From an uncultured delta proteobacterium (GTDB lineage: Bacteria; Desulfobacterota; Desulfovibrionia; Desulfovibrionales; Desulfovibrionaceae): DNA of 64,000 bases. The notes under the pieces were generated by a model. It did not search any database. It was not told the DNA's origin and saw only the letters and a program-made list of their open reading frames with translations. The DNA is taken from positions 1-64,000 of the forward strand of contig CAILNX010000039.1 of NCBI GenBank assembly GCA_903835685.1, in the 5' to 3' direction. Made by a program: the position numbers and the translations under genes. Below are positions 1 through 64,000 of the stretch, one piece after another. How positions within the stretch are numbered: position 1 is the first letter of the stretch; every line of letters begins with the position of its first letter.

Positions 1-1
1 C

Positions 2-439
2 GACAAGGCCAAGATGGACGACTTTCTGAAGTGCGCCCTGTACACCGTGCAGCCCGACGTGGTCCCGGCCCCGGCCCCGGCCAAGACCGAGTCCCCGGAC
101 CTGGTGGTCCTGCGCAACCTGAACTTTGACTTCGACAAGTCGGTCATCAAGGATCAGTTCGTGCCCATCCTCCAGCAGGCCGCCCAGATACTCAAGGACA
201 ACCCCAAGCTGTCCATCGTGTGCGAAGGCCACACCGACAGCAAGGGTACCGTGGAATACAACCAGAAGCTGTCCGAGCGCCGGGCCACCGCCGTCAGGGA
301 TTGGCTGGTGACCAAGGGCGGAATCCCGGCCAGCCGCATCGGCGTCACCGGGTATGGCAAGACCATGCCCAAGTTCGACAACAACACCGACGAAGGCCGG
401 TACTTGAACCGCCGCGTCGAACTGCGCCTGAACAAGTAG
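2..439 (+). CDS. OmpA-family outer-membrane/peptidoglycan-binding protein, C-terminal part
   Basis: The frame is open from base 2 and ends in TAG, so the gene starts before the window; 145 residues are visible. A Pro-Ala linker (PAPAPAK) is followed by an OmpA_C domain: NFDFDKSVI, then GHTDSKGTVEYNQKLSERRA and the closing NRRVEL. This domain binds diaminopimelate of peptidoglycan from the periplasm, and the missing N-terminus would decide whether the protein is a beta-barrel porin, a lipoprotein or another anchor. A perfect 13-bp hairpin lies 20 bases after the stop. The family assignment is secure; the full architecture is not visible. Confidence 0.9.
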   Translation, partial: DKAKMDDFLKCALYTVQPDVVPAPAPAKTESPDLVVLRNLNFDFDKSVIKDQFVPILQQAAQILKDNPKLSIVCEGHTDSKGTVEYNQKLSERRATAVRDWLVTKGGIPASRIGVTGYGKTMPKFDNNTDEGRYLNRRVELRLNK

Positions 440-459
440 TCTCCAGAAAGAACAATGCA

Positions 460-494
460 ACCGGTGGGGCGGGTGGCCTATCCGCCCCACCGGT
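460..494 (+). terminator. Hairpin after the OmpA-like gene
   Basis: Perfect 13-bp inverted repeat, ACCGGTGGGGCGG (460-472) with CCGCCCCACCGGT (482-494), 9-base loop. There is no T-run after it, so it may be a Rho-assisted or mRNA-stabilising 3' end and not a classical intrinsic terminator. It ends just before a possible ATG at 496. Confidence 0.6.
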
Positions 495-531
495 CATGTA
501 CACCCTCATCCTTCATCCCCTGCACGGAACC

Positions 532-1038
532 ATGACCAAAATAATTGTTTTCTGCTGCCTCCTGCTCTTTTCCCAGCCCCTGACGGCCATGGGCCAGAAG
601 GATGCGGCCGAAACCCCGCCTGCCAAATCCCAGGCCAAGAAAAAGGGCGGCCAGGCCGCCAAAAAGGTCGAAGCCCCGGCCCCGGCCGAGGCCGTGTCCA
701 CGGACGAGGTGCAGGAGGAATTCGCCGCCTACGTCATCACCTTTGTGGACAAGCTCAACCGCGTGCACGACAATTCCATCACCCGCATGAAGGTGACCAA
801 GCTCGACGACGGGTCCTACGTGGCCCGCTACCACGCCATCGACACGAGCACCATCGAGTCCTCGGTGAAGCCCACGGGCCACCCGGTGACCCCCTTCGTG
901 GGCACGCTCAAATACGTGGAGAACGTCTACGAGGGCAAGGGCGCCACAGCCCAGGCCGCCCAGTCCGCACCCTTTAACGTGGTGGACAGCACCCGGGTCA
1001 CGGAGCTTTTCGCCCGTTCCAAGAAAGGCTGGGAATAG
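532..1038 (+). CDS. Small secreted protein of unknown function
   Basis: I do not recognise this 168-residue protein. From ATG 532 it has a clear Sec signal peptide (MTKIIVFCCLLLFSQPLTAMG), then a Lys/Ala/Pro-rich linker (about residues 24-55) and a compact C-terminal domain with strands such as YAARYHAID-like segments around residues 95-110. An in-frame ATG at 496 would add 12 residues ahead of the signal peptide and overlaps the preceding hairpin, so 532 is preferred, although no strong ribosome site precedes either. It stands alone between the OmpA-like gene and purD; a periplasmic role is inferred only from the signal peptide. Confidence 0.6.
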   Translation: MTKIIVFCCLLLFSQPLTAMGQKDAAETPPAKSQAKKKGGQAAKKVEAPAPAEAVSTDEVQEEFAAYVITFVDKLNRVHDNSITRMKVTKLDDGSYVARYHAIDTSTIESSVKPTGHPVTPFVGTLKYVENVYEGKGATAQAAQSAPFNVVDSTRVTELFARSKKGWE

Positions 1039-1224
1039 CCCCTGCCCGGCTGGCCGCACGGCCGCCCGTCCTCGCCTCTGCCTTCCGGTCCAGGCCTTTT
1101 CCGGCCTTGCTCGCCGCCCGACCCCCGCCCGGTCCCCCGCCCGGTTCGCTGTCCGTCCCAGCCTTGCCAAACAGGGCGCTTTTCACTACCCTGCCCAGAG
1201 ACAACGCCATACCCCGAGGTACCC

Positions 1225-2520
1225 ATGAACATACTCATCGTCGGCTCCGGCGGTCGAGAGCACGCCCTGGCCTGGAAACTGGCCCAAAGCCCGGACGCCC
1301 ACCGGCTTTTCATCGCCCCAGGCAACGGCGGCACGGCCCGCCACGGGACCAACGTGGAGGTCAAGGACTCGGACATCCCCGGCCTGGTGGCCCTGGCCAA
1401 GGATAAGGCCATCGATCTGGTGGTCGTCGGCCCTGAACTGCCCCTGACCCTGGGCCTGACCGACGCCCTGACCGAGGCGGGCATTCCCTGTTTCGGCCCC
1501 GACGCCTACGGCGCGCAGCTCGAAGGCAGCAAAGCCTTTGCCAAGAACATGATGCGCGACACCGGGGTGCCCACGGCCGAGTACGCGGTTTTCGACGATT
1601 TCGAGGCGGCCTGCGCCTATGTGCGTGAAAAAGGCGCTCCCCTGGTGGTCAAGGCCGACGGCCTGGCCGCTGGCAAGGGCGTGGTGGTGGCCCAGACCGT
1701 GGATGCGGCCATCGCGGCCCTGGACGACATGATGGTCAAGGCCGTGTTCGGCCCGGCCGGGTCCACGGTGGTGGTGGAAGCGGCCCTGAAAGGCGAAGAG
1801 GCCTCCTTCCTGGTCTTCTCCGACGGCACGGACTTGGCCATCCTGCCCTCGGCCCAGGACCACAAGGCCGTGGGCGAAGGCGACACCGGCCCGAACACCG
1901 GCGGCATGGGCGCGTACAGCCCGGCCCCCATCCTGCCGGACATCGCGGCCCCGGACATGGCCGAAACCACAGTGCGGCCCATCCTCCGCCGTCTGGCCGA
2001 ACTCGGCCACCCCTTCAAGGGCGTGCTCTATGCCGGGCTCATGTTCACCGACCGAGGTCCCTTTGTCCTGGAATTCAACGTGCGCTTCGGCGATCCCGAA
2101 TGCCAGCCCCTGCTCATGCGCCTGGAATCGGACCTGGCCGAGATCATGCTGGCCTGCGTGAACGGGGTTCTGGCCGACACCCTGGTGCGCTACGCGCCCG
2201 AGGCCGCCCTGTGCGTGGTCATGGCCGCCAAGGGCTATCCCGGCTCCTATCCCAAAGGCATGGAGATCACCGGCCTGGCCCAGGCCGAATCCGAAGACGG
2301 GGTCAAGGTCTTTCAGGCCGGAACCCGAGCCCAAGGGGACAAGACCCTGACCACGGGCGGCCGGGTCCTGGGTGTCACCGCCCTGGCCCTGGACCTGGCT
2401 CAGGCCAAGGCCAAGGCCTATCGGGCCGCAGACGCCATCCGCTTCGAGAACAGCTTCATGCGCCGGGACATCGGCGACAAGGGCATCAAGCGGCACGCCT
2501 TCGTCACCCGGCACAAATAA
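1225..2520 (+). CDS. purD: Phosphoribosylamine--glycine ligase (GARS)
   Basis: Catalyses the ATP-dependent joining of glycine to 5-phosphoribosylamine, step 2 of de novo purine synthesis, in the cytoplasm. The 431 residues match the family length. The N-terminal [13 protein letters not shown] motif, the ATP-grasp core ([16 protein letters not shown]) and [10 protein letters not shown] with the metal-binding [10 protein letters not shown] are all present. ATG 1225 lies after a weak GAGG ribosome site and starts directly in the conserved N-terminus. purE follows after 43 bases on the same strand, so the two form a purine operon; purB lies 30 kb away in the window. Confidence 0.97.
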
Positions 2521-2563
2521 GACGCCCGATTCACGACTCTCAGCCTGGAGACAGGAGGAACGC

Positions 2564-3055
2564 ATGGCCCAGGTCGCCATATTCATCGGCAGCATTTCAG
2601 ATGAGGAAAAGATGCGGCCCTGCGCCGAGATTCTGACCCAACTCGGCATCGCCCACCTCTTCACCGTGACCTCGGCCCACCGCACCCCGGGCCGCACGGA
2701 AAAGCTGGTGGCCGACCTGGAGGCCAAGGGCTGCCAGGTGTTCATCTGCGCGGCCGGCATGGCCGCCCACCTGGCCGGGGCCGTGGCCGCCCGGACCATC
2801 CGTCCGGTCATCGGCGTGCCCATCGCGGCCTCGCCCCTGGGTGGCATGGACGCCCTGCTGTCCACCGTGCAGATGCCCCCGGGCTTTCCCGTGGGCACCG
2901 TGGCCCTGGACAAGGCCGGGGCCCGCAACGCGGCCTGGATGGCCGCCCAGATCCTGGCCCTGAATGACCCGGCCCTGTCCGCCCGCCTCCTGGCCGAGCG
3001 GGAAAAGATGGCCAAGGGCGTGGAGACCGCAGCCGCTGGCCTGGAAGGCCGTTAG
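2564..3055 (+). CDS. purE: N5-carboxyaminoimidazole ribonucleotide mutase-type PurE
   Basis: PurE rearranges N5-CAIR to CAIR (class I) or carboxylates AIR directly (class II) in purine synthesis. The 163-residue length, the start [10 protein letters not shown], the TSAHRTPGR segment and [22 protein letters not shown]-type core support the family. Class I enzymes usually carry GSxSD and SAHRTP; this protein has GSISDE and SAHRTP, so class I is likely, although no purK is in the window. ATG 2564 follows an AGGAGG site at 2552-2557. The TAG stop (3053-3055) sits two bases before the left end of a 101-bp dispersed element. Confidence 0.92.
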
Positions 3056-3056
3056 G

Positions 3057-3157
3057 GCGGCTTTCCCGAAATACGAGCAACCCAGAATGAAGAATAAGAA
3101 TAATTATTTCTTATTCTTGCGCGCCATTGAAAGACATTGCCAATTCTGGGATGTGAC
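3057..3157 (+). repeat. 101-bp palindromic intergenic element, copy 1
   Basis: AT-cored imperfect palindrome between purE and ilvD. The centre is a perfect 11-bp inverted repeat, AAGAATAAGAA (3090-3100) and TTCTTATTCTT (3108-3118), around TAATTAT. Ends resemble each other in inverted orientation (GCGGCTTTCCCGAA at 3057; AATTCTGGGATGTGAC ending 3157). The 38 bases 3084-3121 are identical to those of copy 2. A second CTTCATTCTTGCG (3193-3205) just before ilvD pairs with AGAATGAAG at 3084. The 7-bp-arm palindrome CACGTTCCAGAACGTG (3166-3181) repeats the end motif. Function unknown. Confidence 0.85.
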
Positions 3158-3218
3158 ACGAGTTTCACGTTCCAGAACGTGACGAACCGCCCCTTCATTC
3201 TTGCGAGGAGATGCTTCC

Positions 3219-4886
3219 ATGCGCAGCCACATCATGACCAAGGGCCTGGAAAAGGCCCCCCACCGCTCCCTTCTGTCCGCCCTGGGCCTGACCCGGGAAG
3301 AGATGAAACGCCCCCTGGTGGGCGTGGTCAACTCGGCCAACGAAGTGGTCCCGGGCCACCTGCACCTGCGCACCATCGCCCAGGCGGCCAAGGACGGCGT
3401 GCGCATGGCCGGGGGTGTGCCCATGGAGTTCCCGGTCATAGCGGTGTGCGACGGCCTGGCCATGAACCACGCGGGCATGCGCTTCTCCCTGCCCAGCCGC
3501 GAACTCATCGCCGACTCCATCGAGATCATGGCCACGGCCCATCCCTTTGACGCCATGGTCTTCGTGCCCAATTGCGACAAGGTGGTGCCCGGCATGCTCA
3601 TGGCCATGCTGCGCCTGAACATCCCCTCCATCATGGTCTCGGGCGGCCCCATGCTGGCCGGAAAGATGCGCGGCAAGTCCGTGGACCTGATCAACGTGTT
3701 CGAGGCCGTGGGCCAGGTCAAGCGCGGCACCATGACCGAAGAGGAGCTGGAGGAGCTGGAGGGCTGCGCCTGCCCGGGCTGCGGCTCCTGCGCGGGCATG
3801 TTCACGGCCAACTCCATGAACTGCCTGTCCGAAACCATCGGCCTGGCCCTGCCGGGCAACGGCACCATCCCGGCCGTCACCGCCGCGCGCGTGCGCCTGG
3901 CCAAGACCGCTGGCATGAAGGTCATGGACCTCCTGGCCCAGAACATCCGGCCCCGGGACATCGTCACCGCCAAAAGCGTGCACAACGCCGTGACCCTGGA
4001 CATGGCCCTGGGCTGCTCCACCAACACTGTGCTGCACCTGCCCGCCATCTTCGGCGAGGCCGGGCTGGACCTGCCCTTGGACATCTTCACCGAGGTGAGC
4101 CGGGCCACCCCCAACCTGTGCAAGCTCTCCCCGGCCGGGCACCACTACATGGAAGACCTGGAGGCCGCTGGCGGCATCCCGGCGGTCATGGCCGAACTGA
4201 CCAAGAAAAATCTCCTGAACCTGGACGTCCTGACCGTCACCGGCCAGACCCTGGGCCAAAACCTGGCCGACCTGAAGGCCAAGGTCCGCGACCCTGAAAT
4301 CATCCGATCCGTGGACGCCCCCTATTCCCCCGAGGGCGGCATCGCCATCCTGCGCGGGAACCTGGCCCCGGACGGGGCCGTGGTCAAGCAGTCGGCCGTG
4401 GCCCCGGAAATGATGCGCCGGACCTGCAAGGCCCGGGTCTTTGACGCCGAAGAGGCCGCCGTGGCCGCCATCCTGGAAGGCCGGGTGAAGCCCGGCGACG
4501 CCCTGGTCATCCGCTACGAAGGCCCCAAGGGCGGCCCGGGCATGCGCGAAATGCTCACCCCCACCTCGGCCATCGCGGGCATGGGCCTGGATCACCAGGT
4601 GGCCCTGATCACCGACGGCCGCTTCTCCGGCGGGACCCGGGGCGCGGCCATCGGACACGTGTCCCCCGAGGCCGCCTCGAATGGTCCCATCGGCCTGGTC
4701 ATCGACGGGGACATCATCGAAATCGACATCAAGGCCGGACGCCTGGAACTCATGGTGGACGACGCCGAACTGGCCAAGCGCCGGGCCGCCTTCACCCCGG
4801 TGGTGAAGACCTCGTCCTCCCCTTTCCTGCGCCGCTACGCCCAGAACGTCACCTCGGCCGCCCAGGGCGCCGTGTATAAGAAATAA
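3219..4886 (+). CDS. ilvD: Dihydroxy-acid dehydratase
   Basis: Dehydrates 2,3-dihydroxy-isovalerate and its homologue in valine, isoleucine and pantothenate synthesis, using an oxygen-sensitive Fe-S cluster. The 555 residues cover the full family. Hallmarks are [39 protein letters not shown] and the C-terminal [16 protein letters not shown] 3219 has GAGGAG at 3205-3210 with ideal spacing and gives the usual MRSHIMTKG start; a TTG at 3201 is in frame but lies in the repeat-derived sequence. It is monocistronic as far as visible, followed by hairpins at 4905-4966. Confidence 0.97.
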
Positions 4887-4904
4887 GAGAATACCCTCCG
4901 GGGG

Positions 4905-4926
4905 CCAACGGGGCGCGCCCCTTTGG
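4905..4926 (+). terminator. GC hairpin after ilvD
   Basis: CCAA and TTGG flank the self-complementary GGGGCGCGCCCC, with one C/T mismatch, 18 bases after the ilvD stop. Weak T content follows. Likely part of the ilvD 3' end. Confidence 0.45.
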
Positions 4927-4937
4927 AATCCTTGTTG

Positions 4938-4966
4938 CCGGGTCGGCGGGATGACCGCCGACCCGG
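4938..4966. terminator. Perfect 12-bp hairpin between convergent genes
   Basis: CCGGGTCGGCGG (4938-4949) pairs with CCGCCGACCCGG (4955-4966) across a 5-base loop. It lies between ilvD (+) and the glycosyltransferase (-), which converge, so a bidirectional 3'-end role is likely. No T-run is present on either side. Confidence 0.55.
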
Positions 4967-5071
4967 AGGGTTCTCCGGGAATTTCCAGGCTCGATTCCGC
5001 AGCCCAAGCCTCACCGCACAAGATTCAGGACAACTGCCCCACCCTACCCAAAAGTCTTTGGAAGGGGGTTC

Positions 5072-5104
5072 GGGGGAGAACCTTTCTCCAGAAAGGTTTC
5101 CCCC
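5072..5104 (-). terminator. Stem-loop after the ABC/glycosyltransferase operon
   Basis: GGGGGAGAACCTTT (5072-5085) pairs with AAAGGTTTCCCCC (5092-5104) with one small bulge. On the minus strand it lies 10 bases after the glycosyltransferase stop and is followed by pyrimidine-rich sequence and ACTTTTGGG. This is the probable terminator of the 9643-5114 operon and may also act for the plus strand. Confidence 0.65.
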
Positions 5105-5113
5105 GATCTTCGC

Positions 5114-6127
5114 CTACGCCGTCACTCTTTCGGCCAGCCACCCGGCGATGGCCTGTGGCGTGGCCGGGTCGGCGAACTGGGGGCGAAGGATCACCAGGGA
5201 GCGGTCGGGGTGCAGGGGTTTCCAGCGGGTGAAGTTGGCCGGGTCGTCGGGAAAGGCCACCACCTTGGGCAGGCCCCAGGCCTCGGCCACGTGGGCCGGG
5301 CCGGAGTCGTTGCCCAGGAAGGCGGCGGCCCGGCGGATGATTTCCGAGGACAGGCCCATGGGCTGGCCGAAGGCGTGGACTAGGCCCGGGCCTTGGGGAA
5401 AGGCGGCGGCGATGGGCGCGGCCTCGTCGGGCGTGCCGATGAGGACCGCGTCCAGGCCCAGGCGCTTACGGGCCAGGGCCAGGGGCGCGGCAAAGGCCTG
5501 CGGACCCCACTCAAGGCCGTTGCAGGTGCGGCCGCCCAGGTGCAGGGCCAGGAAGCGGCCGGGGCGGAGGTTGTGGGCGGTGAGGAAGGCCTCGGCCTGA
5601 GCCCCGGCTTCGGGGTCGGGGAAGAGGAGGGGCGGGGGCAGGGTGATGTCTTGGCCCAGGGCCTGGGAGGCGAAGGCCGAGAGGGCGTCGAGCACGTGCA
5701 TCTGGTCGCGCTTGGGCTGGATCTGGGTCAGGAACTGGAAGGAGCCCTTGAGCTTGGTGCCGATGCGCACGGGGATGCCCGAGAGAAAGGCCAGGAGTTC
5801 GTTGCGGATGCCGGTGCGCAGGTGGAAGGAGGCGTCGAAGCCACGGGAGCGCCAGGCGCGGACGAGGCTCCACTGGGTGGAGAGGGAGTCCTTGGTCTTG
5901 TCGAAGAGGAAGAATTCGTCGATGGCCGGGTGGGTTTTCAGCAGGCCCAGGCCCACGGGGTCCACCACCAGGGCGATGCGGCTGGCCGGATAGAGACTCT
6001 TTACGGCGCGCAGGAAGGGCTCGGCCATGAGGGTGTTGCCGAGCATGCCGTTGCGGAAGACCAGGAAGCGGGGGTCTGTTTGGAACACGGGCTGGGTCCC
6101 GGGACGGGTCAGGCTTGAGGGGGCCAT
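5114..6127 (-). CDS. Glycosyltransferase family 9 (heptosyltransferase-like)
   Basis: 337 residues with the GT9 two-Rossmann layout: N-terminal FLVFRNGMLGNTLMAEPFLRAV-type segment, a central LHLGGR motif and the C-terminal NDSGPAHVAEAWGLPKVVAF donor-site motif. GT9 enzymes add ADP-heptose or related sugars to lipopolysaccharide core at the cytoplasmic face of the inner membrane; the sugar and acceptor here cannot be told. The ATG at 6127 overlaps the TAA of the upstream permease gene (TAATG), so translation is probably coupled. Its place at the end of an amino-acid transporter operon is odd and suggests operon convenience and not shared function. Confidence 0.85.
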   Translation of the reverse strand: MAPSSLTRPGTQPVFQTDPRFLVFRNGMLGNTLMAEPFLRAVKSLYPASRIALVVDPVGLGLLKTHPAIDEFFLFDKTKDSLSTQWSLVRAWRSRGFDASFHLRTGIRNELLAFLSGIPVRIGTKLKGSFQFLTQIQPKRDQMHVLDALSAFASQALGQDITLPPPLLFPDPEAGAQAEAFLTAHNLRPGRFLALHLGGRTCNGLEWGPQAFAAPLALARKRLGLDAVLIGTPDEAAPIAAAFPQGPGLVHAFGQPMGLSSEIIRRAAAFLGNDSGPAHVAEAWGLPKVVAFPDDPANFTRWKPLHPDRSLVILRPQFADPATPQAIAGWLAERVTA

Positions 6128-7932
6128 TACATGTTCAGCCGGAAGGTGTCCGAGGCCAGGCGGCGCTCCAGCTTTCCCGCGCCCAGGCTCATCAGGTAGC
6201 AGCACACGAAATAGACCACGGCCACGGTGGTGTAGATCTCGAAGGGGTGGACCATGAGCCGGTTGGCGATGATCTTGCCCACGTAGGTCAGTTCGAACAC
6301 GCCGATGATGTAGGCCAGGGAGGTGTCCTTGAATATGGCGATGAACTGCCCGGCAATGGCCGGGAGCATCTGTTTCAGGGCCTGGGGCAGGACGATCAGG
6401 CGCATGGTCTGGAGGTAGGAGAGGCCGGTGCTGGCCGCGGCCTCGAACTGGCCCCGACTGACGTTCTGGATGCCCGCGCGCACGATCTCGGCGATATAGG
6501 CCCCGGTGAACACGGTCATGGCCAGGGTGGCGCTCCAGAACACGTCCAGGTCCAGCCCGAAGATAGGCAGGAAGAAGTAGATCCAGAAGATAATCATGAT
6601 CAGGGGGTTGCCCCGCACCAGTTCGATGTAGAGGAGGCTCGGGATGCGGGCGATCTGGTTCTTGGCCGCCCGGCCCATGCCCACGAACAGGCCGATGAAG
6701 AAGCTCACGGAGATGGCCACCACGGCCATGAAGATGGACAGGGACAGCCCGCCCAGGCCCATGAGGGACTCCGAGGGGTCGCCGTGGGGGAAGCGCCAGA
6801 TGAGCAGGGAGGCGAAATTCTCGCCGATGAGCCCGTAGTCCAGGGAGGCCAGGCCCTTGGCCAGCAGGTAAAGGGTGTAGGCCAGAAGGGCCAGGTAGAG
6901 GGCCTTGCCGGTCTTGATGAGCACCTTGCGGGCGGCCAGGCCCAGGCGTTTCATGGTGGCCTGGAACGGGGTCAGGGTCAGGCTCACGGGACGGGGGCTG
7001 GGCCGCAAGACTTCAGCCAGGGTTTCCAGGAAGATTTCCAGAGGCTTGAACAGGGCGTGGGCCATTTTGTGGCCGAAGCCTCGTTCCTTTTCGCCCAGGA
7101 TTTTCAGGCGCAGGTTGACCATGTTCAGGAGCGCGGCCATGGACAGGGACAGGGAGAGGTAGATCACCGTGGCCGCCGTGGTGGCCTCGAAGCCCTTGAA
7201 GGTCAGGGCCTTGATCTGCTGGGCGCTCCAGCACAGCTCGGGCACGCCCACCACCATGGCCAGGGAGGAGTTCTTCATGTTGTTCAAGAACTCGCTGCCC
7301 AAGGGCGGGATGATGGCTCTAAAGGCCAGGGGCAGGACCACCTTGCGCAGGGTCTGGGTGAAGCTTAAGCCCGAGGAGAAGGCCGCCTCCAGCAGGCCCT
7401 TGGGAATGGACTGGATGCCCGCGCGAATGATCTCGGCCATGAACGCGCCGGTGTAGATGCCCAGTCCCACCGTGGCCGTGAGAAATTCGAAATTGACCGG
7501 CAGCCCCCAGAGGTCCAGGCGGATGTCGTAAAGCACGCGCCTCAAGTCCTCGGGCAGGCCCATGGGCAGGGCGAAATACCAGAAGAAGAGCTGGACCAGG
7601 AGCGGGGTGTTGCGGAAGAACTCCACGTACACCGTGGCGGTCAGGGACAGGGGCCGAAACTTCGAGAGCCGGGCCAGGCCGAAGACCGTGCCCAGGAACA
7701 GAGCCAGGGCCGCGCTGCCGAGCGAGATGGCCAGGGTCAGGGCCAGGCCGTCGATGAGCAGGTGCCCCAGGACCTCGCCGTAGGAGGGGTTTTCCTTGTA
7801 CAGCACGGTCCAGTCGAAGCGGTAGCCGTAGCCGAAGTGGAAGACGAAGACGAAATAGCCCACGGCCGATAAGGCCAGGAGGGCCAGGACCAGATACTGG
7901 ACCCAGGTCTTTTCCAGGTAATGTCGGATCAT
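6127..7932 (-). CDS. Tandem-fused amino-acid ABC transporter permease
   Basis: 601 residues holding two complete polar-amino-acid permease (HisM/GlnP-type) domains in one chain, at roughly residues 60-290 and 400-595. Each has its own TM set and EAA loop: first GLLEAAFSSGLSFTQTLRKV, second GQFEAAASTGLSYLQTMRLI. Each also has the family R-x-T/N-PLL/I entry motif (FFRNTPLLVQ, LVRGNPLIMI). Homologues are usually two 220-240 residue proteins, GltJ and GltK, forming a heterodimer; here they are joined by a linker of about 100 residues with an extra TM segment. ATG 7932 comes 73 bases after the binding-protein gene, across a hairpin that may lower expression. Confidence 0.92.
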   Translation of the reverse strand: MIRHYLEKTWVQYLVLALLALSAVGYFVFVFHFGYGYRFDWTVLYKENPSYGEVLGHLLIDGLALTLAISLGSAALALFLGTVFGLARLSKFRPLSLTATVYVEFFRNTPLLVQLFFWYFALPMGLPEDLRRVLYDIRLDLWGLPVNFEFLTATVGLGIYTGAFMAEIIRAGIQSIPKGLLEAAFSSGLSFTQTLRKVVLPLAFRAIIPPLGSEFLNNMKNSSLAMVVGVPELCWSAQQIKALTFKGFEATTAATVIYLSLSLSMAALLNMVNLRLKILGEKERGFGHKMAHALFKPLEIFLETLAEVLRPSPRPVSLTLTPFQATMKRLGLAARKVLIKTGKALYLALLAYTLYLLAKGLASLDYGLIGENFASLLIWRFPHGDPSESLMGLGGLSLSIFMAVVAISVSFFIGLFVGMGRAAKNQIARIPSLLYIELVRGNPLIMIIFWIYFFLPIFGLDLDVFWSATLAMTVFTGAYIAEIVRAGIQNVSRGQFEAAASTGLSYLQTMRLIVLPQALKQMLPAIAGQFIAIFKDTSLAYIIGVFELTYVGKIIANRLMVHPFEIYTTVAVVYFVCCYLMSLGAGKLERRLASDTFRLNM

Positions 7933-7952
7933 GCTCAGTATTTTCCGGCAAA

Positions 7953-7988
7953 GAAGAACCCGGAGGGCGTATGCTCTCCGGGTTCTTC
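7953..7988 (-). terminator. Intra-operon hairpin between binding protein and permease
   Basis: 13-bp perfect stem GAAGAACCCGGAG (7953-7965) and CTCCGGGTTCTTC (7976-7988), 10-base loop. On the minus strand it follows the binding-protein stop by 17 bases and is followed by TTTGCCGG. Such a structure would give more binding protein than permease by partial termination or 3'-end protection. Confidence 0.7.
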
Positions 7989-8005
7989 GTCAGTGTCGGG
8001 TCAGG

Positions 8006-8830
8006 TTAGGGCCACATCTCGATCTTGCGGGTCAGGGGCATGGGATACGGGCTGTCCGGCCCGAACCACTTGTTGTATATCTTCTCGTAGGTCCCGTCCT
8101 TGAACATGTCTTGGAGCAGGGCGTTCACGGTGTTGCGCCACTTGGAGTCGTCGTGGGGCAGGCCGATGCCGTAGGGCTCGTCGGCAAAGAAGTCGCCCAC
8201 CAGCTCATACTTGCCCGGGGCCTGGACCGCGTAGCCCAGCAGCAGGGTGCTGTCCGTGCTCCAGGCGTCGATGATGCCCTTTTCCAGGGCCGAGAAGCAG
8301 GCCTGCTCGTCCTGGTAGGAGACCACGTTGGGGTTCTTGTCGCCCAGGCCTTTGAGCAGGTTGCGCAGGTTGACCTCGGAGGTGGTGCCCTGCATGGTGC
8401 CGATCTTCTTGCCCACGAAGTCCTTCAACTCCTTGAACTTGCCCTTGGGGGCCAGGATCTTCTGGCCGTCGAAGAAGTAGGTGATGGAGAAGTCGATGGA
8501 CTCTTCCCGGGCCCGCTTGTGGGTCATGTTGGCCAGGGTCAGATCGGCCTTGCCGGTGACCAGGAATTCGATGCGAGTGTTGTTGTCGGCCTTGACCGGC
8601 ACGAACTTCACGCCCAGGCGCTTGGCGATTTCCTGGGCCATGTCCACGTCAAAGCCCACCCATTCGTTCTTGTCGTCGTGGAAGCCGAAGGGCTTGCCCG
8701 TGGTGAGCATGGCCGCGCGCAATTCCTTGGACTTCTGGATCTGGTCCCAGGTTTTGCCAGCCTGGGCCGGGGCGGCCACGATCAGCAGGAGGGCCGCAAG
8801 GGCCATCAGGGTCCACACTTTCTTGAACAT
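8006..8830 (-). CDS. Periplasmic amino-acid-binding protein of the ABC transporter
   Basis: 274 residues, SBP_bac_3 family. The signal peptide MFKKVWTLMALAALLLIVAA ends in APAQA, directing the protein to the periplasm. The mature part shows the domain order of glutamate/glutamine-type binders: GFHDDKNEWVGFDVDMAQEI, GKADLTLANMTHKRAREESI (substrate-binding region with R), GTMQGTTSE and the final DDSKWRNTVNALLQDM. ATG 8830 is preceded by AAGGAGGAG. The genes order ATPase, binding protein, permease is compact, so it supplies this transporter. Substrate is a polar amino acid, probably glutamate, glutamine or aspartate, by family only. Confidence 0.92.
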   Translation of the reverse strand: MFKKVWTLMALAALLLIVAAPAQAGKTWDQIQKSKELRAAMLTTGKPFGFHDDKNEWVGFDVDMAQEIAKRLGVKFVPVKADNNTRIEFLVTGKADLTLANMTHKRAREESIDFSITYFFDGQKILAPKGKFKELKDFVGKKIGTMQGTTSEVNLRNLLKGLGDKNPNVVSYQDEQACFSALEKGIIDAWSTDSTLLLGYAVQAPGKYELVGDFFADEPYGIGLPHDDSKWRNTVNALLQDMFKDGTYEKIYNKWFGPDSPYPMPLTRKIEMWP

Positions 8831-8914
8831 CGTCTCCTCCTTGACTTCACGGGTTGATACGGTTGCCGCGTATGCCAAGCCTCGGCCCACTGAAGGCCGG
8901 GGCCATCCACCATC

Positions 8915-9643
<729 letters not shown>

Positions 9644-9995
9644 GCCAAAGTCTCCTTCACGGCCCGAGGGATCGGCCCCTCGCGGTGAGGCCGTACTGTA
9701 CCAGAGCCTTGCGGGTCAGGCAAGGGTTGGTGGGAGGAACGGGGACGGCTGGGGGCAAAGCCAGGGCAAGCCCGCCTGTACAACTCGCGGTGTTTGTGAT
9801 AGGTTCGGCCATATGTATCTGGCCGGTTATCACCCCCAAGAACATACGGACTGGGCAGAATATTTCAGGGGATGAAGGGGTCGCCCCCAGACCCGCGATG
9901 CCGGTCGGGGCCGGGCCGCGGAACGGGTCCTGAGCCCGGCTCGGCCTATCCGGGCCGCGCCGGGAGACGCCGCCGCTGGCGGCAAGGAGGAAGCC
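9644..9995. other. 352-bp intergenic region, divergent
   Basis: Separates the minus-strand transporter operon from the plus-strand protease gene, so it should hold both promoters. I see no convincing coding ORF and no clear sigma-70 pair. The only distinct structure is the palindrome at 9796-9833. Confidence 0.6.
9796..9833. promoter_or_regulatory. Palindrome in the divergent promoter region
   Basis: GTGATA (9796-9801) pairs with TATCAC (9828-9833), and CGGCCA (9806-9811) with TGGCCG (9820-9825), separated by small unpaired GGTT/GT. It could be an operator or an RNA hairpin; nothing shows which. Confidence 0.35.
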
Positions 9996-11294
9996 ATGGG
10001 TTTCGAGGTGAAAAGGGGTCTGGTCGCGGTCGTGTTTTTGGCCATCCTGCTGGCGGCGGGATGCGGATTGCCCAAGGTCAGGCCCGAACCATACGAGCCC
10101 GTGGAGATTCCGGACGGGGTGAAAACCCGGCGGCTGAAGCTGAGCAAGATCGTGGTGAGGCTTCCCAGGGAGGCGGACGCCGGCATCCTCCGTTGCGGGC
10201 TCGCCTGCGGAGAATGCGGCAAGCTGACCTGGAAGGGAGGCAAGGCCAATCTTACCGACGAGGAATTCATCAGCGAGTTCCATGACGAATTGAAAAGGCG
10301 CAATTACAACGTGGTGGGAAACCCGACCGACCTTTTCGAGAAGAGCAAGGAGGTGCACAGCGAGTTGGCCATCGGCGGGCTGGTGACGAGCCTCTATCAG
10401 GAAATATGCTATCCGATGATTGCGTTCGGCAACAGGCGCGAGGGGCGCGGCGTCGCGCTCGTGGATGTCGAATGGCAGGTGTTCAACGAGATCGAGCAGC
10501 AGACGGTCTACAAGAAAAGCTTCCGGGGGGCGGCGAACGCCACGTTTACCGCCGGCAACGTCAAGGAGGCCGCGTTGCAGGCCTTCATCAACTCCCTGCA
10601 CGGCCTGCTCGCGGACCAGGTGTTCCAGCAGGTGATCGCGATCCCGGCCGAAAACGCCACCCTGAGCCGGGCGGAGCAGGCCAGGGCCAAGGCATGCAAC
10701 AGCACGGTCCTGGACGGCTACAGGGTGGAGTTTGCCAAACCCGGCGACAAGCGGCCCATGGCCGGGGTGCAAAAGAGCGTGGTCACGGTCCAGTGCGGCG
10801 GCGGACACGGATCGGGATTCATCGTGTCCGGCGACGGGCTGGTGCTCACCAACCGGCACGTGGTGGGCGACCTGGACGAGGCGCGGGTGATCACCCATGA
10901 CGGGAAACAATACACCGGCCGGGTCCTGTTCCGCGACTTCCGCCGGGATGTCGCGGCCATAGAGGTGCGGGGCTTGGCCCGGCCGCCGCTCAAAATCCGC
11001 CAGGAGCCGGTCCAGGTGGCCGAAGAGGTGTATGCGGTGGGCTCGCCAAAGGAAATAAAGCTGTCCGGAACGGTCACCAAGGGTATTGTCAGCACGGTCA
11101 GCAGGAGCAGGATGGGCGAGGACTGGGTCCAGGCGGACGCCACGATCAATCCCGGGAACAGCGGCGGGCCGCTGGTGGACGCAAACGGCAACGTGGTCGG
11201 CATATCGACCCTGTCCCGAAAGGAATCCACGGGGATCTACTTCTTCGGGCCGATCATGAACGTGCTGGAGCGCATCTGCCTCCAGGGAGAGTGA
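9996..11294 (+). CDS. Lipoprotein with C-terminal trypsin-like serine protease domain
   Basis: 432 residues. A lipoprotein signal peptide ends in the lipobox LLAAGC (about residue 24), followed by an unassigned region of about 230 residues and a trypsin-like domain of the HtrA type. The catalytic triad is visible: His in TNRHVVG, Asp in RRDVAAIEV and Ser in NPGNSGGPL. No PDZ domain follows, unlike DegP/DegQ. The start ATG 9996 has AAGGAGGA at good spacing. The central region contains a cysteine pair cluster (CGLACGECGK). Codons are less GC-rich than those of neighbours, by eye, hinting at transfer. Substrate unknown; periplasmic, membrane-anchored. Confidence 0.85.
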   Translation: MGFEVKRGLVAVVFLAILLAAGCGLPKVRPEPYEPVEIPDGVKTRRLKLSKIVVRLPREADAGILRCGLACGECGKLTWKGGKANLTDEEFISEFHDELKRRNYNVVGNPTDLFEKSKEVHSELAIGGLVTSLYQEICYPMIAFGNRREGRGVALVDVEWQVFNEIEQQTVYKKSFRGAANATFTAGNVKEAALQAFINSLHGLLADQVFQQVIAIPAENATLSRAEQARAKACNSTVLDGYRVEFAKPGDKRPMAGVQKSVVTVQCGGGHGSGFIVSGDGLVLTNRHVVGDLDEARVITHDGKQYTGRVLFRDFRRDVAAIEVRGLARPPLKIRQEPVQVAEEVYAVGSPKEIKLSGTVTKGIVSTVSRSRMGEDWVQADATINPGNSGGPLVDANGNVVGISTLSRKESTGIYFFGPIMNVLERICLQGE

Positions 11295-11363
11295 GGGCTT
11301 CCAGCCCAAGGCCCCGGCCCAAAGGGGAGAGCCCGCAGGCCCCGCCTCCCTCCCGCGACCCTC

Positions 11364-13802
11364 TTACCCGGCCAGTTCCCTGGCCGTCTTCACCGCGCCC
11401 ACGGCGTCGGCCGCATAGCCGTGGGCCCCGATGGCGGCCGCGAAGGCCTCGGTGACCACGGCCCCGCCGACCATGACCTTGGTGGGAAGTTTGCGCTCGG
11501 CCACCAGGCGGACCACCTCCTCCATGCGCACCATGGTGGTGGTCATCAGGGCCGAAAGCCCGATGACGCACGCGCCCAGGGCCTGGGCCTGATCCACGAT
11601 GGTCAGGGCCGGAACGTCCTTGCCCAGGTCGGCCACCTCGAATCCGTGGTTGCGCAACAGCAGGCAGACGATGTTCTTGCCGATGTCGTGGATGTCCCCC
11701 TCCACCGTGGCCATGACCACCTTCGGCCGCTTGGCGTTTTCCCCGGACTGCTCCAGCAGGGGATTTAAGCGGCCCATGGCCGTCTGCAGGGTCTCGGCGG
11801 ACAGGATGAGCTGGGGCAGGAAATATTCCCGGCGTTCGTATTTCTCGCCCACGTCCATGATGCCCGGGATGAGCTGGCCGTGCACCAGGTCAAAGGGCTT
11901 GGCCCCTTCGGCCAAGCACGCGTCCAGAAGGGCCAGGATGGAGTCCCGGGCGCCCTTGACCACGGCCTGGCGCAGGGTGAGCGGGACGGACGACCCGGAT
12001 GGGGTCCCGGCCGCAGGCGAGGCCGCAGCGCCCGAGGCCTGAAGAGAACCGGCCTTCCAGTTGGCGTATCCGGCGATAAAGGCCCCGGCCTGGGGATCGC
12101 GGCCCAGGAGCACCTCGCTGGCGGCCAGGGCCTCGCGCAAACGGGCCGAGCCCGGGTTGGCGATGCAGGCGCTCATGCCCTCGCGGGCGGCCATGGTCAC
12201 AAAGGCCGTGTTCAAGAGTTCGCGCGCGGGCAGGCCGAAAGAGATGTTGGACAGGCCCACCACCGTGGCCAGGCCCCATTTCTCCCGGCAGTGCCGGATG
12301 GTCTGAAGGCAGTGCAGGGCCGCGTCGGGCCGGGAGGACACGGTCAGGGCCAGGGCGTCCACCATGATCAGCCGCCGGGGGATGCCCAGGTCGTCGGCCT
12401 CCTTGAGCAGGTTCTCGATGATGGCCAGGCGCTCGGTCGAGGTGAAGGGCAGTTTTTTGCCCTGCAAGGGGAGCAGGATGAAGGGAGCGCCGAATTTCTT
12501 GCACAGGGGGCCCAGACGCTCCATGCGGCCGGGCTCCCCGCTGATGGAATTGACCAGGGCCGAGCCCGGATAGACCCACAGTCCGGCCTCGATGGCCTCG
12601 GGATTGGTGGAGTCCAGACTTAAAGGGATCTGGAAGCGCGAGACCAGGGCCTTGACCAGGACCGGCAGAATCTCCACCTCGTTGACCATGGGCGCGCCCA
12701 CGTTCACGTCCAGGGCCGCGACTCCCAGGTCCACCTGCTCCGAGGCCAGGCGCAGGGCCTCGGTGAGGCTCCCGGCCTGGAGTTCGGCGGCCAGGACCTT
12801 CTTGCCCGTGGGATTGATGCGCTCGCCGATGATGGCCAGGGGATGGCCAAAGCCCAGGGCCGTGGACAGGGAGCGGCTGGTGATGACCGGCGCGGCCGTG
12901 TCCGAGGCCTCGGGCCGTACGAAGTGGCGCTGGCCCACGGCCTGCCGCAAGGCCGCGATATGGGCCGGGGTGGACCCGCAGCATCCGCCCACGAATTTCA
13001 CGCCCAGGTCCAGGAAGGCGGCCGTGCCCGCGCCAAAGGGCTCGGGCTGCAAGGGAAAGACCGTGCGGCCGGAGTCGTCGAGCTGGGCCAGTCCGGCGTT
13101 GGGCTGGACCAGAAGGGGCAGGCCGATGCGGGCCAGCATGCCCGCGACCACGGGCTTAAGCTGGTCCGGACCCAGGCCGCAGTTGGTCCCGGCAAAGTCC
13201 GCGCCCAGGTTGAGCATGGCGTCGATGAAGGTCTGGGGCGAGGCCCCGGTCAAGGCATGGCCAGACTCAAAGGTCATGGACACGCCCACGGGCAGGTCGC
13301 AGACCTCCCGGGCGGCGATGACCACGGCCCGGGCCTCGGCCAGATCGAAATGGGTCTCGCCCAGGATCAAGTCCACGCCGCCGTCCACCAGGCCCCTGAT
13401 CTGCTCCTTGAAGGCCGCCACCAGCTCCCGGAAGGTCAGCTCGCCCAGGGGCTCCACGAAATGGCCCGTGGGGCCGACGCTCCCGGCCACAAAGGCCCGG
13501 TCCCCGGCCACGCTTCGGGCCACCTCGGCCATGCGCCGGTTCAGGTCGTAGACGTGAACCCCCAGTCCGAGCTTGAAGGAGGTGCCCCCAAAGGTGTTGG
13601 TGGTCAGGACATCGGCCCCGGCCTCCATGAATTCCCGGTGCATGCCCGCGATGACCTCGGGGCGCGAAAGCCCGAAGAGTTCCGGGGACTGGCCGGGCGC
13701 AAGGCCCCTCTGGGGCATGAGCGCGCCATAGCCGCCGTCGAAAATATACACGCGTGAATCGCGCAGGATGGACCGAAAATCAGGCACGGGGTACTCCAAC
13801 AT
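11364..13802 (-). CDS. metH: Cobalamin-dependent methionine synthase lacking the reactivation domain
   Basis: 812 residues. Order: homocysteine S-methyltransferase barrel (about 15-285; zinc ligands C208, C274, C275 in TNCGL and GGCCGSTP), pterin-binding domain (IIGERINPTGKK onward), B12 cap domain and B12-binding domain with DIHDIGKN (residues 703-710, His ligand 705). It transfers methyl from methyl-tetrahydrofolate to homocysteine. E. coli MetH has about 1,227 residues including a C-terminal AdoMet activation domain; here the protein stops after the B12 domain, so reactivation must use a separate protein or a different reductant. ATG 13802 gives the expected short N-terminus; the longer upstream frame overlaps rpoH. 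Confidence 0.95.
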   Translation of the reverse strand: MLEYPVPDFRSILRDSRVYIFDGGYGALMPQRGLAPGQSPELFGLSRPEVIAGMHREFMEAGADVLTTNTFGGTSFKLGLGVHVYDLNRRMAEVARSVAGDRAFVAGSVGPTGHFVEPLGELTFRELVAAFKEQIRGLVDGGVDLILGETHFDLAEARAVVIAAREVCDLPVGVSMTFESGHALTGASPQTFIDAMLNLGADFAGTNCGLGPDQLKPVVAGMLARIGLPLLVQPNAGLAQLDDSGRTVFPLQPEPFGAGTAAFLDLGVKFVGGCCGSTPAHIAALRQAVGQRHFVRPEASDTAAPVITSRSLSTALGFGHPLAIIGERINPTGKKVLAAELQAGSLTEALRLASEQVDLGVAALDVNVGAPMVNEVEILPVLVKALVSRFQIPLSLDSTNPEAIEAGLWVYPGSALVNSISGEPGRMERLGPLCKKFGAPFILLPLQGKKLPFTSTERLAIIENLLKEADDLGIPRRLIMVDALALTVSSRPDAALHCLQTIRHCREKWGLATVVGLSNISFGLPARELLNTAFVTMAAREGMSACIANPGSARLREALAASEVLLGRDPQAGAFIAGYANWKAGSLQASGAAASPAAGTPSGSSVPLTLRQAVVKGARDSILALLDACLAEGAKPFDLVHGQLIPGIMDVGEKYERREYFLPQLILSAETLQTAMGRLNPLLEQSGENAKRPKVVMATVEGDIHDIGKNIVCLLLRNHGFEVADLGKDVPALTIVDQAQALGACVIGLSALMTTTMVRMEEVVRLVAERKLPTKVMVGGAVVTEAFAAAIGAHGYAADAVGAVKTARELAG

Positions 13803-13871
13803 GTTTCCAGAAAAGGAGATTTTGTATGGCCCGGAAGACCGGGCGCCCTGCATCCGCACTAATCGAAACGA

Positions 13872-13898
13872 TTGAAAAGGACAAATAAAAATTATACT
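13872..13898 (+). promoter_or_regulatory. Candidate sigma-70-type promoter for rpoH
   Basis: TTGAAA (13872-13877) and TATACT (13893-13898), spaced by only 15 bases, in the AT-rich metH/rpoH divergent gap. The short spacing makes it uncertain. Confidence 0.4.
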
Positions 13899-13917
13899 CT
13901 CCGCCCTTCGACAAACC

Positions 13918-15048
13918 ATGAGGCCGTCCGACACGACGACCAAGCCCGCCGGACAGCACATGAAAGACAAGGAACTCGAAAGCATGCCTCCCGAGGAGGA
14001 CGACGCCGCGCGCGAGGAAGCGGCGCAGTCCGAGGCCGAGGAGGAGATCACCCCGGAGCTGATCCTGGAAGAGGACGCGGCCTGGGAAGCGAACGGGGAT
14101 GACCCGGACGCGACCCCGGACAAAGATCCCCTGGCCCAGGAAGAGCCCGAGTTCCTGCTCCCGGCCCCGGCCCCCCGCTCGGCGGTGGTTCCCCGGGACC
14201 CGCTCCAGCTCTACCTTCGGGAGATCGCCCGCTTTCCCATGCTGGCCCCGGAGGAGGAGTTCGCCCTGGCCAAGCGGGTGCTCGAGGAGAACGACCAGGA
14301 AGCGGCCTTCCGCCTGGTCACCTCCCACCTGCGCCTGGTGGTGCGCATCGCCATGGACTTCCAGCGCCGCTGGATGCAGAACGCCCTGGACCTGATCCAG
14401 GAGGGCAATGTGGGGCTCATGAAGGCCGTGCAGAAATTCGATCCGCACAAGGGCATCAAGTTTTCCTATTACGCCGCCTTCTGGATCAAGGCCTACATCC
14501 TGAAATACATCATGGACAACTGGCGCATGGTCAAGATCGGGACCACCCAGACCCAGCGCAAGCTGTTCTACAACCTGAACAAGGAACGCCAGCGCCTGCG
14601 CACCCAGGGGTTCGACCCTACCTCGGCCGACCTGTCCGAAAGCCTGAACGTGAGCGAGCACGACATCGAGGAGATGGACCAGCGCATGGCCAAGAACGAC
14701 CTGTCGCTGAACATCACCTTGAGCGAGGATTCCGACGCCACCCGCCTGGACTTTCTGCCTTCCCTGGGACCTGGGATCGAAGACATCCTGGGCGAGCAGG
14801 AGGTGGCCCGGCTCATTGAGCGGCACATCAAGACGCTCGAGCCCACGCTCACGGACAAGGAGCTGGTCATCCTGCGCGAGCGCCTGCTCTCGGATTCCCC
14901 GACCACCCTGCGGGAGATCGGCCAGCGCTACAACGTGACCCGGGAGCGGGTGCGTCAGATCGAGGCCCGCCTCCTGGAAAAACTCAAACATCACCTGCAA
15001 GACCAGCTCAAGGACTTCTCCCGGGATTGGCTCAAGCATGCGGAGTGA
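13918..15048 (+). CDS. rpoH: RNA polymerase heat-shock-type sigma factor (sigma-32)
   Basis: 376 residues. Region 2 (about 130-200) has LRLVVRIAMDFQRRW and FSYYAAFWIKAYILKYI; the RpoH-box-like QRKLFYNL sits at 213-220; region 4.2 ends with TLREIGQRYNVTRERVRQIE. The RpoH box distinguishes it from RpoD and RpoS. Unusually, an acidic, Glu/Asp-rich extension of about 85 residues precedes region 1.2, compared with about 15 in E. coli RpoH. The start could also be ATG 13960; neither has a strong ribosome site. The TPR-lipoprotein gene follows after 40 bases. Confidence 0.88.
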   Translation: MRPSDTTTKPAGQHMKDKELESMPPEEDDAAREEAAQSEAEEEITPELILEEDAAWEANGDDPDATPDKDPLAQEEPEFLLPAPAPRSAVVPRDPLQLYLREIARFPMLAPEEEFALAKRVLEENDQEAAFRLVTSHLRLVVRIAMDFQRRWMQNALDLIQEGNVGLMKAVQKFDPHKGIKFSYYAAFWIKAYILKYIMDNWRMVKIGTTQTQRKLFYNLNKERQRLRTQGFDPTSADLSESLNVSEHDIEEMDQRMAKNDLSLNITLSEDSDATRLDFLPSLGPGIEDILGEQEVARLIERHIKTLEPTLTDKELVILRERLLSDSPTTLREIGQRYNVTRERVRQIEARLLEKLKHHLQDQLKDFSRDWLKHAE

Positions 15049-15088
15049 GCCCGGTCCTTCAGGGGACCGGCGCAAGGAACGCCACCAT

Positions 15089-16864
15089 ATGAAATCTTCG
15101 GTTCTTTCCCCGGTTGTACGCGCGGCCTGTCTGGGGCTGGCCCTCCTGTCCCTGGCCCCCCTGTCCCTGACCGGGTGCGCGGTGCAGGGGGCCAAGCCGA
15201 CCGTAAACAACGGCCAGGCCCTGCCGCGCCGGGCCATGCCCATGAGCGAGTCGGCCAAGGCCTCCCTGGCCTACCTCTCCTTCCTGGATCATTTCCACCG
15301 CATGCAGCGGCTGCTCGGGAGCCCCATGGAGAAGGACGGCATGGACCAACTGCTGGAAGAGCAGAAGTCCGCAGCCGAGGCCCTGGACCAGCTCATGGCC
15401 ATCCAGCCCCAGCCCTCCCTCTATCTGGAGAAGGCCGGGCTGTACCTGCTCAACCGCCAGCAGATCGGCACGGCCAAGTCCATCGTCAAGGAGGGCCTGG
15501 AGCGCTTCCCCGGGGACAAGAACCTGCTCTTGAGCCTGGTCAATCTGTACAATGCCGAGCAGCGCTTTGACGCAGCGGCCAGCGTTCTGGAGGAATACCT
15601 GGCGGCCAACCCCGACGACCTGGCCGCCACGGTCTTTCTGGCCCGGCTCTCCGTGGACAAGAACGATCCGGCCAAGGGCTTGAGCATCCTGGAAAAGATC
15701 CCCGCGGATCGGCAGGACCTGGAAGTCCTGCAGCTCATGGGCCGGGCCTTGGCCCAGACCGGGGACTCCCGCAAGGCCCGGGCCGTGCTGGAGCGGGCCC
15801 TGGCCCTGGAGCCGGATTCCGTGGAGACCCTGGCCGAACTGGCCTATGTCCTGGAGATGGACAAGGATCTCTCGGGCGCGGAAAAGGCCTACGAGCGCAT
15901 GCTCGGCCTGGGCGACCCGTCTCCGGAGGTGCGCCTGCGCCTCATCCACCTGAACCTGGAGATGAACAATCCGGCCAAGGCCCTGGAACTGGCCACCCGG
16001 GGCTCCAAGACCTCCTCCTTTCTGCTGGAGGCGGCCAAGCTCTTCCTGAACAAGAAGGCCTACGCCCAGGCCTCGGCCGTGCTGGACGAACTGGACTCCC
16101 AGGGCCAGACCCGGCCGGAGATCCTCTTCTACCGCGCGGCCATCGCCTTTGAGGGCGAGAACAACCCGGAAAAGGCCCTGGGCTTCATGACCCAGGTTCC
16201 GGATACCAGCCCTCTGGCCGAACGCAGCCTGGTCTTTCGCATCCACCTCCTGCACGTGCTCGGCCGCAAGGCCGAGGCCCTGGACCTGGCCCAGGCGGCC
16301 AAGGCCCGTTTCCCGCACAGCCGGGACATCCTCCTGGCCGAGGTGGGGGTGTACGAAGAGGAGCGCGAGTTCGGCCCGGCCCTGGCCCGGCTGGAGGAGG
16401 TCCTGGCCCAGTGGCCCGAGGACCTCGAAATCCTGTACCGCAAGGGCGTTCTGCTGGACAAGACCGGTGAGCGGGCGGGGGCCATGGAGGTCATGGAAGG
16501 CATCATCGCCAAGGACCCGGACAACCCGGACGCCTTGAACTACGTGGGCTACACCCTGGCCGAGGAAGGCCGGGACCTGGACCGCGCCCTGGTCCTGGTG
16601 AAGAACGCCTTGAGCCAGAAGCCGGACAGCGCCTTCATCCAGGACTCCCTGGCCTGGGTCTATTTCCGGCAGGGCAAACTGGACGCGGCCTGGCAGGAAA
16701 TCCGCCGGGCGGCCACGGTGGATGACCCCACGGTCTGGGAGCACTACGGGGACATCGCCAAGGCCATGGGCAAGAAGGACGAGGCCCTCAAGGGCTTCCG
16801 CAAGGCCCTCAAGCTGAAAAGCGAGCACGAGGACCAGATCAAGCAGAAGATCAAGGGATTATGA
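15089..16864 (+). CDS. TPR-repeat lipoprotein
   Basis: 591 residues. From ATG 15089 the N-terminus is a lipoprotein signal (SLAPLSLTGC lipobox), then an all-helical chain of tetratricopeptide repeats from about residue 90 to the end, for example ALDPDS-like units and NPDALNYVGYTLAEEGRDLD. TPR lipoproteins of this size act as scaffolds for outer-membrane or envelope assembly. A weak AAGGAA precedes the start; an alternative ATG at 15038 would overlap rpoH but puts a charged stretch ahead of the signal. The next gene overlaps by 4 bases (ATGA), so the two lipoproteins are probably made together. Confidence 0.87.
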   Translation: MKSSVLSPVVRAACLGLALLSLAPLSLTGCAVQGAKPTVNNGQALPRRAMPMSESAKASLAYLSFLDHFHRMQRLLGSPMEKDGMDQLLEEQKSAAEALDQLMAIQPQPSLYLEKAGLYLLNRQQIGTAKSIVKEGLERFPGDKNLLLSLVNLYNAEQRFDAAASVLEEYLAANPDDLAATVFLARLSVDKNDPAKGLSILEKIPADRQDLEVLQLMGRALAQTGDSRKARAVLERALALEPDSVETLAELAYVLEMDKDLSGAEKAYERMLGLGDPSPEVRLRLIHLNLEMNNPAKALELATRGSKTSSFLLEAAKLFLNKKAYAQASAVLDELDSQGQTRPEILFYRAAIAFEGENNPEKALGFMTQVPDTSPLAERSLVFRIHLLHVLGRKAEALDLAQAAKARFPHSRDILLAEVGVYEEEREFGPALARLEEVLAQWPEDLEILYRKGVLLDKTGERAGAMEVMEGIIAKDPDNPDALNYVGYTLAEEGRDLDRALVLVKNALSQKPDSAFIQDSLAWVYFRQGKLDAAWQEIRRAATVDDPTVWEHYGDIAKAMGKKDEALKGFRKALKLKSEHEDQIKQKIKGL

Positions 16865-17853
16865 CCACATTGCGCCTCGCTTTTCCGGCGCGCAGGCCCC
16901 GCAAGATCGGCCTGACCCGCTTCAGGACGGCCGATCTGCCTGACCGTCTGCCTGCCCGTCTGCCCGGCCGGACGCCCGTGCCTGCGGTCCTACCCGCCCT
17001 CCTGCCAGCCCTCCTTCCCGGGCTTGTGGTCGTCTTGATGCTGGCCCTGCTGACCGGCTGCGCCGGGACCTCGCCCCGCATCGGGGAGACCCCGGCCTCG
17101 GCTCCGGCCCTGTGGGCGCGCTTCCAGCAACAGTACGCCCAGGGGACCAAGGCCCAGTCCTTCAAAATCACGGCCAGCCTCTTCTATTCCACGCCCAAGC
17201 GCGGCAACCGCACCCTTTTGTCCTTCTGGGGCAATTACGCCTACCCCCTGCGCCTGGACGTGACCGCAGGCATCGGGGCCTCCCTGTCCCATTTCCGCGA
17301 CGACGGGCAGCTCTGGGTGGCCTATTTCCCGGGCGACGGCCGGGCCTACACCCACACCGACGCCATCCTGGGCCAGCGCGCCCTGGGCCTGCCTTTTCCC
17401 TTCAACCTGCGGGAGTTGGCCAGCCTGCTCTCCGGGGACCTGAGCGGATTCGTGCCCAAGGACTACGCCTCGGCCCTGACCGCACCCGACGGGGTCGGCT
17501 TCTCCCTGGACGACAGCCGGGCCTCGGTGATGGTGCTCGATGCGCAAGCTCGGCCCGTGCGCCTGGCCGGACCCATGTCCCAGCCCTGGACCCTGACCCT
17601 TTCGGAATACCCGGACTTAGGCGAGGCCGGGGGCATGGCCCGCAAGCTGGACCTGGACCTGCCCGGGGAGGAGAAGGCCGTGCTGCGCATCAAGTCCCTG
17701 GAGATGAAGAACCAGTCCTGGCCCCTGGCCGGTCTCAAGCTGCCCCTGCCGGTGGACACCGAGGTCATTTTCCTGGACGAGATCGGGCTGATGCGGCTCG
17801 AACAGTCCGGCGACGGGGTCGGCCCGTCCCAAGACACGAGGACCCAACCATGA
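16861..17853 (+). CDS. LolB-like lipoprotein of unknown function
   Basis: 330 residues from the ATG that overlaps the upstream stop (ATGA). The lipobox LALLTGC lies about residue 60-66, so the signal is preceded by an unusually long N-region containing three 12-bp repeats; a GTG at 16978 would give a normal-length lipoprotein signal. The mature part is beta-rich (FKITASLFYSTP, LWVAYFPGDGRAYTHTD, DLDLPGEEKAVLRI), similar in outline to LolB/DUF4292-type lipoprotein-carrier folds, which I infer and do not prove. It follows a TPR lipoprotein and may be part of the same envelope-assembly set. Confidence 0.65.
   Translation: MTTLRLAFPARRPRKIGLTRFRTADLPDRLPARLPGRTPVPAVLPALLPALLPGLVVVLMLALLTGCAGTSPRIGETPASAPALWARFQQQYAQGTKAQSFKITASLFYSTPKRGNRTLLSFWGNYAYPLRLDVTAGIGASLSHFRDDGQLWVAYFPGDGRAYTHTDAILGQRALGLPFPFNLRELASLLSGDLSGFVPKDYASALTAPDGVGFSLDDSRASVMVLDAQARPVRLAGPMSQPWTLTLSEYPDLGEAGGMARKLDLDLPGEEKAVLRIKSLEMKNQSWPLAGLKLPLPVDTEVIFLDEIGLMRLEQSGDGVGPSQDTRTQP
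16936..16971 (+). repeat. Three 12-bp tandem repeats
   Basis: CTGCCTGACCGT, CTGCCTGCCCGT and CTGCCCGGCCGG in a row, coding LPDR-LPAR-LPGR in the N-terminal extension of the LolB-like lipoprotein. Likely slippage product. Confidence 0.8.
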
Positions 17854-18185
17854 GCAATGCCCCCTCCTTCCCCCCGGAGACCGAGTCCCGGGGCGTGAAC
17901 ACCCTTCTGGACTGCGTGAGCTTCGGGCTCAAGGTCTGGCTGAGCGAGATGAAATGGCTCCTGCGCGAGGCCGTGAGCGGCCTGGAGACCAGGCAACTGG
18001 CCAAGCGCATGGAGCAGGAGCGGTCCAGGAAACGCACGGCCGCGTCCGAGGAGGACCGCCAGTCCGCAGGCCGTCAGGCCGCCTTTCTGGAAGAGGAGAT
18101 CAACCGGCTGGCCCAGGACCGCCGCCAGCGGCGGGAGCATTACGTGGCCGCCCGGATCAAGGCCTGGGGCCTGGACCGGGCCTAG
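17850..18185 (+). CDS. Small charged coiled-coil protein
   Basis: 111 residues, no signal or membrane segment, not recognised. A short hydrophobic helix (LLDCVSFGLKVWLSEMKWLL, about 19-38) is followed by a highly charged, Arg/Glu-rich helix (about 45-110), so a coiled coil is likely. The ATG overlaps the upstream stop (ATGA), making it the third gene of a lipoprotein operon. The TAG stop (18183-18185) lies two bases before the left end of dispersed element copy 2. Confidence 0.6.
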   Translation: MSNAPSFPPETESRGVNTLLDCVSFGLKVWLSEMKWLLREAVSGLETRQLAKRMEQERSRKRTAASEEDRQSAGRQAAFLEEEINRLAQDRRQRREHYVAARIKAWGLDRA

Positions 18186-18186
18186 A

Positions 18187-18287
18187 GTGGCATTCCAGAA
18201 ACATAACCAAACCAAGAATGAAGAATAAGAATAATTATTTCTTATTCTTGCGTGCGATCAAAAGACTGGCGAATTCCGGAACGTGAC
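18187..18287 (+). repeat. 101-bp palindromic intergenic element, copy 2
   Basis: Left end GTGGCATTCCAGAA (18187-18200) is an inverted match to the right end, GAATTCCGGAACGTGAC, finishing at 18287. Core inverted repeat AAGAATAAGAA (18221-18231) and TTCTTATTCTT (18239-18249) around TAATTAT. Bases 18215-18252 are identical to 3084-3121 of copy 1. It begins one base after the stop of the preceding gene, as copy 1 does, and lies upstream of rpiB. Confidence 0.85.
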
Positions 18288-18332
18288 ATGAGCGGGCGAC
18301 AAACCGCCCACCCGGCCCAAGGAGAAATATTC

Positions 18333-18773
18333 ATGCCCACCAAGAAGATCGTCATCGGGTCCGACCACGGCGGTTTTGCCTTAAAGACCCACCTGGTCAA
18401 GTTCCTGTGGGAGAAAGGGATCAAGGTCCTGGACGTGGGGCCGGAATGCTCCGAGAGTTGCGACTATCCCATCTACGCCCGCAAGGTGGCCGAACACGTG
18501 CGCTTAAGCGGCCTGGGCATCCTCATCTGCGGCACGGGCCTGGGCATGTCCATGGCCGCCAACCGCTTCCGGGGGGTGCGCGCGGCCGTGTGCACCAACG
18601 AGTACCTGGCCCGCATGGCCCGGGCGCACAACAACGCCAACATCCTGTGCCTGGGCGAACGGGTCCTCGGATTCGGGCTGGCCGAGGGCGTGGTGGACGC
18701 CTTTCTGAACACGAAATTCGAGGGAGACCGGCATCTGCGGCGCATCAACCTCATCGAAGACATCACCGAATAA
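18333..18773 (+). CDS. rpiB: Ribose-5-phosphate isomerase B
   Basis: 146 residues, the normal RpiB length. IGSDHGGFALK at the N-terminus, CDYPIYARKVAEHV, GTGLGMSMAANRFRGVRAAV and the C-terminal helix match the LacA/RpiB family. The catalytic base position in LacA/RpiB enzymes varies; here a Cys is seen at CGTGLGMS. It interconverts ribose-5-P and ribulose-5-P in the non-oxidative pentose phosphate pathway. ATG 18333 follows AAGGAGA. tkt starts 16 bases downstream, so the two form a functional operon. A rare-sugar isomerase role is possible but less likely beside tkt. Confidence 0.93.
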   Translation: MPTKKIVIGSDHGGFALKTHLVKFLWEKGIKVLDVGPECSESCDYPIYARKVAEHVRLSGLGILICGTGLGMSMAANRFRGVRAAVCTNEYLARMARAHNNANILCLGERVLGFGLAEGVVDAFLNTKFEGDRHLRRINLIEDITE

Positions 18774-18789
18774 AGGAGACCTTCCTGCC

Positions 18790-20772
18790 ATGAGCCTCCC
18801 CCTGGATAAAGATCAGATGGTTGTCGCGGTCATCAAGGGCCTGGTTATGGACGGCGTGGCTGCGGCCAATTCCGGCCACCCGGGCGGGGCCATGTCCTCG
18901 GCCGACTACGCGGCCATTCTCTTCAAGGACTATCTGCGCGTGAGCCCCGGCGACCCGGCCTGGTTCAACCGCGACCGCTTCGTGCTCTCGGCCGGGCATG
19001 AGTCCATGCTTCTGTACAGCCTGCTCCACCTCCAGGGGCTCCTGTCCACCCAGGATTTGAAGGCCTTCCGCCAACTGGGCAGCCGCACCCCCGGCCATCC
19101 CGAGCACCACCTCACCCCGGGCGTGGAGGCCACCACCGGCCCCCTGGGCCAGGGCCTGGCCATGGCCGTGGGCATGGCCGTGGCCGAGACCATCAAACGG
19201 GCCAGGCTCGGTTCGGAGGTCTGCGACCATTACGTCTACGCCCTGGCCTCGGACGGGGACTTCCAGGAGAGCGTGGTGTTCGGCGCAGCAGCCCTGGCCG
19301 GTCTGTGGGGCTTGAACAAACTCATCGTGTTCTACGACTCCAACCAGGTCCAACTGGCCGGACCTACCAGCCGGGCCGACGCCACGGACTATCCGGCCGT
19401 GTTCGCGGGCCTGGGCTGGCAGGTCATAAACATCGACGGCCATGACCACGCCCAGATCCACAAGGCCCTGGATACGGCCCGGGCCGAGACGGCCAGACCT
19501 ACCCTGATCATCGGCCGCACGGTCATCGCCAAGGGCACGGCCTGCATGGAGGGCGACTCCTGCACCCACGGCGCTCCCCTGCCTCCCGAGGAGATCGCGG
19601 CCACCAAGAAGCTCCTGGGACTGCCCGAGGACCAGACCTTTTACTCCCCCCAGGAGGCGCTGGAGCATTTCCAGGCCCGTTTCCCGGCCCTGGGCCAGGA
19701 GGCCACGGCCTGGAAGAAGGCCCTGACCGCGCGTCAGGCCAAGGACCCGGCCTTTGCCCGGACCTATTCCGAGATGAACGCCCCCCGGCACACCCTGAAT
19801 GTGGGCCGTCCGGCCTTCACCCCGGGCGAGAAAGTGGCCACCCGGGTGGCCTGGGGCAAATGTCTGGGCCAGGTCATGGACGCCCTGCCGGGTCTGGTGG
19901 GCGGGTCCGCTGACCTGGACCCCTCCAACCAGACCGAGAAATTCCGCGAGGCCCAGGGCAATTTCAGCGCGGACAACCGCCTGGGTCGCAACCTGGCCTT
20001 TGGGGTGCGCGAGTTCCCCATGGCCACCATCTTGAACGGCATGGCCCTGTCCGGCGGGCTCATCCCCTTCGGGGCCACCTTCCTGACCTTCTCGGACTAC
20101 TGCCGCAACGCCATCCGCATGAGCGCGCTCCAGGAACTGCCCGTGCTCTACGTGTTCACCCACGACTCCTTCCACCTGGGCGAGGACGGGCCGACCCACC
20201 AGCCCATCGAGCACGTGGCCTCGCTCCGGCTCATTCCCAACCTCCTGGTCCTGCGCCCGGCCGACGCCAACGAGACCGCGGCCTGCCTGGCCATCGCCCT
20301 GACCCAGGACACGCGGCCCTCCTGCTTGATCCTGACCCGCCAGGGCCTGCCGGTCCTGGACCCGGCCGAGCATCCGAACCTCGTGGGCGGCCCGGAAAAG
20401 GGCGGGTACATCCTCTCGGACTGTGAGGGGACCCCTGAACTCATCTTCATCGCCGCAGGCTCGGAAGTGGCCCTGGCCAAGGCGGCCATGAAGCTTTTGC
20501 CCGGTCGCAAGATGCGCCTGGTGAGCATGCCCAGCGTGGAGCTGTTCGAGGCCCAGCCCAAGGAGTACAAGGAGGCGGTCCTGCCTCCGTCTGTGCGCGC
20601 CCGGGTGGCCATCGAGGCCGGACGGCCCGAGGGCTGGTACGCCTATGCCGGTCTGGACGGGCTGGTCATCGGCCTGACCCATTTTGGCGAATCGGCCCCG
20701 GCCGGGCTCCTGGCCAAGAAGTACGGGTTCACCCCCGAGGCCGTGGCCAAGGCCGTGCAGGAGAAATTCTAG
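18790..20772 (+). CDS. tkt: Transketolase
   Basis: 660 residues. TPP-dependent transfer of two-carbon units in the pentose phosphate pathway. The N-terminal ANSGHPGGAMSSADYAAIL, the TPP-binding GDGDFQESV-type motif (ASDGDFQESVVFGAAALAG region), LIVFYDSNQVQLAG and the C-terminal GEDGPTHQPIEHVASLRLIP motif are present. It begins behind the ribosome site AAGGAGA that overlaps the rpiB stop, so expression is coupled with rpiB. A GC hairpin follows at 20786-20815. Confidence 0.96.
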   Translation: MSLPLDKDQMVVAVIKGLVMDGVAAANSGHPGGAMSSADYAAILFKDYLRVSPGDPAWFNRDRFVLSAGHESMLLYSLLHLQGLLSTQDLKAFRQLGSRTPGHPEHHLTPGVEATTGPLGQGLAMAVGMAVAETIKRARLGSEVCDHYVYALASDGDFQESVVFGAAALAGLWGLNKLIVFYDSNQVQLAGPTSRADATDYPAVFAGLGWQVINIDGHDHAQIHKALDTARAETARPTLIIGRTVIAKGTACMEGDSCTHGAPLPPEEIAATKKLLGLPEDQTFYSPQEALEHFQARFPALGQEATAWKKALTARQAKDPAFARTYSEMNAPRHTLNVGRPAFTPGEKVATRVAWGKCLGQVMDALPGLVGGSADLDPSNQTEKFREAQGNFSADNRLGRNLAFGVREFPMATILNGMALSGGLIPFGATFLTFSDYCRNAIRMSALQELPVLYVFTHDSFHLGEDGPTHQPIEHVASLRLIPNLLVLRPADANETAACLAIALTQDTRPSCLILTRQGLPVLDPAEHPNLVGGPEKGGYILSDCEGTPELIFIAAGSEVALAKAAMKLLPGRKMRLVSMPSVELFEAQPKEYKEAVLPPSVRARVAIEAGRPEGWYAYAGLDGLVIGLTHFGESAPAGLLAKKYGFTPEAVAKAVQEKF

Positions 20773-20785
20773 TCCAGGATGGGAC

Positions 20786-20815
20786 GGCCGGGGCGCGACC
20801 GCAAACGCCCCGGCC
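20786..20815 (+). terminator. Hairpin after tkt
   Basis: GGCCGGGGCG (20786-20795) pairs perfectly with CGCCCCGGCC (20806-20815), 10-base loop. No T-run follows. It lies 13 bases past the tkt stop and 34 before the next start, so it may be a partial terminator. Confidence 0.5.
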
Positions 20816-20849
20816 CGGACTGTCTGGGCTATGACCAAGGAGGGCCGCG

Positions 20850-21485
20850 ATGGACACCATTCTGGTCCTGCTCTCGGGCGGGGTGGACAGCGCGGCCATG
20901 CTCCACCATTACCTGACCCGCACTGAAAATCCGGTGCACGCCCACCACATCTCCATCATGAACCGGCTGGAGAACCGCTGGCAGCAGGAGCTGGCCGCCT
21001 GCAAGGCCATTGTCGAGCGCTGCCAGGCCCTGTACCGGCCCTTCGGGTTCTCCACCTCGGCCTTTGAGTGCATGTCCCTGCCCCGGTACATCGGCTGGGA
21101 CTCGGACGTGTATTTCCTGGCCGCCACCCGGGTGGCCCCCAACCTCCAGGCCGAATCCGTGCAGGTGGCCGTGGGCTGGACCTCCGACGACTTAAAGCGC
21201 CCCCAGGTCATCGACCGCATGACCCGGGGCGTGCCCAAGCGGGTCTGGGAGGCCCTGCGCGACAGCGTAGACCACGGTGGCAGGCTCAAGGCCGACCTGG
21301 CCGAGCCCCTGGTCGGACTGACCAAGGTGGAGATCATGGCCGCCATGCCCTCGGAGCTTCTGGAACTGGCCTGGACCTGCCGCCGCCCGGTGCTGAAAGA
21401 CGGCCAGGCCTATCCTTGCGGGGAGTGTCACGCCTGCCGCCTGCTGCGGGAATCCGGCCGCCAGATCGGGAACCCTCGGCCATGA
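20850..21485 (+). CDS. QueC-like PP-loop ATPase
   Basis: 211 residues. The N-terminus carries the PP-loop LLSGGVDSAAML of N-type ATP pyrophosphatases, and the C-terminus has a zinc site C-x12-C-x2-C-x2-C (from C-R-R-P to CGECHAC) like that of QueC, which makes preQ0 from 7-carboxy-7-deazaguanine. The middle part (MNRLENRWQQELAACKAIV, MSLPRYIGWDSDVYFLAATR) differs from standard QueC, so substrate could differ, for example another amide or nitrile formation. RBS AAGGAGGG. Its stop overlaps the start of the FMN enzyme (ATGA), pointing to a joint role. Confidence 0.6.
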   Translation: MDTILVLLSGGVDSAAMLHHYLTRTENPVHAHHISIMNRLENRWQQELAACKAIVERCQALYRPFGFSTSAFECMSLPRYIGWDSDVYFLAATRVAPNLQAESVQVAVGWTSDDLKRPQVIDRMTRGVPKRVWEALRDSVDHGGRLKADLAEPLVGLTKVEIMAAMPSELLELAWTCRRPVLKDGQAYPCGECHACRLLRESGRQIGNPRP

Positions 21486-22504
21486 GCGACCCGGAGCAGG
21501 ACGCACGGCGCGTGGCCCGTCTGGCCTTGGCCGGGGTCTGCGCCGCCTGCCGGGTCTGCGACGGGGCGCGTTGCCCGAGCGGGGTTCCGGGCCTGGGCGG
21601 GGTCGGGACCGGGGAGTCCTTCCGGGCCAATGTCCAGGCCCTGGCCCAGGTGCGGCTGAACCTGCGGACCCTGCACCACTCTTCCTGTCCGAACACCGGC
21701 CTTGATTTTCTCGGGTTTCCCCTGACCCTGCCCATCCTGGCCGCGCCCATGGCCGGGGCCGCATTCAATCTGGGCGGGGCCGTGTCCGAAGAGGCCCTGG
21801 TGGCCGCGCTCCTGGACGGGGCAGAGGCGGTCGGGACCCTGGGCTGTACCGGGGACGGGGCCACGCCCGAGGTGGAGGAGGCGGCCTGGGCCGCCCTGGC
21901 TGAAAAACCGGGCCAGGTCATCCCCTTTCTCAAGCCCTGGGCCGATGCCGAGCTGCTGCCCAAACTGGATCAGGCCGCCCGGCTGGGAGTTCGGGTCCTG
22001 GGCCTGGACCTGGAGGGCATCGGGTTCACGGCCTTGACCGATATGGGCCGCCCGGTGGTCTCCCGCACCGGGCCGGAACTGGCCGCGCTGGTGTCCGCAT
22101 ATCCTTTCCCATTCATCCTCAAGGGGATCATGACCCCGGACGAGGCCCGGACGGCTGTTCAGGCCGGGGCCAGCGCCATCGTGGTTTCCAACCACGGGGG
22201 CCGGGTCCTGGACCATACCCCGGGCGTGGCCGAGGTCCTTCCGGCAGTGGCCCAGGCTGTGGCTGGACGTATTCCGGTCCTGGCCGACGGCGGGGTGCGC
22301 TCGGGCGCGGACGTGCTCAAACTCCTGGCCCTGGGCGCGGACGCGGTCATGGTCGGCCGTCCCCTGGCCGTGGCTGCCGTGGGCGGTGGGAGCCAGGCCG
22401 TGGCCGCTGTCCTGGCCCGGATGGGGGCGGAACTGGCCCAGGCCATGCGCTTGACCGGATGCGCGGACCTGGCCTCGATTTCTCCGGCCGTACTGCGCGC
22501 CTGA
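21482..22504 (+). CDS. FMN-dependent alpha-hydroxy-acid dehydrogenase-like protein
   Basis: 340 residues. TIM-barrel FMN family (lactate oxidase/IDI-2 relatives): PILAAPMAGAAFNLGG, FPFILKGIMTPDEARTA (FMN-lysine), SAIVVSNHGGRVLDHTPG and ADGGVRSGADVLKLLALGAD. The N-terminus has a Cys cluster, CAACRVCDGARC, that could hold a metal or a cluster and is not part of the classic oxidases. The 4-base overlap with the QueC-like gene suggests coupling. Substrate and electron acceptor are unknown; some anaerobe members are annotated only as alpha-hydroxy-acid oxidising proteins. A hairpin at 22531-22560 separates it from the convergent fdhB. Confidence 0.75.
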   Translation: MSDPEQDARRVARLALAGVCAACRVCDGARCPSGVPGLGGVGTGESFRANVQALAQVRLNLRTLHHSSCPNTGLDFLGFPLTLPILAAPMAGAAFNLGGAVSEEALVAALLDGAEAVGTLGCTGDGATPEVEEAAWAALAEKPGQVIPFLKPWADAELLPKLDQAARLGVRVLGLDLEGIGFTALTDMGRPVVSRTGPELAALVSAYPFPFILKGIMTPDEARTAVQAGASAIVVSNHGGRVLDHTPGVAEVLPAVAQAVAGRIPVLADGGVRSGADVLKLLALGADAVMVGRPLAVAAVGGGSQAVAAVLARMGAELAQAMRLTGCADLASISPAVLRA

Positions 22505-22530
22505 TCCAACCTTCCCCTCACAAAATTCGA

Positions 22531-22560
22531 GGCCGCCGGAGACTTTCGTCCCCGGCGGCC
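22531..22560. terminator. Hairpin between convergent FMN-enzyme gene and fdhB
   Basis: GGCCGCCGG (22531-22539) pairs perfectly with CCGGCGGCC (22552-22560), 12-base loop, and is followed by the palindrome CCTTGCAAGG (22561-22570). No T-runs; likely a shared 3' end of two convergent genes. Confidence 0.55.
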
Positions 22561-22589
22561 CCTTGCAAGGATGGAGTTGAATCCGTTTT

Positions 22590-23312
22590 TTAGGTGAACA
22601 TGGCCCGCGCGGGCTTGAACAACTGCGCGAACAGGGACTGCCGGGTGAACATCTGCGGCCCGGCCTCGGCCATCATGGTCTTGTGGTACAGCTTGGGGTC
22701 AAAGGGGGCCAGGAAGATCACCCGCACCTCCTTGACATTGACCAGCATGGCCTTGGGGTACTTGACCTTGGCCTTGGCCAGGCCTTCCTCGGCCAGTTTC
22801 AGCATGTCCTCGCGGTCCCCGAAGTTCATGGTCCCGGTGGGGCAGGTCTGCACGCAGGCGGGTTTGAGCCCGTTCTGCACCCGGTCGTTGCACATGTCGC
22901 ACTTGGAGATGACCTTGGTGGCCTCGTCCATGCGCGGGATGTCAAAGGGGCAGGCCCCCCGGATCATGTCGTAGTCCAGTTCCGCGGTCTTCTTGGTGAA
23001 GAGCACGGCCCCGGTCTCTTTGTCGTGGACAATGGCGTCCTGGGAATCCCCGCCAGCGGCCTCCCAGCAGTAGGGGTCCACGCAATGGCGGCACTGTTCC
23101 GGGAAGAACAGCCACTGGAGGGTCTTGTCTACTTCCACTTCCTGGAAGCGCACCAGTTTCAAGGTGATGGCCGAGAGATCCTGGGGGTTCTGGTGGGAAC
23201 CCATGTTCCGGGTCTTTTCAGCCGGGAGCTTTTTCCACTGCTTGCAGGCGATCTGGCAGCCACGGCAGGCCGTGCACTTGGTCAGATCGATGAAGAAGGT
23301 CTTTCCTTTCAT
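22590..23312 (-). CDS. fdhB: Formate dehydrogenase Fe-S (beta) subunit
   Basis: 240 residues. Four ferredoxin-type 4Fe-4S cysteine sets are visible: CTACRGCQIAC, CRHCVDPYC, CDMC and CVQTC, in the usual cross-paired arrangement of FdhB. It carries electrons from the molybdenum/tungsten site of FdhA to a periplasmic cytochrome c3. No signal peptide is present, so it should be carried across the membrane bound to the Tat-exported FdhA. ATG 23312 comes 11 bases after the fdhA stop with AGGAGGG overlapping that stop. No cytochrome subunit follows. Confidence 0.95.
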   Translation of the reverse strand: MKGKTFFIDLTKCTACRGCQIACKQWKKLPAEKTRNMGSHQNPQDLSAITLKLVRFQEVEVDKTLQWLFFPEQCRHCVDPYCWEAAGGDSQDAIVHDKETGAVLFTKKTAELDYDMIRGACPFDIPRMDEATKVISKCDMCNDRVQNGLKPACVQTCPTGTMNFGDREDMLKLAEEGLAKAKVKYPKAMLVNVKEVRVIFLAPFDPKLYHKTMMAEAGPQMFTRQSLFAQLFKPARAMFT

Positions 23313-23323
23313 GACGGCCCTCC

Positions 23324-26300
23324 TTAGGCTTTCTTCACATTGACCATGAAGGCCTTGGTTTCCGGGATGCCCGTGTTCGGGTCGCCCACGGACGGGGTGA
23401 GCAGGTTGGCTGCGTCGCCGCCGTCCTTGGGGAACACCCAGCCGTAGTGCCAGGGGATGCCGACCACATGCACGGTATTGCCCATGACCTGGAAGGGCTT
23501 GAAGCGTTTGGTCACGATGGCGATGGCCCAGAGGTTGCCCCGGGGATTGTCCAGGATGACCTTTTCCCCGTTCTTGATGCCGCGCAGCTTGGCCAATTCC
23601 TCGCTCATCTCGCAGAACATCTGGGGTTCAGCCTCGATGAGCCAGGGCAGCCAGCGGGTGAGCACGCCGGTCTGCCAGTGCTCGGTGACCCGGTAGGTGG
23701 TGCACACAAAGGGGTAGCGCGGGTCGCAGACCGTGCGCTTGGCCTCTTCCCCGGCAAAGGTCATGGCCGTGGGGTTCTGCAACTGCTTGGAGAAGGGGTG
23801 CGAGGTGACCGGGCATTCCAGGGGCTCGTAGTACTCCGGGAAGGGGCCGTCGTTCAGGCCCGGGCCAAAGAGCGCGCCCTGGCCGTGCACCTGCATGATG
23901 AAGGGATGGATGGCCCCGGGATTGCCCGCGCCGTCCACGATGTCGATGAGCCATTTCTTGCCCGCCTCGTCCCAGGCCAGGACCGGCTTTTGCGGGGCAA
24001 AGGGCTTGCCCGCCTGGTCCACAGAGGCGCGGTTGTAGATGATCCGGCGGTTCACCGGCCAGGCCCAGGACCAGTTGGGGAACATGCCCACCTTGGCCTG
24101 TTCCGGGGTCTGCTCGGTGGAGCGCTTGGCGGCCTTGTTGTCCTTCTTGTCCGGGCCGGAGTAGGACCCACAGTAGAGCCAGTTGCCCGAGCAGGTGGAC
24201 CCGTCGTCCTTGAGCGCCGGGAAGGCGGCCACCTGGGTTCCGGCCTTGAAGACCGTCTCGGTGCCGTCCGGGTTCTTCACGGTCACGTCTTTCAAGTAGT
24301 AGCCGTTGATGAGCCTGGCCACCTTGTGCGGATCAAAGACGTGGCCGTCGCCCCAGTCGTCCACGTTCAGGCCCAGGATGGGATCAGGGAACGCGCCCTT
24401 TTCCTTCTGGTACAGCTCGCGGATTTTCATAAACAGTTCATAGATGATGTCCCCGTCGGGCTTGGTCTCGCCCATGGGCGTGGGACCGGCGTAACGCCAC
24501 TGCATCCAGCGCCCGGAATTGGAGATGGAGCCCTCCTTTTCCACGGACACGCAGCAGGGGAGCACGAAGACCTCGGTCTTGATCTTGGCCGGGTCCATGC
24601 CCGGGCCTCTCCAGAACGAGGCGGTCTCGTTGTCGAAGATGTTGACGTTGACCATCCAGTCCAGCTTGGTCAGGGCCTCGCGGGTCTTGTTGGAGTTGGC
24701 CCCGCTGGCCGCCGGGTTCATGCCCCAGGCGAAGAAACCCTTGAAGGTCCCGGCCAGCATCTTGTCGAACAGGGTCAGCCAGGAGGCGTCCTGCCCGGCG
24801 TCGAGCTTGGGCAGCCATTCATATCCCTTGTCCGCTTCGACGTCCTTGTACATGGACTTGACCAGGCTCACGGCGTACTTGGGCTGGTTCTTTTTCCAGT
24901 TCAGGCTCTTGGGGTCCTTGGACACGGGGGTGATGGCCTTCTTGTAGTCCTCGAAAGCGGGCTGGGTGGCCCGGGGCGTGGGCAAATAGCCCGGGAGGAT
25001 GTGGAAGAGCAGGCCCTGGTCCGTGGAGCCCTGGACGTTGGACTCGCCGCGCAGGGCGTTCACGCCGCCGCCAGCCACGCCCATGTTGCCCAGGAGGAGC
25101 TGGATGATGCTCATGGCCCGGATGTTCTGCACGCCCACCGTGTGCTGGGTCCAGCCCATGGCGTAGAGCACGGTCCCGGCCTTGTCCGGGGCGGCCGTGG
25201 CCGCGTAGGTCTTGTACACGGCCAGGAGCTGCTTTTCCGGGGTGCCGGTGATCTTGACCACGTTCTTCACGTCGTACCGGCTGTAGTGCTTCTTCAGGAG
25301 CTGGAACACGCAGCGGGGGTCCTTCAAGGTCGGGTCGGTCTTGATGGCCCCGTTCTCGTCCAGCTCATAGGCCCATTTGGCCTTGTCGTACTTCTTGGCC
25401 GCCGCGTCGTAGCCGGAGAAGAGCCCGTCCTTGAAATCGAAATCCTTGGACACCAGGAAGGCGGCGTTGGTGTAGAGATCGACGTATTCCTTGTTGATCA
25501 GCTTGTTGTCCAGGATGTACTTGATCATGCCGCCCAAGAATCCGATGTCCGAGCCCGAGCGCAGGGGCACGTACATGTCGGACCGGGCCGAGGTGCGGGT
25601 GAAGCGCGGGTCAACGTGGATGACCTTGCCCCCGCTTTCCTGGGCCTTTAAGACCCATTTCCAGCAGATGGGATGGTTTTCGGCAGCATTGCTGCCCATG
25701 ATCAGAATGCAATCACTGTTCTTGAAATCGATCCAGTGATTGGTCATCGCACCGCGTCCGAACGACTCTGCCAGAGCCGCTACAGTGGCGCTGTGTCAAA
25801 TCCGGGCTTGATGCTCTATATATGTCAGCCCGAGTGAGCGGAGCATGGCCTGATAGATCCAGCACTCCTCGTTGTCCAGGGCCGCCGAGCCGACCGAGGC
25901 CAGGCCTTCGACCCGATTGACCACCTGGTCCTTGGCGTTCTTTTCCTTGAAGGTTTCGTCGCGCACGGCTTTCACCCGCTTGGCGATCTCGGTCAAGGCC
26001 CAGTCCCAGGACTTTTCCTCGAATTTGTCGCTGCCCGGAGCGCGGTACTGCACCTTGGTGATGCGGGCCTCGTTCTCGGCCTGCTGATAGATGCTCGCAC
26101 CCTTGGCGCAGAGCGCGCCCTCGTTGATCGGATGGTCCGGATCGCCTTCCACGTTGATGGCCCGCTTGGTGGCCTCGTCCGTGGTCACGATGAGGCCGCA
26201 GCCAACCGAGCAGTACGAGCAGATGGTGGTGGTTTCTTTGCCCTTGCGCAGGTTCATGCGCTGGGCCTTGGCCACGGTCGGGGCCAGGGAAAGGCCCAGG

Positions 26301-26368
26301 CCGCCGAAGGCGCCTGCCGCAAGCGTGGTTGCGGAGAGTTTGAGGAAGTTTCTGCGGGTGACGGTCAT
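23324..26368 (-). CDS. fdhA: Selenocysteine-containing formate dehydrogenase catalytic (alpha) subunit
   Basis: A single 1,014-residue protein interrupted in frame by TGA at 25798-25796, read as Sec191: the text continues ...QARI-Sec-HSATVAALAESF, which is the FdhA/FdnG active-site signature. The Tat signal TRRNFLKLS (residues 4-12) sends folded enzyme to the periplasm. Fe-S ligands C50, C53, C57 and C87 and the two MGD-binding regions follow; ligation of Mo or W is by Sec191. A SECIS-like stem-loop lies immediately after the UGA. ATG 26368 is behind AAAGGAGGA. It works with FdhB as a soluble formate dehydrogenase. Confidence 0.96.
25761..25798 (-). promoter_or_regulatory. Sec UGA codon and putative SECIS stem-loop in fdhA
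   Basis: UGA at 25798-25796. A 9-bp stem, AGCGGCUCU (25781-25773) and AGAGUCGUU (25769-25761), closes a GGC loop centred about 28 bases after the UGA, within the range of bacterial SECIS elements recognised by SelB. Two stem pairs are G-U. It implies selA, selB, selC and selD elsewhere in the genome. Confidence 0.75.
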
Positions 26369-26394
26369 TGGTCCTCCTTTGACGTTTGGGGGTC

Positions 26395-26619
26395 TTAGCG
26401 GCCCCGAATTTCGCGGCCCAGGGCGGTCAAAAGCTCGTACCCGAAGGTCCGGGCCACGGGCGCGGGCCAGGCCAGGGCCAGGTCCGCGCGGGGCGGGACA
26501 AGGGGGATGAGCCCAAGCGCTCCAGCCTGGTCCGCCGCCAGCCCCAGGTCGAAACCCAGCCCGGCAAAGGGCAGGGCGGCCAGGGGGCTCAGTGGTGAAG
26601 AGGCGGGTTGCTGGTGCAT
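26395..26619 (-). CDS. Unrecognised 74-residue protein just upstream of fdhA
   Basis: Starts at ATG 26619 behind a strong GAGGAG site and stops 26 bases before fdhA, same strand. Rich in Ala, Leu and Pro, mildly hydrophobic (PLSPLAALPFAGLGFDLGLA), ending in a basic helix, GYELLTALGREIRGR. No Cys and no signal peptide. It might be an assembly factor or a leader for FdhA; the ribosome site and position are the only support for its being real. Confidence 0.5.
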   Translation of the reverse strand: MHQQPASSPLSPLAALPFAGLGFDLGLAADQAGALGLIPLVPPRADLALAWPAPVARTFGYELLTALGREIRGR

Positions 26620-26748
26620 GGACGCTCCTCGGTCATACATTTTGCCGATAGAACGCCGCATACGGCATTGGAAAGGTTCAGGCAAAAAAAAGGGTCTTCG
26701 TCAGGATTCGGCACAAAAAGAGGAAGGATTTTGGGAGGTTATATATGT

Positions 26749-27609
26749 CTATTCTGGCATAAATGCGCAGAGGCAGTCGAGCAGCAGGGGGATGAGGTCC
26801 TCGCTGCGGTGGTTGTACCGGTATTCCAGCTCCTTCAAGTAGAGGGGGAAGCGCCCCGGGGACACCCCCTTGTAGACCTTGATCCGGCTGCGGGCGAAAT
26901 CCCAGAACCCGCCCATGCGGTCCAAATGGACCGGGTCGCGGGATTTGCGGATGGAGTACAGGGGCAGGGACTCGTCCGCGCAGAGGATGAGGCCGTCGTA
27001 CTGGCGGTAGCGGTCGGTGTAGACCATGGACCCAAGCCGGGCCAGGCGCAGGTGGAATTGCAGGCCGAAATGGAACACGTCCTCGGGCCCCAGCCGGGGC
27101 AGAAGGTCGATGAACACCCAGCCCTGCTTTTCCAGAATGCCGAAGACCGAGGGGGACAGCCCAGCCTCGTCCCGGGGCGGGACCGCCAGCCTTCGGCCTT
27201 TCAGGAATCGGCCCAGGTGCTCGGGGCCGAAGAGGGTTCCGGCGTCCAGGGACTGGGCGGCCAGGGAGAAGCGCAGGGCCGTGGTCGCCTTGTAGACCGT
27301 GTTGTAGGACAGGGCCAGGGCCTTGGACATGGCCAGCACGCTGGCCTCCTGGGCGAAGAGACCGGCCAGGTCGATCCACTGGCCCGGGGTCAGGGCCCCG
27401 TTGCCGATCCAGCGGCCGGTCAGGTCCCGGAAGGTGTAGCCGCAGGCCCCGCAGCGGTGGCGGGCGTCGGCCAGGCTGTAGATTTTGAGTCCCCGGCAGC
27501 GGGGGCAGAAGCGCTGGCCCCGGGGCCAGCACAGGCGGAAGAGGGGGGTGTCCTCCAGGCTGACGCGCCCGGAATCTAGCCCCCGATGGCCGACATCTCG
27601 GTCTGGCAT
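26749..27609 (-). CDS. Domesticated IS1595-type transposase-like protein
   Basis: 286 residues. N-terminal zinc ribbon (C35-x2-C38, C53-x2-C56) and a helix-turn-helix-like stretch as in IS1595/ISXO2 transposases, then a DDE-type RNase H fold. First Asp aligns with D168 (VFIDLL), second with D199 (VYTDRYRQYD), and the third motif H-x-N-x-x-E-x-x-W is present as H218-L-D-R-M-G223-G-F-W226, so the catalytic Glu is Gly223 and the Asn is Asp220. The C-terminal YLKELEYRYNHR matches the family end. No terminal repeats flank it. The ATG (27609) overlaps the moaA 3' end by 34 bases. Function in formate dehydrogenase or Mo-cofactor expression is inferred from position only. Confidence 0.65.
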   Translation of the reverse strand: MPDRDVGHRGLDSGRVSLEDTPLFRLCWPRGQRFCPRCRGLKIYSLADARHRCGACGYTFRDLTGRWIGNGALTPGQWIDLAGLFAQEASVLAMSKALALSYNTVYKATTALRFSLAAQSLDAGTLFGPEHLGRFLKGRRLAVPPRDEAGLSPSVFGILEKQGWVFIDLLPRLGPEDVFHFGLQFHLRLARLGSMVYTDRYRQYDGLILCADESLPLYSIRKSRDPVHLDRMGGFWDFARSRIKVYKGVSPGRFPLYLKELEYRYNHRSEDLIPLLLDCLCAFMPE

Positions 27610-28565
27610 ACGGGCTCGGCCCCTTTTCGTTCTTCCAGAAGCCGGAACCCCAGGGGCTTTTTCATTCCGGCCAGGCGGATGACCCGCTCCACAGCCGAAA
27701 GCCCCAGTTTGGGATGGCGCAACAGGGGCCGCAGGCGGTATTCCCGGTCCGAGAACAGGCAGGTGCGCAGATTGCCCTGGGCCGTGAGTCGCAGGCGGTT
27801 GCAGGTGGCGCAGAAATGGGAGCTCAAAGGGGTGATGAGCCCCAGGCGGCCCAGGCCGTTCTCGATGGCGTAGACCCGGGCCGGTCCCCGGTCCCCGGCC
27901 CGGCTTTCCACCGGAGTGAGCGTGGCCAGCTTCTGGGCTGCCTCCAGGATGTCCCCGGCCGGCCAGACCGACCAGGGGGTCCAGCGCGAGGACCCGCCGA
28001 TGGGCATGTATTCGATGAAGCGCAGGTCCAGGGGATGGGTCCGGGCCAGGTCCAGGAAGGCGGGCAGCTCCTGGTCGTTGACCCCTTTCATGGCCACCAC
28101 GTTCATCTTCACCTTGAGCCTGGCCGTGAGGCACTGGTCAATGGCCGAGCGCACCTCGGCGAACAGATCCTGGCCGGTGATGCGCAGGAAGGTGGCCGCA
28201 TCCAGGGTGTCCAGGGAGATGTTCACCCTTTTGATTCCGGAGCGGACCAAAAGGGGGATGTGCGGCCCGATGAGGGTCCCGTTGGTGGTCAGGCGCAGGT
28301 CCAGGTCCGGGTAGAGGTCCCGAACCGTTTCCAGGAACCCGGGGAATCCCCTGCGGGCAAAGGGCTCGCCCCCGGTGAACCGGATCTTGGCCACGCCCAG
28401 GCCCCGGGCCAGGCCGAGGAGGGAGAGGATCTCCTCGTAGCGCAGGATGTCCGGGTGGGGAATGAAGGGCGTGGGATGGCTGGCGCAGTACAGGCAGCGC
28501 AGATTGCAGCGGTCGGTGACGCTGATGCGCATGTAGTTGACCGTGCGGCCCAGGCCGTCTTGCAT
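27576..28565 (-). CDS. moaA: GTP 3',8-cyclase (molybdenum cofactor synthesis)
   Basis: 329 residues. Radical-SAM CNLRCLYC near the N-terminus and the C-terminal cluster motif FCATCNRLRLTAQGNLRTC(L) are both present; the protein ends in ...MSAIGG, keeping the two C-terminal glycines needed for activity. It converts GTP to 3',8-cH2GTP, the first step of pyranopterin synthesis. ATG 28565 follows fdhE by 9 bases, and its 3' end overlaps the transposase-like gene. moaC and others are not in the window. Confidence 0.95.
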   Translation of the reverse strand: MQDGLGRTVNYMRISVTDRCNLRCLYCASHPTPFIPHPDILRYEEILSLLGLARGLGVAKIRFTGGEPFARRGFPGFLETVRDLYPDLDLRLTTNGTLIGPHIPLLVRSGIKRVNISLDTLDAATFLRITGQDLFAEVRSAIDQCLTARLKVKMNVVAMKGVNDQELPAFLDLARTHPLDLRFIEYMPIGGSSRWTPWSVWPAGDILEAAQKLATLTPVESRAGDRGPARVYAIENGLGRLGLITPLSSHFCATCNRLRLTAQGNLRTCLFSDREYRLRPLLRHPKLGLSAVERVIRLAGMKKPLGFRLLEERKGAEPVCQTEMSAIGG

Positions 28566-28574
28566 GACCTTCCC

Positions 28575-29459
28575 CTAAAATCCCCAGGAAGAGAGCACCG
28601 GGCGCTTGTAGCCTCGGCCCTGGGCCAGGAAATCCAGGGGCAGGGAGATCAGGTCGTCCAGTTCGGGCACGGCCACCCGGTCCAGGCTGCGAAAATCCAT
28701 GGTCTTGATGTAGAGGTGGCAGACGTTGCAGACATCCAGGCGAAAGCCCTGGCTGTCGCCCGTGTCGAAATAGGCCAGCTTGTCCGGATCGGCCGTGTCG
28801 CAGTACACGCAGGCCAGGCGGCGGACCCGGTACTGGGCCTTGCAGAACGAGCAGTTCAGAAGGCGGAAGCCCTCCTTTTCCTTGAGCGTGGCCATGTAGG
28901 GCAGACTGCCGCACACCGGGCAGTGGCCGTGCTGGCGCGGGGCCTGGCCCAGGTTCTGGCTCAGGGCGAAACCCACGGTCTCCAGGGAGGGGCTTAAGGA
29001 CGCCTGGACCAGGTAGTGCATGGCCCGGGGGGTTTCCGGGGTCCGCTCGGACCAGGCCGAGAGACTCGCCTCGCCCTGACGCAGGAAATCCGCGAAGGTC
29101 CGGTCCAGGTCCAGTTCGCCCGAGGCCAGGGCCTGGCGGATGATGTCCGCTCCCTTGGCCGTAACCCCGCCCGGGGAGGCCAAGATGTCCAGGAACTCCT
29201 GAAACAGGGTCCGGGCCTGCTCCTGGTCAAAGGGGAAGCGTTCCCGGTCCAGCAGGGGCTGGCCCAGGAGGTTCCGGTCCACCGGGGTCAGGTCCCCGGG
29301 TTCGGGTAGGGTCAGGCGCACCAGGGGCCGGGCCTCAAGCTGGCGCAGCACGGTTTTCTTGACCAGTTGGACCAGGTCCGGGGGCAGGAAATCCTTGTGC
29401 TCCAGTTCCGCGAGCTTTTTTTCCACGTGGCGGAGGCGGGTGTCGAAATCAAAGGTCAT
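28575..29459 (-). CDS. fdhE: Formate dehydrogenase accessory protein FdhE
   Basis: 294 residues. The C-terminal rubredoxin-like half has four Cys pairs: CPVC, CSFC, CVYC and CNVC, as in FdhE, an iron-binding protein needed for assembly of respiratory formate dehydrogenases. The N-terminal helical part covers about 1-150. Lies in the cytoplasm. ATG 29459; moaA begins 9 bases downstream. Confidence 0.93.
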   Translation of the reverse strand: MTFDFDTRLRHVEKKLAELEHKDFLPPDLVQLVKKTVLRQLEARPLVRLTLPEPGDLTPVDRNLLGQPLLDRERFPFDQEQARTLFQEFLDILASPGGVTAKGADIIRQALASGELDLDRTFADFLRQGEASLSAWSERTPETPRAMHYLVQASLSPSLETVGFALSQNLGQAPRQHGHCPVCGSLPYMATLKEKEGFRLLNCSFCKAQYRVRRLACVYCDTADPDKLAYFDTGDSQGFRLDVCNVCHLYIKTMDFRSLDRVAVPELDDLISLPLDFLAQGRGYKRPVLSSWGF

Positions 29460-29587
29460 GGGGCGTCCTTGGGCTGGAATAGGGGTTGTCTACAGGCAAA
29501 CCAGGGTGGCGTCCGGCATTCTACTCTTGCTCACGAATCGGCACAAGGGGAACGGCAATAATCAGGAAAAGAAGGCAGCGATAAGGC

Positions 29588-30247
29588 TTATCGGCCGCTG
29601 GCCAGGTCCAGGACCCGCTTGAGGAAGGCCTCCGGGGTCTCGGTCAGTTCGCCGATGAAGGAGTCCAGGACCACGGGCGCGGCCCCCTGGCGCAGGATCA
29701 GGAAGGCGGGCACCGGGCCGCCGCCAAGCAGGGCGTGGGCCGCGAAATCCGGGTCCGGGTAGAAGGTCCACTCGGCTTGGTGCTCGGCCATGAACCGGGC
29801 CGTGGCCTCCTCTCCGTCGCCCACGGACACCGTGACCAGGGCCACCTCGGCCGTGAGCTTGCGGCGTTGGATGAGTTCGGCCAGGGCCTTCAAATTGGCG
29901 GCCTCGTGGTGGCAGGGCGGGCAGAAATAGCTGGAGAGGTTCAGGATGACCATCCGGGCCGGGATCTCGGACAGGCGGCGGGCTTTCACCGCCATGCGGC
30001 CCAGGGCCGGGGGCAGGTCCAGGTCCGGCACGGTCTGGCCGGGCGTGAACAGGGGCGGCTCCTGGTCCGAATCCGGTTTCTGGTCCAGGAACTGGCCTAT
30101 GGTCCGGTCCAGGTTCTGGTCCGGGCCGAGGAGCATTTGGGCCTGGGCCGGGCCGGAAAACAAGGCCAGGCAGAGGGCCAGGGCCAGCAAGGAACAGCGT
30201 CTTTCGTAAAGACGCAAGAATAAGAAATAATTAATTTTATTATTCAT
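29588..30247 (-). CDS. TlpA-like thioredoxin-fold protein
   Basis: 219 residues from ATG 30247. A signal peptide (SLLALALCLALFSGPAQA) is followed by a thioredoxin-like domain with the active-site CPPC in SYFCPPCHHEA; TlpA/ResA proteins reduce or isomerise disulfides in the periplasm, often for cytochrome c. The first 18 residues are coded by dispersed element copy 3, which holds the start ATG; a TTG at 30217, also in the element, would remove 10 of them. No ribosome site is evident for either. It lies between fdhD and fdhE, so a periplasmic role in formate dehydrogenase or cytochrome maturation is possible. Confidence 0.8.
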   Translation of the reverse strand: MNNKINYFLFLRLYERRCSLLALALCLALFSGPAQAQMLLGPDQNLDRTIGQFLDQKPDSDQEPPLFTPGQTVPDLDLPPALGRMAVKARRLSEIPARMVILNLSSYFCPPCHHEAANLKALAELIQRRKLTAEVALVTVSVGDGEEATARFMAEHQAEWTFYPDPDFAAHALLGGGPVPAFLILRQGAAPVVLDSFIGELTETPEAFLKRVLDLASGR

Positions 30248-30285
30248 TCTTGCGGCGCCATGTTCTGCGGATTCGATGTCTGGCG
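30190..30285 (-). repeat. Palindromic intergenic element, copy 3 (degenerate ends)
   Basis: Minus-strand orientation relative to copy 1. Contains GCAAGAATAAGAAATAATTA (30214-30233), then a CATTCTTGCGGCG arm near 30244-30256. The outer ends are less conserved, so limits are approximate. It starts about 18 bases past the fdhD stop and contains the predicted start codon of the thioredoxin-fold gene. Confidence 0.65.
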
Positions 30286-30302
30286 TCGGGGCGAGGTCCA
30301 GG

Positions 30303-31094
30303 TCATGACCCGAGCCCCTGGATGCGGCCGGTGTCGTGGTAGACCCAGAAGGAGTCCGTGGTCACGTTGCCCACCAGGGTCAGGCCCACGGTGCGGGCCA
30401 GGGAGGCGGAAAAGGCCGTGGCCACCGCTACCGAGGCCAGGACCGGCACGCCGATGCGGGCCACCTTGAGCAGGATTTCCGAGGCCACCCGGCCCGTGGA
30501 CACGATCATCTTGTCCCGGGTGTCGATGCCCTCCAGCAGGCACTGGCCCACGATCATGTCAATGGCGTTGTGGCGGCCGATGTCCTCGCGGAAGATGAGC
30601 ATCGTGTCCGGGGTGCACAGGGTGGAGTTGTGGCAGCCCCGGGTGGCCCGGTACAGGGTGGAGCGCTCCCGGAGTTCCGCGACCAGGGCCAGGATCTGGT
30701 CCGGCCGGACCTTGAGGTCCGAGGTCAGGCGGCGCTGGGAGATGGTGGCCACGTTGCGGCCGAAATTGGTGCCCTTGCCGCAGCCCGAGGTGATGGTCCG
30801 CTCCATGGTCAGGCCGTCCCAGGGGTCGTGGGAGACCTGCACCTCGGCCAGGATGCGCTCGCCCTGGTCGTCGATTTTGACGCTCACGATCTGGTCGGCC
30901 CGGGTGAGCAGGGCGTCGGACTTGAGAAAGCCCACGGCCAGGAACTCCGGGTGCTTGCCGGTGCACAACAGGGTGACCACCTCCCGGCCGTTCAGCCGGA
31001 TGGTCAGGGGGACCTCGCGGATGGCCAGGATGTCGCGGTCCTTGAAGGCCCCCTGGCTGTACTCGGAAATGGTGAAGGGCAGGGATTCGGGCAT
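30303..31094 (-). CDS. fdhD: Sulfur carrier protein FdhD
   Basis: 263 residues. FdhD takes sulfur from IscS and sulfurates the Mo-bis-MGD cofactor of formate dehydrogenase. Recognisable: GREVVTLLCTGKHPEFLAVGF, SGCGKGTNFGR, FREDIGRHNAIDMIVG and STGRVASEILLKVARIGVPV. The E. coli sulfur-relay pair is CGxC; here only the first Cys is kept (CGKG). ATG 31094. It diverges from mobB across a gap of 234 bases containing dispersed element copy 4. Confidence 0.95.
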   Translation of the reverse strand: MPESLPFTISEYSQGAFKDRDILAIREVPLTIRLNGREVVTLLCTGKHPEFLAVGFLKSDALLTRADQIVSVKIDDQGERILAEVQVSHDPWDGLTMERTITSGCGKGTNFGRNVATISQRRLTSDLKVRPDQILALVAELRERSTLYRATRGCHNSTLCTPDTMLIFREDIGRHNAIDMIVGQCLLEGIDTRDKMIVSTGRVASEILLKVARIGVPVLASVAVATAFSASLARTVGLTLVGNVTTDSFWVYHDTGRIQGLGS

Positions 31095-31200
31095 GGTTGG
31101 ATGGTAAAGAAAGCCTGGAAAAAAGGCAAACGCCCCGGCCAGGCGCGGAGTTGCGCCTCATTTCCGGCCGGGCTATGCTGGCCGCAATAGGCAGATTCGT

Positions 31201-31301
31201 GTCGCGTTCCGCAATTGACAGTGTCCTTTTGGAACGCGCAAGAATAAGAAATTATTATTTTTATTCTTAGTTCTTGGTCGCGGGAATTTCTGGAGTGCGA
31301 C
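31201..31301 (-). repeat. 101-bp palindromic intergenic element, copy 4
   Basis: Left end GTCGCGTTCCGCAATT (31201-31216) and right end AATTTCTGGAGTGCGAC (31285-31301) are inverted matches. The core is AAGAATAA (31240-31247) with TTATTCTT (31261-31268). On the minus strand it aligns with the right arm of copy 1 almost base for base. Total 101 bases, as in copies 1 and 2. It lies in the fdhD/mobB divergent region and is the only copy not right behind a stop codon. Confidence 0.8.
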
Positions 31302-31328
31302 GCTGGACAGGGCAGAAGGAGAATGGAC

Positions 31329-31862
31329 ATGGGCGATCCCCCGATCAACCGGCCCCTGATCATTCGAGTGGTCGGCAAGAAGAAGAGCGGCAAGACCACC
31401 TTCATGGAAAAGCTGCTGCCTGAACTGGCCCGTCTGGGCGTGCGCGTGGCCACGGTCAAGCATGACACCCACGGGTTCGAGATGGACCGGGAGGGCAAGG
31501 ACTCCTGGCGGCACAAGCGGGCCGGGGCCGCAGCCTCGGCCGTGTGCGGCCCGGACCAGGTGGCCCTGGTGAAGAGCGTGGCCCGAGAGCCGAGCCTTGC
31601 GGAACTGGCCCGGGATTATTTCGCGGACATGGACCTGGTCCTGGCCGAGGGATTCTTCCGTTCCCCGGGGCTCATGATCGAGGTGTTTCGGCCCGAGGCC
31701 CACACCGCGCCCCTGTGCGCGGAACACGGCCCGGAAAAAGGGCTCCTGGCCCTGATCTCCGACGCGCCCCTGGACCTGGGCGCGCCCCGCTTCGGCCTGG
31801 ATCAGGCCCGGGAGGTGGCGGAGTTCATTTTCCGCGAGGTGCTGGGCCGGGACGCTCCATGA
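31329..31862 (+). CDS. mobB: Molybdopterin-guanine dinucleotide biosynthesis protein B
   Basis: 177 residues. P-loop VVGKKKSGKTTFMEKLLPEL at the N-terminus and the family motifs TVKHDTHGFEMD, GKDSWRHKRAGA and LVLAEGFF identify MobB, a GTPase that helps MobA in adding GMP to molybdopterin. ATG 31329 has AAGGAG 8 bases before; the in-frame ATG at 31323 has only 2 bases of spacing. Its last 38 bases overlap the end of mobA on the other strand. Confidence 0.92.
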   Translation: MGDPPINRPLIIRVVGKKKSGKTTFMEKLLPELARLGVRVATVKHDTHGFEMDREGKDSWRHKRAGAAASAVCGPDQVALVKSVAREPSLAELARDYFADMDLVLAEGFFRSPGLMIEVFRPEAHTAPLCAEHGPEKGLLALISDAPLDLGAPRFGLDQAREVAEFIFREVLGRDAP

Positions 31863-32469
31863 CCTGGGCCAACTCCAGATCCCCGGGCGTGTTCACATTG
31901 AAGAAGGAGATGAGCTCGGGGTCGGCGGTCAGCACGTCCTCGGGCGCAATCTCACGTACCCGCACCCGGGAAAAGAAGTCCACGATCTTGAAGCGGTCCA
32001 CGGCCAACTGGGCCTGGATATAGGGCAGGCAGCGTTTGGAGTACACGGCGCACAAGGGCTCCAAATACCCGTCGGGCTTGCGGGGGATGAGCACGTCGTC
32101 CTCGGGCTCAAGACGGGAAAGCATGAGGGCGATGAGCCTGGGGCTGACGAAAGGCGCGTCGCAGGCGGTCACGAAACAGTGGGAGGCCTTGGCCTGGGAC
32201 AGGACCGCGTGCAGGCCGGTCAGGGAGCCGCGCTTGTCGATCAGGTCCGGCACGGTTTTGATGGGCGAGTTGGTGGGAGCGTTGGCGACCAGGTCTGTGA
32301 AAAGTCCCGGGTCCTTGGCCGCGATGAGGATTTCGGAAAAGAGCCCGTCAAAGGCCGCCAGCAGGCGCTCCACGATGGCCCGGCCGCCCACGGGCAGGCG
32401 GGATTTGTCCACGTGGCCCATGCGGCTCCCCAGGCCGCCGGCCAGGATGGCTCCGGCGCATTCAGGCAT
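31825..32469 (-). CDS. mobA: Molybdenum cofactor guanylyltransferase
   Basis: 214 residues. The N-terminal AGAILAGGLGSRMG GTP-binding loop, GRAIVERLLAAF, and the middle VTACDAPFVSPRLIALM motif are typical of MobA, which makes the guanine dinucleotide form (MGD) used by FdhA. ATG 32469 follows GGAGT on the minus strand. Its 3' end overlaps mobB 3' end by 38 bases in convergent orientation, so the two mRNAs share antisense tails. Confidence 0.93.
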   Translation of the reverse strand: MPECAGAILAGGLGSRMGHVDKSRLPVGGRAIVERLLAAFDGLFSEILIAAKDPGLFTDLVANAPTNSPIKTVPDLIDKRGSLTGLHAVLSQAKASHCFVTACDAPFVSPRLIALMLSRLEPEDDVLIPRKPDGYLEPLCAVYSKRCLPYIQAQLAVDRFKIVDFFSRVRVREIAPEDVLTADPELISFFNVNTPGDLELAQVMERPGPAPRGK

Positions 32470-32567
32470 GTGCGTACTCCAAAATGGCTTTTTCCAAGCA
32501 TACCCCATCGGGATCAAAAGGCAAACCAGGGGTGCGCGTGAGAGGCAAAATAGGCCGGGCCGGGCAC

Positions 32568-32596
32568 TGGACAACGTCTGATATGTGCTGTAGATA
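32568..32596 (+). promoter_or_regulatory. Candidate promoter for the 38-residue basic protein gene
   Basis: TGGACA (32568-32573), 17-base spacer, TAGATA (32591-32596), about 50 bases before the start. The -35 is good, the -10 poor. It lies in the mobA-divergent gap. Confidence 0.4.
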
Positions 32597-32648
32597 AAGC
32601 CGCCTCGAATTTGCGGCTCCCCGCAATATCCCCAGGAGGAAAGGAATC

Positions 32649-32765
32649 ATGGCTAAGCACAAGAAGATCGAACGAATGAAGGAACTTGCCCGCCGCCGCA
32701 AGCGTCGCGCCGAGCGTCTCAAGACGCGCATCAAGGAAGCCAAGGCCGCCACGGCTTCCAAGTAG
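32649..32765 (+). CDS. Very small, highly basic protein (38 residues)
   Basis: Starts at ATG behind AGGAGGAAAGGA and reads MAKHKKIERMKELARRRKRR and on to ...KAAT-ASK, then TAG. About half of its residues are Lys or Arg, mostly in one long helix; no Cys and no hydrophobic core. It could bind RNA or the ribosome or DNA, but I know no named family. A strong ribosome site, a candidate promoter and a downstream GNRA-loop hairpin (32774-32787) support it as a real gene. fmdB-like gene follows 44 bases on. Confidence 0.65.
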   Translation: MAKHKKIERMKELARRRKRRAERLKTRIKEAKAATASK

Positions 32766-32773
32766 ACGCGTCA

Positions 32774-32787
32774 GGCCCGCAAGGGCC
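32774..32787 (+). terminator. Small hairpin with GCAA tetraloop
   Basis: GGCCC (32774-32778), loop GCAA, GGGCC (32783-32787), just after the small basic protein gene. Short and without a T-run; may be an mRNA 3' stem. Confidence 0.35.
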
Positions 32788-32809
32788 GTTAGGTCGCGCG
32801 GAGAAGGCT

Positions 32810-33163
32810 ATGCCCATCTACGAATACCGCTGCAAGGAATGCCAACAGGTTTTCGAGGAGTGGCAGAAGGATTTCGCCGAACACCAGTTTTCGTGCCCGG
32901 TGTGCGGCGGGGGTTCCGACCGCCTCATTTCCAATACCTCCTTTGTCCTCAAGGGCGGGGGCTGGTATGTCACGGACTATGGCCGGGGCGATTCCGGACC
33001 CAACGGGAAGGCCGGGGGACAAAAGGCCGAAGGGGCCTCCTCGGAGACCCCGTCCACTCCTTCGCCCGGAACCTCCTCGTCCGGAACCGCTTCGCCCGGA
33101 ACCGCTTCGCCCGGAACCGCTGCGTCGGGTTCCGAGGCCAGCAAAACCACAACGACCGAGTGA
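32810..33163 (+). CDS. FmdB-family zinc-ribbon protein
   Basis: 117 residues. MPIYEYRCKECQQVFEEWQ and the second CPVC make the FmdB zinc ribbon (about 1-45), named for a putative formamidase regulator; function generally unknown. The tail (about 60-117) is low complexity, Ser/Thr/Pro/Gly-rich, coded by 15-bp tandem repeats. RBS GGAGAAGG. purB follows after 57 bases. Confidence 0.85.
   Translation: MPIYEYRCKECQQVFEEWQKDFAEHQFSCPVCGGGSDRLISNTSFVLKGGGWYVTDYGRGDSGPNGKAGGQKAEGASSETPSTPSPGTSSSGTASPGTASPGTAASGSEASKTTTTE
33062..33121 (+). repeat. Four 15-bp tandem repeats in the FmdB-like gene
   Basis: Units start TCGCCCGGAACC at 33062, TCGTCCGGAACC at 33077, and identical TCGCCCGGAACCGCT at 33092 and 33107, coding SPGTS-SSGTA-SPGTA-SPGTA. 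Copy number may vary between strains. Confidence 0.85.
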
Positions 33164-33220
33164 TGGTGAAGGCGGCCCGCGCCGCCTTTCTCGCTTTCAA
33201 AAAGGACCAATGAGCCTGCC

Positions 33221-34519
33221 ATGATAGAGCGCTACACTCGGCCGGAAATGGGACGGCTGTGGACCCTGGAGAACCGTTTCCGGGTCTGGCTGGAGGTCGA
33301 ACTGGCCGTGTGCGAGGCCTGGTGCCGGCTTGGCCGCATCCCCGAGGCCGACATGGCCGTGATCCGGGAAAAGGCTGATTTCGAGGTGGACCGCATCCTT
33401 CAAATCGAGGAGACCACCCGCCACGACGTCATCGCCTTTCTCACGGCCGTGGAGGAGAAGGTCGGCCCGGCCGCGCGTTTCATCCATCTGGGCTGCACCT
33501 CTTCGGACATCGTGGATACGGCCAATGCCGTGATCCTGGTCCGGGCCGGAGCCCTGATCGATGCGGGCATCGGCCAGGTGCTCACCGCGCTCGAAAAGCT
33601 GGCCAAGGCCCACAAGGGCCGCCTGGTCATGGGCCGCACCCACGGCATCCACGCCGAGCCCACCAGTTTCGGGCTCAAGATGGCCGGGTTTTACGCCGAG
33701 TTTGCGCGCCACCGGGAGCGTTTCCGGGCCGCAGTGGAGAACATCCGGGTGGGCAAGATCTCCGGGGCCGTGGGCGGATACGCCCATTTGAGCCCCGAGC
33801 TGGAGGAAATGGCCTGCGGCCTGCTGGGCCTGGCGGCCGATCCCATCTCCACCCAGATCGTGCAGCGGGACCGCCACGCCCATTATTTCACCGCCCTGGC
33901 CCTCTTGGGCGGGGGGGTGGAGCGGCTGTGCACCGAGCTGCGGCATCTCCAGCGCACCGAGGTCCGGGAAGTGGAGGAGGGCTTCGGCAAGGGCCAGAAG
34001 GGCTCCTCGGCCATGCCCCACAAGAAGAACCCCATTTCGGCCGAGAATCTCTGCGGGCTCTCCCGGCTCCTGCGCACAAACGGCCTGGCCTCCATGGAGA
34101 ACATGCCCCTGTGGCACGAGCGGGACATCAGCCATTCCTCGGTGGAGCGGGTGATCATGCCCGACTCCACCATCCTGGCCGACTACATCCTGCACCGCTT
34201 GGCCGGGCTGGTTTCGGGCCTTCAGATCATCCCGGAGAACATGGAGCGCAACCTGTGGTCCTCCTACGGGCTGTTCTTCTCCCAGCGGGTGCTCCTGGCC
34301 CTGATCGAGTCGGGCATGCCCAGACAGGCGGCCTACGAGATGGTCCAGGCCGTGGCCATGCGCTGCTGGTCCGAGCGGAGGCCTTTTCCCGAGGAAATCC
34401 GGGCCGAGGCCGCCATTTGTCAGCACCTGACCCCTCAGGCGCTTGATGAAGTGTTCGATCCCGGGTATTACATCCGGCACGAGGACCTTATATTCTCAAG
34501 GGTATTCAATAAGTCATGA
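33221..34519 (+). CDS. purB: Adenylosuccinate lyase
   Basis: 432 residues. Acts twice in purine synthesis, on SAICAR and on adenylosuccinate. Hallmarks: LGCTSSDIVDTANAVIL, GRTHGIHAEPTSFGLKMAGF (His base region) and the fumarase-family signature GSSAMPHKKNPISAENLCGL. The stop overlaps the pyrE start by 4 bases (ATGA), so purB and pyrE are translated together. Confidence 0.96.
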   Translation: MIERYTRPEMGRLWTLENRFRVWLEVELAVCEAWCRLGRIPEADMAVIREKADFEVDRILQIEETTRHDVIAFLTAVEEKVGPAARFIHLGCTSSDIVDTANAVILVRAGALIDAGIGQVLTALEKLAKAHKGRLVMGRTHGIHAEPTSFGLKMAGFYAEFARHRERFRAAVENIRVGKISGAVGGYAHLSPELEEMACGLLGLAADPISTQIVQRDRHAHYFTALALLGGGVERLCTELRHLQRTEVREVEEGFGKGQKGSSAMPHKKNPISAENLCGLSRLLRTNGLASMENMPLWHERDISHSSVERVIMPDSTILADYILHRLAGLVSGLQIIPENMERNLWSSYGLFFSQRVLLALIESGMPRQAAYEMVQAVAMRCWSERRPFPEEIRAEAAICQHLTPQALDEVFDPGYYIRHEDLIFSRVFNKS

Positions 34520-35082
34520 ATCAGGAACTCAAGCTGCGACTGGCCCGGCTGCTCTTCAAACTCTCCTACATCGAGAAGGAGGTCACCCTGACCTCTGGCC
34601 GCAAGAGCACCTATTATTTCGACTGCAAGCAGACCGCCCTGCACCCCGAGGGCGGGTACTGCATCGGCCGCCTGTTCCTGGACATGCTCGCGGGCCGGGG
34701 GCTGGCCGGGGTGGGCGGCATGACCCTGGGGGCCGACCCCCTGGTCAGCGCCGTGACCGTGCTTTCCTACATTGACAAAAGCCCCCTGCCCGGCTTTATT
34801 GTGCGCAAGCAGTCCAAGGGGCACGGCACCAACCAGTACCTGGAGGGCCTGGCCAACTTCGCGCCCGGGGCCAGGGTGGCCGTGCTTGAGGATGTGGTCA
34901 CCACCGGCGGAACCCTGATCCAGGCCTGCGAAAGAGTCAGGGATGCCGGACTGGAAGTGGCCACGGTCCTGTGCGTCCTGGATCGTGAAGAAGGCGGCCG
35001 GGAGAACCTGGCCCAGGCGGGATACTCCCTGGAGTCCATCTTCACCCGGGAGGACCTGCTCACATGCGCCCGCTCCGGTTGA
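34516..35082 (+). CDS. pyrE: Orotate phosphoribosyltransferase
   Basis: 188 residues. Joins orotate and PRPP to give OMP. The N-terminal LTSGRKSTYYFDCKQTALHP, a hydrophobic core and the PRPP-binding motif VAVLEDVVTTGGTLIQACER are present. The ATG overlaps the purB stop. The next gene starts at TTG 35111, 28 bases on. Confidence 0.95.
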   Translation: MNQELKLRLARLLFKLSYIEKEVTLTSGRKSTYYFDCKQTALHPEGGYCIGRLFLDMLAGRGLAGVGGMTLGADPLVSAVTVLSYIDKSPLPGFIVRKQSKGHGTNQYLEGLANFAPGARVAVLEDVVTTGGTLIQACERVRDAGLEVATVLCVLDREEGGRENLAQAGYSLESIFTREDLLTCARSG

Positions 35083-35110
35083 ACGCACCGTCCCCAAGGG
35101 AGACCGCGTT

Positions 35111-36388
35111 TTGAAGACAAAAGCTCCAGTTCTGGCCTTCATGCTCCTGGCTCTGGCCGGGCTTTTCGCCAGCCTGGCCCAGGCCGAGGGCTGGCAGGCT
35201 TCGCTGTTCGGCAATCCCTATGGTCCCGGCATGCTTTTGGCCGTGGACAAGAGCAATCAGAAATTCTTCATCTTCCAGCAGAAAAGCCCCTTGCGGGTGG
35301 CCACGGAGCTGGCCTGCACCACGGGCAAGGACGACGGGGACAAGTTCAAGGAAGGGGACATGCGCACCCCCGAAGGGGTGTACTTCATCCAGTCCCGGCT
35401 CTCCGAGGGCCTGGACTACGGCGTGTACGGGGACCTGGCCTACACCCTGAACTACCCCAACCCCATGGACCGGATCGCGGGCAAGACCGGGCACGGGATC
35501 TGGATTCACGGCCGGGGCTCGGCCGACATCAATCCCCGGGACACCAAAGGCTGCGTGGTCCTGGCCCCGCCGGACTTAAAAGCCGTGGCCAAGGACTTAA
35601 GCCCGGGCACCCCGGTGATCATCGCCCGCACCGTGGGCTGGGCTCCCGAGGACCAGGGCCGCCAGAAGACCGTGGACGAGCTGGCCGGGGCGCTCAAGAC
35701 CTGGGCTGCGGACTGGTCCCACAAGAACGAGCGGTTTTTCGACGTTTTCGACCAGCGCGGGTTCGAGGTCACCGAGGACGAGACCTTTGGGACTTTCAAG
35801 AGCCACAAGCTGAGCGTGTTCAAGAGCCAGCCCTGGATTCAGGTCATGGTGGACAACATCCACGCCCTGCCCGGCCCGGACTATTGGGTGACCTGCTTCG
35901 ACCAGTTCTACCGCAGTCCGACCTTGACCTCCCAGGACGGCAAGCGGGTCTACTGGAAGAAGGACGCCGAGGGCCGGTGGCGGATCATGGCCACGGAGGT
36001 CGTGCCCGTGTCCCGGGACCTGGAGCCGGTCTACCTGGACAAACGCCGGGGCGAGGTGGAGAAGCTTTTGGCCGGATGGCGGCAGGCCTGGCAGAGCGCC
36101 TCCCTGGACGTGTACCTGTCCTACTATGCGCCCAAGGCCAAGCAGGGCGCGCTCGGCAACCGCGAGGCCATTGCCCAGCAGAAGAAGGGCTTGTGGGCGG
36201 CCAAGAAACCGGTCAAGGTGCGCATCGAGAAGGCCGAGGTCGGCCTCCATCCCCAGGGCCTGGAAGTGACCTTCACCCAGACCTATTCCGACTCCAGCGG
36301 CCTGACCGACCAGGGTATCAAGACCCTGGTCCTGGCGCCTGAAAACGACGACTGGGTCATTGTGGAAGAAGACTGGAAGAAAATGTGA
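35111..36388 (+). CDS. Csd6-like L,D-transpeptidase-fold protein with NTF2-like C-terminus
   Basis: 425 residues from TTG 35111, with AAGGGAGA 7 bases before and a signal peptide (LAFMLLALAGLFASLAQA) following. YkuD domain about 40-185 with the catalytic motif H133...C148 in GIWIHGRGSADI and TKGCVVL. The last about 110 residues (GEVEKLLAGWRQAWQSAS onward) resemble an NTF2-like domain. This two-domain build is that of H. pylori Csd6, an L,D-carboxypeptidase that trims tetrapeptides to tripeptides and is needed for helical shape. It is followed by a coiled-coil membrane gene and a Csd4-like gene, which supports the reading. Ordinary L,D-transpeptidase activity is the alternative. Confidence 0.82.
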   Translation: MKTKAPVLAFMLLALAGLFASLAQAEGWQASLFGNPYGPGMLLAVDKSNQKFFIFQQKSPLRVATELACTTGKDDGDKFKEGDMRTPEGVYFIQSRLSEGLDYGVYGDLAYTLNYPNPMDRIAGKTGHGIWIHGRGSADINPRDTKGCVVLAPPDLKAVAKDLSPGTPVIIARTVGWAPEDQGRQKTVDELAGALKTWAADWSHKNERFFDVFDQRGFEVTEDETFGTFKSHKLSVFKSQPWIQVMVDNIHALPGPDYWVTCFDQFYRSPTLTSQDGKRVYWKKDAEGRWRIMATEVVPVSRDLEPVYLDKRRGEVEKLLAGWRQAWQSASLDVYLSYYAPKAKQGALGNREAIAQQKKGLWAAKKPVKVRIEKAEVGLHPQGLEVTFTQTYSDSSGLTDQGIKTLVLAPENDDWVIVEEDWKKM

Positions 36389-37116
36389 TGCAGCAGCCCG
36401 ACGGGAAATACAATGTCATCTTCATGCGCGACGACGAGAAGGTCCGGCGCATGCGTTTCAGTCCCTTCTGGGTCAAGGCCGGACTGTATTTTCTGATCAC
36501 CCTGCTCATCTGCTCCGTGGTGGGCATTTACGGCGGTCTGACCTTCTGGCGGGCCAACCGCTCCCTGGCCCGGGAACGGGCCGAGTTGCAGCAGCGTCTG
36601 GACGAGGCCAAGGTGCGCCTGGAACGCCTGGCCAACGTGGAGAAGCTGCTCATGTCCAACGATCCCGACGAGCTGCACACCCTGTTCGGGGCCTTGAGCG
36701 TGGACCCCCAGAACAAGGACGGCAAGGACAAGGACAAGGACACCAAGGCCCCTGAGGTCAAGGCCGGACCAGCCCGGGTGGACACCGGCAAGGTCAAGGT
36801 GGAGAACGTCCGGCTCAAGCGCCAGGACAAGGATATGATCCTGTCCTTTCAGCTCACCAGCTTAAACGCGGCCAAGCCCCTGGCCGGCCGGGCGGTCATC
36901 GAGCTGCTCCGGGCCGAGGGCGCGCCCGTGCCCGTGGACGCGAATCCCAGCGATACCGGGTTCAAGATTCAAAGCTACAAGGAAATGAGCGCCTCCTTCC
37001 TCTTGCCCGGCGGGGTGTCGGCCGAGGGGCTCCTGGGCGTGCGCCTGTCCATCAAAACCTCAGATGGTGTGGTGGTGTTCAGTGACAGCTATCCGCTCTC
37101 GGCTCTCGCTTCCTAG
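36388..37116 (+). CDS. Single-pass membrane protein with coiled coil
   Basis: 242 residues; ATG overlaps the preceding stop by one base (TGATG). A short cytoplasmic start (about 1-27) contains MQQPDGKYNVIFMRDDEKVR; one TM helix spans about 32-55; a coiled coil (ANRSLARERAELQQRLDEAK) covers about 58-88; then a Lys/Asp linker (KDGKDKDKDTK) and a C-terminal beta-rich periplasmic domain. Not recognised. Its place between Csd6-like and Csd4-like genes suggests a scaffold for a shape-determining complex. The following gene overlaps by about 35 bases. Confidence 0.65.
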   Translation: MQQPDGKYNVIFMRDDEKVRRMRFSPFWVKAGLYFLITLLICSVVGIYGGLTFWRANRSLARERAELQQRLDEAKVRLERLANVEKLLMSNDPDELHTLFGALSVDPQNKDGKDKDKDTKAPEVKAGPARVDTGKVKVENVRLKRQDKDMILSFQLTSLNAAKPLAGRAVIELLRAEGAPVPVDANPSDTGFKIQSYKEMSASFLLPGGVSAEGLLGVRLSIKTSDGVVVFSDSYPLSALAS

Positions 37117-38845
37117 CCTCTTTTTCCTTCTGGCTCTCATCCTGGCCGCTCCGGCCCGGGCCGGACAGGCCGAAAGCTACACCTTCTTCGAAGGAACCCA
37201 GTATCCCCTCACCGTGTATTTCCTGCGGGGAGATAAGCCCGGCCCCACGGTCATGGTCCAGGGCGGCATCCAGGGCGATGAGTCCTGCGGGTACATCACC
37301 GCCCAGGTCCTGGCCCGCTCCACCGTGCTCAAGGGCAACCTCATCGTGGTGCCCCGGGCCAACGTGCCCTCGGTGAACGTGCGCAAGCGCCAGGTCAACG
37401 TGGACTTGAACCGCCGCTTCGACCGGGACTACAACCAGTTCTACGAGGACCGCCTGGCCCGGGCTATCCGCCACCTGCTGGCCCAGAGCGACGCCTTCAT
37501 CCATTTGCACGAGGGCAGCGGATTCTACGACCCCGTGCGCGTGGACGAGAACCGCAACCCCAACCGCTGGGGACAGTCGGTCATCGTGGACGCCCTGGTC
37601 TACGGGGGCCGGGTGGACATGGCCGGATTGGTCAAGCCCGCCCTGGAGGAGATCAACGCCTCGCCCCTGGTCCAGGGGGACCACCACTTCAACCTGTTCA
37701 ACACCCGGACTTTTGAGCCGGACACCCCCTATCTGGAAATGCGCAAGACGCTGACCTGCTACGCCCTGGCCCAGCGGGGCATCCCGGCCCTGGCCGTGGA
37801 GGTAAGCAAGAGTATCAAGGACATCGGGCTCAAGGTCCGCCAGCAGATGTGGGCCACCACCGTATTTCTGCGGCGTTTCGGGGTGGAGATGCAGCCCATG
37901 GAGGTGCTCCCCGAGGACGTGACCACCTATGCCCAGAAGAGCGTGGTCCTGGCCTTGAACGGCCAGCCCCTGTCCCGCAAGACCTCCGTGGCCTTGTCTC
38001 CGGCGGCCCGCATCGAGGTGACCGGGGCCAAGGACGGGGGCGATCCCCTGTCCCCGGTGGTTTCGGTCTTCGCCTCGGATCGGCCGGGCATGAATCTCCT
38101 GACCACGCCGCGCATGGCCCTTTCGCCCTTTGACGGGCTGGAGGTGCGCTCCGACGGCAACCGGGTCGGGATGGTGGACATGCACTGGAAAGGGGCCTGG
38201 CCCGAGGTCTCCTCGGACACCCCGGTGTTCGTCTGCTGGCTGAACAACGAGGTCAAGTTCGTGAAGAACGGCGAGACGCTGCGGGCCGTTCGCGGGGACC
38301 AACTGGTCCTGGAAGGGGTGTGGAAGAGCCGCAAGAAGGAAGTGCTCAATTTCAAGGGCTACGTGAGTGGCATCTCGGCCAACAAGGCCCAGGACGCGGG
38401 CGCGGAGATCATCCTGGACCCGGAGAATTTCATGGTCCGCTACGTGGACAAGCGTTCACCGGGTCGCTGGCGTTGCGAGGTGGTCCGGGAGACCTCGGGC
38501 GGGGGCAAGGCCCGTTTCTACGTGGACATCGTGCCCCGCAAGATCGAGGCCCTGGAGCTCAAAGACGCGGGGGGCCGCGACCTGGCCCTGCCCTGGACCG
38601 GGGACGGCCGCACCCTCCTGGCCCCGGGCGAGTACCAGTTGGTGGGCCTGAAAAGCAACGGGAGCAAGGACAAGATCTCCCTGACCGTGAACGGTCGGCC
38701 GGTGCCTTGGGGCAGTCGGTTCATGGTGGACGCCGAGCACGTGGCCGAACTGACCCTGCGCCAGACCACCACGTTTGAGCCTCTGGGGGCCATGTCCCTG
38801 GCCCCGGGCCATTTCGCGGTCCAGGACGCCCCGGTCCTGCGGTAG
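37082..38845 (+). CDS. Csd4-like M99 zinc D,L-carboxypeptidase
   Basis: 587 residues from GTG 37082 (signal peptide SLFFLLALILAAPARA). The catalytic domain has GGIQGDESCGY, that is Gln64-x-x-Glu67, and His143 in FIHLHEGSGF; the Gln-to-His distance of 79 equals that of H. pylori Csd4 (Q46, E49, H128 as I remember it). E240 (LAVEVSKS) is the candidate general base. This unusual Gln zinc ligand defines family M99, which trims monomeric tripeptides. The C-terminal 300 residues form beta-rich modules. Start overlaps the previous gene; a GTG is the only start giving a normal signal peptide. Likely sets cell curvature with its two neighbours. Confidence 0.82.
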   Translation: MTAIRSRLSLPSLFFLLALILAAPARAGQAESYTFFEGTQYPLTVYFLRGDKPGPTVMVQGGIQGDESCGYITAQVLARSTVLKGNLIVVPRANVPSVNVRKRQVNVDLNRRFDRDYNQFYEDRLARAIRHLLAQSDAFIHLHEGSGFYDPVRVDENRNPNRWGQSVIVDALVYGGRVDMAGLVKPALEEINASPLVQGDHHFNLFNTRTFEPDTPYLEMRKTLTCYALAQRGIPALAVEVSKSIKDIGLKVRQQMWATTVFLRRFGVEMQPMEVLPEDVTTYAQKSVVLALNGQPLSRKTSVALSPAARIEVTGAKDGGDPLSPVVSVFASDRPGMNLLTTPRMALSPFDGLEVRSDGNRVGMVDMHWKGAWPEVSSDTPVFVCWLNNEVKFVKNGETLRAVRGDQLVLEGVWKSRKKEVLNFKGYVSGISANKAQDAGAEIILDPENFMVRYVDKRSPGRWRCEVVRETSGGGKARFYVDIVPRKIEALELKDAGGRDLALPWTGDGRTLLAPGEYQLVGLKSNGSKDKISLTVNGRPVPWGSRFMVDAEHVAELTLRQTTTFEPLGAMSLAPGHFAVQDAPVLR

Positions 38846-38846
38846 C

Positions 38847-39061
38847 GTCGCCTGCGCTTCGCGTTCCAGAGAGAAGATCGAACAAGAAAGAAGAAAAATA
38901 AATTATTTCAGCATATTGCCTGCGCGTCCAGGCCAGAACATCTTTCCAAAATCGCACTCGCGCCGTGTTTGCGCAACACGAGCGGCAAGCATGAAGCACG
39001 CAAAGAATAAGCCTTCATTCTTGCAGTGTTGTGTCGGCCGAGGTCAATTCCAGAACGGCAC
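38847..39061 (+). repeat. Palindromic intergenic element, copy 5 (expanded, degenerate)
   Basis: Begins one base after the Csd4-like stop with GTCGCC, then CGCGTTCCAGA (38860-38870), an A-rich core (AAGAAAGAAGAAAAATAAA, 38884-38902) and, after about 100 bases of extra sequence, CAAAGAATAAGCC (39001-39013), CTTCATTCTTGC (39013-39024) and the right end CAATTCCAGAACGGCAC ending 39061. About 215 bases, twice the length of copies 1, 2 and 4, so it may be two arms of diverged copies or one with an insert. Confidence 0.6.
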
Positions 39062-39079
39062 ACCCGCTCCAGGGGGATC

Positions 39080-39898
39080 ATGGACTGCTTTTTCGTCAAT
39101 CTTCCCTTGATCTGGATCGAGGACCACCCCGGGCTTTTGGACCGTTTTCTGACCCAGGGCCTTCAGCCCGAGATCGGGCTGGAAGGCCTGGACCTGGACG
39201 ATCCGGCTGATTGGCAATTGGCCCGGGACACGGCCGAGACCCTGGCCCGGGCCGACCGAAGCCACACCGTGCATCTGCCCTTCACCGGCCTGTACCCGGC
39301 AGCCCGGGACCCGGAAATTCTGGCCCATACCCGTCGGGACCTGGCCAAGGCCCTGGGTTTGGCCCGGCTGTTCTCCCCGAAGCGTCTGGTGGGCCACCCC
39401 TACCTGCACCAGGAGCGGACCTCCGAGGGCCTGCGCCAGGCCGTGCAGCGGGCGGCCGAGACCTGGACCGAGGTCCTGGCCGCCTGGCCCGGGCATCCGC
39501 CTCTGGGCTTGGAAAACACCCACGAGCTTTCCCCGGCCCCCCTGGTCGAACTCTTCACCCTGCTGGCCGGACAGGGGACCGGGGCCTGTTTTGACGTGGG
39601 CCACTGGCACGCCTTTGCCCGGGGCGCTTCCCGGGGAGACCTCCTGAGCTGGGTCAGCGCCCTGGCCCCGTTTCTCAACCACGTGCATCTGCATGACAAC
39701 GACGGGTCCTTTGACCAGCATCTGGGCCTGGGCCTGGGGCGTATCGACTGGGCCACTTTCTTCGGCCTGCTGGAGCACAAGGGGCTTGCGCCGAGCCTGA
39801 CCATGGAGCCGCATACCGAAGCGGACTGCGCGGTCAGTCTGGCCTTTGTCCGGGCGCACCGGGCCTGGTTCCCGGCGGCCCGGGAGGTCGGGTCATGA
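39080..39898 (+). CDS. Sugar-phosphate isomerase/epimerase-like TIM-barrel protein
   Basis: 272 residues, AP-endonuclease-2/xylose-isomerase-like family. GLENTHEL, CFDVGHWHAF and HVHLHDNDGSFDQHL carry the metal-binding Glu, Asp and His residues on successive strands; the closing SLTMEPH supplies another. ATG 39080 behind AGGGGG. The frame opens further upstream but only in element-derived sequence. Substrate unknown; a sugar or cofactor-derived isomerisation is expected. It stands alone between the shape operon and livK. Confidence 0.72.
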   Translation: MDCFFVNLPLIWIEDHPGLLDRFLTQGLQPEIGLEGLDLDDPADWQLARDTAETLARADRSHTVHLPFTGLYPAARDPEILAHTRRDLAKALGLARLFSPKRLVGHPYLHQERTSEGLRQAVQRAAETWTEVLAAWPGHPPLGLENTHELSPAPLVELFTLLAGQGTGACFDVGHWHAFARGASRGDLLSWVSALAPFLNHVHLHDNDGSFDQHLGLGLGRIDWATFFGLLEHKGLAPSLTMEPHTEADCAVSLAFVRAHRAWFPAAREVGS

Positions 39899-39919
39899 GC
39901 CCGGAGGGCGCGGTTCATA

Positions 39920-39948
39920 TTGACAAGCGGGCGTAACTTCTTAATACT
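39920..39948 (+). promoter_or_regulatory. Sigma-70-type promoter of the liv operon
   Basis: Perfect -35 TTGACA (39920-39925), then -10 AATACT (39943-39948) with a 17-base spacer, or TAATAC at 39942 with 16. The start of transcription would be near 39955, giving a leader of about 50 bases before livK with its strong AAGGAGGG site. It is the best promoter match in the window. Confidence 0.75.
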
Positions 39949-40004
39949 TGCCGTTTCAAAGCGTACTTGATTTTGCGGCAGTTTTGAACCTTAAGGAGGG
40001 ATCG

Positions 40005-41126
40005 ATGAAAACGCTGATGAAAGGTCTGGTTCTTTCCCTGGCTCTGGTCCTGGGCGCTGGCCCGGCTCTGGCTGACACCATCAAGATCGGCGTGGCCGGT
40101 GCGCATTCCGGCGACTTGGCCTCATACGGCTTGCCTGCGGTGAACGCCGCCAAGCTGGTGGCTGAGAAAGTGAACGCCCAGGGTGGCGTGAACGGCATGA
40201 TGGTCGAGGTCCAGGCCGAGGACGACCAGTGCAAACCGGAAATGGCCACCAACGCGGCCACCAAGCTGGTTTCCGACAAGGCCACCGTGATCATCGGCCA
40301 CATCTGCTCCGGGGCCACCAAGGCCGCACTGCCGATTTACAAGGCCGCCAACCTGGTGGTCATGTCTCCTTCGGCTACCAACCCGCCCCTGACCAAGTCC
40401 GGGGAATTTCCGAATTTCTTCCGCACCATCGCCACTGACGACGAGCAGGGTCCTGCCCTGGCCGCCTTTGCCGCCAACAAGCTGAACCTGAAGAAAGTGG
40501 CCATCATCCATGACAAGGGTGACTACGGCAAGGGCGTGGCCGAGTTCTGCAAGGCCGCCATGGAAAAGGCCGGCAAGGTCAAGGTCGTGCTCTTCGAGGG
40601 CATTGGCGCCGACCAGGTGGACTATGCGGCCGTGATCCAGAAGATCAAGCAGGCCGGGGCCGAGGGCGTGGTTTACGGCGGGTACCATCCTGGCGCGTCC
40701 AAGCTCATCTCCCAGATGCGCAAGAAGAAGATCGCCATCCCCTTCCTGACCGACGAAGGCGTCCAGGGTCCTGACTTCCTCAAGCTGGCCGGTAATGATG
40801 CCGAAGGCGCCTACGCCACGGGCCTCATCGATGTTTCGGGCAACGCCATGTACAAGGCGGCCGCCGAAGCCCACCAGAAGGCCTTTGGCACGGCCGAGAC
40901 CGGCCTGTTCTTCGCTCAGGCCTATGCCGCCACCCAGTCCCTGCTGAACGCCATCGACAAGGCCAAGTCCACCAAGTACGAGGACATCATGAAGGCCCTG
41001 CACACCGAGACCGCGGACACCTGCCTGGGCAAGATCAAGTTCAACGCCCAGGGCGACGCCCAGGCCGAAGGCGTGGGCTTCTCGGTCTACCAAGTCAAGA
41101 ACGGCAAGTGGGAGCTGAACAAGTAA
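40005..41126 (+). CDS. livK: Periplasmic branched-chain amino-acid binding protein
   Basis: 373 residues. The signal peptide MKTLMKGLVLSLALVLGAGP ending ALA puts it in the periplasm. Mature residues DTIKIGVAGAHSGDLASYGL and the following GQ-less EAED / ICSGATKAA and PSATNP motifs are typical of type I leucine/isoleucine/valine binders. AAGGAGGG ideally precedes ATG 40005. A strong hairpin (41156-41187) lies between it and livH, so binding protein should be made in excess. Many Desulfovibrio genes of this family are annotated only as BCAA; ligand is not proved. Confidence 0.93.
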   Translation: MKTLMKGLVLSLALVLGAGPALADTIKIGVAGAHSGDLASYGLPAVNAAKLVAEKVNAQGGVNGMMVEVQAEDDQCKPEMATNAATKLVSDKATVIIGHICSGATKAALPIYKAANLVVMSPSATNPPLTKSGEFPNFFRTIATDDEQGPALAAFAANKLNLKKVAIIHDKGDYGKGVAEFCKAAMEKAGKVKVVLFEGIGADQVDYAAVIQKIKQAGAEGVVYGGYHPGASKLISQMRKKKIAIPFLTDEGVQGPDFLKLAGNDAEGAYATGLIDVSGNAMYKAAAEAHQKAFGTAETGLFFAQAYAATQSLLNAIDKAKSTKYEDIMKALHTETADTCLGKIKFNAQGDAQAEGVGFSVYQVKNGKWELNK

Positions 41127-41155
41127 CGCCTCCCGGCGTTGACCTGACAGAAACG

Positions 41156-41187
41156 ATCAGGGGACAGGCGCTTGCCTGTCCCCTGAT
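41156..41187 (+). terminator. Hairpin between livK and livH
   Basis: 14-bp perfect stem ATCAGGGGACAGGC (41156-41169) and GCCTGTCCCCTGAT (41174-41187), loop GCTT. Followed by TATGTTGT, a weak T-rich tail. Likely a partial terminator that raises the livK to livHMGF ratio. Confidence 0.75.
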
Positions 41188-41301
41188 TATGTTGTAGGGG
41201 GGCGCAGCCACGGAGGGCGGGGGACAGCCCAAAGCCTCCGGGGGAAGAGCCCCCACTCCCGCCCAGCAGTCCCGGCCAGCGCCCCAACGACGGAATTCTC
41301 C

Positions 41302-42204
41302 ATGGAATATTTTCTCGAACTCTTTTTTGGTGGATTGACCCGGGGCAGCATCTACGCCCTCATCGCCCTGGGCTACACCATGGTCTACGGCATCATCGAG
41401 CTGATCAATTTCGCCCATGGCGAGATTTACATGATCGGGGCTTTTACCGGGCTCATCGTGGCCGGGGTACTCACGGCCATGGGTTTTCCAGCCTTGGCCA
41501 TCCTGGCCGTGGCCCTGGTGGTCGCCGTGGTGTACTGCTCGGCCTACGGCTACACCATGGAAAAGATAGCCTATAAGCCCCTGCGGGGCGCCAATCGGCT
41601 GTCCCCGCTCATCTCCGCCATCGGCATGTCCATTTTTCTGCAGAACTACGTTCTGCTGGCCCAGACCCCGAATTTCCTCCCCTTTCCCAACTTGATCGGT
41701 GAGTTCGAATTCATGGAGGATTACGCGCACATCCTGGGGTCGGCCAACCTGGTCATCATCCTGGTCACAGCCGCCGCCATGGTGGCCCTGACCTTGTTCA
41801 TCAAGTACACCCGGATGGGCCGGGCCATGCGGGCCACGGCTCAGAACCGGAAGATGGCCATGCTCCTGGGCGTCAATGTGGACGCGGTCATCTCCCTGAC
41901 CTTTATCATCGGCTCCTCTCTGGCGGCCATCGGCGGCGTGCTCATCGCCTGCCACACGGGCCAGATCAACATCACCATCGGTTTCATCGCAGGCATCAAG
42001 GCCTTCACGGCCGCAGTGCTCGGCGGTGTGGGAAGCATTCCCGGGGCCATGCTTGGCGCTCTGGTCCTGGGATTCACCGAAAGCTTCGCCACCGGGTATA
42101 TTTCTTCTGACTACGAGGATGTTTTCGCCTTTGGCCTGCTGGTCCTCATCCTCATCTTCCGGCCTTCGGGTCTGCTGGGCAAGGCCCCGACCCAGAAGGT
42201 TTAG
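41302..42204 (+). CDS. livH: Branched-chain amino-acid ABC permease LivH
   Basis: 300 residues, eight or so TM helices. N-terminal GLTRGSIYALIALGYTMVYG and LINFAHGEIYMIGAF are the LivH signature, and the C-terminal GSIPGAMLGALVLGFTES loop matches. Works with LivM in the inner membrane. ATG 41302 has only GGA upstream, a weak site. A 175-base gap with the hairpin separates it from livK. Confidence 0.95.
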   Translation: MEYFLELFFGGLTRGSIYALIALGYTMVYGIIELINFAHGEIYMIGAFTGLIVAGVLTAMGFPALAILAVALVVAVVYCSAYGYTMEKIAYKPLRGANRLSPLISAIGMSIFLQNYVLLAQTPNFLPFPNLIGEFEFMEDYAHILGSANLVIILVTAAAMVALTLFIKYTRMGRAMRATAQNRKMAMLLGVNVDAVISLTFIIGSSLAAIGGVLIACHTGQINITIGFIAGIKAFTAAVLGGVGSIPGAMLGALVLGFTESFATGYISSDYEDVFAFGLLVLILIFRPSGLLGKAPTQKV

Positions 42205-42234
42205 CCAGGGCTGGCCGAATTAGGAGCACATGTC

Positions 42235-43446
42235 ATGGAAGGTTTCAAGAAATCCCTCCTCGCCTGCATCTGGTTCATGTTTCTGACCTTCCCCCTGGTG
42301 GTCATCCGCGTGGATACTGCGGAGAAAACGGTCCAGTGGCGGTGGATGCATATGCTCTGGGTGGGACTGGGGGCTTTCCTGCTGTCCTATGTCTGGCGCT
42401 TCATGCTCAAGCGCAAGGCCATGGGGCGGTCCGCCACGAACCCCGACGGGACCCCGGTGGTCCCCTTTCTCCAGCGCCTGTCCGCCAATCCCCCTCTGGC
42501 CAGATCGATCATGGCGGTCATCGCCATCGGGGCCCTGGTCTTCCCCTGGCTCTTTTCCACCTACCAGACCAACATCATGATCTCGGCCATGATCTACATC
42601 GTGCTGGGTCTGGGGCTGAACATCGTGGTGGGGCTTTCCGGGCAGCTTGTGCTGGGCTATGCCGCCTTCTACGCGGCCGGGGCCTACAGCTACGCCCTGC
42701 TCAACCACCATTTCGGCCTGGGATTCTGGACCGCTCTGCCCCTGGGAGCGGGCGCGGCCGCCTTGTGCGGCATCATTTTGGGCATCCCGGTCCTGCGCTT
42801 GCGGGGGGACTATCTGGCCATTGTCACCTTGGGATTCGGGGAAATTGTCCGGCTGGTCCTGGAAAACTGGAACGAGTTTTCCATGGGGCCTTCGGGCGTG
42901 TCAGGCATCAGCCGACCGGGGTTGTTCAGCGTGGAGCTGTCTGTGGACGGAGCCACGACCTACATCTACTACCTCATGATCGGCCTGGTGGCCTTGACCA
43001 TTTTTGTCATCAACCGGCTCAAGAACTCGCGTATCGGCCGGGCCTGGCTGGCCTTGCGAGAGGATGAAATTGCCTGCGTGGCCATGGGCGTGGACCGCAT
43101 GAAGACCAAACTCACAGCCTTTGCCCTGGGCGCGACCTGGGCGGGCATGGCCGGTGTGGTCTTTGCGGCCAAAACCACCTTCATCAATCCAGCCAGCTTC
43201 ACCTTCATGGAGTCGGCCATGATTTTGGCCATTGTAGTGCTCGGGGGCATGGGGTCCATTCTGGGGGTCAGCCTGGCCGCCCTGCTCATCCTGCTTCTTC
43301 CCGAGTACCTGCGGGCCTTTTCCGAATACCGGATGCTGCTTTTCGGGGCGACCATGGTTCTCTTCATGGTTTTTCGGCCTCAGGGCCTGGTGAGTTCCGA
43401 GCGACAGAGGTATGAATTCAAGGAAACCAAGGAAAGTCAAGGATAG
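42235..43446 (+). CDS. livM: Branched-chain amino-acid ABC permease LivM
   Basis: 403 residues, about ten TM segments. Distinctive [22 protein letters not shown] and the EAA-like [20 protein letters not shown]. Compared with LivH it has an N-terminal extension with two extra TM helices and a basic loop (about 1-90), as in many Desulfovibrio and enterobacterial LivM. RBS TAGGAG. livG starts two bases after its stop. Confidence 0.94.
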
Positions 43447-43448
43447 CC

Positions 43449-44249
43449 ATGTCTGCCAAGACCATCGTTCTTGAAGTCAAGAACTTAAGTATGAATTTTG
43501 GTGGGTTGCGCGCCTTGAGTGATGTAGATCTGGATATCCTCCAGGGCGAGATCGTGGCGCTTATCGGCCCCAACGGGGCCGGCAAAACCACCTGCTTCAA
43601 CTGCATCACCGGCATCTATGACCCCACAGAGGGTGATATCCTTCTCCGGAGTCCGCAGGGCAAGGGCGTCCGGCTGAACGGGCTCAAGCCCAATCAGGTA
43701 ACGGAGCTCGGCATGGCCCGGACTTTCCAGAACATCCGCCTCTTCCCCTCCATGACCGTCCTTGAGAACGTCATGCTCGGGACCCACTGCCGGACGAAGT
43801 CTGGAATCCTGGGGGCCATCCTGCGGGATCGCAAGACCCGGGAGGAAGAGGTCCGGGTCGTGAACAAAAGTTATGAGCTTCTGAAACTGGTCGGCCTGGA
43901 CCACCACGTCAACGATTTGGCCAGCAATTTGCCCTACGGGGCCCAGCGTCGCCTGGAGATCGCCCGGGCCTTGGCCACGGACCCCTTTCTTCTGCTCCTG
44001 GACGAACCGGCCGCGGGCATGAACCCCAACGAAACCATCGCCCTGGAACAACTGGTCATGCGCATCCGGGACGAACTGGACATGTCCATCCTCTTGATCG
44101 AGCACGACATGAAAATGGTCATGAGCATCTCGGATCGGGTGCATGTCCTGGAATACGGGCAGAAGATCGCCGAGGGCACCCCGGCCGAAGTCGGGGCCAA
44201 CCCCCAGGTCATCAAGGCCTATCTGGGCGAGGAGGCCGTGGATGCTTGA
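43449..44249 (+). CDS. livG: Branched-chain amino-acid ABC ATP-binding protein LivG
   Basis: 266 residues. Walker [11 protein letters not shown]-loop [11 protein letters not shown], signature [17 protein letters not shown] (the LivG variant replacing LSGGQ), Walker [14 protein letters not shown] and the switch [10 protein letters not shown]. Energises LivHM with LivF. The 3' end overlaps livF by 8 bases. Confidence 0.95.
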
Positions 44250-44952
44250 ACTGAAAAACGTCAATGCCCATTACGGGGCCATCCAGGCCCTGCGCGACGT
44301 GTCCATCCGCATCGACCAGGGCGAGATCATCACCCTGATCGGGGCCAACGGCGCGGGCAAGACCACCACGCTCATGGCCATCTGCGGCATCGTGCCCCCC
44401 TCGTCCGGGACCATCACCTTCGAGGGCAAGGCCATCCAGGGCCAGCCCCCGGATCGTATCGTGCCGCTGGGCATCAGCCAGGTGCCCGAGGGCCGGCTCA
44501 TCTTCCCCGAGCTCACGGTCATCGAGAACCTGAACATGGGTGCATTCCTGCGCGACGACAAACCCGAGATCAAGCGGGACATGGACTACATCTTCGACCT
44601 CTTCCCGGTCCTGGCCGAGCGCGGGACCCAGCGGGGCGGGACGCTTTCCGGGGGCGAGCAGCAGATGCTGGCCATATCGCGTGCGCTCATGTCCCGGCCC
44701 CGGCTCCTGCTCCTGGACGAGCCCTCCCTGGGTCTGGCCCCCCTGGTCATCCGCCAGATTTTCGAGATCATCGTGAAGATCAACAAGGAGCGGGGCACCA
44801 CCATCTTCCTGGTGGAGCAGAACGCCAACCTGGCCCTGAAAACCGCCCATCGCGGCTATGTCATGGAGGTCGGGCGCATCACCATGAGTGATTCGGCCCA
44901 GAATCTTTTGGCTGACGAAGGGGTGAAAAAAGCATATCTTGGCTTGACCTAG
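44242..44952 (+). CDS. livF: Branched-chain amino-acid ABC ATP-binding protein LivF
   Basis: 236 residues. Walker [23 protein letters not shown] (LivF Q-loop), signature [19 protein letters not shown], Walker [14 protein letters not shown], switch [14 protein letters not shown] 44242 has GAGGAGG 4 to 10 bases upstream, inside the livG end. guaB starts 27 bases later, so the operon may continue. Confidence 0.95.
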
Positions 44953-46434
<1,482 letters not shown>

Positions 46435-46472
46435 GACAGGCCTTTTATTCCATTTCAGACAACGAGGCTCGT

Positions 46473-48020
46473 ATGTCCCATACCCAGAAGGTCGTCATCC
46501 TGGACTTCGGTTCCCAGGTCACCCAGCTCATCGCCCGGCGCATCCGCGAGAGCGGCGTGTATTCCGAGGTCCACCCCTGCAACACCGATCCGGCCAAGAT
46601 CAGGGCCCTGAACCCCTCGGCCCTGGTGCTCTCGGGCAGCCCCTTCGGGGTGCGTGACGAGGGCGCGCCCGGCCTGCCCCAGGCCATCCTGGACTTAAAT
46701 CTTCCCATCCTGGGCATCTGCTACGGCATGCAGCTCCTGGCCCACGAACTCGGCGGGTCCGTGGTGGCCTCCTCGGAGCGCGAATACGGCCGGGCCACCT
46801 TCAGCGTGACCAAGGACTGCCCCCTGTGGGACGGCCTGGCCGATCCGGCCAAGACCACGGTGTGGATGTCCCACGGCGACCGGGTGGAGAGCCTGCCCCC
46901 GGGGTTCGAGTCCATCGGGTCCTCGGGGTCCATCCCCTTTGCGGCCATGGCCGATGAGGGACGCAAGATCTACGCCCTGCAATTCCATCCCGAGGTGGCC
47001 CACACCGAGGACGGCTCGCTCATCCTGCGCAATTTTCTGTTCAAGGTGGCCAAACTGAAACCCACTTGGACCATGGCTTCCTTTGTGGAGGAGTCCGTGG
47101 CCGCCATGCGCGCCCAGGTGGGCGGCGGCAAGGTGGTCCTGGGGCTCTCGGGCGGCATCGACTCCACCGTGGCCGCCGTGCTCCTGAACAAGGCCATCGG
47201 CAAGAATCTTTCCTGCATCTTCGTGGACAACGGGCTTCTGCGCATGCATGAGCGCGAGGAGGTCATCGGGTTCCTGGCCGAGCATTTCGACTTGAACGTC
47301 AAATGCGTGGACGCAGCCGACCTCTTCCTCTCCCGCCTGGCCGGAATCACCGACCCGGAGGAGAAGCGCAAGATCATCGGGCACACCTTCATCGAGATCT
47401 TCGACCAGGAGGCCCAGGCCATCAAGGGCGTGGAGTTTTTGGCCCAGGGCACGCTCTACCCGGACGTCATCGAGTCCTGCTCCTTTCGGGGGCCTTCGGC
47501 GGTGATCAAGAGCCACCACAACGTGGGCGGCCTGCCCGAGACCATGAAGCTCAAGCTCGTGGAGCCCCTGCGCGAGCTGTTCAAGGACGAGGTGCGAGCC
47601 GTGGCCGCTGAAATGGGCCTGCCCGAACACATCATCTGGCGGCAGCCCTTCCCAGGACCTGGCCTGTCCATCCGGGTCATCGGCGAAGTGACCCCTGAGC
47701 GCCTGGACATCCTGCGCCGGGCGGACAAGATCGTGCAGCATGAACTGGTGGCCTCGGGCTGGTACCGCAAGGTCTGGCAGGGATTCGCCGTGCTCCTGCC
47801 TCTGAAAACCGTGGGGGTCATGGGCGACGACCGCACCTACGAACACGTCATCGCGCTTCGGGTGGTGGACAGCCTGGACGCCATGACCGCGGACTGGTCC
47901 CGGCTCCCCTCGGAGCTTCTGGCCAGCATGTCCAACCGGATCATCAACGAGGTCAAGGGTGTGAACCGCGTGGTTCTGGACATCTCCTCCAAACCGCCCA
48001 GCACCATCGAGTGGGAATAG
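46473..48020 (+). CDS. guaA: GMP synthase (glutamine-hydrolysing)
   Basis: 515 residues. N-terminal class I amidotransferase with the nucleophile in [15 protein letters not shown] and the His/Glu in [14 protein letters not shown]-terminal ATP pyrophosphatase with [16 protein letters not shown] and the dimerisation domain ending KPPSTIEWE. Converts XMP to GMP. tatB starts 18 bases downstream. Confidence 0.97.
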
Positions 48021-48038
48021 ACCGGGCAGGAGCTTTGT

Positions 48039-48461
48039 ATGCTTGGAACTGGTGAACTTTTTGTCATTGTCATCGTGGCCCTCATCGTGGTGGGGCCGTC
48101 CAAATTGCCGCAGATCATGCGCTCCCTGGGCAAGGGCATGGCGGAACTGAAACGCATGTCCTCGGATGTGAAGAGCACCTTTGACGCCGAGATGGAGCGC
48201 GTGGACCGGATCGAACGCGAGGCGGCTGCGGCCAAGGCCACGGAAGAGCTGGCCGCCCAGGCGGCTACCGAGCCCCCCCTGTCCACTGAAATCCCGGCCG
48301 TGCCCGAGGCGGCCTCGGCCGCTGACGGGACAGCCCCGGCCGCCGAGGCCCCGGCCCCCTTTGAGACAACCTTTGATCCGGCCCAGGCCCCTGAGGTCGC
48401 GCCTGTTGCCGAGACCCCGGCCGCGTCTGCCGCGATCCCGGCCAGCGGGGACAAGGCATGA
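48039..48461 (+). CDS. tatB: Sec-independent translocase subunit TatA/TatB
   Basis: 140 residues. An N-terminal hydrophobic helix (GELFVIVIVALIVVGPSKLP) is followed by an amphipathic helix and a long, Ala/Pro/Glu-rich tail. The Pro after GPSK and the tail length point to TatB, although in these bacteria one TatA-like protein can do both jobs. ATG 48039 behind AGGAG; TGA overlaps the tatC start by 4 bases. With TatC it exports folded proteins such as the Tat-signal formate dehydrogenase encoded in this window. Confidence 0.82.
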   Translation: MLGTGELFVIVIVALIVVGPSKLPQIMRSLGKGMAELKRMSSDVKSTFDAEMERVDRIEREAAAAKATEELAAQAATEPPLSTEIPAVPEAASAADGTAPAAEAPAPFETTFDPAQAPEVAPVAETPAASAAIPASGDKA

Positions 48462-49387
48462 GCGAGGAGGTCAAAACCCCGGAAGGCCCGGCCGCCCCTG
48501 GCCCGGAAGCCCCGACCCCGGACGGGGAGGCGGTGCGCCAGCACAAGGAGATGACCCTCCTGGAGCATCTGGGCGATCTGCGCAACTGTCTGGTGCGTTC
48601 GGTCATTGCCGTGGGCGTCGGGTTCGGCCTTTGCTACGCCTGGGCCAAGCCCATCTTCCATTTCCTCATGGAGCCGGCCATCAGGTTCCTGCCCCCCAAG
48701 AGCACCTTCATCTATACCTCCCTGCCCGAGGGATTCTTCACCTACATGAAGGTGGCCCTGGTGGCCGGAGTCTTTGCCGCCGCCCCGTACATCTTCTACC
48801 AGATCTGGAAATTCGTGGCCCCGGGGCTCTACCAGGACGAGCGCAAATGGCTCATACCCATCGGGGCGGCCTCGGGCCTGTTCTTCACCTCGGGCGCGGC
48901 CTTTGCGTATTATATCGTCTTTCCCTGGGCCTTTGAATTCTTCATGACCTATGCCGATGAATTCATCACGCCCATGCCCGCGCTCAACGACTACTTGAGC
49001 CTGACCCTGACCCTGCTGTTCGCCTTTGGCATCATTTTCGAACTGCCACTGTTCATCTTTTTCCTGGCCCGGCTGGGCATCGTCAACTCCAAGCAGTTGC
49101 GCAAGGCCCGGCGCTGGGCCATCCTGGCCGCCTTCGTGGTCGCGGCCGTGGTCACCCCGACCCCGGACGCCATCGGCCAGTGCCTCATGGCCGGTCCCCT
49201 GATCATCCTCTATGAAGTGGGGGTGTGGGTGGCCTATTTCTTCGGCAAGGAGCGCATCGCCCGCCGGGAGGCCAAGAAGAATCTCCCGGCCCCGACTGGC
49301 GGACAGGCCCCGCCGCCGCCGCCCCCGGCCCCTGGCCCGCCCCCTGGCTCGGACGATTCCGGCCAGACGCCCCCGGCGAACCCTTGA
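48458..49387 (+). CDS. tatC: Sec-independent translocase subunit TatC
   Basis: 309 residues. An N-terminal acidic and Pro-rich section of about 30 residues is followed by EHLGDLRNCLVRSVIAVGVG (signal-binding), six TM helices, and FAFGIIFELPLFIFFLARLGIV. C-terminal tail is Pro-rich. It binds twin-arginine signals in the inner membrane. The gene overlaps tatB by 4 bases. Confidence 0.95.
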   Translation: MSEEVKTPEGPAAPGPEAPTPDGEAVRQHKEMTLLEHLGDLRNCLVRSVIAVGVGFGLCYAWAKPIFHFLMEPAIRFLPPKSTFIYTSLPEGFFTYMKVALVAGVFAAAPYIFYQIWKFVAPGLYQDERKWLIPIGAASGLFFTSGAAFAYYIVFPWAFEFFMTYADEFITPMPALNDYLSLTLTLLFAFGIIFELPLFIFFLARLGIVNSKQLRKARRWAILAAFVVAAVVTPTPDAIGQCLMAGPLIILYEVGVWVAYFFGKERIARREAKKNLPAPTGGQAPPPPPPAPGPPPGSDDSGQTPPANP

Positions 49388-49442
49388 AAAAGGGGATTCC
49401 CCCCGGGACCAAATTGACGCATAAGGAACAAAAGGAGCAGCG

Positions 49443-50030
49443 GTGAGCGCACGCACGGCCACATTGACCCGCCGGACCAAGGAGACGGACATCGTCCTGA
49501 CCCTGGCCCTGGACGGGGAGGGAAAGACTCAGATCGCCACTGGCCTGGGATTCGCCGACCACATGCTCACGCTCATGAGCTTCTGGGCCGGTCTGGATCT
49601 GACCCTGACCTGCCAGGGGGACCTGGACGTGGACGCCCACCACACTCTGGAGGACGTGGGACTGTGCCTGGGCGAGGCCCTGGCCGAGGCCCTGGGGGAC
49701 AAGGCCGGGGTGGCCCGGGTGGGCGCGGCCAAGGTGCCCATGGACGAGGCCCTGGTCGAGGTGGTGGTGGATTTGTCCGGCCGCCCCTATCTGGTCTACG
49801 ACGACGCCCCCATCCCGGCCCAGGTGGCCGGGGAGGAAAAGGACGTATGGCGGGAGTTCTTCAAATCGCTGGCCTTTCGGGCGCGCATGAACCTGCATAT
49901 CCGCTATGAATACGGGGTCAACGGCCACCATCTGCTGGAGGCCGCTTTCAAGGCCCTGGGTCTGGCCCTGAAACAGGCCATGACCCGGACCGGCGGACGA
50001 GTGCCCAGCACCAAAGGGAGTCTTGACTGA
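49443..50030 (+). CDS. hisB: Imidazoleglycerol-phosphate dehydratase
   Basis: 195 residues, a monofunctional His[38 protein letters not shown] and [20 protein letters not shown] carry the His clusters for the manganese ions. The start is GTG 49443 behind AAGGAG. TGA overlaps the next gene (ATGA). It acts on imidazole glycerol phosphate in histidine synthesis. Confidence 0.95.
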
Positions 50031-50677
50031 TGCGAGCCAAGCTTGTCCTCTTCCTGGCCCTTGCGGCCCTGGTCTCGCTGGCCTTTTCGGCCTGCGCTCC
50101 GGAACCCATCCAGGGCGTGCGGCCCAAGGGCAGCCTGGCCGTGGCCGGGTTCACCAGCCCCCGCTTCAACTGGGAGCTTCTGGCCGGGAATCTGCCCGAC
50201 GAGAACAAACCCGTGAAGCAGGAGACCCTGTACAAACTGGATCAGGTCGTGCAGGAGACCCTGGCCGCGCATGAGACCAGCGGCTACATGCCGCCCGCCC
50301 TCACCCGCCAGTGCCAGGAGATCGTGGTATTTGAGCAGATCAGCCGGGGTCGGGAGTCGGCGTTCAAGTACTGGACCGGGGTGGGCGCGTGCATGAACGC
50401 GGACTACATCCTGATTCCCCAGGCCCTGGCCTGGCAGGAGCGCGACGGCGGGGAGTTCGGAACGACCACGCCCGCCGGGGTGGTCCTGGATATCTTCCTG
50501 GTGGAGGTCAAGACCCGGCGCATCGCCGCCCGCTTCCGCTTCGACAAGACCCAGCAGGCCCTGTCGGACAACCTGCTCAAGGCTGGGGAGTATTTCAAGC
50601 GCGGGGGCAAATGGGTCACGGCCCTGGAGCTGGCCCGCGAAGGACTGTCCCACGGACTGACGGAGATGGGCCTGTGA
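50030..50677 (+). CDS. Lipoprotein of unknown function between hisB and hisA
   Basis: 215 residues. The signal peptide [20 protein letters not shown] ends at a Cys (SACAPEP), the lipobox, so it should sit in the inner or outer membrane. The mature part has mixed alpha/beta features: [33 protein letters not shown] and a Lys/Arg-rich end. ATG overlaps the hisB stop and the TGA overlaps the hisA start (GTGA), so it is fully built into the his operon. Function not recognised; its place among his genes is likely one of coordinated expression only. Confidence 0.75.
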
Positions 50678-51408
50678 TTCTTTTTCCGGCTGTAGACATC
50701 AAGAACGGGCAGTGCGTGCGTCTGGCCCAGGGCAAGAGCGACGAGGTCACGGTCTTTTCCCCGGACCCGGTGGCCCAGGCCGAGCATTGGGCCGCCCTGG
50801 GGGCCGAGTACCTGCACGTGGTGGACCTGGACGGGGCCTTTGACGGGCATCCCCGCAATTTCGATCTGATCAAGGCCATTTGCGCGGCCACGGGCATCCC
50901 GGTGCAACTGGGCGGCGGCATCCGGGACCTGGCCACGGCCCGGGCCTACCTTGCGGCCGGGGTGTCCCGGCTGATCATCGGGACCCTGGCCCTGACCGAG
51001 CCCGCGGCCTTTGCTGAAATGTGCCGGACCTTTCCGGGCCGCATCGGGGTGTCCCTGGACGCGGACGACGGGCGGCTCAAGACCAAGGGCTGGGTGGAGG
51101 ACGCCGGGCTCAGCGTGGCCGACGTGCTGCCGCGCATGGAGGAGGCCGGGGCGGCCTTCATCGTGTACACGGACATCAGCCGGGACGGCATGCAGTCCGG
51201 GGTCAACCTGATGGCTATGCGCGCCCTGTGCGGCCAGACCAAGGTCCCGGTCATCGCGGCCGGGGGCGTGGCCACCCTGGCCGATATCAAGGCCCTCTAT
51301 CCCCTGGCTTCCCAGGGACTCCAGGGGGTCATTTCCGGCCGGGCCATCTACGTGGGCACGCTCGATTTCGTCGAGGCCCTGGCCTGGCTTCGGGCTCAGC
51401 AGTCCTAA
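50674..51408 (+). CDS. hisA: ProFAR isomerase (HisA)
   Basis: 244 residues. (beta/alpha)8 barrel converting ProFAR to PRFAR. Starts with [19 protein letters not shown] (catalytic Asp), has [20 protein letters not shown] and [17 protein letters not shown], and ends [16 protein letters not shown] 50674 overlaps the TGA of the lipoprotein gene, so translation is coupled. The other his genes in the window, hisG and hisI, are 4 kb away. Confidence 0.96.
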
Positions 51409-51471
51409 AAATCCCCATCCCCCAGGCTGTGGCCGCATCTGAAGCCTCCTGGGGCCATCCCGGAGTCAGCC

Positions 51472-51678
51472 ATGAAGACCATTGAGATCAAGGGCATGAG
51501 CTGCCAGCATTGCGTGATGACCGTGACCAAGGCCATTTCCGCGGTTCCGGGCGTGGCCAAGGTTTCGGTCAGCCTGGAGAAGGCCCAGGCCAGCTTCGAG
51601 GAAACCTCCCCCGTGGACCTTCAGGCCGTGCGTCAGGCCGTGAAAAAGGCCGGGTTCGAGGCTGGGGCGGAGAAGTAG
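51472..51678 (+). CDS. CopZ-like heavy-metal-binding protein
   Basis: 68 residues, one HMA domain with GMSCQHCVMTV near the N-terminus, the Cys-x-x-Cys that binds Cu(I) or similar soft metal. The beta-alpha-beta order (TIEIKGMSC, VTKAISAVPGVAKVSVSL, ETSPVDLQAV, KKAGFEA) is complete. A copper chaperone is the usual role. Stops 14 bases before the convergent response-regulator gene. Confidence 0.88.
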   Translation: MKTIEIKGMSCQHCVMTVTKAISAVPGVAKVSVSLEKAQASFEETSPVDLQAVRQAVKKAGFEAGAEK

Positions 51679-51692
51679 GGGCGAGGGGTCGG

Positions 51693-52784
51693 CTAATCCT
51701 TGAACTCGGACTGGATGCTCAAGACCTCGTCCAGGTTTTCCAGGAAAAGATCCAGGATGCGCGGATCAAAATGGGTGCCCCGGCCCGCAGTCATGATCTG
51801 CAGGGACTGGGCCACGGTAAAGGGCTGCTTGTAGGGCCGCTTGGACAAGAGGGCGTCGAACACGTCGGCCACGGCGCTGATGCGGCCGTGCAGGGGGATG
51901 TTCTCCCCGGCCAGCCCGGCCGGATAGCCGGACCCGTCCCAGCGCTCGTGGTGGGTCAGGGCGATGAGCCGACCGGTCTCCAGGTACTCCGAACTGGCCG
52001 TGCTTAAAATCTGAGCCCCGATCTGGGCGTGCTTCTTCATCACCACCCATTCCTCTTCGGTGAGCTTGCCGGGCTTGAGCAGGATGGCGTCGGGAATGCC
52101 GATCTTCCCGATGTCGTGCATGGGGCTGGAGTGCTGGATCACGTTGCATTCGTGGTCGGGCAGCCCGATCTTGCGGGCCAGCAGGGCGGAGCACAGGCTC
52201 ATGCGCTTGATGTGCTGGGCGGTCTCCTCGTCCTTGTATTCGGCTGCCGAGGACAGGCAGTAGATGGTCTCCAGGTGGGCGGCCTCGGTGCCTTTCTGCA
52301 GGCCCAGCAGATTCTCCACAGTCAGGGCCAGGGCCTCGGTGCGCACCCGGACCATGTCTTCCAGGGCGATCTGGTAGTTCTTGACCTCGTCCTGGGCCGC
52401 CTTCATGCGCAGCAGGGAGGTCATGCGCACTTTCAGTTCGGTCTTGTCGATGGGCTTGGCCACGAAATCGTTGGCCCCGGCCTCCACGGCTTTCAGCCGG
52501 TCTTCCTTGCTGTTCAAGGCCGTGACCATGATCACCGGCAGGTCGCGGACTTCCGTACGCTGGCGCAGTTCGCGCAGGACCGAGAAGCCGTCCATGTCCG
52601 GCATCATGATGTCCAGAAGGACCAGGTCAAAGGAGGGGTCCAGGAGGTCCAGGGCCTGGACCCCGGATTCGGCCAGGACGCAGTCGTGGCCAAAGGCCTT
52701 GAGGAAGCCCTCGATGACCTTGCGGTTGACCAGTTCGTCGTCAACGACCAGGATGCGTTTGGGTCTGGGCTGGGAGTCCGTCAC
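51693..52784 (-). CDS. Response regulator with HD-GYP phosphodiesterase domain
   Basis: 363 residues. REC domain about 11-125 (ILVVDDELVNRKVIEGFL, phospho-Asp in VLLDIMMPDMDGFSVL) and HD-GYP domain about 160-340 with MHDIGKIGIPDAI, LTHHERWDGSGYPAGL and HF-DPRI. HD-GYP proteins degrade cyclic di-GMP; REC phosphorylation would set activity. The cognate kinase is not in the window. It converges on the copper-binding gene. Confidence 0.93.
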   Translation of the reverse strand: MTDSQPRPKRILVVDDELVNRKVIEGFLKAFGHDCVLAESGVQALDLLDPSFDLVLLDIMMPDMDGFSVLRELRQRTEVRDLPVIMVTALNSKEDRLKAVEAGANDFVAKPIDKTELKVRMTSLLRMKAAQDEVKNYQIALEDMVRVRTEALALTVENLLGLQKGTEAAHLETIYCLSSAAEYKDEETAQHIKRMSLCSALLARKIGLPDHECNVIQHSSPMHDIGKIGIPDAILLKPGKLTEEEWVVMKKHAQIGAQILSTASSEYLETGRLIALTHHERWDGSGYPAGLAGENIPLHGRISAVADVFDALLSKRPYKQPFTVAQSLQIMTAGRGTHFDPRILDLFLENLDEVLSIQSEFKD

Positions 52785-52870
52785 AAGACCTCAAGAATGG
52801 ATATCGAGTGTTGACGTTGCTTCCGAGCGCACCAGATACCGGGTATCGGAAGGAAGCGCAAGGGGATGAT

Positions 52871-54784
52871 TTAGGCTTCCAGGCATACGTATTGGCCATA
52901 ATATGCGGCCTGGCCGCCCATATCGGCCACCAGGGGGGCGATCAGGGGGTTGGCCGAGCGGTTCAGGGCCATCCAGCCGCCCCGGCGCATGATGATCGCG
53001 CTCGGGTGCAGGCCGGGCAGACTCTCCACCCGGACCGCCAGCCGCCCCAGGGGCGAGGCCAGATGGGCGGCGCGGCCGATGAAGGGCGCGCCGGTCGTGC
53101 AGTCCGGGGCCACGAAGACCGTGGGCAATCCGGACTGGGCGGCCTGGTCCATCTGGGAATTGTGGCTGCGCTTGCTGATGAGGGTGAGCAGGCGCAAGGG
53201 GTAGTCCGGGTCCGGTCCCGGCTCGGGGTCCAGGCCCTCGGGCAGGCGGCAGAGTCCGTCCGCATGGGCGAAGACCAGGCCCGGGAAGGCCACGGTGGGG
53301 CGATTGGGCCGGGCGAATCCGCGCTCGCGCATCTCCTCCAGACTTATGTCCAGGCTGGGCGAGGCGGCCAAGGCCCGGCGCAGGCAGTCCTCGGCCCGGG
53401 GCAGGGTCAGGCCCAGGCGTTCGGCCAGCAGGCGGTAGATTTCGTAATCGGTCTTGACCTGGCCGGGAGGGTCCAGGACCTGGGCCGAATGGTTCACCCA
53501 GTCGTGCTGGTAGGAGCCCAGGATGTCCTCGCGTTCCAGGGGCAGGGCGCAGGGCAGGATCAGGTTGGCCCTCCGGGCCGTGTCGTTCAAAAAGGCCTCC
53601 ATGACCACCACGAACTCGCGGGTTTCAAAGGCCCGGGCCGTGGTCTCCGCGTCCGGGAGCTGGTTCACCGGGTTCATGGCGTCCACCCAGATCATGCGGA
53701 TCGGCGGATCAGCGTCCAGAATCTCCCGGCCCAGCCGGGGCAGGAGCAGGCGGCCGGAGAATCCCGGCACGGCTGTTTCGAACCCTGGCCCCAGGTTGCG
53801 GCCCGAGCCGATGCCAAAGGACACCCCGGCCCCGGGTCTGCCCACCTGTCCGGCCAGCACGCTCACGGCGTTGATGAAGCGCACGTTCTGTCCGCCCAGG
53901 GGGTGGCGCTGCACGCCCCAGCCGATGAGGGTGGAGGTGGGGCCGGGGTCCGTGAACCAGGACAGGAGGTCGCGGGCCTGGTCCAGGGAAACCTGGCAGG
54001 CCGCCAGGCAGTCTTCCAGGGTCCAGGCCGAAAGAGCCTGGCGGAAGGCCTGGAAATTGGCCAGCCGGGAGAGCACGGCCGGGCCTGGCCCGTTCTGATC
54101 TGGGCCGTTCTGGTCCAGGAGGAGCTTGATGACTGCGGCGGCCAGGAAGCGGTCGGTTCCGGGCCGCACCCGGACGTGCGCGTCGGAAAAAGGGGCGTTG
54201 CCGTCCCCGCCCGGGGAGATGGTCAGGACCTTGGTTCCGGCCTTGCGGGCCTGGCGCACGAGCATGCCCGTGTGCACCCCGCTGCGGGACAGGTCCCGGC
54301 CCCAGTTCACGATGCGCGCGGCGTTCAAGAGTTCCGAGGGCGCGTTCTGGTCCACGGCCCCGAAATCCCGGGCCGTGGCCTCGCACCCGGCCTCGTCGCA
54401 CATGGACCCGGTCTTGGACGAGGCCGCAAGCGTGCCGAACAGGAAGTCCCCGGCCTTGGCCAGGACCCCGTGGGAGCTGAATCCGTGCAGATAGAGAATG
54501 GAGGATGGGTGGGCCCGGCAGGCGGTGATATTGGCCGCGCACAGGTCCAGGGCCTCGTCCCAGGAAATGGGGGTGAAGGCCCCGTCCTTTTTGAGCAGGG
54601 GGCGGGTGATCCGATCCGGGTGGGAGAGACGTTTGGGCAGGGCCGCGCCCTTGGCGCAGATCACCCCCCGGGTGAAGGGATGATCCGGGTTGCCCGTGAC
54701 CCGCACGGTCCCGTCCTCCCGCTTTTCCACCAGGAAGGAGCAGGAGTCGGGACAGTCCATGGTGCAGGCCGAATGGCGCTTCAT
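52871..54784 (-). CDS. Molybdopterin oxidoreductase (formate-dehydrogenase/BisC-like), single subunit
   Basis: 637 residues. The N-terminal Fe-S segment has CTMDCPDSC and a later Cys in GVICAKG, then the MGD-binding domains (GSMCDEAGCEATARDF as candidate Mo-ligand region, IWVDAMNPVNQLPD, ALPLEREDILGSYQ) and a molydop_binding C-terminal domain ending RSANPLIAPLVADMGG. No Tat signal, so cytoplasmic. The function of such stand-alone enzymes is varied. Start ATG 54784. It stands between a hairpin after hisG and the HD-GYP gene. Confidence 0.83.
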   Translation of the reverse strand: MKRHSACTMDCPDSCSFLVEKREDGTVRVTGNPDHPFTRGVICAKGAALPKRLSHPDRITRPLLKKDGAFTPISWDEALDLCAANITACRAHPSSILYLHGFSSHGVLAKAGDFLFGTLAASSKTGSMCDEAGCEATARDFGAVDQNAPSELLNAARIVNWGRDLSRSGVHTGMLVRQARKAGTKVLTISPGGDGNAPFSDAHVRVRPGTDRFLAAAVIKLLLDQNGPDQNGPGPAVLSRLANFQAFRQALSAWTLEDCLAACQVSLDQARDLLSWFTDPGPTSTLIGWGVQRHPLGGQNVRFINAVSVLAGQVGRPGAGVSFGIGSGRNLGPGFETAVPGFSGRLLLPRLGREILDADPPIRMIWVDAMNPVNQLPDAETTARAFETREFVVVMEAFLNDTARRANLILPCALPLEREDILGSYQHDWVNHSAQVLDPPGQVKTDYEIYRLLAERLGLTLPRAEDCLRRALAASPSLDISLEEMRERGFARPNRPTVAFPGLVFAHADGLCRLPEGLDPEPGPDPDYPLRLLTLISKRSHNSQMDQAAQSGLPTVFVAPDCTTGAPFIGRAAHLASPLGRLAVRVESLPGLHPSAIIMRRGGWMALNRSANPLIAPLVADMGGQAAYYGQYVCLEA

Positions 54785-54870
54785 GGTGGGACTCCGGCGG
54801 CGGTTCAGGATCGGGAAAAACGGGCCAACTCGGGGCAGAGAGAAGAGGAAATCCTGTTCTTATTCTTCCG

Positions 54871-54903
54871 GGGTCCTGGCCCCTCACGTCTGGGCCAGGA
54901 CCC
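54871..54903 (-). terminator. Hairpin after hisG
   Basis: 12-bp perfect stem GGGTCCTGGCCC (54871-54882) and GGGCCAGGACCC (54892-54903), 9-base loop. Minus strand, 17 bases past the hisG stop. Followed by CGGAAGAATAAGAA, which partly resembles the AT core of the dispersed elements but no more. Confidence 0.6.
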
Positions 54904-54920
54904 GGAAAGTCGCGTCTTTT

Positions 54921-55799
54921 CTAGATGACCTTGTTCAGGGAATACTCAATGATGCCCTCGGCCCCGATCTCCTTGAGCCTGGGGATGAGGTCGCGCACGA
55001 TGCACTCCTCCACCACGATCTCCAGCGACAGCCAGTCCGGGTTGGACAGCCCGGCCACCGTGGGCGAGGTCAGGCTGGGCAGAAGTCCGTTGATCTCGTC
55101 CATCTTGCCCTTGGGCATGTTCATCTTCAGGCCCACCAGCTTCTCGGCCCGCAGCGCGCCCTGAAGAAGCAGGTCCATGTTCTCGATCTTCTTGCGCTTC
55201 CAGGGATTTTCCCAGGCCACCTTGTTGGCGATGAGCCGGGTGTTGGTCTGCATGAGCTCGGCGATGATGCGCAGGCCGTGCGCCCGGATGGTGGTCCCGG
55301 TCTCGGTCACTTCCACGATGGCGTCGCACAGGCCCTCGACCACCTTGGCCTCGGTGGCCCCCCAGGAGAACTCCACGTCCACGGCAACATCCAGGCCGCT
55401 GAAATAGCGCTTGGTGCAGCCCACCAGCTCGGTGGCGATCTTCTTGCCGTCCAGGTCCTCGGGGCGCTTGTAGGGAGAGTCCCCGGCCACGGCCAGGACC
55501 CATTTGGCCGGACGGCTGCTGACCTTGGAATAGACCAGGTCGGAGACCACCACCACGTCGGACTCGTTCTCCAGAATCCAGTCCTTGCCCGTGAGGCCGA
55601 CGTCCAGGACCCCGGACTCCACGTACCGGGACATTTCCTGGGCCCGGCACATGCTGCAGGTGATTTCCGGATCGTCGATGTCCGGGAAATAGTTGCGGGA
55701 GTGCAGGCGGATCTTCCAGCCCGAGCGCTCGAAAAGCCTGATGGTGGCGTCTTGCAGGGACCCCTTGGGGATGCCGAGCTTGAGCATGTTCGCGATCAT
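54921..55799 (-). CDS. hisG: ATP phosphoribosyltransferase, long form
   Basis: 292 residues. The first histidine-synthesis step, condensing ATP and [34 protein letters not shown], the DLVYSKVSS motif and [10 protein letters not shown] are conserved, and the extra about 75 C-terminal residues form the ACT-like regulatory domain that binds histidine, so it is the long form, which does not need HisZ. The start ATG at 55799 overlaps the hisI stop (ATGA). Confidence 0.96.
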
Positions 55800-56188
55800 T
55801 TATAGACCTCCTTGGGGTCGAAGACCATGGGGGAGCAATCCTCCACCCGGCCGTCTTTGAGTTCTCGGAAAAAGCAGGAGCGCCGCCCGGTATGACAGGC
55901 CGCGCCTCCGACCTGCTCGATGCGGATGAGCACGGTGTCGTTGTCGCAGTCCAGGCGGATGGAGACCACCTTCTGCACGTGGCCCGAGGTGCCACCCTTG
56001 TGCCACAGGCAGTTGCGGCTGCGGCTAAAGTAGTGGACCTCGCCGGTTTGAAGGGTCTTGTTCCAGGACTCCTCGTTCATGAAGGCCATCATGAGCACTT
56101 CGCCCGTGGCCGCGTCCTGGGCGATGGTCGGGACCAGCCCGTTGGTCTTGACGAAGTCAGGGGCGAACTCGCTGCCGGTGGTTCCCAT
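55796..56188 (-). CDS. hisI: Phosphoribosyl-AMP cyclohydrolase
   Basis: 130 residues, monofunctional (no HisE domain). [39 protein letters not shown] and the zinc/magnesium ligand DCDNDT with HTGRRSCFF are present. ATG 56188 has GAGGAG before it, and 43 extra residues upstream are not conserved. It opens the pyrimidine-like ring of PR-AMP. Overlaps hisG by four bases. Confidence 0.95.
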
Positions 56189-56373
56189 GGTCTCCTCGTG
56201 CAAAGGCAAAGTGGTTTTGGAAGGCGCGAACATTAGCCTGAAGAGGGGCGGGTGGCAAGTTTTGGCCAGCAGGTGAAAATTCGATTGAAAAGTATGGAAT
56301 ATTAACTGGTTGTGCAGGAGGTCAGTATCCGGGCCAGGACCGCAGGACATGGCGTTTCAGTGACAGGGCCGGT

Positions 56374-57123
56374 CTACGGTATGCTCTCCACCCCCGCGAA
56401 CCCCGGCTCGTGCAGCGGGATCAAAATGTCCGCCACGGCCTTGACCTTGAGCATCACGTCATAGGCCTGGTACGGGTTCACGCAGGTGCCCGGCGGGATG
56501 ACCTCCATCTCCATGCCCTTGATCTCCCGGGGCGGGTCGAAATTCTCGGCGATGACGCAAAAGCCGGTGATGGCCGCCGTGCCTTTCGCGGTGTTCACCA
56601 GCACCGTGAGCCCCCCCTCGGTGTGGGCCGGGGTGTGCATGACCCGGATGCCCGGGACGATCTCCATGTCCCCGCTCACCGGGCGAATCTGCCCCCGCTC
56701 CTCGGCCTCGGCGATGTAGTCCTCCAGGTAGCGGAAATCCAGGGGATGCGGGTCGTGGATGCGCGTGAGTTCTTTTTCATGGCAGTAGATCAGCGCGTTC
56801 TCGCAGAGCGCGTCGTTCTCGCAGTGGTCGTTGTGCAGATGGGTGTGGATGACCACGTCGATGTCCATGGGTGTCAGCCCGTACCGGGCCAGGCCCTGGT
56901 CCAGGGTGTAAATTCTGCCGCCGATGGCCTTTTCCCGCTCCTCGGACTGGATGGGCCGCATCTCGCCCGTGTCCACCAGGACCTTTGTGTCCCCGCCTGC
57001 GATGTACCAGGCGTAGATGGGAATGACGTAAGGCTTCCCGTACCCGGACTGATAGGTCATCATGCCCTTGTCGAACAGCTTGCTGCCCACCACGATGGGG
57101 TGGATGATGTATTCGGGCGTCAT
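56374..57123 (-). CDS. Metallo-beta-lactamase-fold hydrolase (lactonase-like)
   Basis: 249 residues. The zinc motif is HTHLHNDHCEND, with later His ligands in MHTPAHTEGGL and IPLHEPGF; the similar N-terminus (KVLVDTGEMRP) and length are those of N-acyl homoserine lactone lactonase-like MBL enzymes, but the family is broad. ATG 57123 follows GGAGGCCCC. It diverges from the epimerase gene across 220 bases, where no promoter is clear. Substrate unknown. Confidence 0.8.
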   Translation of the reverse strand: MTPEYIIHPIVVGSKLFDKGMMTYQSGYGKPYVIPIYAWYIAGGDTKVLVDTGEMRPIQSEEREKAIGGRIYTLDQGLARYGLTPMDIDVVIHTHLHNDHCENDALCENALIYCHEKELTRIHDPHPLDFRYLEDYIAEAEERGQIRPVSGDMEIVPGIRVMHTPAHTEGGLTVLVNTAKGTAAITGFCVIAENFDPPREIKGMEMEVIPPGTCVNPYQAYDVMLKVKAVADILIPLHEPGFAGVESIP

Positions 57124-57340
57124 GGGGCCTCCGTGGGTGTCGCTTTCCTGGGATAAGACAGGAGCCACCCCTGGTCAAGAAAGGCCCGGCCCGGACAGGC
57201 CCAAAAAGCCCCTGGAAATGTGCCTTAAAGAGTGGTATGGCCCTGCCCGAAAGCCGCTTGCCGAGGCCACCGGCCTGTTCCGGTCGCCCCGGCTTTTCCA
57301 TTCGCGGCAACCCACGTCAATCCACGATCCGAGGGAGTAA

Positions 57341-58282
<942 letters not shown>

Positions 58283-58303
58283 GGCCTGGGCGCTTCAAGC
58301 CGG

Positions 58304-58400
58304 GTCGGCCAGAATGAAGAATACCAAGAATGAAGAATATAAATAATTATTTATTATTCTTGCGCACTTGCTGACACCGATGCTCATTCTCGAAAGTCAC
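58304..58400 (+). repeat. Palindromic intergenic element, copy 6
   Basis: Right end ATTCTCGAAAGTCAC closes at 58400; the left end GTCGGCCAGAA begins about 58304. A 13-bp direct repeat, AGAATGAAGAATA, occurs twice (58311-58323 and 58327-58339), the second leading into AAATAATTATTTATTATTCT and TTGCGCACTTGC. So the left arm is duplicated relative to copies 1 and 2. It lies between the epimerase and hddC, same orientation. Confidence 0.7.
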
Positions 58401-58508
58401 GCCAGGGCACGCTCGGCTTTGCCGAGGACCCCTTTGCCCCTGCACACCGCCATCCTGTCCCCCCCGGGCGAGGGCCTGTCCCTCGCCCGGGCCGGGATTT
58501 TTTCATGA
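58380..58508 (+). CDS. Possible leader peptide (42 residues) spanning the terminator upstream of hddC
   Basis: An ATG at 58380, in the end of element copy 6, opens 42 codons that run through the 58463-58503 hairpin and end in TGA 58506-58508, overlapping the hddC ATG (58505) by the ATGA pattern used for coupled genes. The peptide is unremarkable (starts MLILESHARARSALPRTPLP) and no ribosome site precedes it. Chance is a fair explanation; it is listed because of the exact overlap and the terminator inside it. Confidence 0.3.
   Translation: MLILESHARARSALPRTPLPLHTAILSPPGEGLSLARAGIFS
58463..58503 (+). terminator. Intrinsic terminator-like hairpin abutting the hddC start
   Basis: 12-bp perfect stem CCCGGGCGAGGG (58463-58474) and CCCTCGCCCGGG (58480-58491), 5-base loop, then CCGGGA and six Ts (58498-58503), two bases before ATG 58505. 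This is the most classical terminator in the window, yet it lies on the 5' side of the gene it precedes, so read-through or antitermination is needed for hddC. Confidence 0.7.
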
Positions 58509-59227
58509 GCCTCGTCGCCCGGACCACGGGGATTATCCTGGCCGGGGGCCAGGGCACCCGTTTGCGCCAGGTGCTCTCCGACCGGCCCAAGGTCCTGGCC
58601 CCGGTGCTTAAGCGGCCCTTCATCTTCTTTCTCCTGGACCAGTTGGCGGCGGCCGGACTGAAAAATGTGGTGGTCAGCACCGGGTATATGGCCGAAATGG
58701 TGGAAGAGGCCATCGGGCCGGAGTACCGGGGCATGGCCGTGCGCTTCAGCCGGGAGCTTTTCCCCCTGGGCACGGGCGGGGGCCTGGCCCTGGCCGCCCG
58801 CCTGGCCGACACGCCCCTGGTCCTGGCCATGAACGGCGACTCCTATATGGATGCGAATTTTGGCCAGTACCTGGACTGGTTTCATCAGCGCGAGCGCCGG
58901 GCCTCCCTGCTTCTGGCCCGGGTCGAGGACGCCTCCCGTTTCGGCCGGGTGAGCCTGGGGCCGGACGAGGCCGTGGAGAGTTTCGTGGAAAAGGGCCAGG
59001 AGGCCGGGCCAGGGCTTATCAACGCCGGGGTCTACCTGCTCTCTGCCGCCGATCTTGCGGCCCTGCCCACGGATCGCCCCTGCTCCATCGAGCGGGAGTT
59101 CTTCCCCGGGCTCATCGGCCAGGGGCTGTACGGGCTCTCCCATCCGGGCGAGTTCATCGACATCGGCACGCCCGAGTCCTACGCCAGGGCCGAGGCCTTT
59201 TTGTCCGGCCGTGGCCGGAGCTTGTGA
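58505..59227 (+). CDS. hddC: Heptose-1-phosphate guanylyltransferase-like nucleotidyltransferase
   Basis: 240 residues. NTP_transferase fold: GIILAGGQGTRLRQVLSDRP, LGTGGGLALAARL, VLAMNGDSYMD (Mg-binding Asp), then FVEKGQE and the C-terminal EFIDIGTPESYARAE. HddC activates heptose-1-P as GDP-D-glycero-alpha-D-manno-heptose for S-layer or capsule sugars. It has no ribosome site, and a strong hairpin ends two bases before the ATG; the conserved start leaves no other choice. NUDIX gene and hddA follow closely. ADP/GDP choice is inferred from neighbouring hddA. Confidence 0.82.
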   Translation: MSLVARTTGIILAGGQGTRLRQVLSDRPKVLAPVLKRPFIFFLLDQLAAAGLKNVVVSTGYMAEMVEEAIGPEYRGMAVRFSRELFPLGTGGGLALAARLADTPLVLAMNGDSYMDANFGQYLDWFHQRERRASLLLARVEDASRFGRVSLGPDEAVESFVEKGQEAGPGLINAGVYLLSAADLAALPTDRPCSIEREFFPGLIGQGLYGLSHPGEFIDIGTPESYARAEAFLSGRGRSL

Positions 59228-59240
59228 GGCGGCCGTAGCC

Positions 59241-59696
59241 ATGTATTCCAGCCGAACCACCTCGGCCACCACGGTGAAATCCGGGGTGGGGGTCATCATC
59301 ATCGACGATACGGGCCGGGTGCTCCTGGAGCGTCGCCGGGACAACGGGATGTGGGGGCTCATCGGCGGGGGCGTGGACCCGGGCGAGTCCGTGGCTGAGG
59401 CCGCCCGGCGCGAGGCCCTGGAGGAATCAGGGCTGACCGTGGAGATCACCGGCCTGGTGGGGGTGTATTCCGAGGCGGGCCAGGGCCGCATCGTGACCTA
59501 CCCGGACAATGGCGACAGTCGGCATCTGGTTGACATTGTATTGACTGCGAAGATAGTCTCCGGCCGCCTCCGGGCCAGCGACGAGAGTTTTGAACTGGCC
59601 TTTTTCCCGGCCTCGGGATTGCCCGGGGACCTGGTCCTACCGGCCCGGGTCCCTCTTGAGGATTATTTCGCGGGCAGAACGGCCCAGGTCCGCTAA
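59241..59696 (+). CDS. NUDIX hydrolase
   Basis: 151 residues. The NUDIX box is complete: GGGVDPGESVAEAARREALE followed by ESGL. ATG 59241 lies 14 bases after hddC; a ribosome site is weak. Its place between hddC and hddA suggests hydrolysis of a nucleotide sugar or cleaning of an NDP side product; the family is promiscuous. Some Desulfovibrio and related sugar loci carry such a gene, so the link is by position. Confidence 0.88.
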   Translation: MYSSRTTSATTVKSGVGVIIIDDTGRVLLERRRDNGMWGLIGGGVDPGESVAEAARREALEESGLTVEITGLVGVYSEAGQGRIVTYPDNGDSRHLVDIVLTAKIVSGRLRASDESFELAFFPASGLPGDLVLPARVPLEDYFAGRTAQVR

Positions 59697-59711
59697 CCAA
59701 ACGAGAAAGCC

Positions 59712-60782
59712 ATGATCATCAGCAGAACCCCCTTTCGCGTCTCCTTTTTCGGCGGCGGCACAGACTACCCGGGCTGGTACCAGAAGCACGGCGGGCAGGT
59801 CCTGTCCACGGCCATCGACAAGTTCTGCTACATTTCGCTGCGCTATTTGCCGCCCTTTTTCGAGCACCGCATCCGGCTGGTCTATTCCAAGATGGAGAGA
59901 TGCAACCATTTCGAGGAGATCAAACACCCGGCCGTGCGCGAGACCCTGCGCTTCCTGAATTTCGACCGGAACCTGGAAATTCACCACGACGGTGACCTCC
60001 CGGCCCGCAGCGGCATGGGGTCCAGCTCCTCCTTCACCGTGGGGTTACTCAACGCCCTGTACGCCCTGCGCGGGGTCATGCCCACCAAGATGCAACTGGC
60101 CACCGAGAGCATCCAGATCGAGCAGGAACTCATCAAGGAGACCGTGGGCTCCCAGGACCAGGTGGCTGCGGCCTTCGGCGGCTTGAACCACACCATCTTC
60201 CATCGGGGCGGGGACATCGAGGTCCGGCCGCTCATCCTGTCCAAGGGCCGCCGCCAGGAGCTGGACGACCACCTCATGCTCTTCTACACCGGGATCATGC
60301 GCACGGCCTCGGAAGTGGCCCAGAGCTTCGTTCCGGACATCGAGACCAAGGGCAAGCACCTGGACCGCATGCACGCCATGGTGGACGAGGGCATCGAGCT
60401 TCTGCAGAGCAACCGCTGCATCTGCAAATTCGGCGAATTGCTGAACCAGGGCTGGGAGGCCAAGCGCTGCTTAAGCTCCCAGATCACCAACTCCGTGGTG
60501 GACGACCTGTACACCCGGGCACTGGACAACGGGGCCATCGGCGGCAAGATCACCGGCGCGGGCGGGGGCGGGTTCCTGCTCCTGTGCGTTCCGCCCTCGG
60601 CTCACGAACGGGTGCGCGAGGCCCTGCACGAACTTCTCTACGTGCCCTTCAAATTCGAGCGCAGCGGCAGCCAGATCATCTTCTTCGAACCCTCGGGCCA
60701 GGACTACCGCTATGCCGAGAAGGAGCAGACCCGGCGGGCCATCACGCCCTTCCAGGAACTTTCGGCCATCTGCAAGGAGTAG
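59712..60782 (+). CDS. hddA: GHMP kinase, heptose-7-phosphate kinase-like
   Basis: 356 residues. N-terminal RTPFRVSFFGGGTDYPGWY, motif 2 GDLPARSGMGSSSSFTVGLL, and motif 3 GKITGAGGGGFLLL. HddA phosphorylates D-glycero-D-manno-heptose 7-phosphate at C1; the same fold covers L-fucose and galactose kinases, but the neighbour HddC-like gene favours heptose. ATG 59712 follows a weak GAGAA site 6 bases before. The next gene starts 13 bases later. Confidence 0.85.
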   Translation: MIISRTPFRVSFFGGGTDYPGWYQKHGGQVLSTAIDKFCYISLRYLPPFFEHRIRLVYSKMERCNHFEEIKHPAVRETLRFLNFDRNLEIHHDGDLPARSGMGSSSSFTVGLLNALYALRGVMPTKMQLATESIQIEQELIKETVGSQDQVAAAFGGLNHTIFHRGGDIEVRPLILSKGRRQELDDHLMLFYTGIMRTASEVAQSFVPDIETKGKHLDRMHAMVDEGIELLQSNRCICKFGELLNQGWEAKRCLSSQITNSVVDDLYTRALDNGAIGGKITGAGGGGFLLLCVPPSAHERVREALHELLYVPFKFERSGSQIIFFEPSGQDYRYAEKEQTRRAITPFQELSAICKE

Positions 60783-60795
60783 GGACTTTTCCAAC

Positions 60796-61770
60796 ATGAA
60801 CATCGTTGCCAAGACCAGACGGGACATGCTCTTCTCCATGCTGCGCATCCGCCGGGTACAGGAGCGCATCGAGGCCGACTACATGCAGGACCGCATGAAG
60901 ACCCCGGTGCATCTGTGCGTGGGCCAGGAGGCCATTGCGGCCGGGGTGTGCGCGACCCTGCGCCGGGACGACTCCATCCAGAGCAACCACCGCAGCCACG
61001 GCCACTACCTGGCCAAGGGCGGGAACCTCCCCGCCCTCATCGCCGAGCTGCATTGCCGGAGCACGGGCTGCTCCAAGGGCTACGGCGGGTCCATGCACGT
61101 GGTGGACGTGAGCGTGGGGCATCTGGGCACCTCCTCCATCGTGGGCGGGGGCATCCCCATCGGCACAGGCATCGGCCTGGCCTTCCAGATGCAGAAGTCG
61201 GACAAGGTCAGCGTGATCTTCTTCGGGGACGGCGCGGCGGACGAGGGCGTGCTGTATGAATCCCTGAACTACGCCATGCTGAAAAAACTTCCCGTGGTCT
61301 TCGTGCTGGAGGACAACCACTGGGCCGTGTGCTCGCCGAGGTCCACCCGCCAGGTGGCGGACAACGTGTTTTTGAAGGGCGCGGCCAAGGATCTGCTCTT
61401 TGCCGCCAAGATCGACGGCAACGACGCGGCCCTGGTGTACCAGACGGCCAAGAAGGCCGTGGACCGCGCCCGCAAGGGGCAGGGTCCTTCCTTCATCGTG
61501 TGCGACACCTACCGCATCCTGGGACATGCCGGGTGCAAGGCCCAGGACCCGGCCGGATACCGCGACACCTGCGAGATCGACGCCTGGGCCTGCAAATGCC
61601 CGGTGGACACCTTCCGGGCCGCCTGCCTGGCCGACGGCACCGTGGACCAGGCCCTGCTGGATGAGTGGGAGCGGGACATCGCCAGCGAGATCGAGGCGGC
61701 CTTCCGCTTCGCCCTGGAAAGCCCCTTGCCTGGCCCCCAAGACCTGCACAAACATCTTTTCAGCGAGTAA
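60796..61770 (+). CDS. Thiamine-dependent 2-oxo acid dehydrogenase E1 alpha-like subunit
   Basis: 324 residues. LCVGQEAIAAGVCATL, HCRSTGCSKGYGGSMHVVD, the TPP-Mg motif FFGDGAADEGVLYESLNYA and DTYRILGHAG match PDHA1/acetoin dehydrogenase alpha. It should form alpha2beta2 with the next gene. No E2 or E3 gene is present within the window, and both flanks are sugar genes, so it may serve as a carboligase or acyl donor in making an unusual sugar, not in pyruvate oxidation. Weak ribosome site; 13 bases after hddA. Confidence 0.85.
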   Translation: MNIVAKTRRDMLFSMLRIRRVQERIEADYMQDRMKTPVHLCVGQEAIAAGVCATLRRDDSIQSNHRSHGHYLAKGGNLPALIAELHCRSTGCSKGYGGSMHVVDVSVGHLGTSSIVGGGIPIGTGIGLAFQMQKSDKVSVIFFGDGAADEGVLYESLNYAMLKKLPVVFVLEDNHWAVCSPRSTRQVADNVFLKGAAKDLLFAAKIDGNDAALVYQTAKKAVDRARKGQGPSFIVCDTYRILGHAGCKAQDPAGYRDTCEIDAWACKCPVDTFRAACLADGTVDQALLDEWERDIASEIEAAFRFALESPLPGPQDLHKHLFSE

Positions 61771-61773
61771 GCC

Positions 61774-62820
61774 ATGCCCTGGTCACGGATAGCAACCGAT
61801 CAGAACGAGCCGGAATTCTTCCGGGAGAACGAACTCCCGGGCCGCCGCATCACCTATGCCGAGGCCATCCGCGAGGGCCTGCGCCAGGCCCTTGCGCTGG
61901 ATGAGCGGGTCTTTGTCATGGGCCAGGGCGTGGACGATCCCTCGGGCATGTTCGGGGCCACCCGGAATCTGCACCAGGAGTTCGGCCGGGACCGGGTCTT
62001 CGACACCCCCCTGGCCGAGACCGCGCTCACCGGCATCGCCGTGGGTGCGGCCATGGCCGGGCAGCGGCCGGTGTATTTCCACAACCGGCCGGATTTCCTG
62101 TATCTGGCCATGGACCAGATCGTGAACCACGCGGCCAAATGGTCCTACATGTTCGGGGGCGCGGTGAACGTGCCCCTGGTGTTGTGGGCCTGCATCGGCC
62201 GGGGCTGGGGCTCGGCGGCCCAGCACTCCCAGGCCAACCAGGGCATGTTCATGCACGCCCCGGGCTTAAAACTGGTCATGCCCTCCACCTGCTACGACGC
62301 CAAGGGGCTCATGCTGGCGGCCATCAAGGACCCCAATCCGGTGCTCATCATCGAGCACCGCTTCAATTTCAAGCAGAAGGGCCTGGTGCCCGAGGAGATG
62401 TACACCGTGCCCCTGGGCAAGGGCGTGGTGCGCCGTCCGGGCAAGGACGTCACCGTGGTGGGCGTGTCCCACCTGGCCATGGACGCCTTTCACGCGGCCC
62501 AGGAGCTGGCGGCGGAATCCGGGATAGACGCCGAGGTCATCGACCCGCGCACGCTCCGGCCCCTGGACGAGGAGCTCATCCTGGAGTCTGTCCGGAAGAC
62601 CGGCCGCCTGGTGGTGGCCGACACCGGCTGGAAGACCGGCGGGGTCACGGCCGAGATCGCGGCCATGGTGGCGGAAAAGGCCTTCAAGTACTTGAGAGCC
62701 CCCATCAAGCGCGTGGCCGCCCCGGACCTGCCCACGCCCTCGGGCCATACCCTGGAGAGCGCCTATTACATCGGCCAGCCGGACATCAAGAAGGCCATGA
62801 TCGAGGTCATGGCCGAGTAA
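61774..62820 (+). CDS. 2-oxo acid dehydrogenase E1 beta-like subunit
   Basis: 348 residues, transketolase-like. ITYAEAIREGLRQALALDER, VFDTPLAETALTGIAVGAAM (catalytic Glu), AAQHSQANQGMFMHAPGLKL and the C-terminal transketolase domain (VIDPRTLRPLDEE) match acetoin/pyruvate E1 beta. The start is three bases after the alpha gene stop. It forms the orphan E1 pair in the sugar locus. Confidence 0.88.
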   Translation: MPWSRIATDQNEPEFFRENELPGRRITYAEAIREGLRQALALDERVFVMGQGVDDPSGMFGATRNLHQEFGRDRVFDTPLAETALTGIAVGAAMAGQRPVYFHNRPDFLYLAMDQIVNHAAKWSYMFGGAVNVPLVLWACIGRGWGSAAQHSQANQGMFMHAPGLKLVMPSTCYDAKGLMLAAIKDPNPVLIIEHRFNFKQKGLVPEEMYTVPLGKGVVRRPGKDVTVVGVSHLAMDAFHAAQELAAESGIDAEVIDPRTLRPLDEELILESVRKTGRLVVADTGWKTGGVTAEIAAMVAEKAFKYLRAPIKRVAAPDLPTPSGHTLESAYYIGQPDIKKAMIEVMAE

Positions 62821-62868
62821 GGGTAACGCGGAAAGGCTCATGGTTTGGTCCTGTCAGTTCGGTTCGGG

Positions 62869-62897
62869 TTGACAAGATATGTACAAAGATGTAAATA
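62869..62897 (+). promoter_or_regulatory. Promoter of brnTA
   Basis: TTGACA (62869-62874), 17-base spacer, TAAATA (62892-62897). The start of transcription would lie at about 62904, three bases before the brnT ATG (62907), so the message is probably leaderless; no ribosome site is visible. Confidence 0.7.
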
Positions 62898-62900
62898 CAT
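62889..62900. promoter_or_regulatory. Palindrome over the brnTA -10 (possible BrnA operator)
   Basis: ATGTAAATACAT, arms ATGTA/TACAT, over the -10 hexamer. BrnA-type RHH antitoxins autoregulate their operons, so it is a candidate operator. Confidence 0.5.
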
Positions 62901-62906
62901 TTTAGT

Positions 62907-63191
62907 ATGCGGATCGTTTGGGACGAAACCAAAAGCCGCATGAATTTGGCCAAGCACAACGTGAGTTTTGCGTTGGCTTGCTTGGTGTTTGATGATCCCT
63001 TTCATCTGAGCGTGCAGGATCGTTTCAAGGAAGGGGAAGAGCGGTGGCAGACTGTCGGCAGGGTCGGGGACACTCTTCTGATCCTGGTCGCGCACACCTA
63101 TCAGGACAAAGACGGCGAAGAGACTGTTCGGCTCATTTCAGCTCGGCGGGCTACAAAACAGGAGCAGAGGCGCTATGAGCAAGGGTCTTGA
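62907..63191 (+). CDS. brnT: BrnT-family toxin
   Basis: 94 residues. MRIVWDETKSRMNLAKHNVS at the start, ERWQTVGRVGDTLLILVAHT and RLISARRATKQEQRRYEQG are the BrnT pattern; BrnT is a RelE-fold RNase that blocks translation. Promoter and operator lie directly before the ATG. The last 17 bases overlap brnA. Base composition is lower in GC than neighbours, so it is probably acquired. Confidence 0.9.
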   Translation: MRIVWDETKSRMNLAKHNVSFALACLVFDDPFHLSVQDRFKEGEERWQTVGRVGDTLLILVAHTYQDKDGEETVRLISARRATKQEQRRYEQGS

Positions 63192-63456
63192 TCCTCAATT
63201 GATCAATGAGTTGAATGGGTTGACTGCGATTCCGGAGGACTCCATCGACACTTCGGACATCCCTGAAATAACCGACTGGTCCGGTGCGGTCGTGGGGAAG
63301 TTTTACCGTCCTTTGAAACGGGCCGTGACCATTCGTCTGGATGCTGATGTCATTGCCTGGTTCAAGGCCAAAGGCGGCAAGTATCAGACCGAGGTGAACA
63401 AGGTTTTGCGTTCCTACATGATGCAGCAAAGCAAGAAAAAGAACAGCGCGGCATGA
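63175..63456 (+). CDS. brnA: BrnA-family antitoxin
   Basis: 93 residues. The C-terminal KRAVTIRLDADVIAWFKAKG and KYQTEVNKVLRSYM match the ribbon-helix-helix BrnA, which neutralises BrnT and represses the operon. It overlaps brnT by 17 bases, with AGGAG about ten bases upstream. Sits between the E1 beta gene and the DegT gene of the sugar locus. Confidence 0.9.
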   Translation: MSKGLDPQLINELNGLTAIPEDSIDTSDIPEITDWSGAVVGKFYRPLKRAVTIRLDADVIAWFKAKGGKYQTEVNKVLRSYMMQQSKKKNSAA

Positions 63457-63512
63457 ATCACCGGTCGCCCGCATTTCGGGCGGCACATCCATACGAGCGA
63501 GGACCCCATTTT

Positions 63513-64000
63513 ATGGCCAAGATGAAGCTTCCCTTTGGAACCATTTCCATTCCCCCCCGGTCCCGCGAGCTGGTGCTCGAGGCCCTGGACGCCAAACGGG
63601 TGTCCTGCGGCCGGTTCGTGCGCGAGTTCGAGGGCCGGTTCGCCAAGATCGTGGGCACCAAGCACTGCGTGGCCGTGGCCACGGGCACCGACGCTGACGC
63701 CCTGGCCCTGGCCGTGCTCCACGACTACGGGGCCAAGCCCGGGGATGAGGTGATCATCCCCTCTTTGTCCTTCGTGGCCACGGCCAATGCCGTGCTGCAC
63801 GCCCGGTTCACCCCGATTTTCGTGGACATTGAGCGCCACTCCTTGAACATCAACGTGTCCAAGATCGAGGCGGCCATCACCGAGAAGACCCGGGCCATCA
63901 TGCCCGTGCACCTCATGGGCAAGCCCGCGGACATGGACCCGATCATGGAGATCGCGGCCAAGTACAACCTGACCGTGGTGGAAGACGCGGCCGAGGCCCA
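63513..64000 (+). CDS. DegT/DnrJ/EryC1/StrS-family aminotransferase, N-terminal part
   Basis: The gene runs off the end of the window without a stop; 162 codons are visible from ATG 63513. MAKMKLPFGTISIPPRSREL, EFEGRFAKIVGTKHCVAVAT, DEVIIPSLSFVATANAVLHA and IMPVHLMGKPADMDPIMEIA, ending VVEDAAEA, are the N-terminal features of DegT sugar aminotransferases (PLP lysine not yet reached). It transfers an amino group to a keto-sugar nucleotide, in keeping with the sugar genes before it. Ribosome site is weak. Confidence 0.93.
   Translation, partial: MAKMKLPFGTISIPPRSRELVLEALDAKRVSCGRFVREFEGRFAKIVGTKHCVAVATGTDADALALAVLHDYGAKPGDEVIIPSLSFVATANAVLHARFTPIFVDIERHSLNINVSKIEAAITEKTRAIMPVHLMGKPADMDPIMEIAAKYNLTVVEDAAEA

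Follow-up and report, generated by a model that had tools for sequence, protein, structure and literature searches.

A csd6–mid–m99B gene trio of the Desulfobacterota as a probable peptidoglycan-trimming module for cell curvature

The csd6–mid–m99B locus

The window analyzed here is a stretch of 64,000 nucleotides (contig CAILNX010000039.1) from an uncultured member of the Desulfovibrionaceae. It carries three adjacent genes, which encode a Csd6-like enzyme, a membrane coiled-coil protein that we designate mid, and a predicted peptidase of the M99 family. The tight three-gene cluster described in an initial annotation of this DNA was confirmed in its genes, coordinates, order and strand. The features of the locus are as follows.

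33221..34519, + strand: purB, conserved neighbor upstream of the slot
34516..35082, + strand: pyrE-like phosphoribosyltransferase gene, conserved neighbor upstream of the slot
35111..36388, + strand: csd6-like gene (TTG start), with signal peptide, YkuD L,D-carboxypeptidase domain and two tandem NTF2-like (Cds6_C) domains
35237..35623, + strand: YkuD domain, with predicted catalytic His134 (35507-35509) and Cys149 (35552-35554), equivalents of Bd1075 His141/Cys156
35684..35992, + strand: first NTF2-like domain of Csd6 (Pfam Cds6_C match)
36059..36370, + strand: second NTF2-like domain of Csd6, with Tyr393 inside and Trp423 (36374-36376) just past the domain
36388..37116, + strand: mid (242 aa), coding for a coiled-coil membrane protein whose family is undescribed, its ATG overlapping the csd6 stop (TGATG)
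36463..36657, + strand: mid helix, residues 26-90, in which a transmembrane segment continues as a coiled coil (model pLDDT about 95 here; transmembrane segment assigned by sequence)
36778..37107, + strand: C-terminal Ig-like β-sandwich of mid, residues 131-240 (structure model)
37082..38845, + strand: m99B (GTG start, ATG 37064 possible), overlapping the mid stop and encoding a predicted D,L-carboxypeptidase, secreted and Csd4-like, that falls in a divergent subclass of M99
37241..37891, + strand: M99 catalytic domain, with Gln 37271-37273, Glu 37280-37282, His 37508-37510 and a putative general-base Glu at 37799-37801
39080..39898, + strand: xylose-isomerase-like TIM-barrel gene, a neighbor often found downstream of the slot

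The three genes stand in this order in dozens of other genomes, including ones from elsewhere in the phylum, so the arrangement is not a product of chance. An Rfam search returned no RNA reaching the gathering threshold.

A Csd6-like enzyme with two NTF2-like domains

The csd6 product matched the Pfam models YkuD (65.1 bits, cut-off 23.4) and Cds6_C (95.6 bits, cut-off 27). Its best match in the PDB was Bd1075 (7o21, E 3.3e-35), followed by Csd6 (4xzz) and Pgp2 (6xj6), and these three nearest solved relatives are proven shape enzymes. Together with the catalytic His and Cys, which are retained in 111 of 112 Desulfovibrionales sequences, these matches bear out the Csd6-like identity first proposed. 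The accompanying description, a YkuD protein with an NTF2-like tail, was correct in both domain types but not in their number: two Cds6_C domains were found in place of the single NTF2 domain of the solved Csd6, Pgp2 and Bd1075. As a single NTF2 domain does not define the Pfam families, we read this as a variant of domain architecture.

In PMC8938487, the Y274/W303 pocket of Bd1075 is described as targeting the enzyme to the convex side and making Bdellovibrio curved, and Trp303 is reported as absent from other LD-carboxypeptidases. Tyr393 and Trp423 of the window Csd6 align with Y274/W303 of this convex-face pocket, and the Trp/Tyr pocket in the second NTF2-like domain is conserved across the order. 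The alignment would extend the Bdellovibrio targeting pocket to another phylum.

A divergent Csd4-like peptidase

The product of the third gene matched Peptidase_M99 (PF17033) with 110.6 bits (cut-off 27). Its class scores 74-131 bits against this model, compared with 255-302 bits for the canonical M99 class of relatives, and on these scores the window M99 is a divergent subclass, which we named M99B. With GTG 37082 as the start codon, the metal-site residues Gln64, Glu67 and His143 had been identified correctly. Their spacing, however, differs from that in Csd4: Gln and His are 79 residues apart here and 82 in Csd4, while Glu and His are 76 and 79 apart, respectively. Equivalents of Csd4 Q46, E49, H128, R86, N93, R94 and E222, with substrate and catalytic roles taken from PMC4220969, do not vary among 73 sequences of the M99B class and 18 of the canonical class, and the substrate-contact residue R147 is also retained in M99B. 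In a structural comparison of the M99B model, Csd4 ranked first, at Z 25.7 over 365 residues within model positions 42-484; the overall rmsd is 15.7, so the domain orientation differs. The Csd4-like identity originally assigned is thus upheld by M99 score, metal site, substrate residues and fold.

Linkage across genomes

Among 199 Desulfovibrionales genomes, M99B lies directly downstream of mid for 66 of its 73 genes, versus 0 of 60 for canonical M99, and no genome carries both classes. As strong proof of equivalent function this exclusivity is weakened, because two changes on a purB+pyrE tree suffice to explain the M99 A/B swap. In the rest of the phylum M99B follows csd6 for 45 of 53 genes, with a mid-like gene between csd6 and m99B in 20 of the 28 loci read. 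In curved relatives M99 is sometimes located outside the cluster or missing from the genome, and it is therefore probably accessory to csd6 and mid. P. pelocollis SB368 has lost M99B, the M99B type occurs in Pseudodesulfovibrio, and the vibrioid N. vulgaris Hildenborough is expected to carry csd6-mid together with a canonical M99 gene at a separate site. An adjacent bactofilin-M23 pair as in Helicobacter/Campylobacter was not found in the genome: no M23 gene lies closer than about 35 kb to its single bactofilin gene (contig C43, 74321).

Cell shape and gene content

The initial annotation had suggested comparing synteny in curved and straight relatives; this comparison was run, and each contrast that could be drawn went in the predicted direction. 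All three genes are missing from the rod D. piger and from the coccoid symbiont Ca. D. trichonymphae, while the short-rod symbiont Ca. D. kirbyi has lost csd6 and M99 and kept mid, and the rod Bilophila has a short csd6 alone. Straight Desulfomicrobium has lost mid and M99, and the second NTF2 domain of its Csd6 is decayed with the catalytic residues kept; vibroid Desulfoplanes (identity inferred), of the same family, has all three genes. The shape contrasts amount to three or four independent ones (sign test p 0.25); shape could be assigned to a small number of genomes, in most cases by genus, and part of the genome identities are inferred.

Other patterns were counted against a link with curvature. 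In a putative Lawsonia genome (G103), whose genus is described as vibrio, both NTF2 domains and mid are kept but M99 and the YkuD domain are gone, and there are curved genera without M99. Confounders are the reduced genomes of the non-curved symbionts and the lack of motility in D. piger.

Recurrence throughout this phylum of sulfate reducers, with a tendency toward loss or decay in non-curved relatives, makes the trio a good candidate for a determinant of comma shape. That it fits a vibrioid cell is, for the window's organism, an assumption. The same genes could instead form a general cluster for peptidoglycan remodeling or recycling, acting in turnover, envelope stress or cross-linking control with no specific curvature role. 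Carboxypeptidase activities by themselves do not imply a role in shape, the trio sits within a nucleotide-biosynthesis cluster (purB-pyrE), and the catalytic Csd6 residues kept in Desulfomicrobium without mid or M99 indicate that trimming can serve non-curved cells. We nevertheless consider this explanation unlikely, given that both enzymes have shape determinants as their nearest solved relatives, that the targeting pocket conserved in the order is decayed in straight Desulfomicrobium, and that losses of the module coincide with non-curved shape.

The membrane protein mid

No Pfam or NCBIfam family was found for mid, and sequence comparison with Pfam and the PDB gave no consistent family. The best structural match of its C-terminal domain (Z 11.3, 100 residues, rmsd 2.2) was to GH2 Ig-like domains; the fold is a generic Ig-like β-sandwich and gives no hint of function. 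A comparison with the membrane anchors of M23 peptidases, covering open reading frames on one strand around the genome's bactofilin gene and eight of its M23 genes, gave no convincing similarity.

The conservation of mid between both enzymes across the phylum supports the earlier suggestion that the middle protein may be a new partner. It might instead be a separate envelope or division protein of the FtsB/DivIC type, carried in a conserved neighborhood with no enzyme partner. Its transmembrane and coiled-coil part weakly resembles these proteins and is alike in topology, with matches (E 0.15 for DivIC, 0.07 for FtsB) that reach no cut-off. Desulfonatronum has mid in the slot and csd6 elsewhere, Ca. 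D. kirbyi retains mid after the loss of csd6, and csd6-m99B occurs without mid in six distant loci and some Desulfohalobiaceae. However, mid directly follows csd6 and precedes M99B in 66 genomes of the order and most distant loci, csd6 and mid remain together where M99B is missing, and D. piger and Desulfomicrobium lack mid together with partner genes, which makes an independent role for mid rather improbable.

Least probable by far is that M99B is an AstE/AspA-type deacylase (succinylglutamate desuccinylase/aspartoacylase) with a non-peptidoglycan substrate, a candidate suggested by its AstE_AspA_cat match (43.1 bits) and by deacylases ranking second to Csd4 in the fold comparison (best Z 19.8) and rejected for its residues and fold, given the far higher M99 score, Gln in place of the first His, the retained Csd4 contacts, a Csd4 alignment reaching past the catalytic domain and the phylum-wide linkage to Csd6.

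Proposed model for the csd6–mid–m99B module

We propose that csd6-mid-m99B is probably a peptidoglycan-trimming cell-curvature module with a new membrane partner. In this model, exported Csd6 would cut the terminal D-Ala off tetrapeptide stems as an L,D-carboxypeptidase, with its NTF2 domains placing it on the wall. By analogy with Pgp2 followed by Pgp1, M99B would then act as a D,L-carboxypeptidase, removing mDAP from the tripeptide made by Csd6. The dedicated partner mid would sit in the inner membrane and carry a coiled coil along with an Ig-like domain in the periplasm, most likely tethering or positioning Csd6 and, where present, M99B in a putative complex. Trimming local to one side may let the wall yield unevenly, resulting in a vibrioid shape.

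A bolder version, which we advance tentatively, is that mid, as a dedicated membrane partner not described before, places NTF2-bearing Csd6 enzymes on one side of the cell, that the Desulfobacterota had csd6-mid(-m99B) as their ancestral curvature machine, and that NTF2/Trp-pocket targeting is a general means of one-sided yielding, common with Bdellovibrio.

Among the papers searched, none named Csd4, Csd6 and Desulfovibrio together, and the searches showed no tie of the comma shape of Desulfovibrio to genes. The locus offers a three-gene hypothesis of curvature that is testable in laboratory strains, and predicts a new membrane component of a curvature system.

Comparison with known systems

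Both window enzymes resemble the cell-bending wall-trimming enzymes of Helicobacter, Campylobacter and Bdellovibrio. Bd1075 of Bdellovibrio bacteriovorus (PDB 7o21) shares YkuD and NTF2 domains, the His/Cys pair, the pocket Tyr and the terminal Trp; it has one NTF2 domain, whereas the window Csd6 has two, with the Trp in the second, and the consulted passages of PMC8938487 describe it without a mid or M99 partner, genes for both of which lie beside the window csd6. Helicobacter pylori Csd6 and Campylobacter jejuni Pgp2 are likewise YkuD L,D-carboxypeptidases with an NTF2 (Cds6_C) domain, but theirs is single and, according to the same paper, ends before the Trp position, in contrast to the two domains and linked mid found here. 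M99B has in common with Csd4 and Pgp1 (PF17033) the QxxE...H metal site, the substrate and general-base residues and the fold over the alignable domains, and differs in its lower score to the Pfam M99 model, in HLHE versus HLHD/NLHD, in an additional C-terminal region of ~100 residues past the Csd4 match, and in gene linkage to csd6-mid. Mid resembles proteins of the FtsB/DivIC type in layout, with a short N-terminal segment and one transmembrane helix that continues as a coiled coil; it is set apart by no more than marginal similarity in sequence, by its Ig-like end and by its linkage to wall carboxypeptidases.

Organization of the csd6-mid-m99 cluster

Three tightly packed genes occupy 35111-38845 (+ strand) of the window:
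35111-36388, + strand: csd6
36386-36390, + strand: TGATG, overlap of csd6 and mid
36388-37116, + strand: mid, 242-aa membrane coiled-coil protein
37082-37116, + strand: overlap of m99 (GTG start at 37082) and mid (stop at 37116)
37082-38845, + strand: m99

Pfam analysis identified YkuD and Cds6_C in the first product and Peptidase_M99 in the third, all well above cut-offs, confirming the Csd6-like and Csd4-like neighbours proposed in the initial annotation. No family match for mid was found in Pfam or the other family databases searched.

The closest solved proteins to the window Csd6 were Bd1075 of Bdellovibrio (E 3.3e-35), then Csd6 and Pgp2, and its catalytic His134 and Cys149 align with Bd1075 His141 and Cys156. 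The tail is NTF2-like, as first described, but comprises two NTF2 domains, not one; Tyr393 and Trp423 of the second align with Bd1075 Tyr274 and Trp303 (numbering in the solved chain is five lower than in the paper). Passages of the Bd1075 study (PMC8938487) describe the Tyr and Trp pocket as required for convex-face targeting and curvature, and report the Trp as absent from other LD-carboxypeptidases. The Trp423 equivalent was present in 90 of 99 ungapped Desulfovibrionales sequences and in 26 of the 32 that belong to other classes. Eight of the nine Desulfovibrionales sequences without it form one set with a decayed second NTF2 domain, including loci titled Desulfomicrobium; the ninth is a single Desulfonatronospira metagenome contig. 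Csd6 ORFs of 720-820 aa, ~300 aa longer than that of the window, were observed in loci L174, L181, L196, L207 (Solidesulfovibrio and relatives), L249 and L250.

The mid protein has a short, presumably cytoplasmic N-terminal segment with invariant Arg14-Asp15, a single long helix (26-90) predicted to form a membrane span and then a coiled coil, and, after a flexible linker, a predicted Ig-like β-sandwich (131-240; mean model pLDDT 87). This modelled architecture is tether-like, and mid may act as a tether.

Two classes of M99

PF17033 scores in 199 Desulfovibrionales genomes revealed 60 canonical genes (255-302 bits) and 73 divergent M99B genes (74-131 bits). M99B lies immediately 3' of mid in 66/73 cases, and canonical M99 in 0/60. 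None of the 199 genomes carried both classes; two M99 genes co-occur in G053 alone, and both are divergent. The purB+pyrE tree requires at least two switches of class, so this exclusivity reflects few events.

Across 73 M99B and 18 canonical M99 sequences, no variation was seen at the equivalents of the Csd4 metal ligands (Gln46, Glu49, His128), substrate residues (Arg86, Asn93, Arg94) and general base (Glu222; roles from PMC4220969). The positions matching Trp148 and Met203 are variable among M99B sequences, but the window M99 retains both residues. The metal-site residue numbers assigned initially are correct given the GTG start; the spacing, claimed to equal that of Csd4, is 79 from Gln to His, versus 82 in Csd4. 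Structure comparison of the AlphaFold model (mean pLDDT 82) placed Csd4 first (Z 25.7 over 365 residues), above deacylases (Z 19.8) and M14 carboxypeptidases; the overall rmsd to Csd4 of 15.7 indicates that domain orientation is different or poorly predicted.

Distribution of the trio

The locus purB-pyrE-[csd6-mid-m99B]-xylI was seen in many genomes read, with csd6-mid filling the slot if M99 is absent or of the canonical class, and a mid profile search was positive in 146/199 Desulfovibrionales genomes. Slot contents by genus were taken from 80 named loci in a scan with PyrE.

Contents of the slot between purB-pyrE and xylI
csd6-mid-m99B: Humidesulfovibrio, Fundidesulfovibrio, Salidesulfovibrio
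csd6-mid: Solidesulfovibrio, Halodesulfovibrio, Nitratidesulfovibrio
M99B lost: Pseudodesulfovibrio pelocollis
csd6-m99B: some Desulfohalobiaceae
csd6 only: Desulfomicrobium, Bilophila
mid only: Desulfonatronum
empty: certain other genomes

In L155 (P. pelocollis, G080) and L100 (G086), csd6 and mid remain without M99B, and no other M99 gene was found in either genome. In L148 (Salidesulfovibrio brasiliensis JCM 12178, about 10813-11513), mid lies in two frames between intact csd6 and m99B, owing to a frameshift or a sequencing error. Loci L091-L093 and L254 (genus g33; related named loci Desulfonatronum) have mid in the slot and two tandem csd6 genes elsewhere; several of these genomes carry an additional, longer mid paralogue.

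Outside Desulfovibrionales, in a survey drawing on 395 Desulfobacterota genomes, 53 divergent M99 genes were counted, and 45 of them have a Cds6_C domain encoded 0.14-1.5 kb upstream in the same orientation. We read 28 of these loci: in 20 a mid-like ORF separates csd6 from M99 (scores of 12-60 bits, weak in part), in two more the gap holds a membrane ORF matching mid in size, and the remaining six contain no such ORF. Given this linkage and the intervening mid-like ORFs, the trio is old in the phylum, and mid is its most rapidly evolving member.

Association with cell shape

Vibrio shape is described for Lawsonia, Humidesulfovibrio, Fundidesulfovibrio, Halodesulfovibrio and Pseudodesulfovibrio, and Bilophila is a pleomorphic rod (PMC9174804). 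Desulfoplanes is vibroid, unlike Desulfomicrobium (PMC5460402), which is ellipsoidal or straight, not curved; D. piger is a non-motile rod (PMC8069399). Ca. D. trichonymphae is coccoid and Ca. D. kirbyi a short rod (PMC7608387). Genomes G163, G044 and G112 were identified as D. piger FI11049 (PMC5313605), Desulfomicrobium baculatum (PMC3035215) and Ca. D. kirbyi ZnDsv-02 (PMC7608387), respectively. Less firmly, G126 was assigned to Ca. D. trichonymphae and G003 to Desulfoplanes formicivorans. We also take G103 to be Lawsonia, and the curved rows L036/G088 and L060/G113 to be P. aespoeensis and D. fairfieldensis, all weaker identifications, the latter two with shape from general knowledge or genus.

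All three genes are absent from D. piger and Ca. D. trichonymphae, and Ca. D. kirbyi retains only mid. Desulfomicrobium retains csd6 with a decayed second NTF2, and Bilophila a short csd6 without it. Every curved tree row has mid and a second NTF2 with the Trp, while M99 is absent from two of these rows. With tree states for shape and M99 assigned by us from genus descriptions (M99 of L192 from its genus), the initially proposed comparison of curved and straight relatives gave the expected direction in all 3-4 independent contrasts, but with a sign test p of 0.25 the association of gene content with shape is suggestive, not proof.

In the presumed Lawsonia locus L071 (about 4600-5990), the csd6 product lacks YkuD and keeps both NTF2 domains and the Trp; mid is retained and M99 absent. 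NTF2 and mid without YkuD possibly have a non-enzymatic role in a curved cell.

Comparison with known systems

We favour csd6-mid-m99 as a peptidoglycan-trimming module that would promote curvature. Its core would be Csd6 and mid, and M99 a second enzyme that is often present but can be dispensed with. The two enzymes would have the activities and order of action of the Csd6/Pgp2/Bd1075 and Csd4/Pgp1 families, and the proteins may form a tethered complex. The module would combine these known families with one previously undescribed component. Many curved bacteria carry bactofilin and M23 peptidase genes as a pair; by contrast, the sole bactofilin gene of the window's genome (contig C43:74321-74608) has no adjoining M23 peptidase gene.
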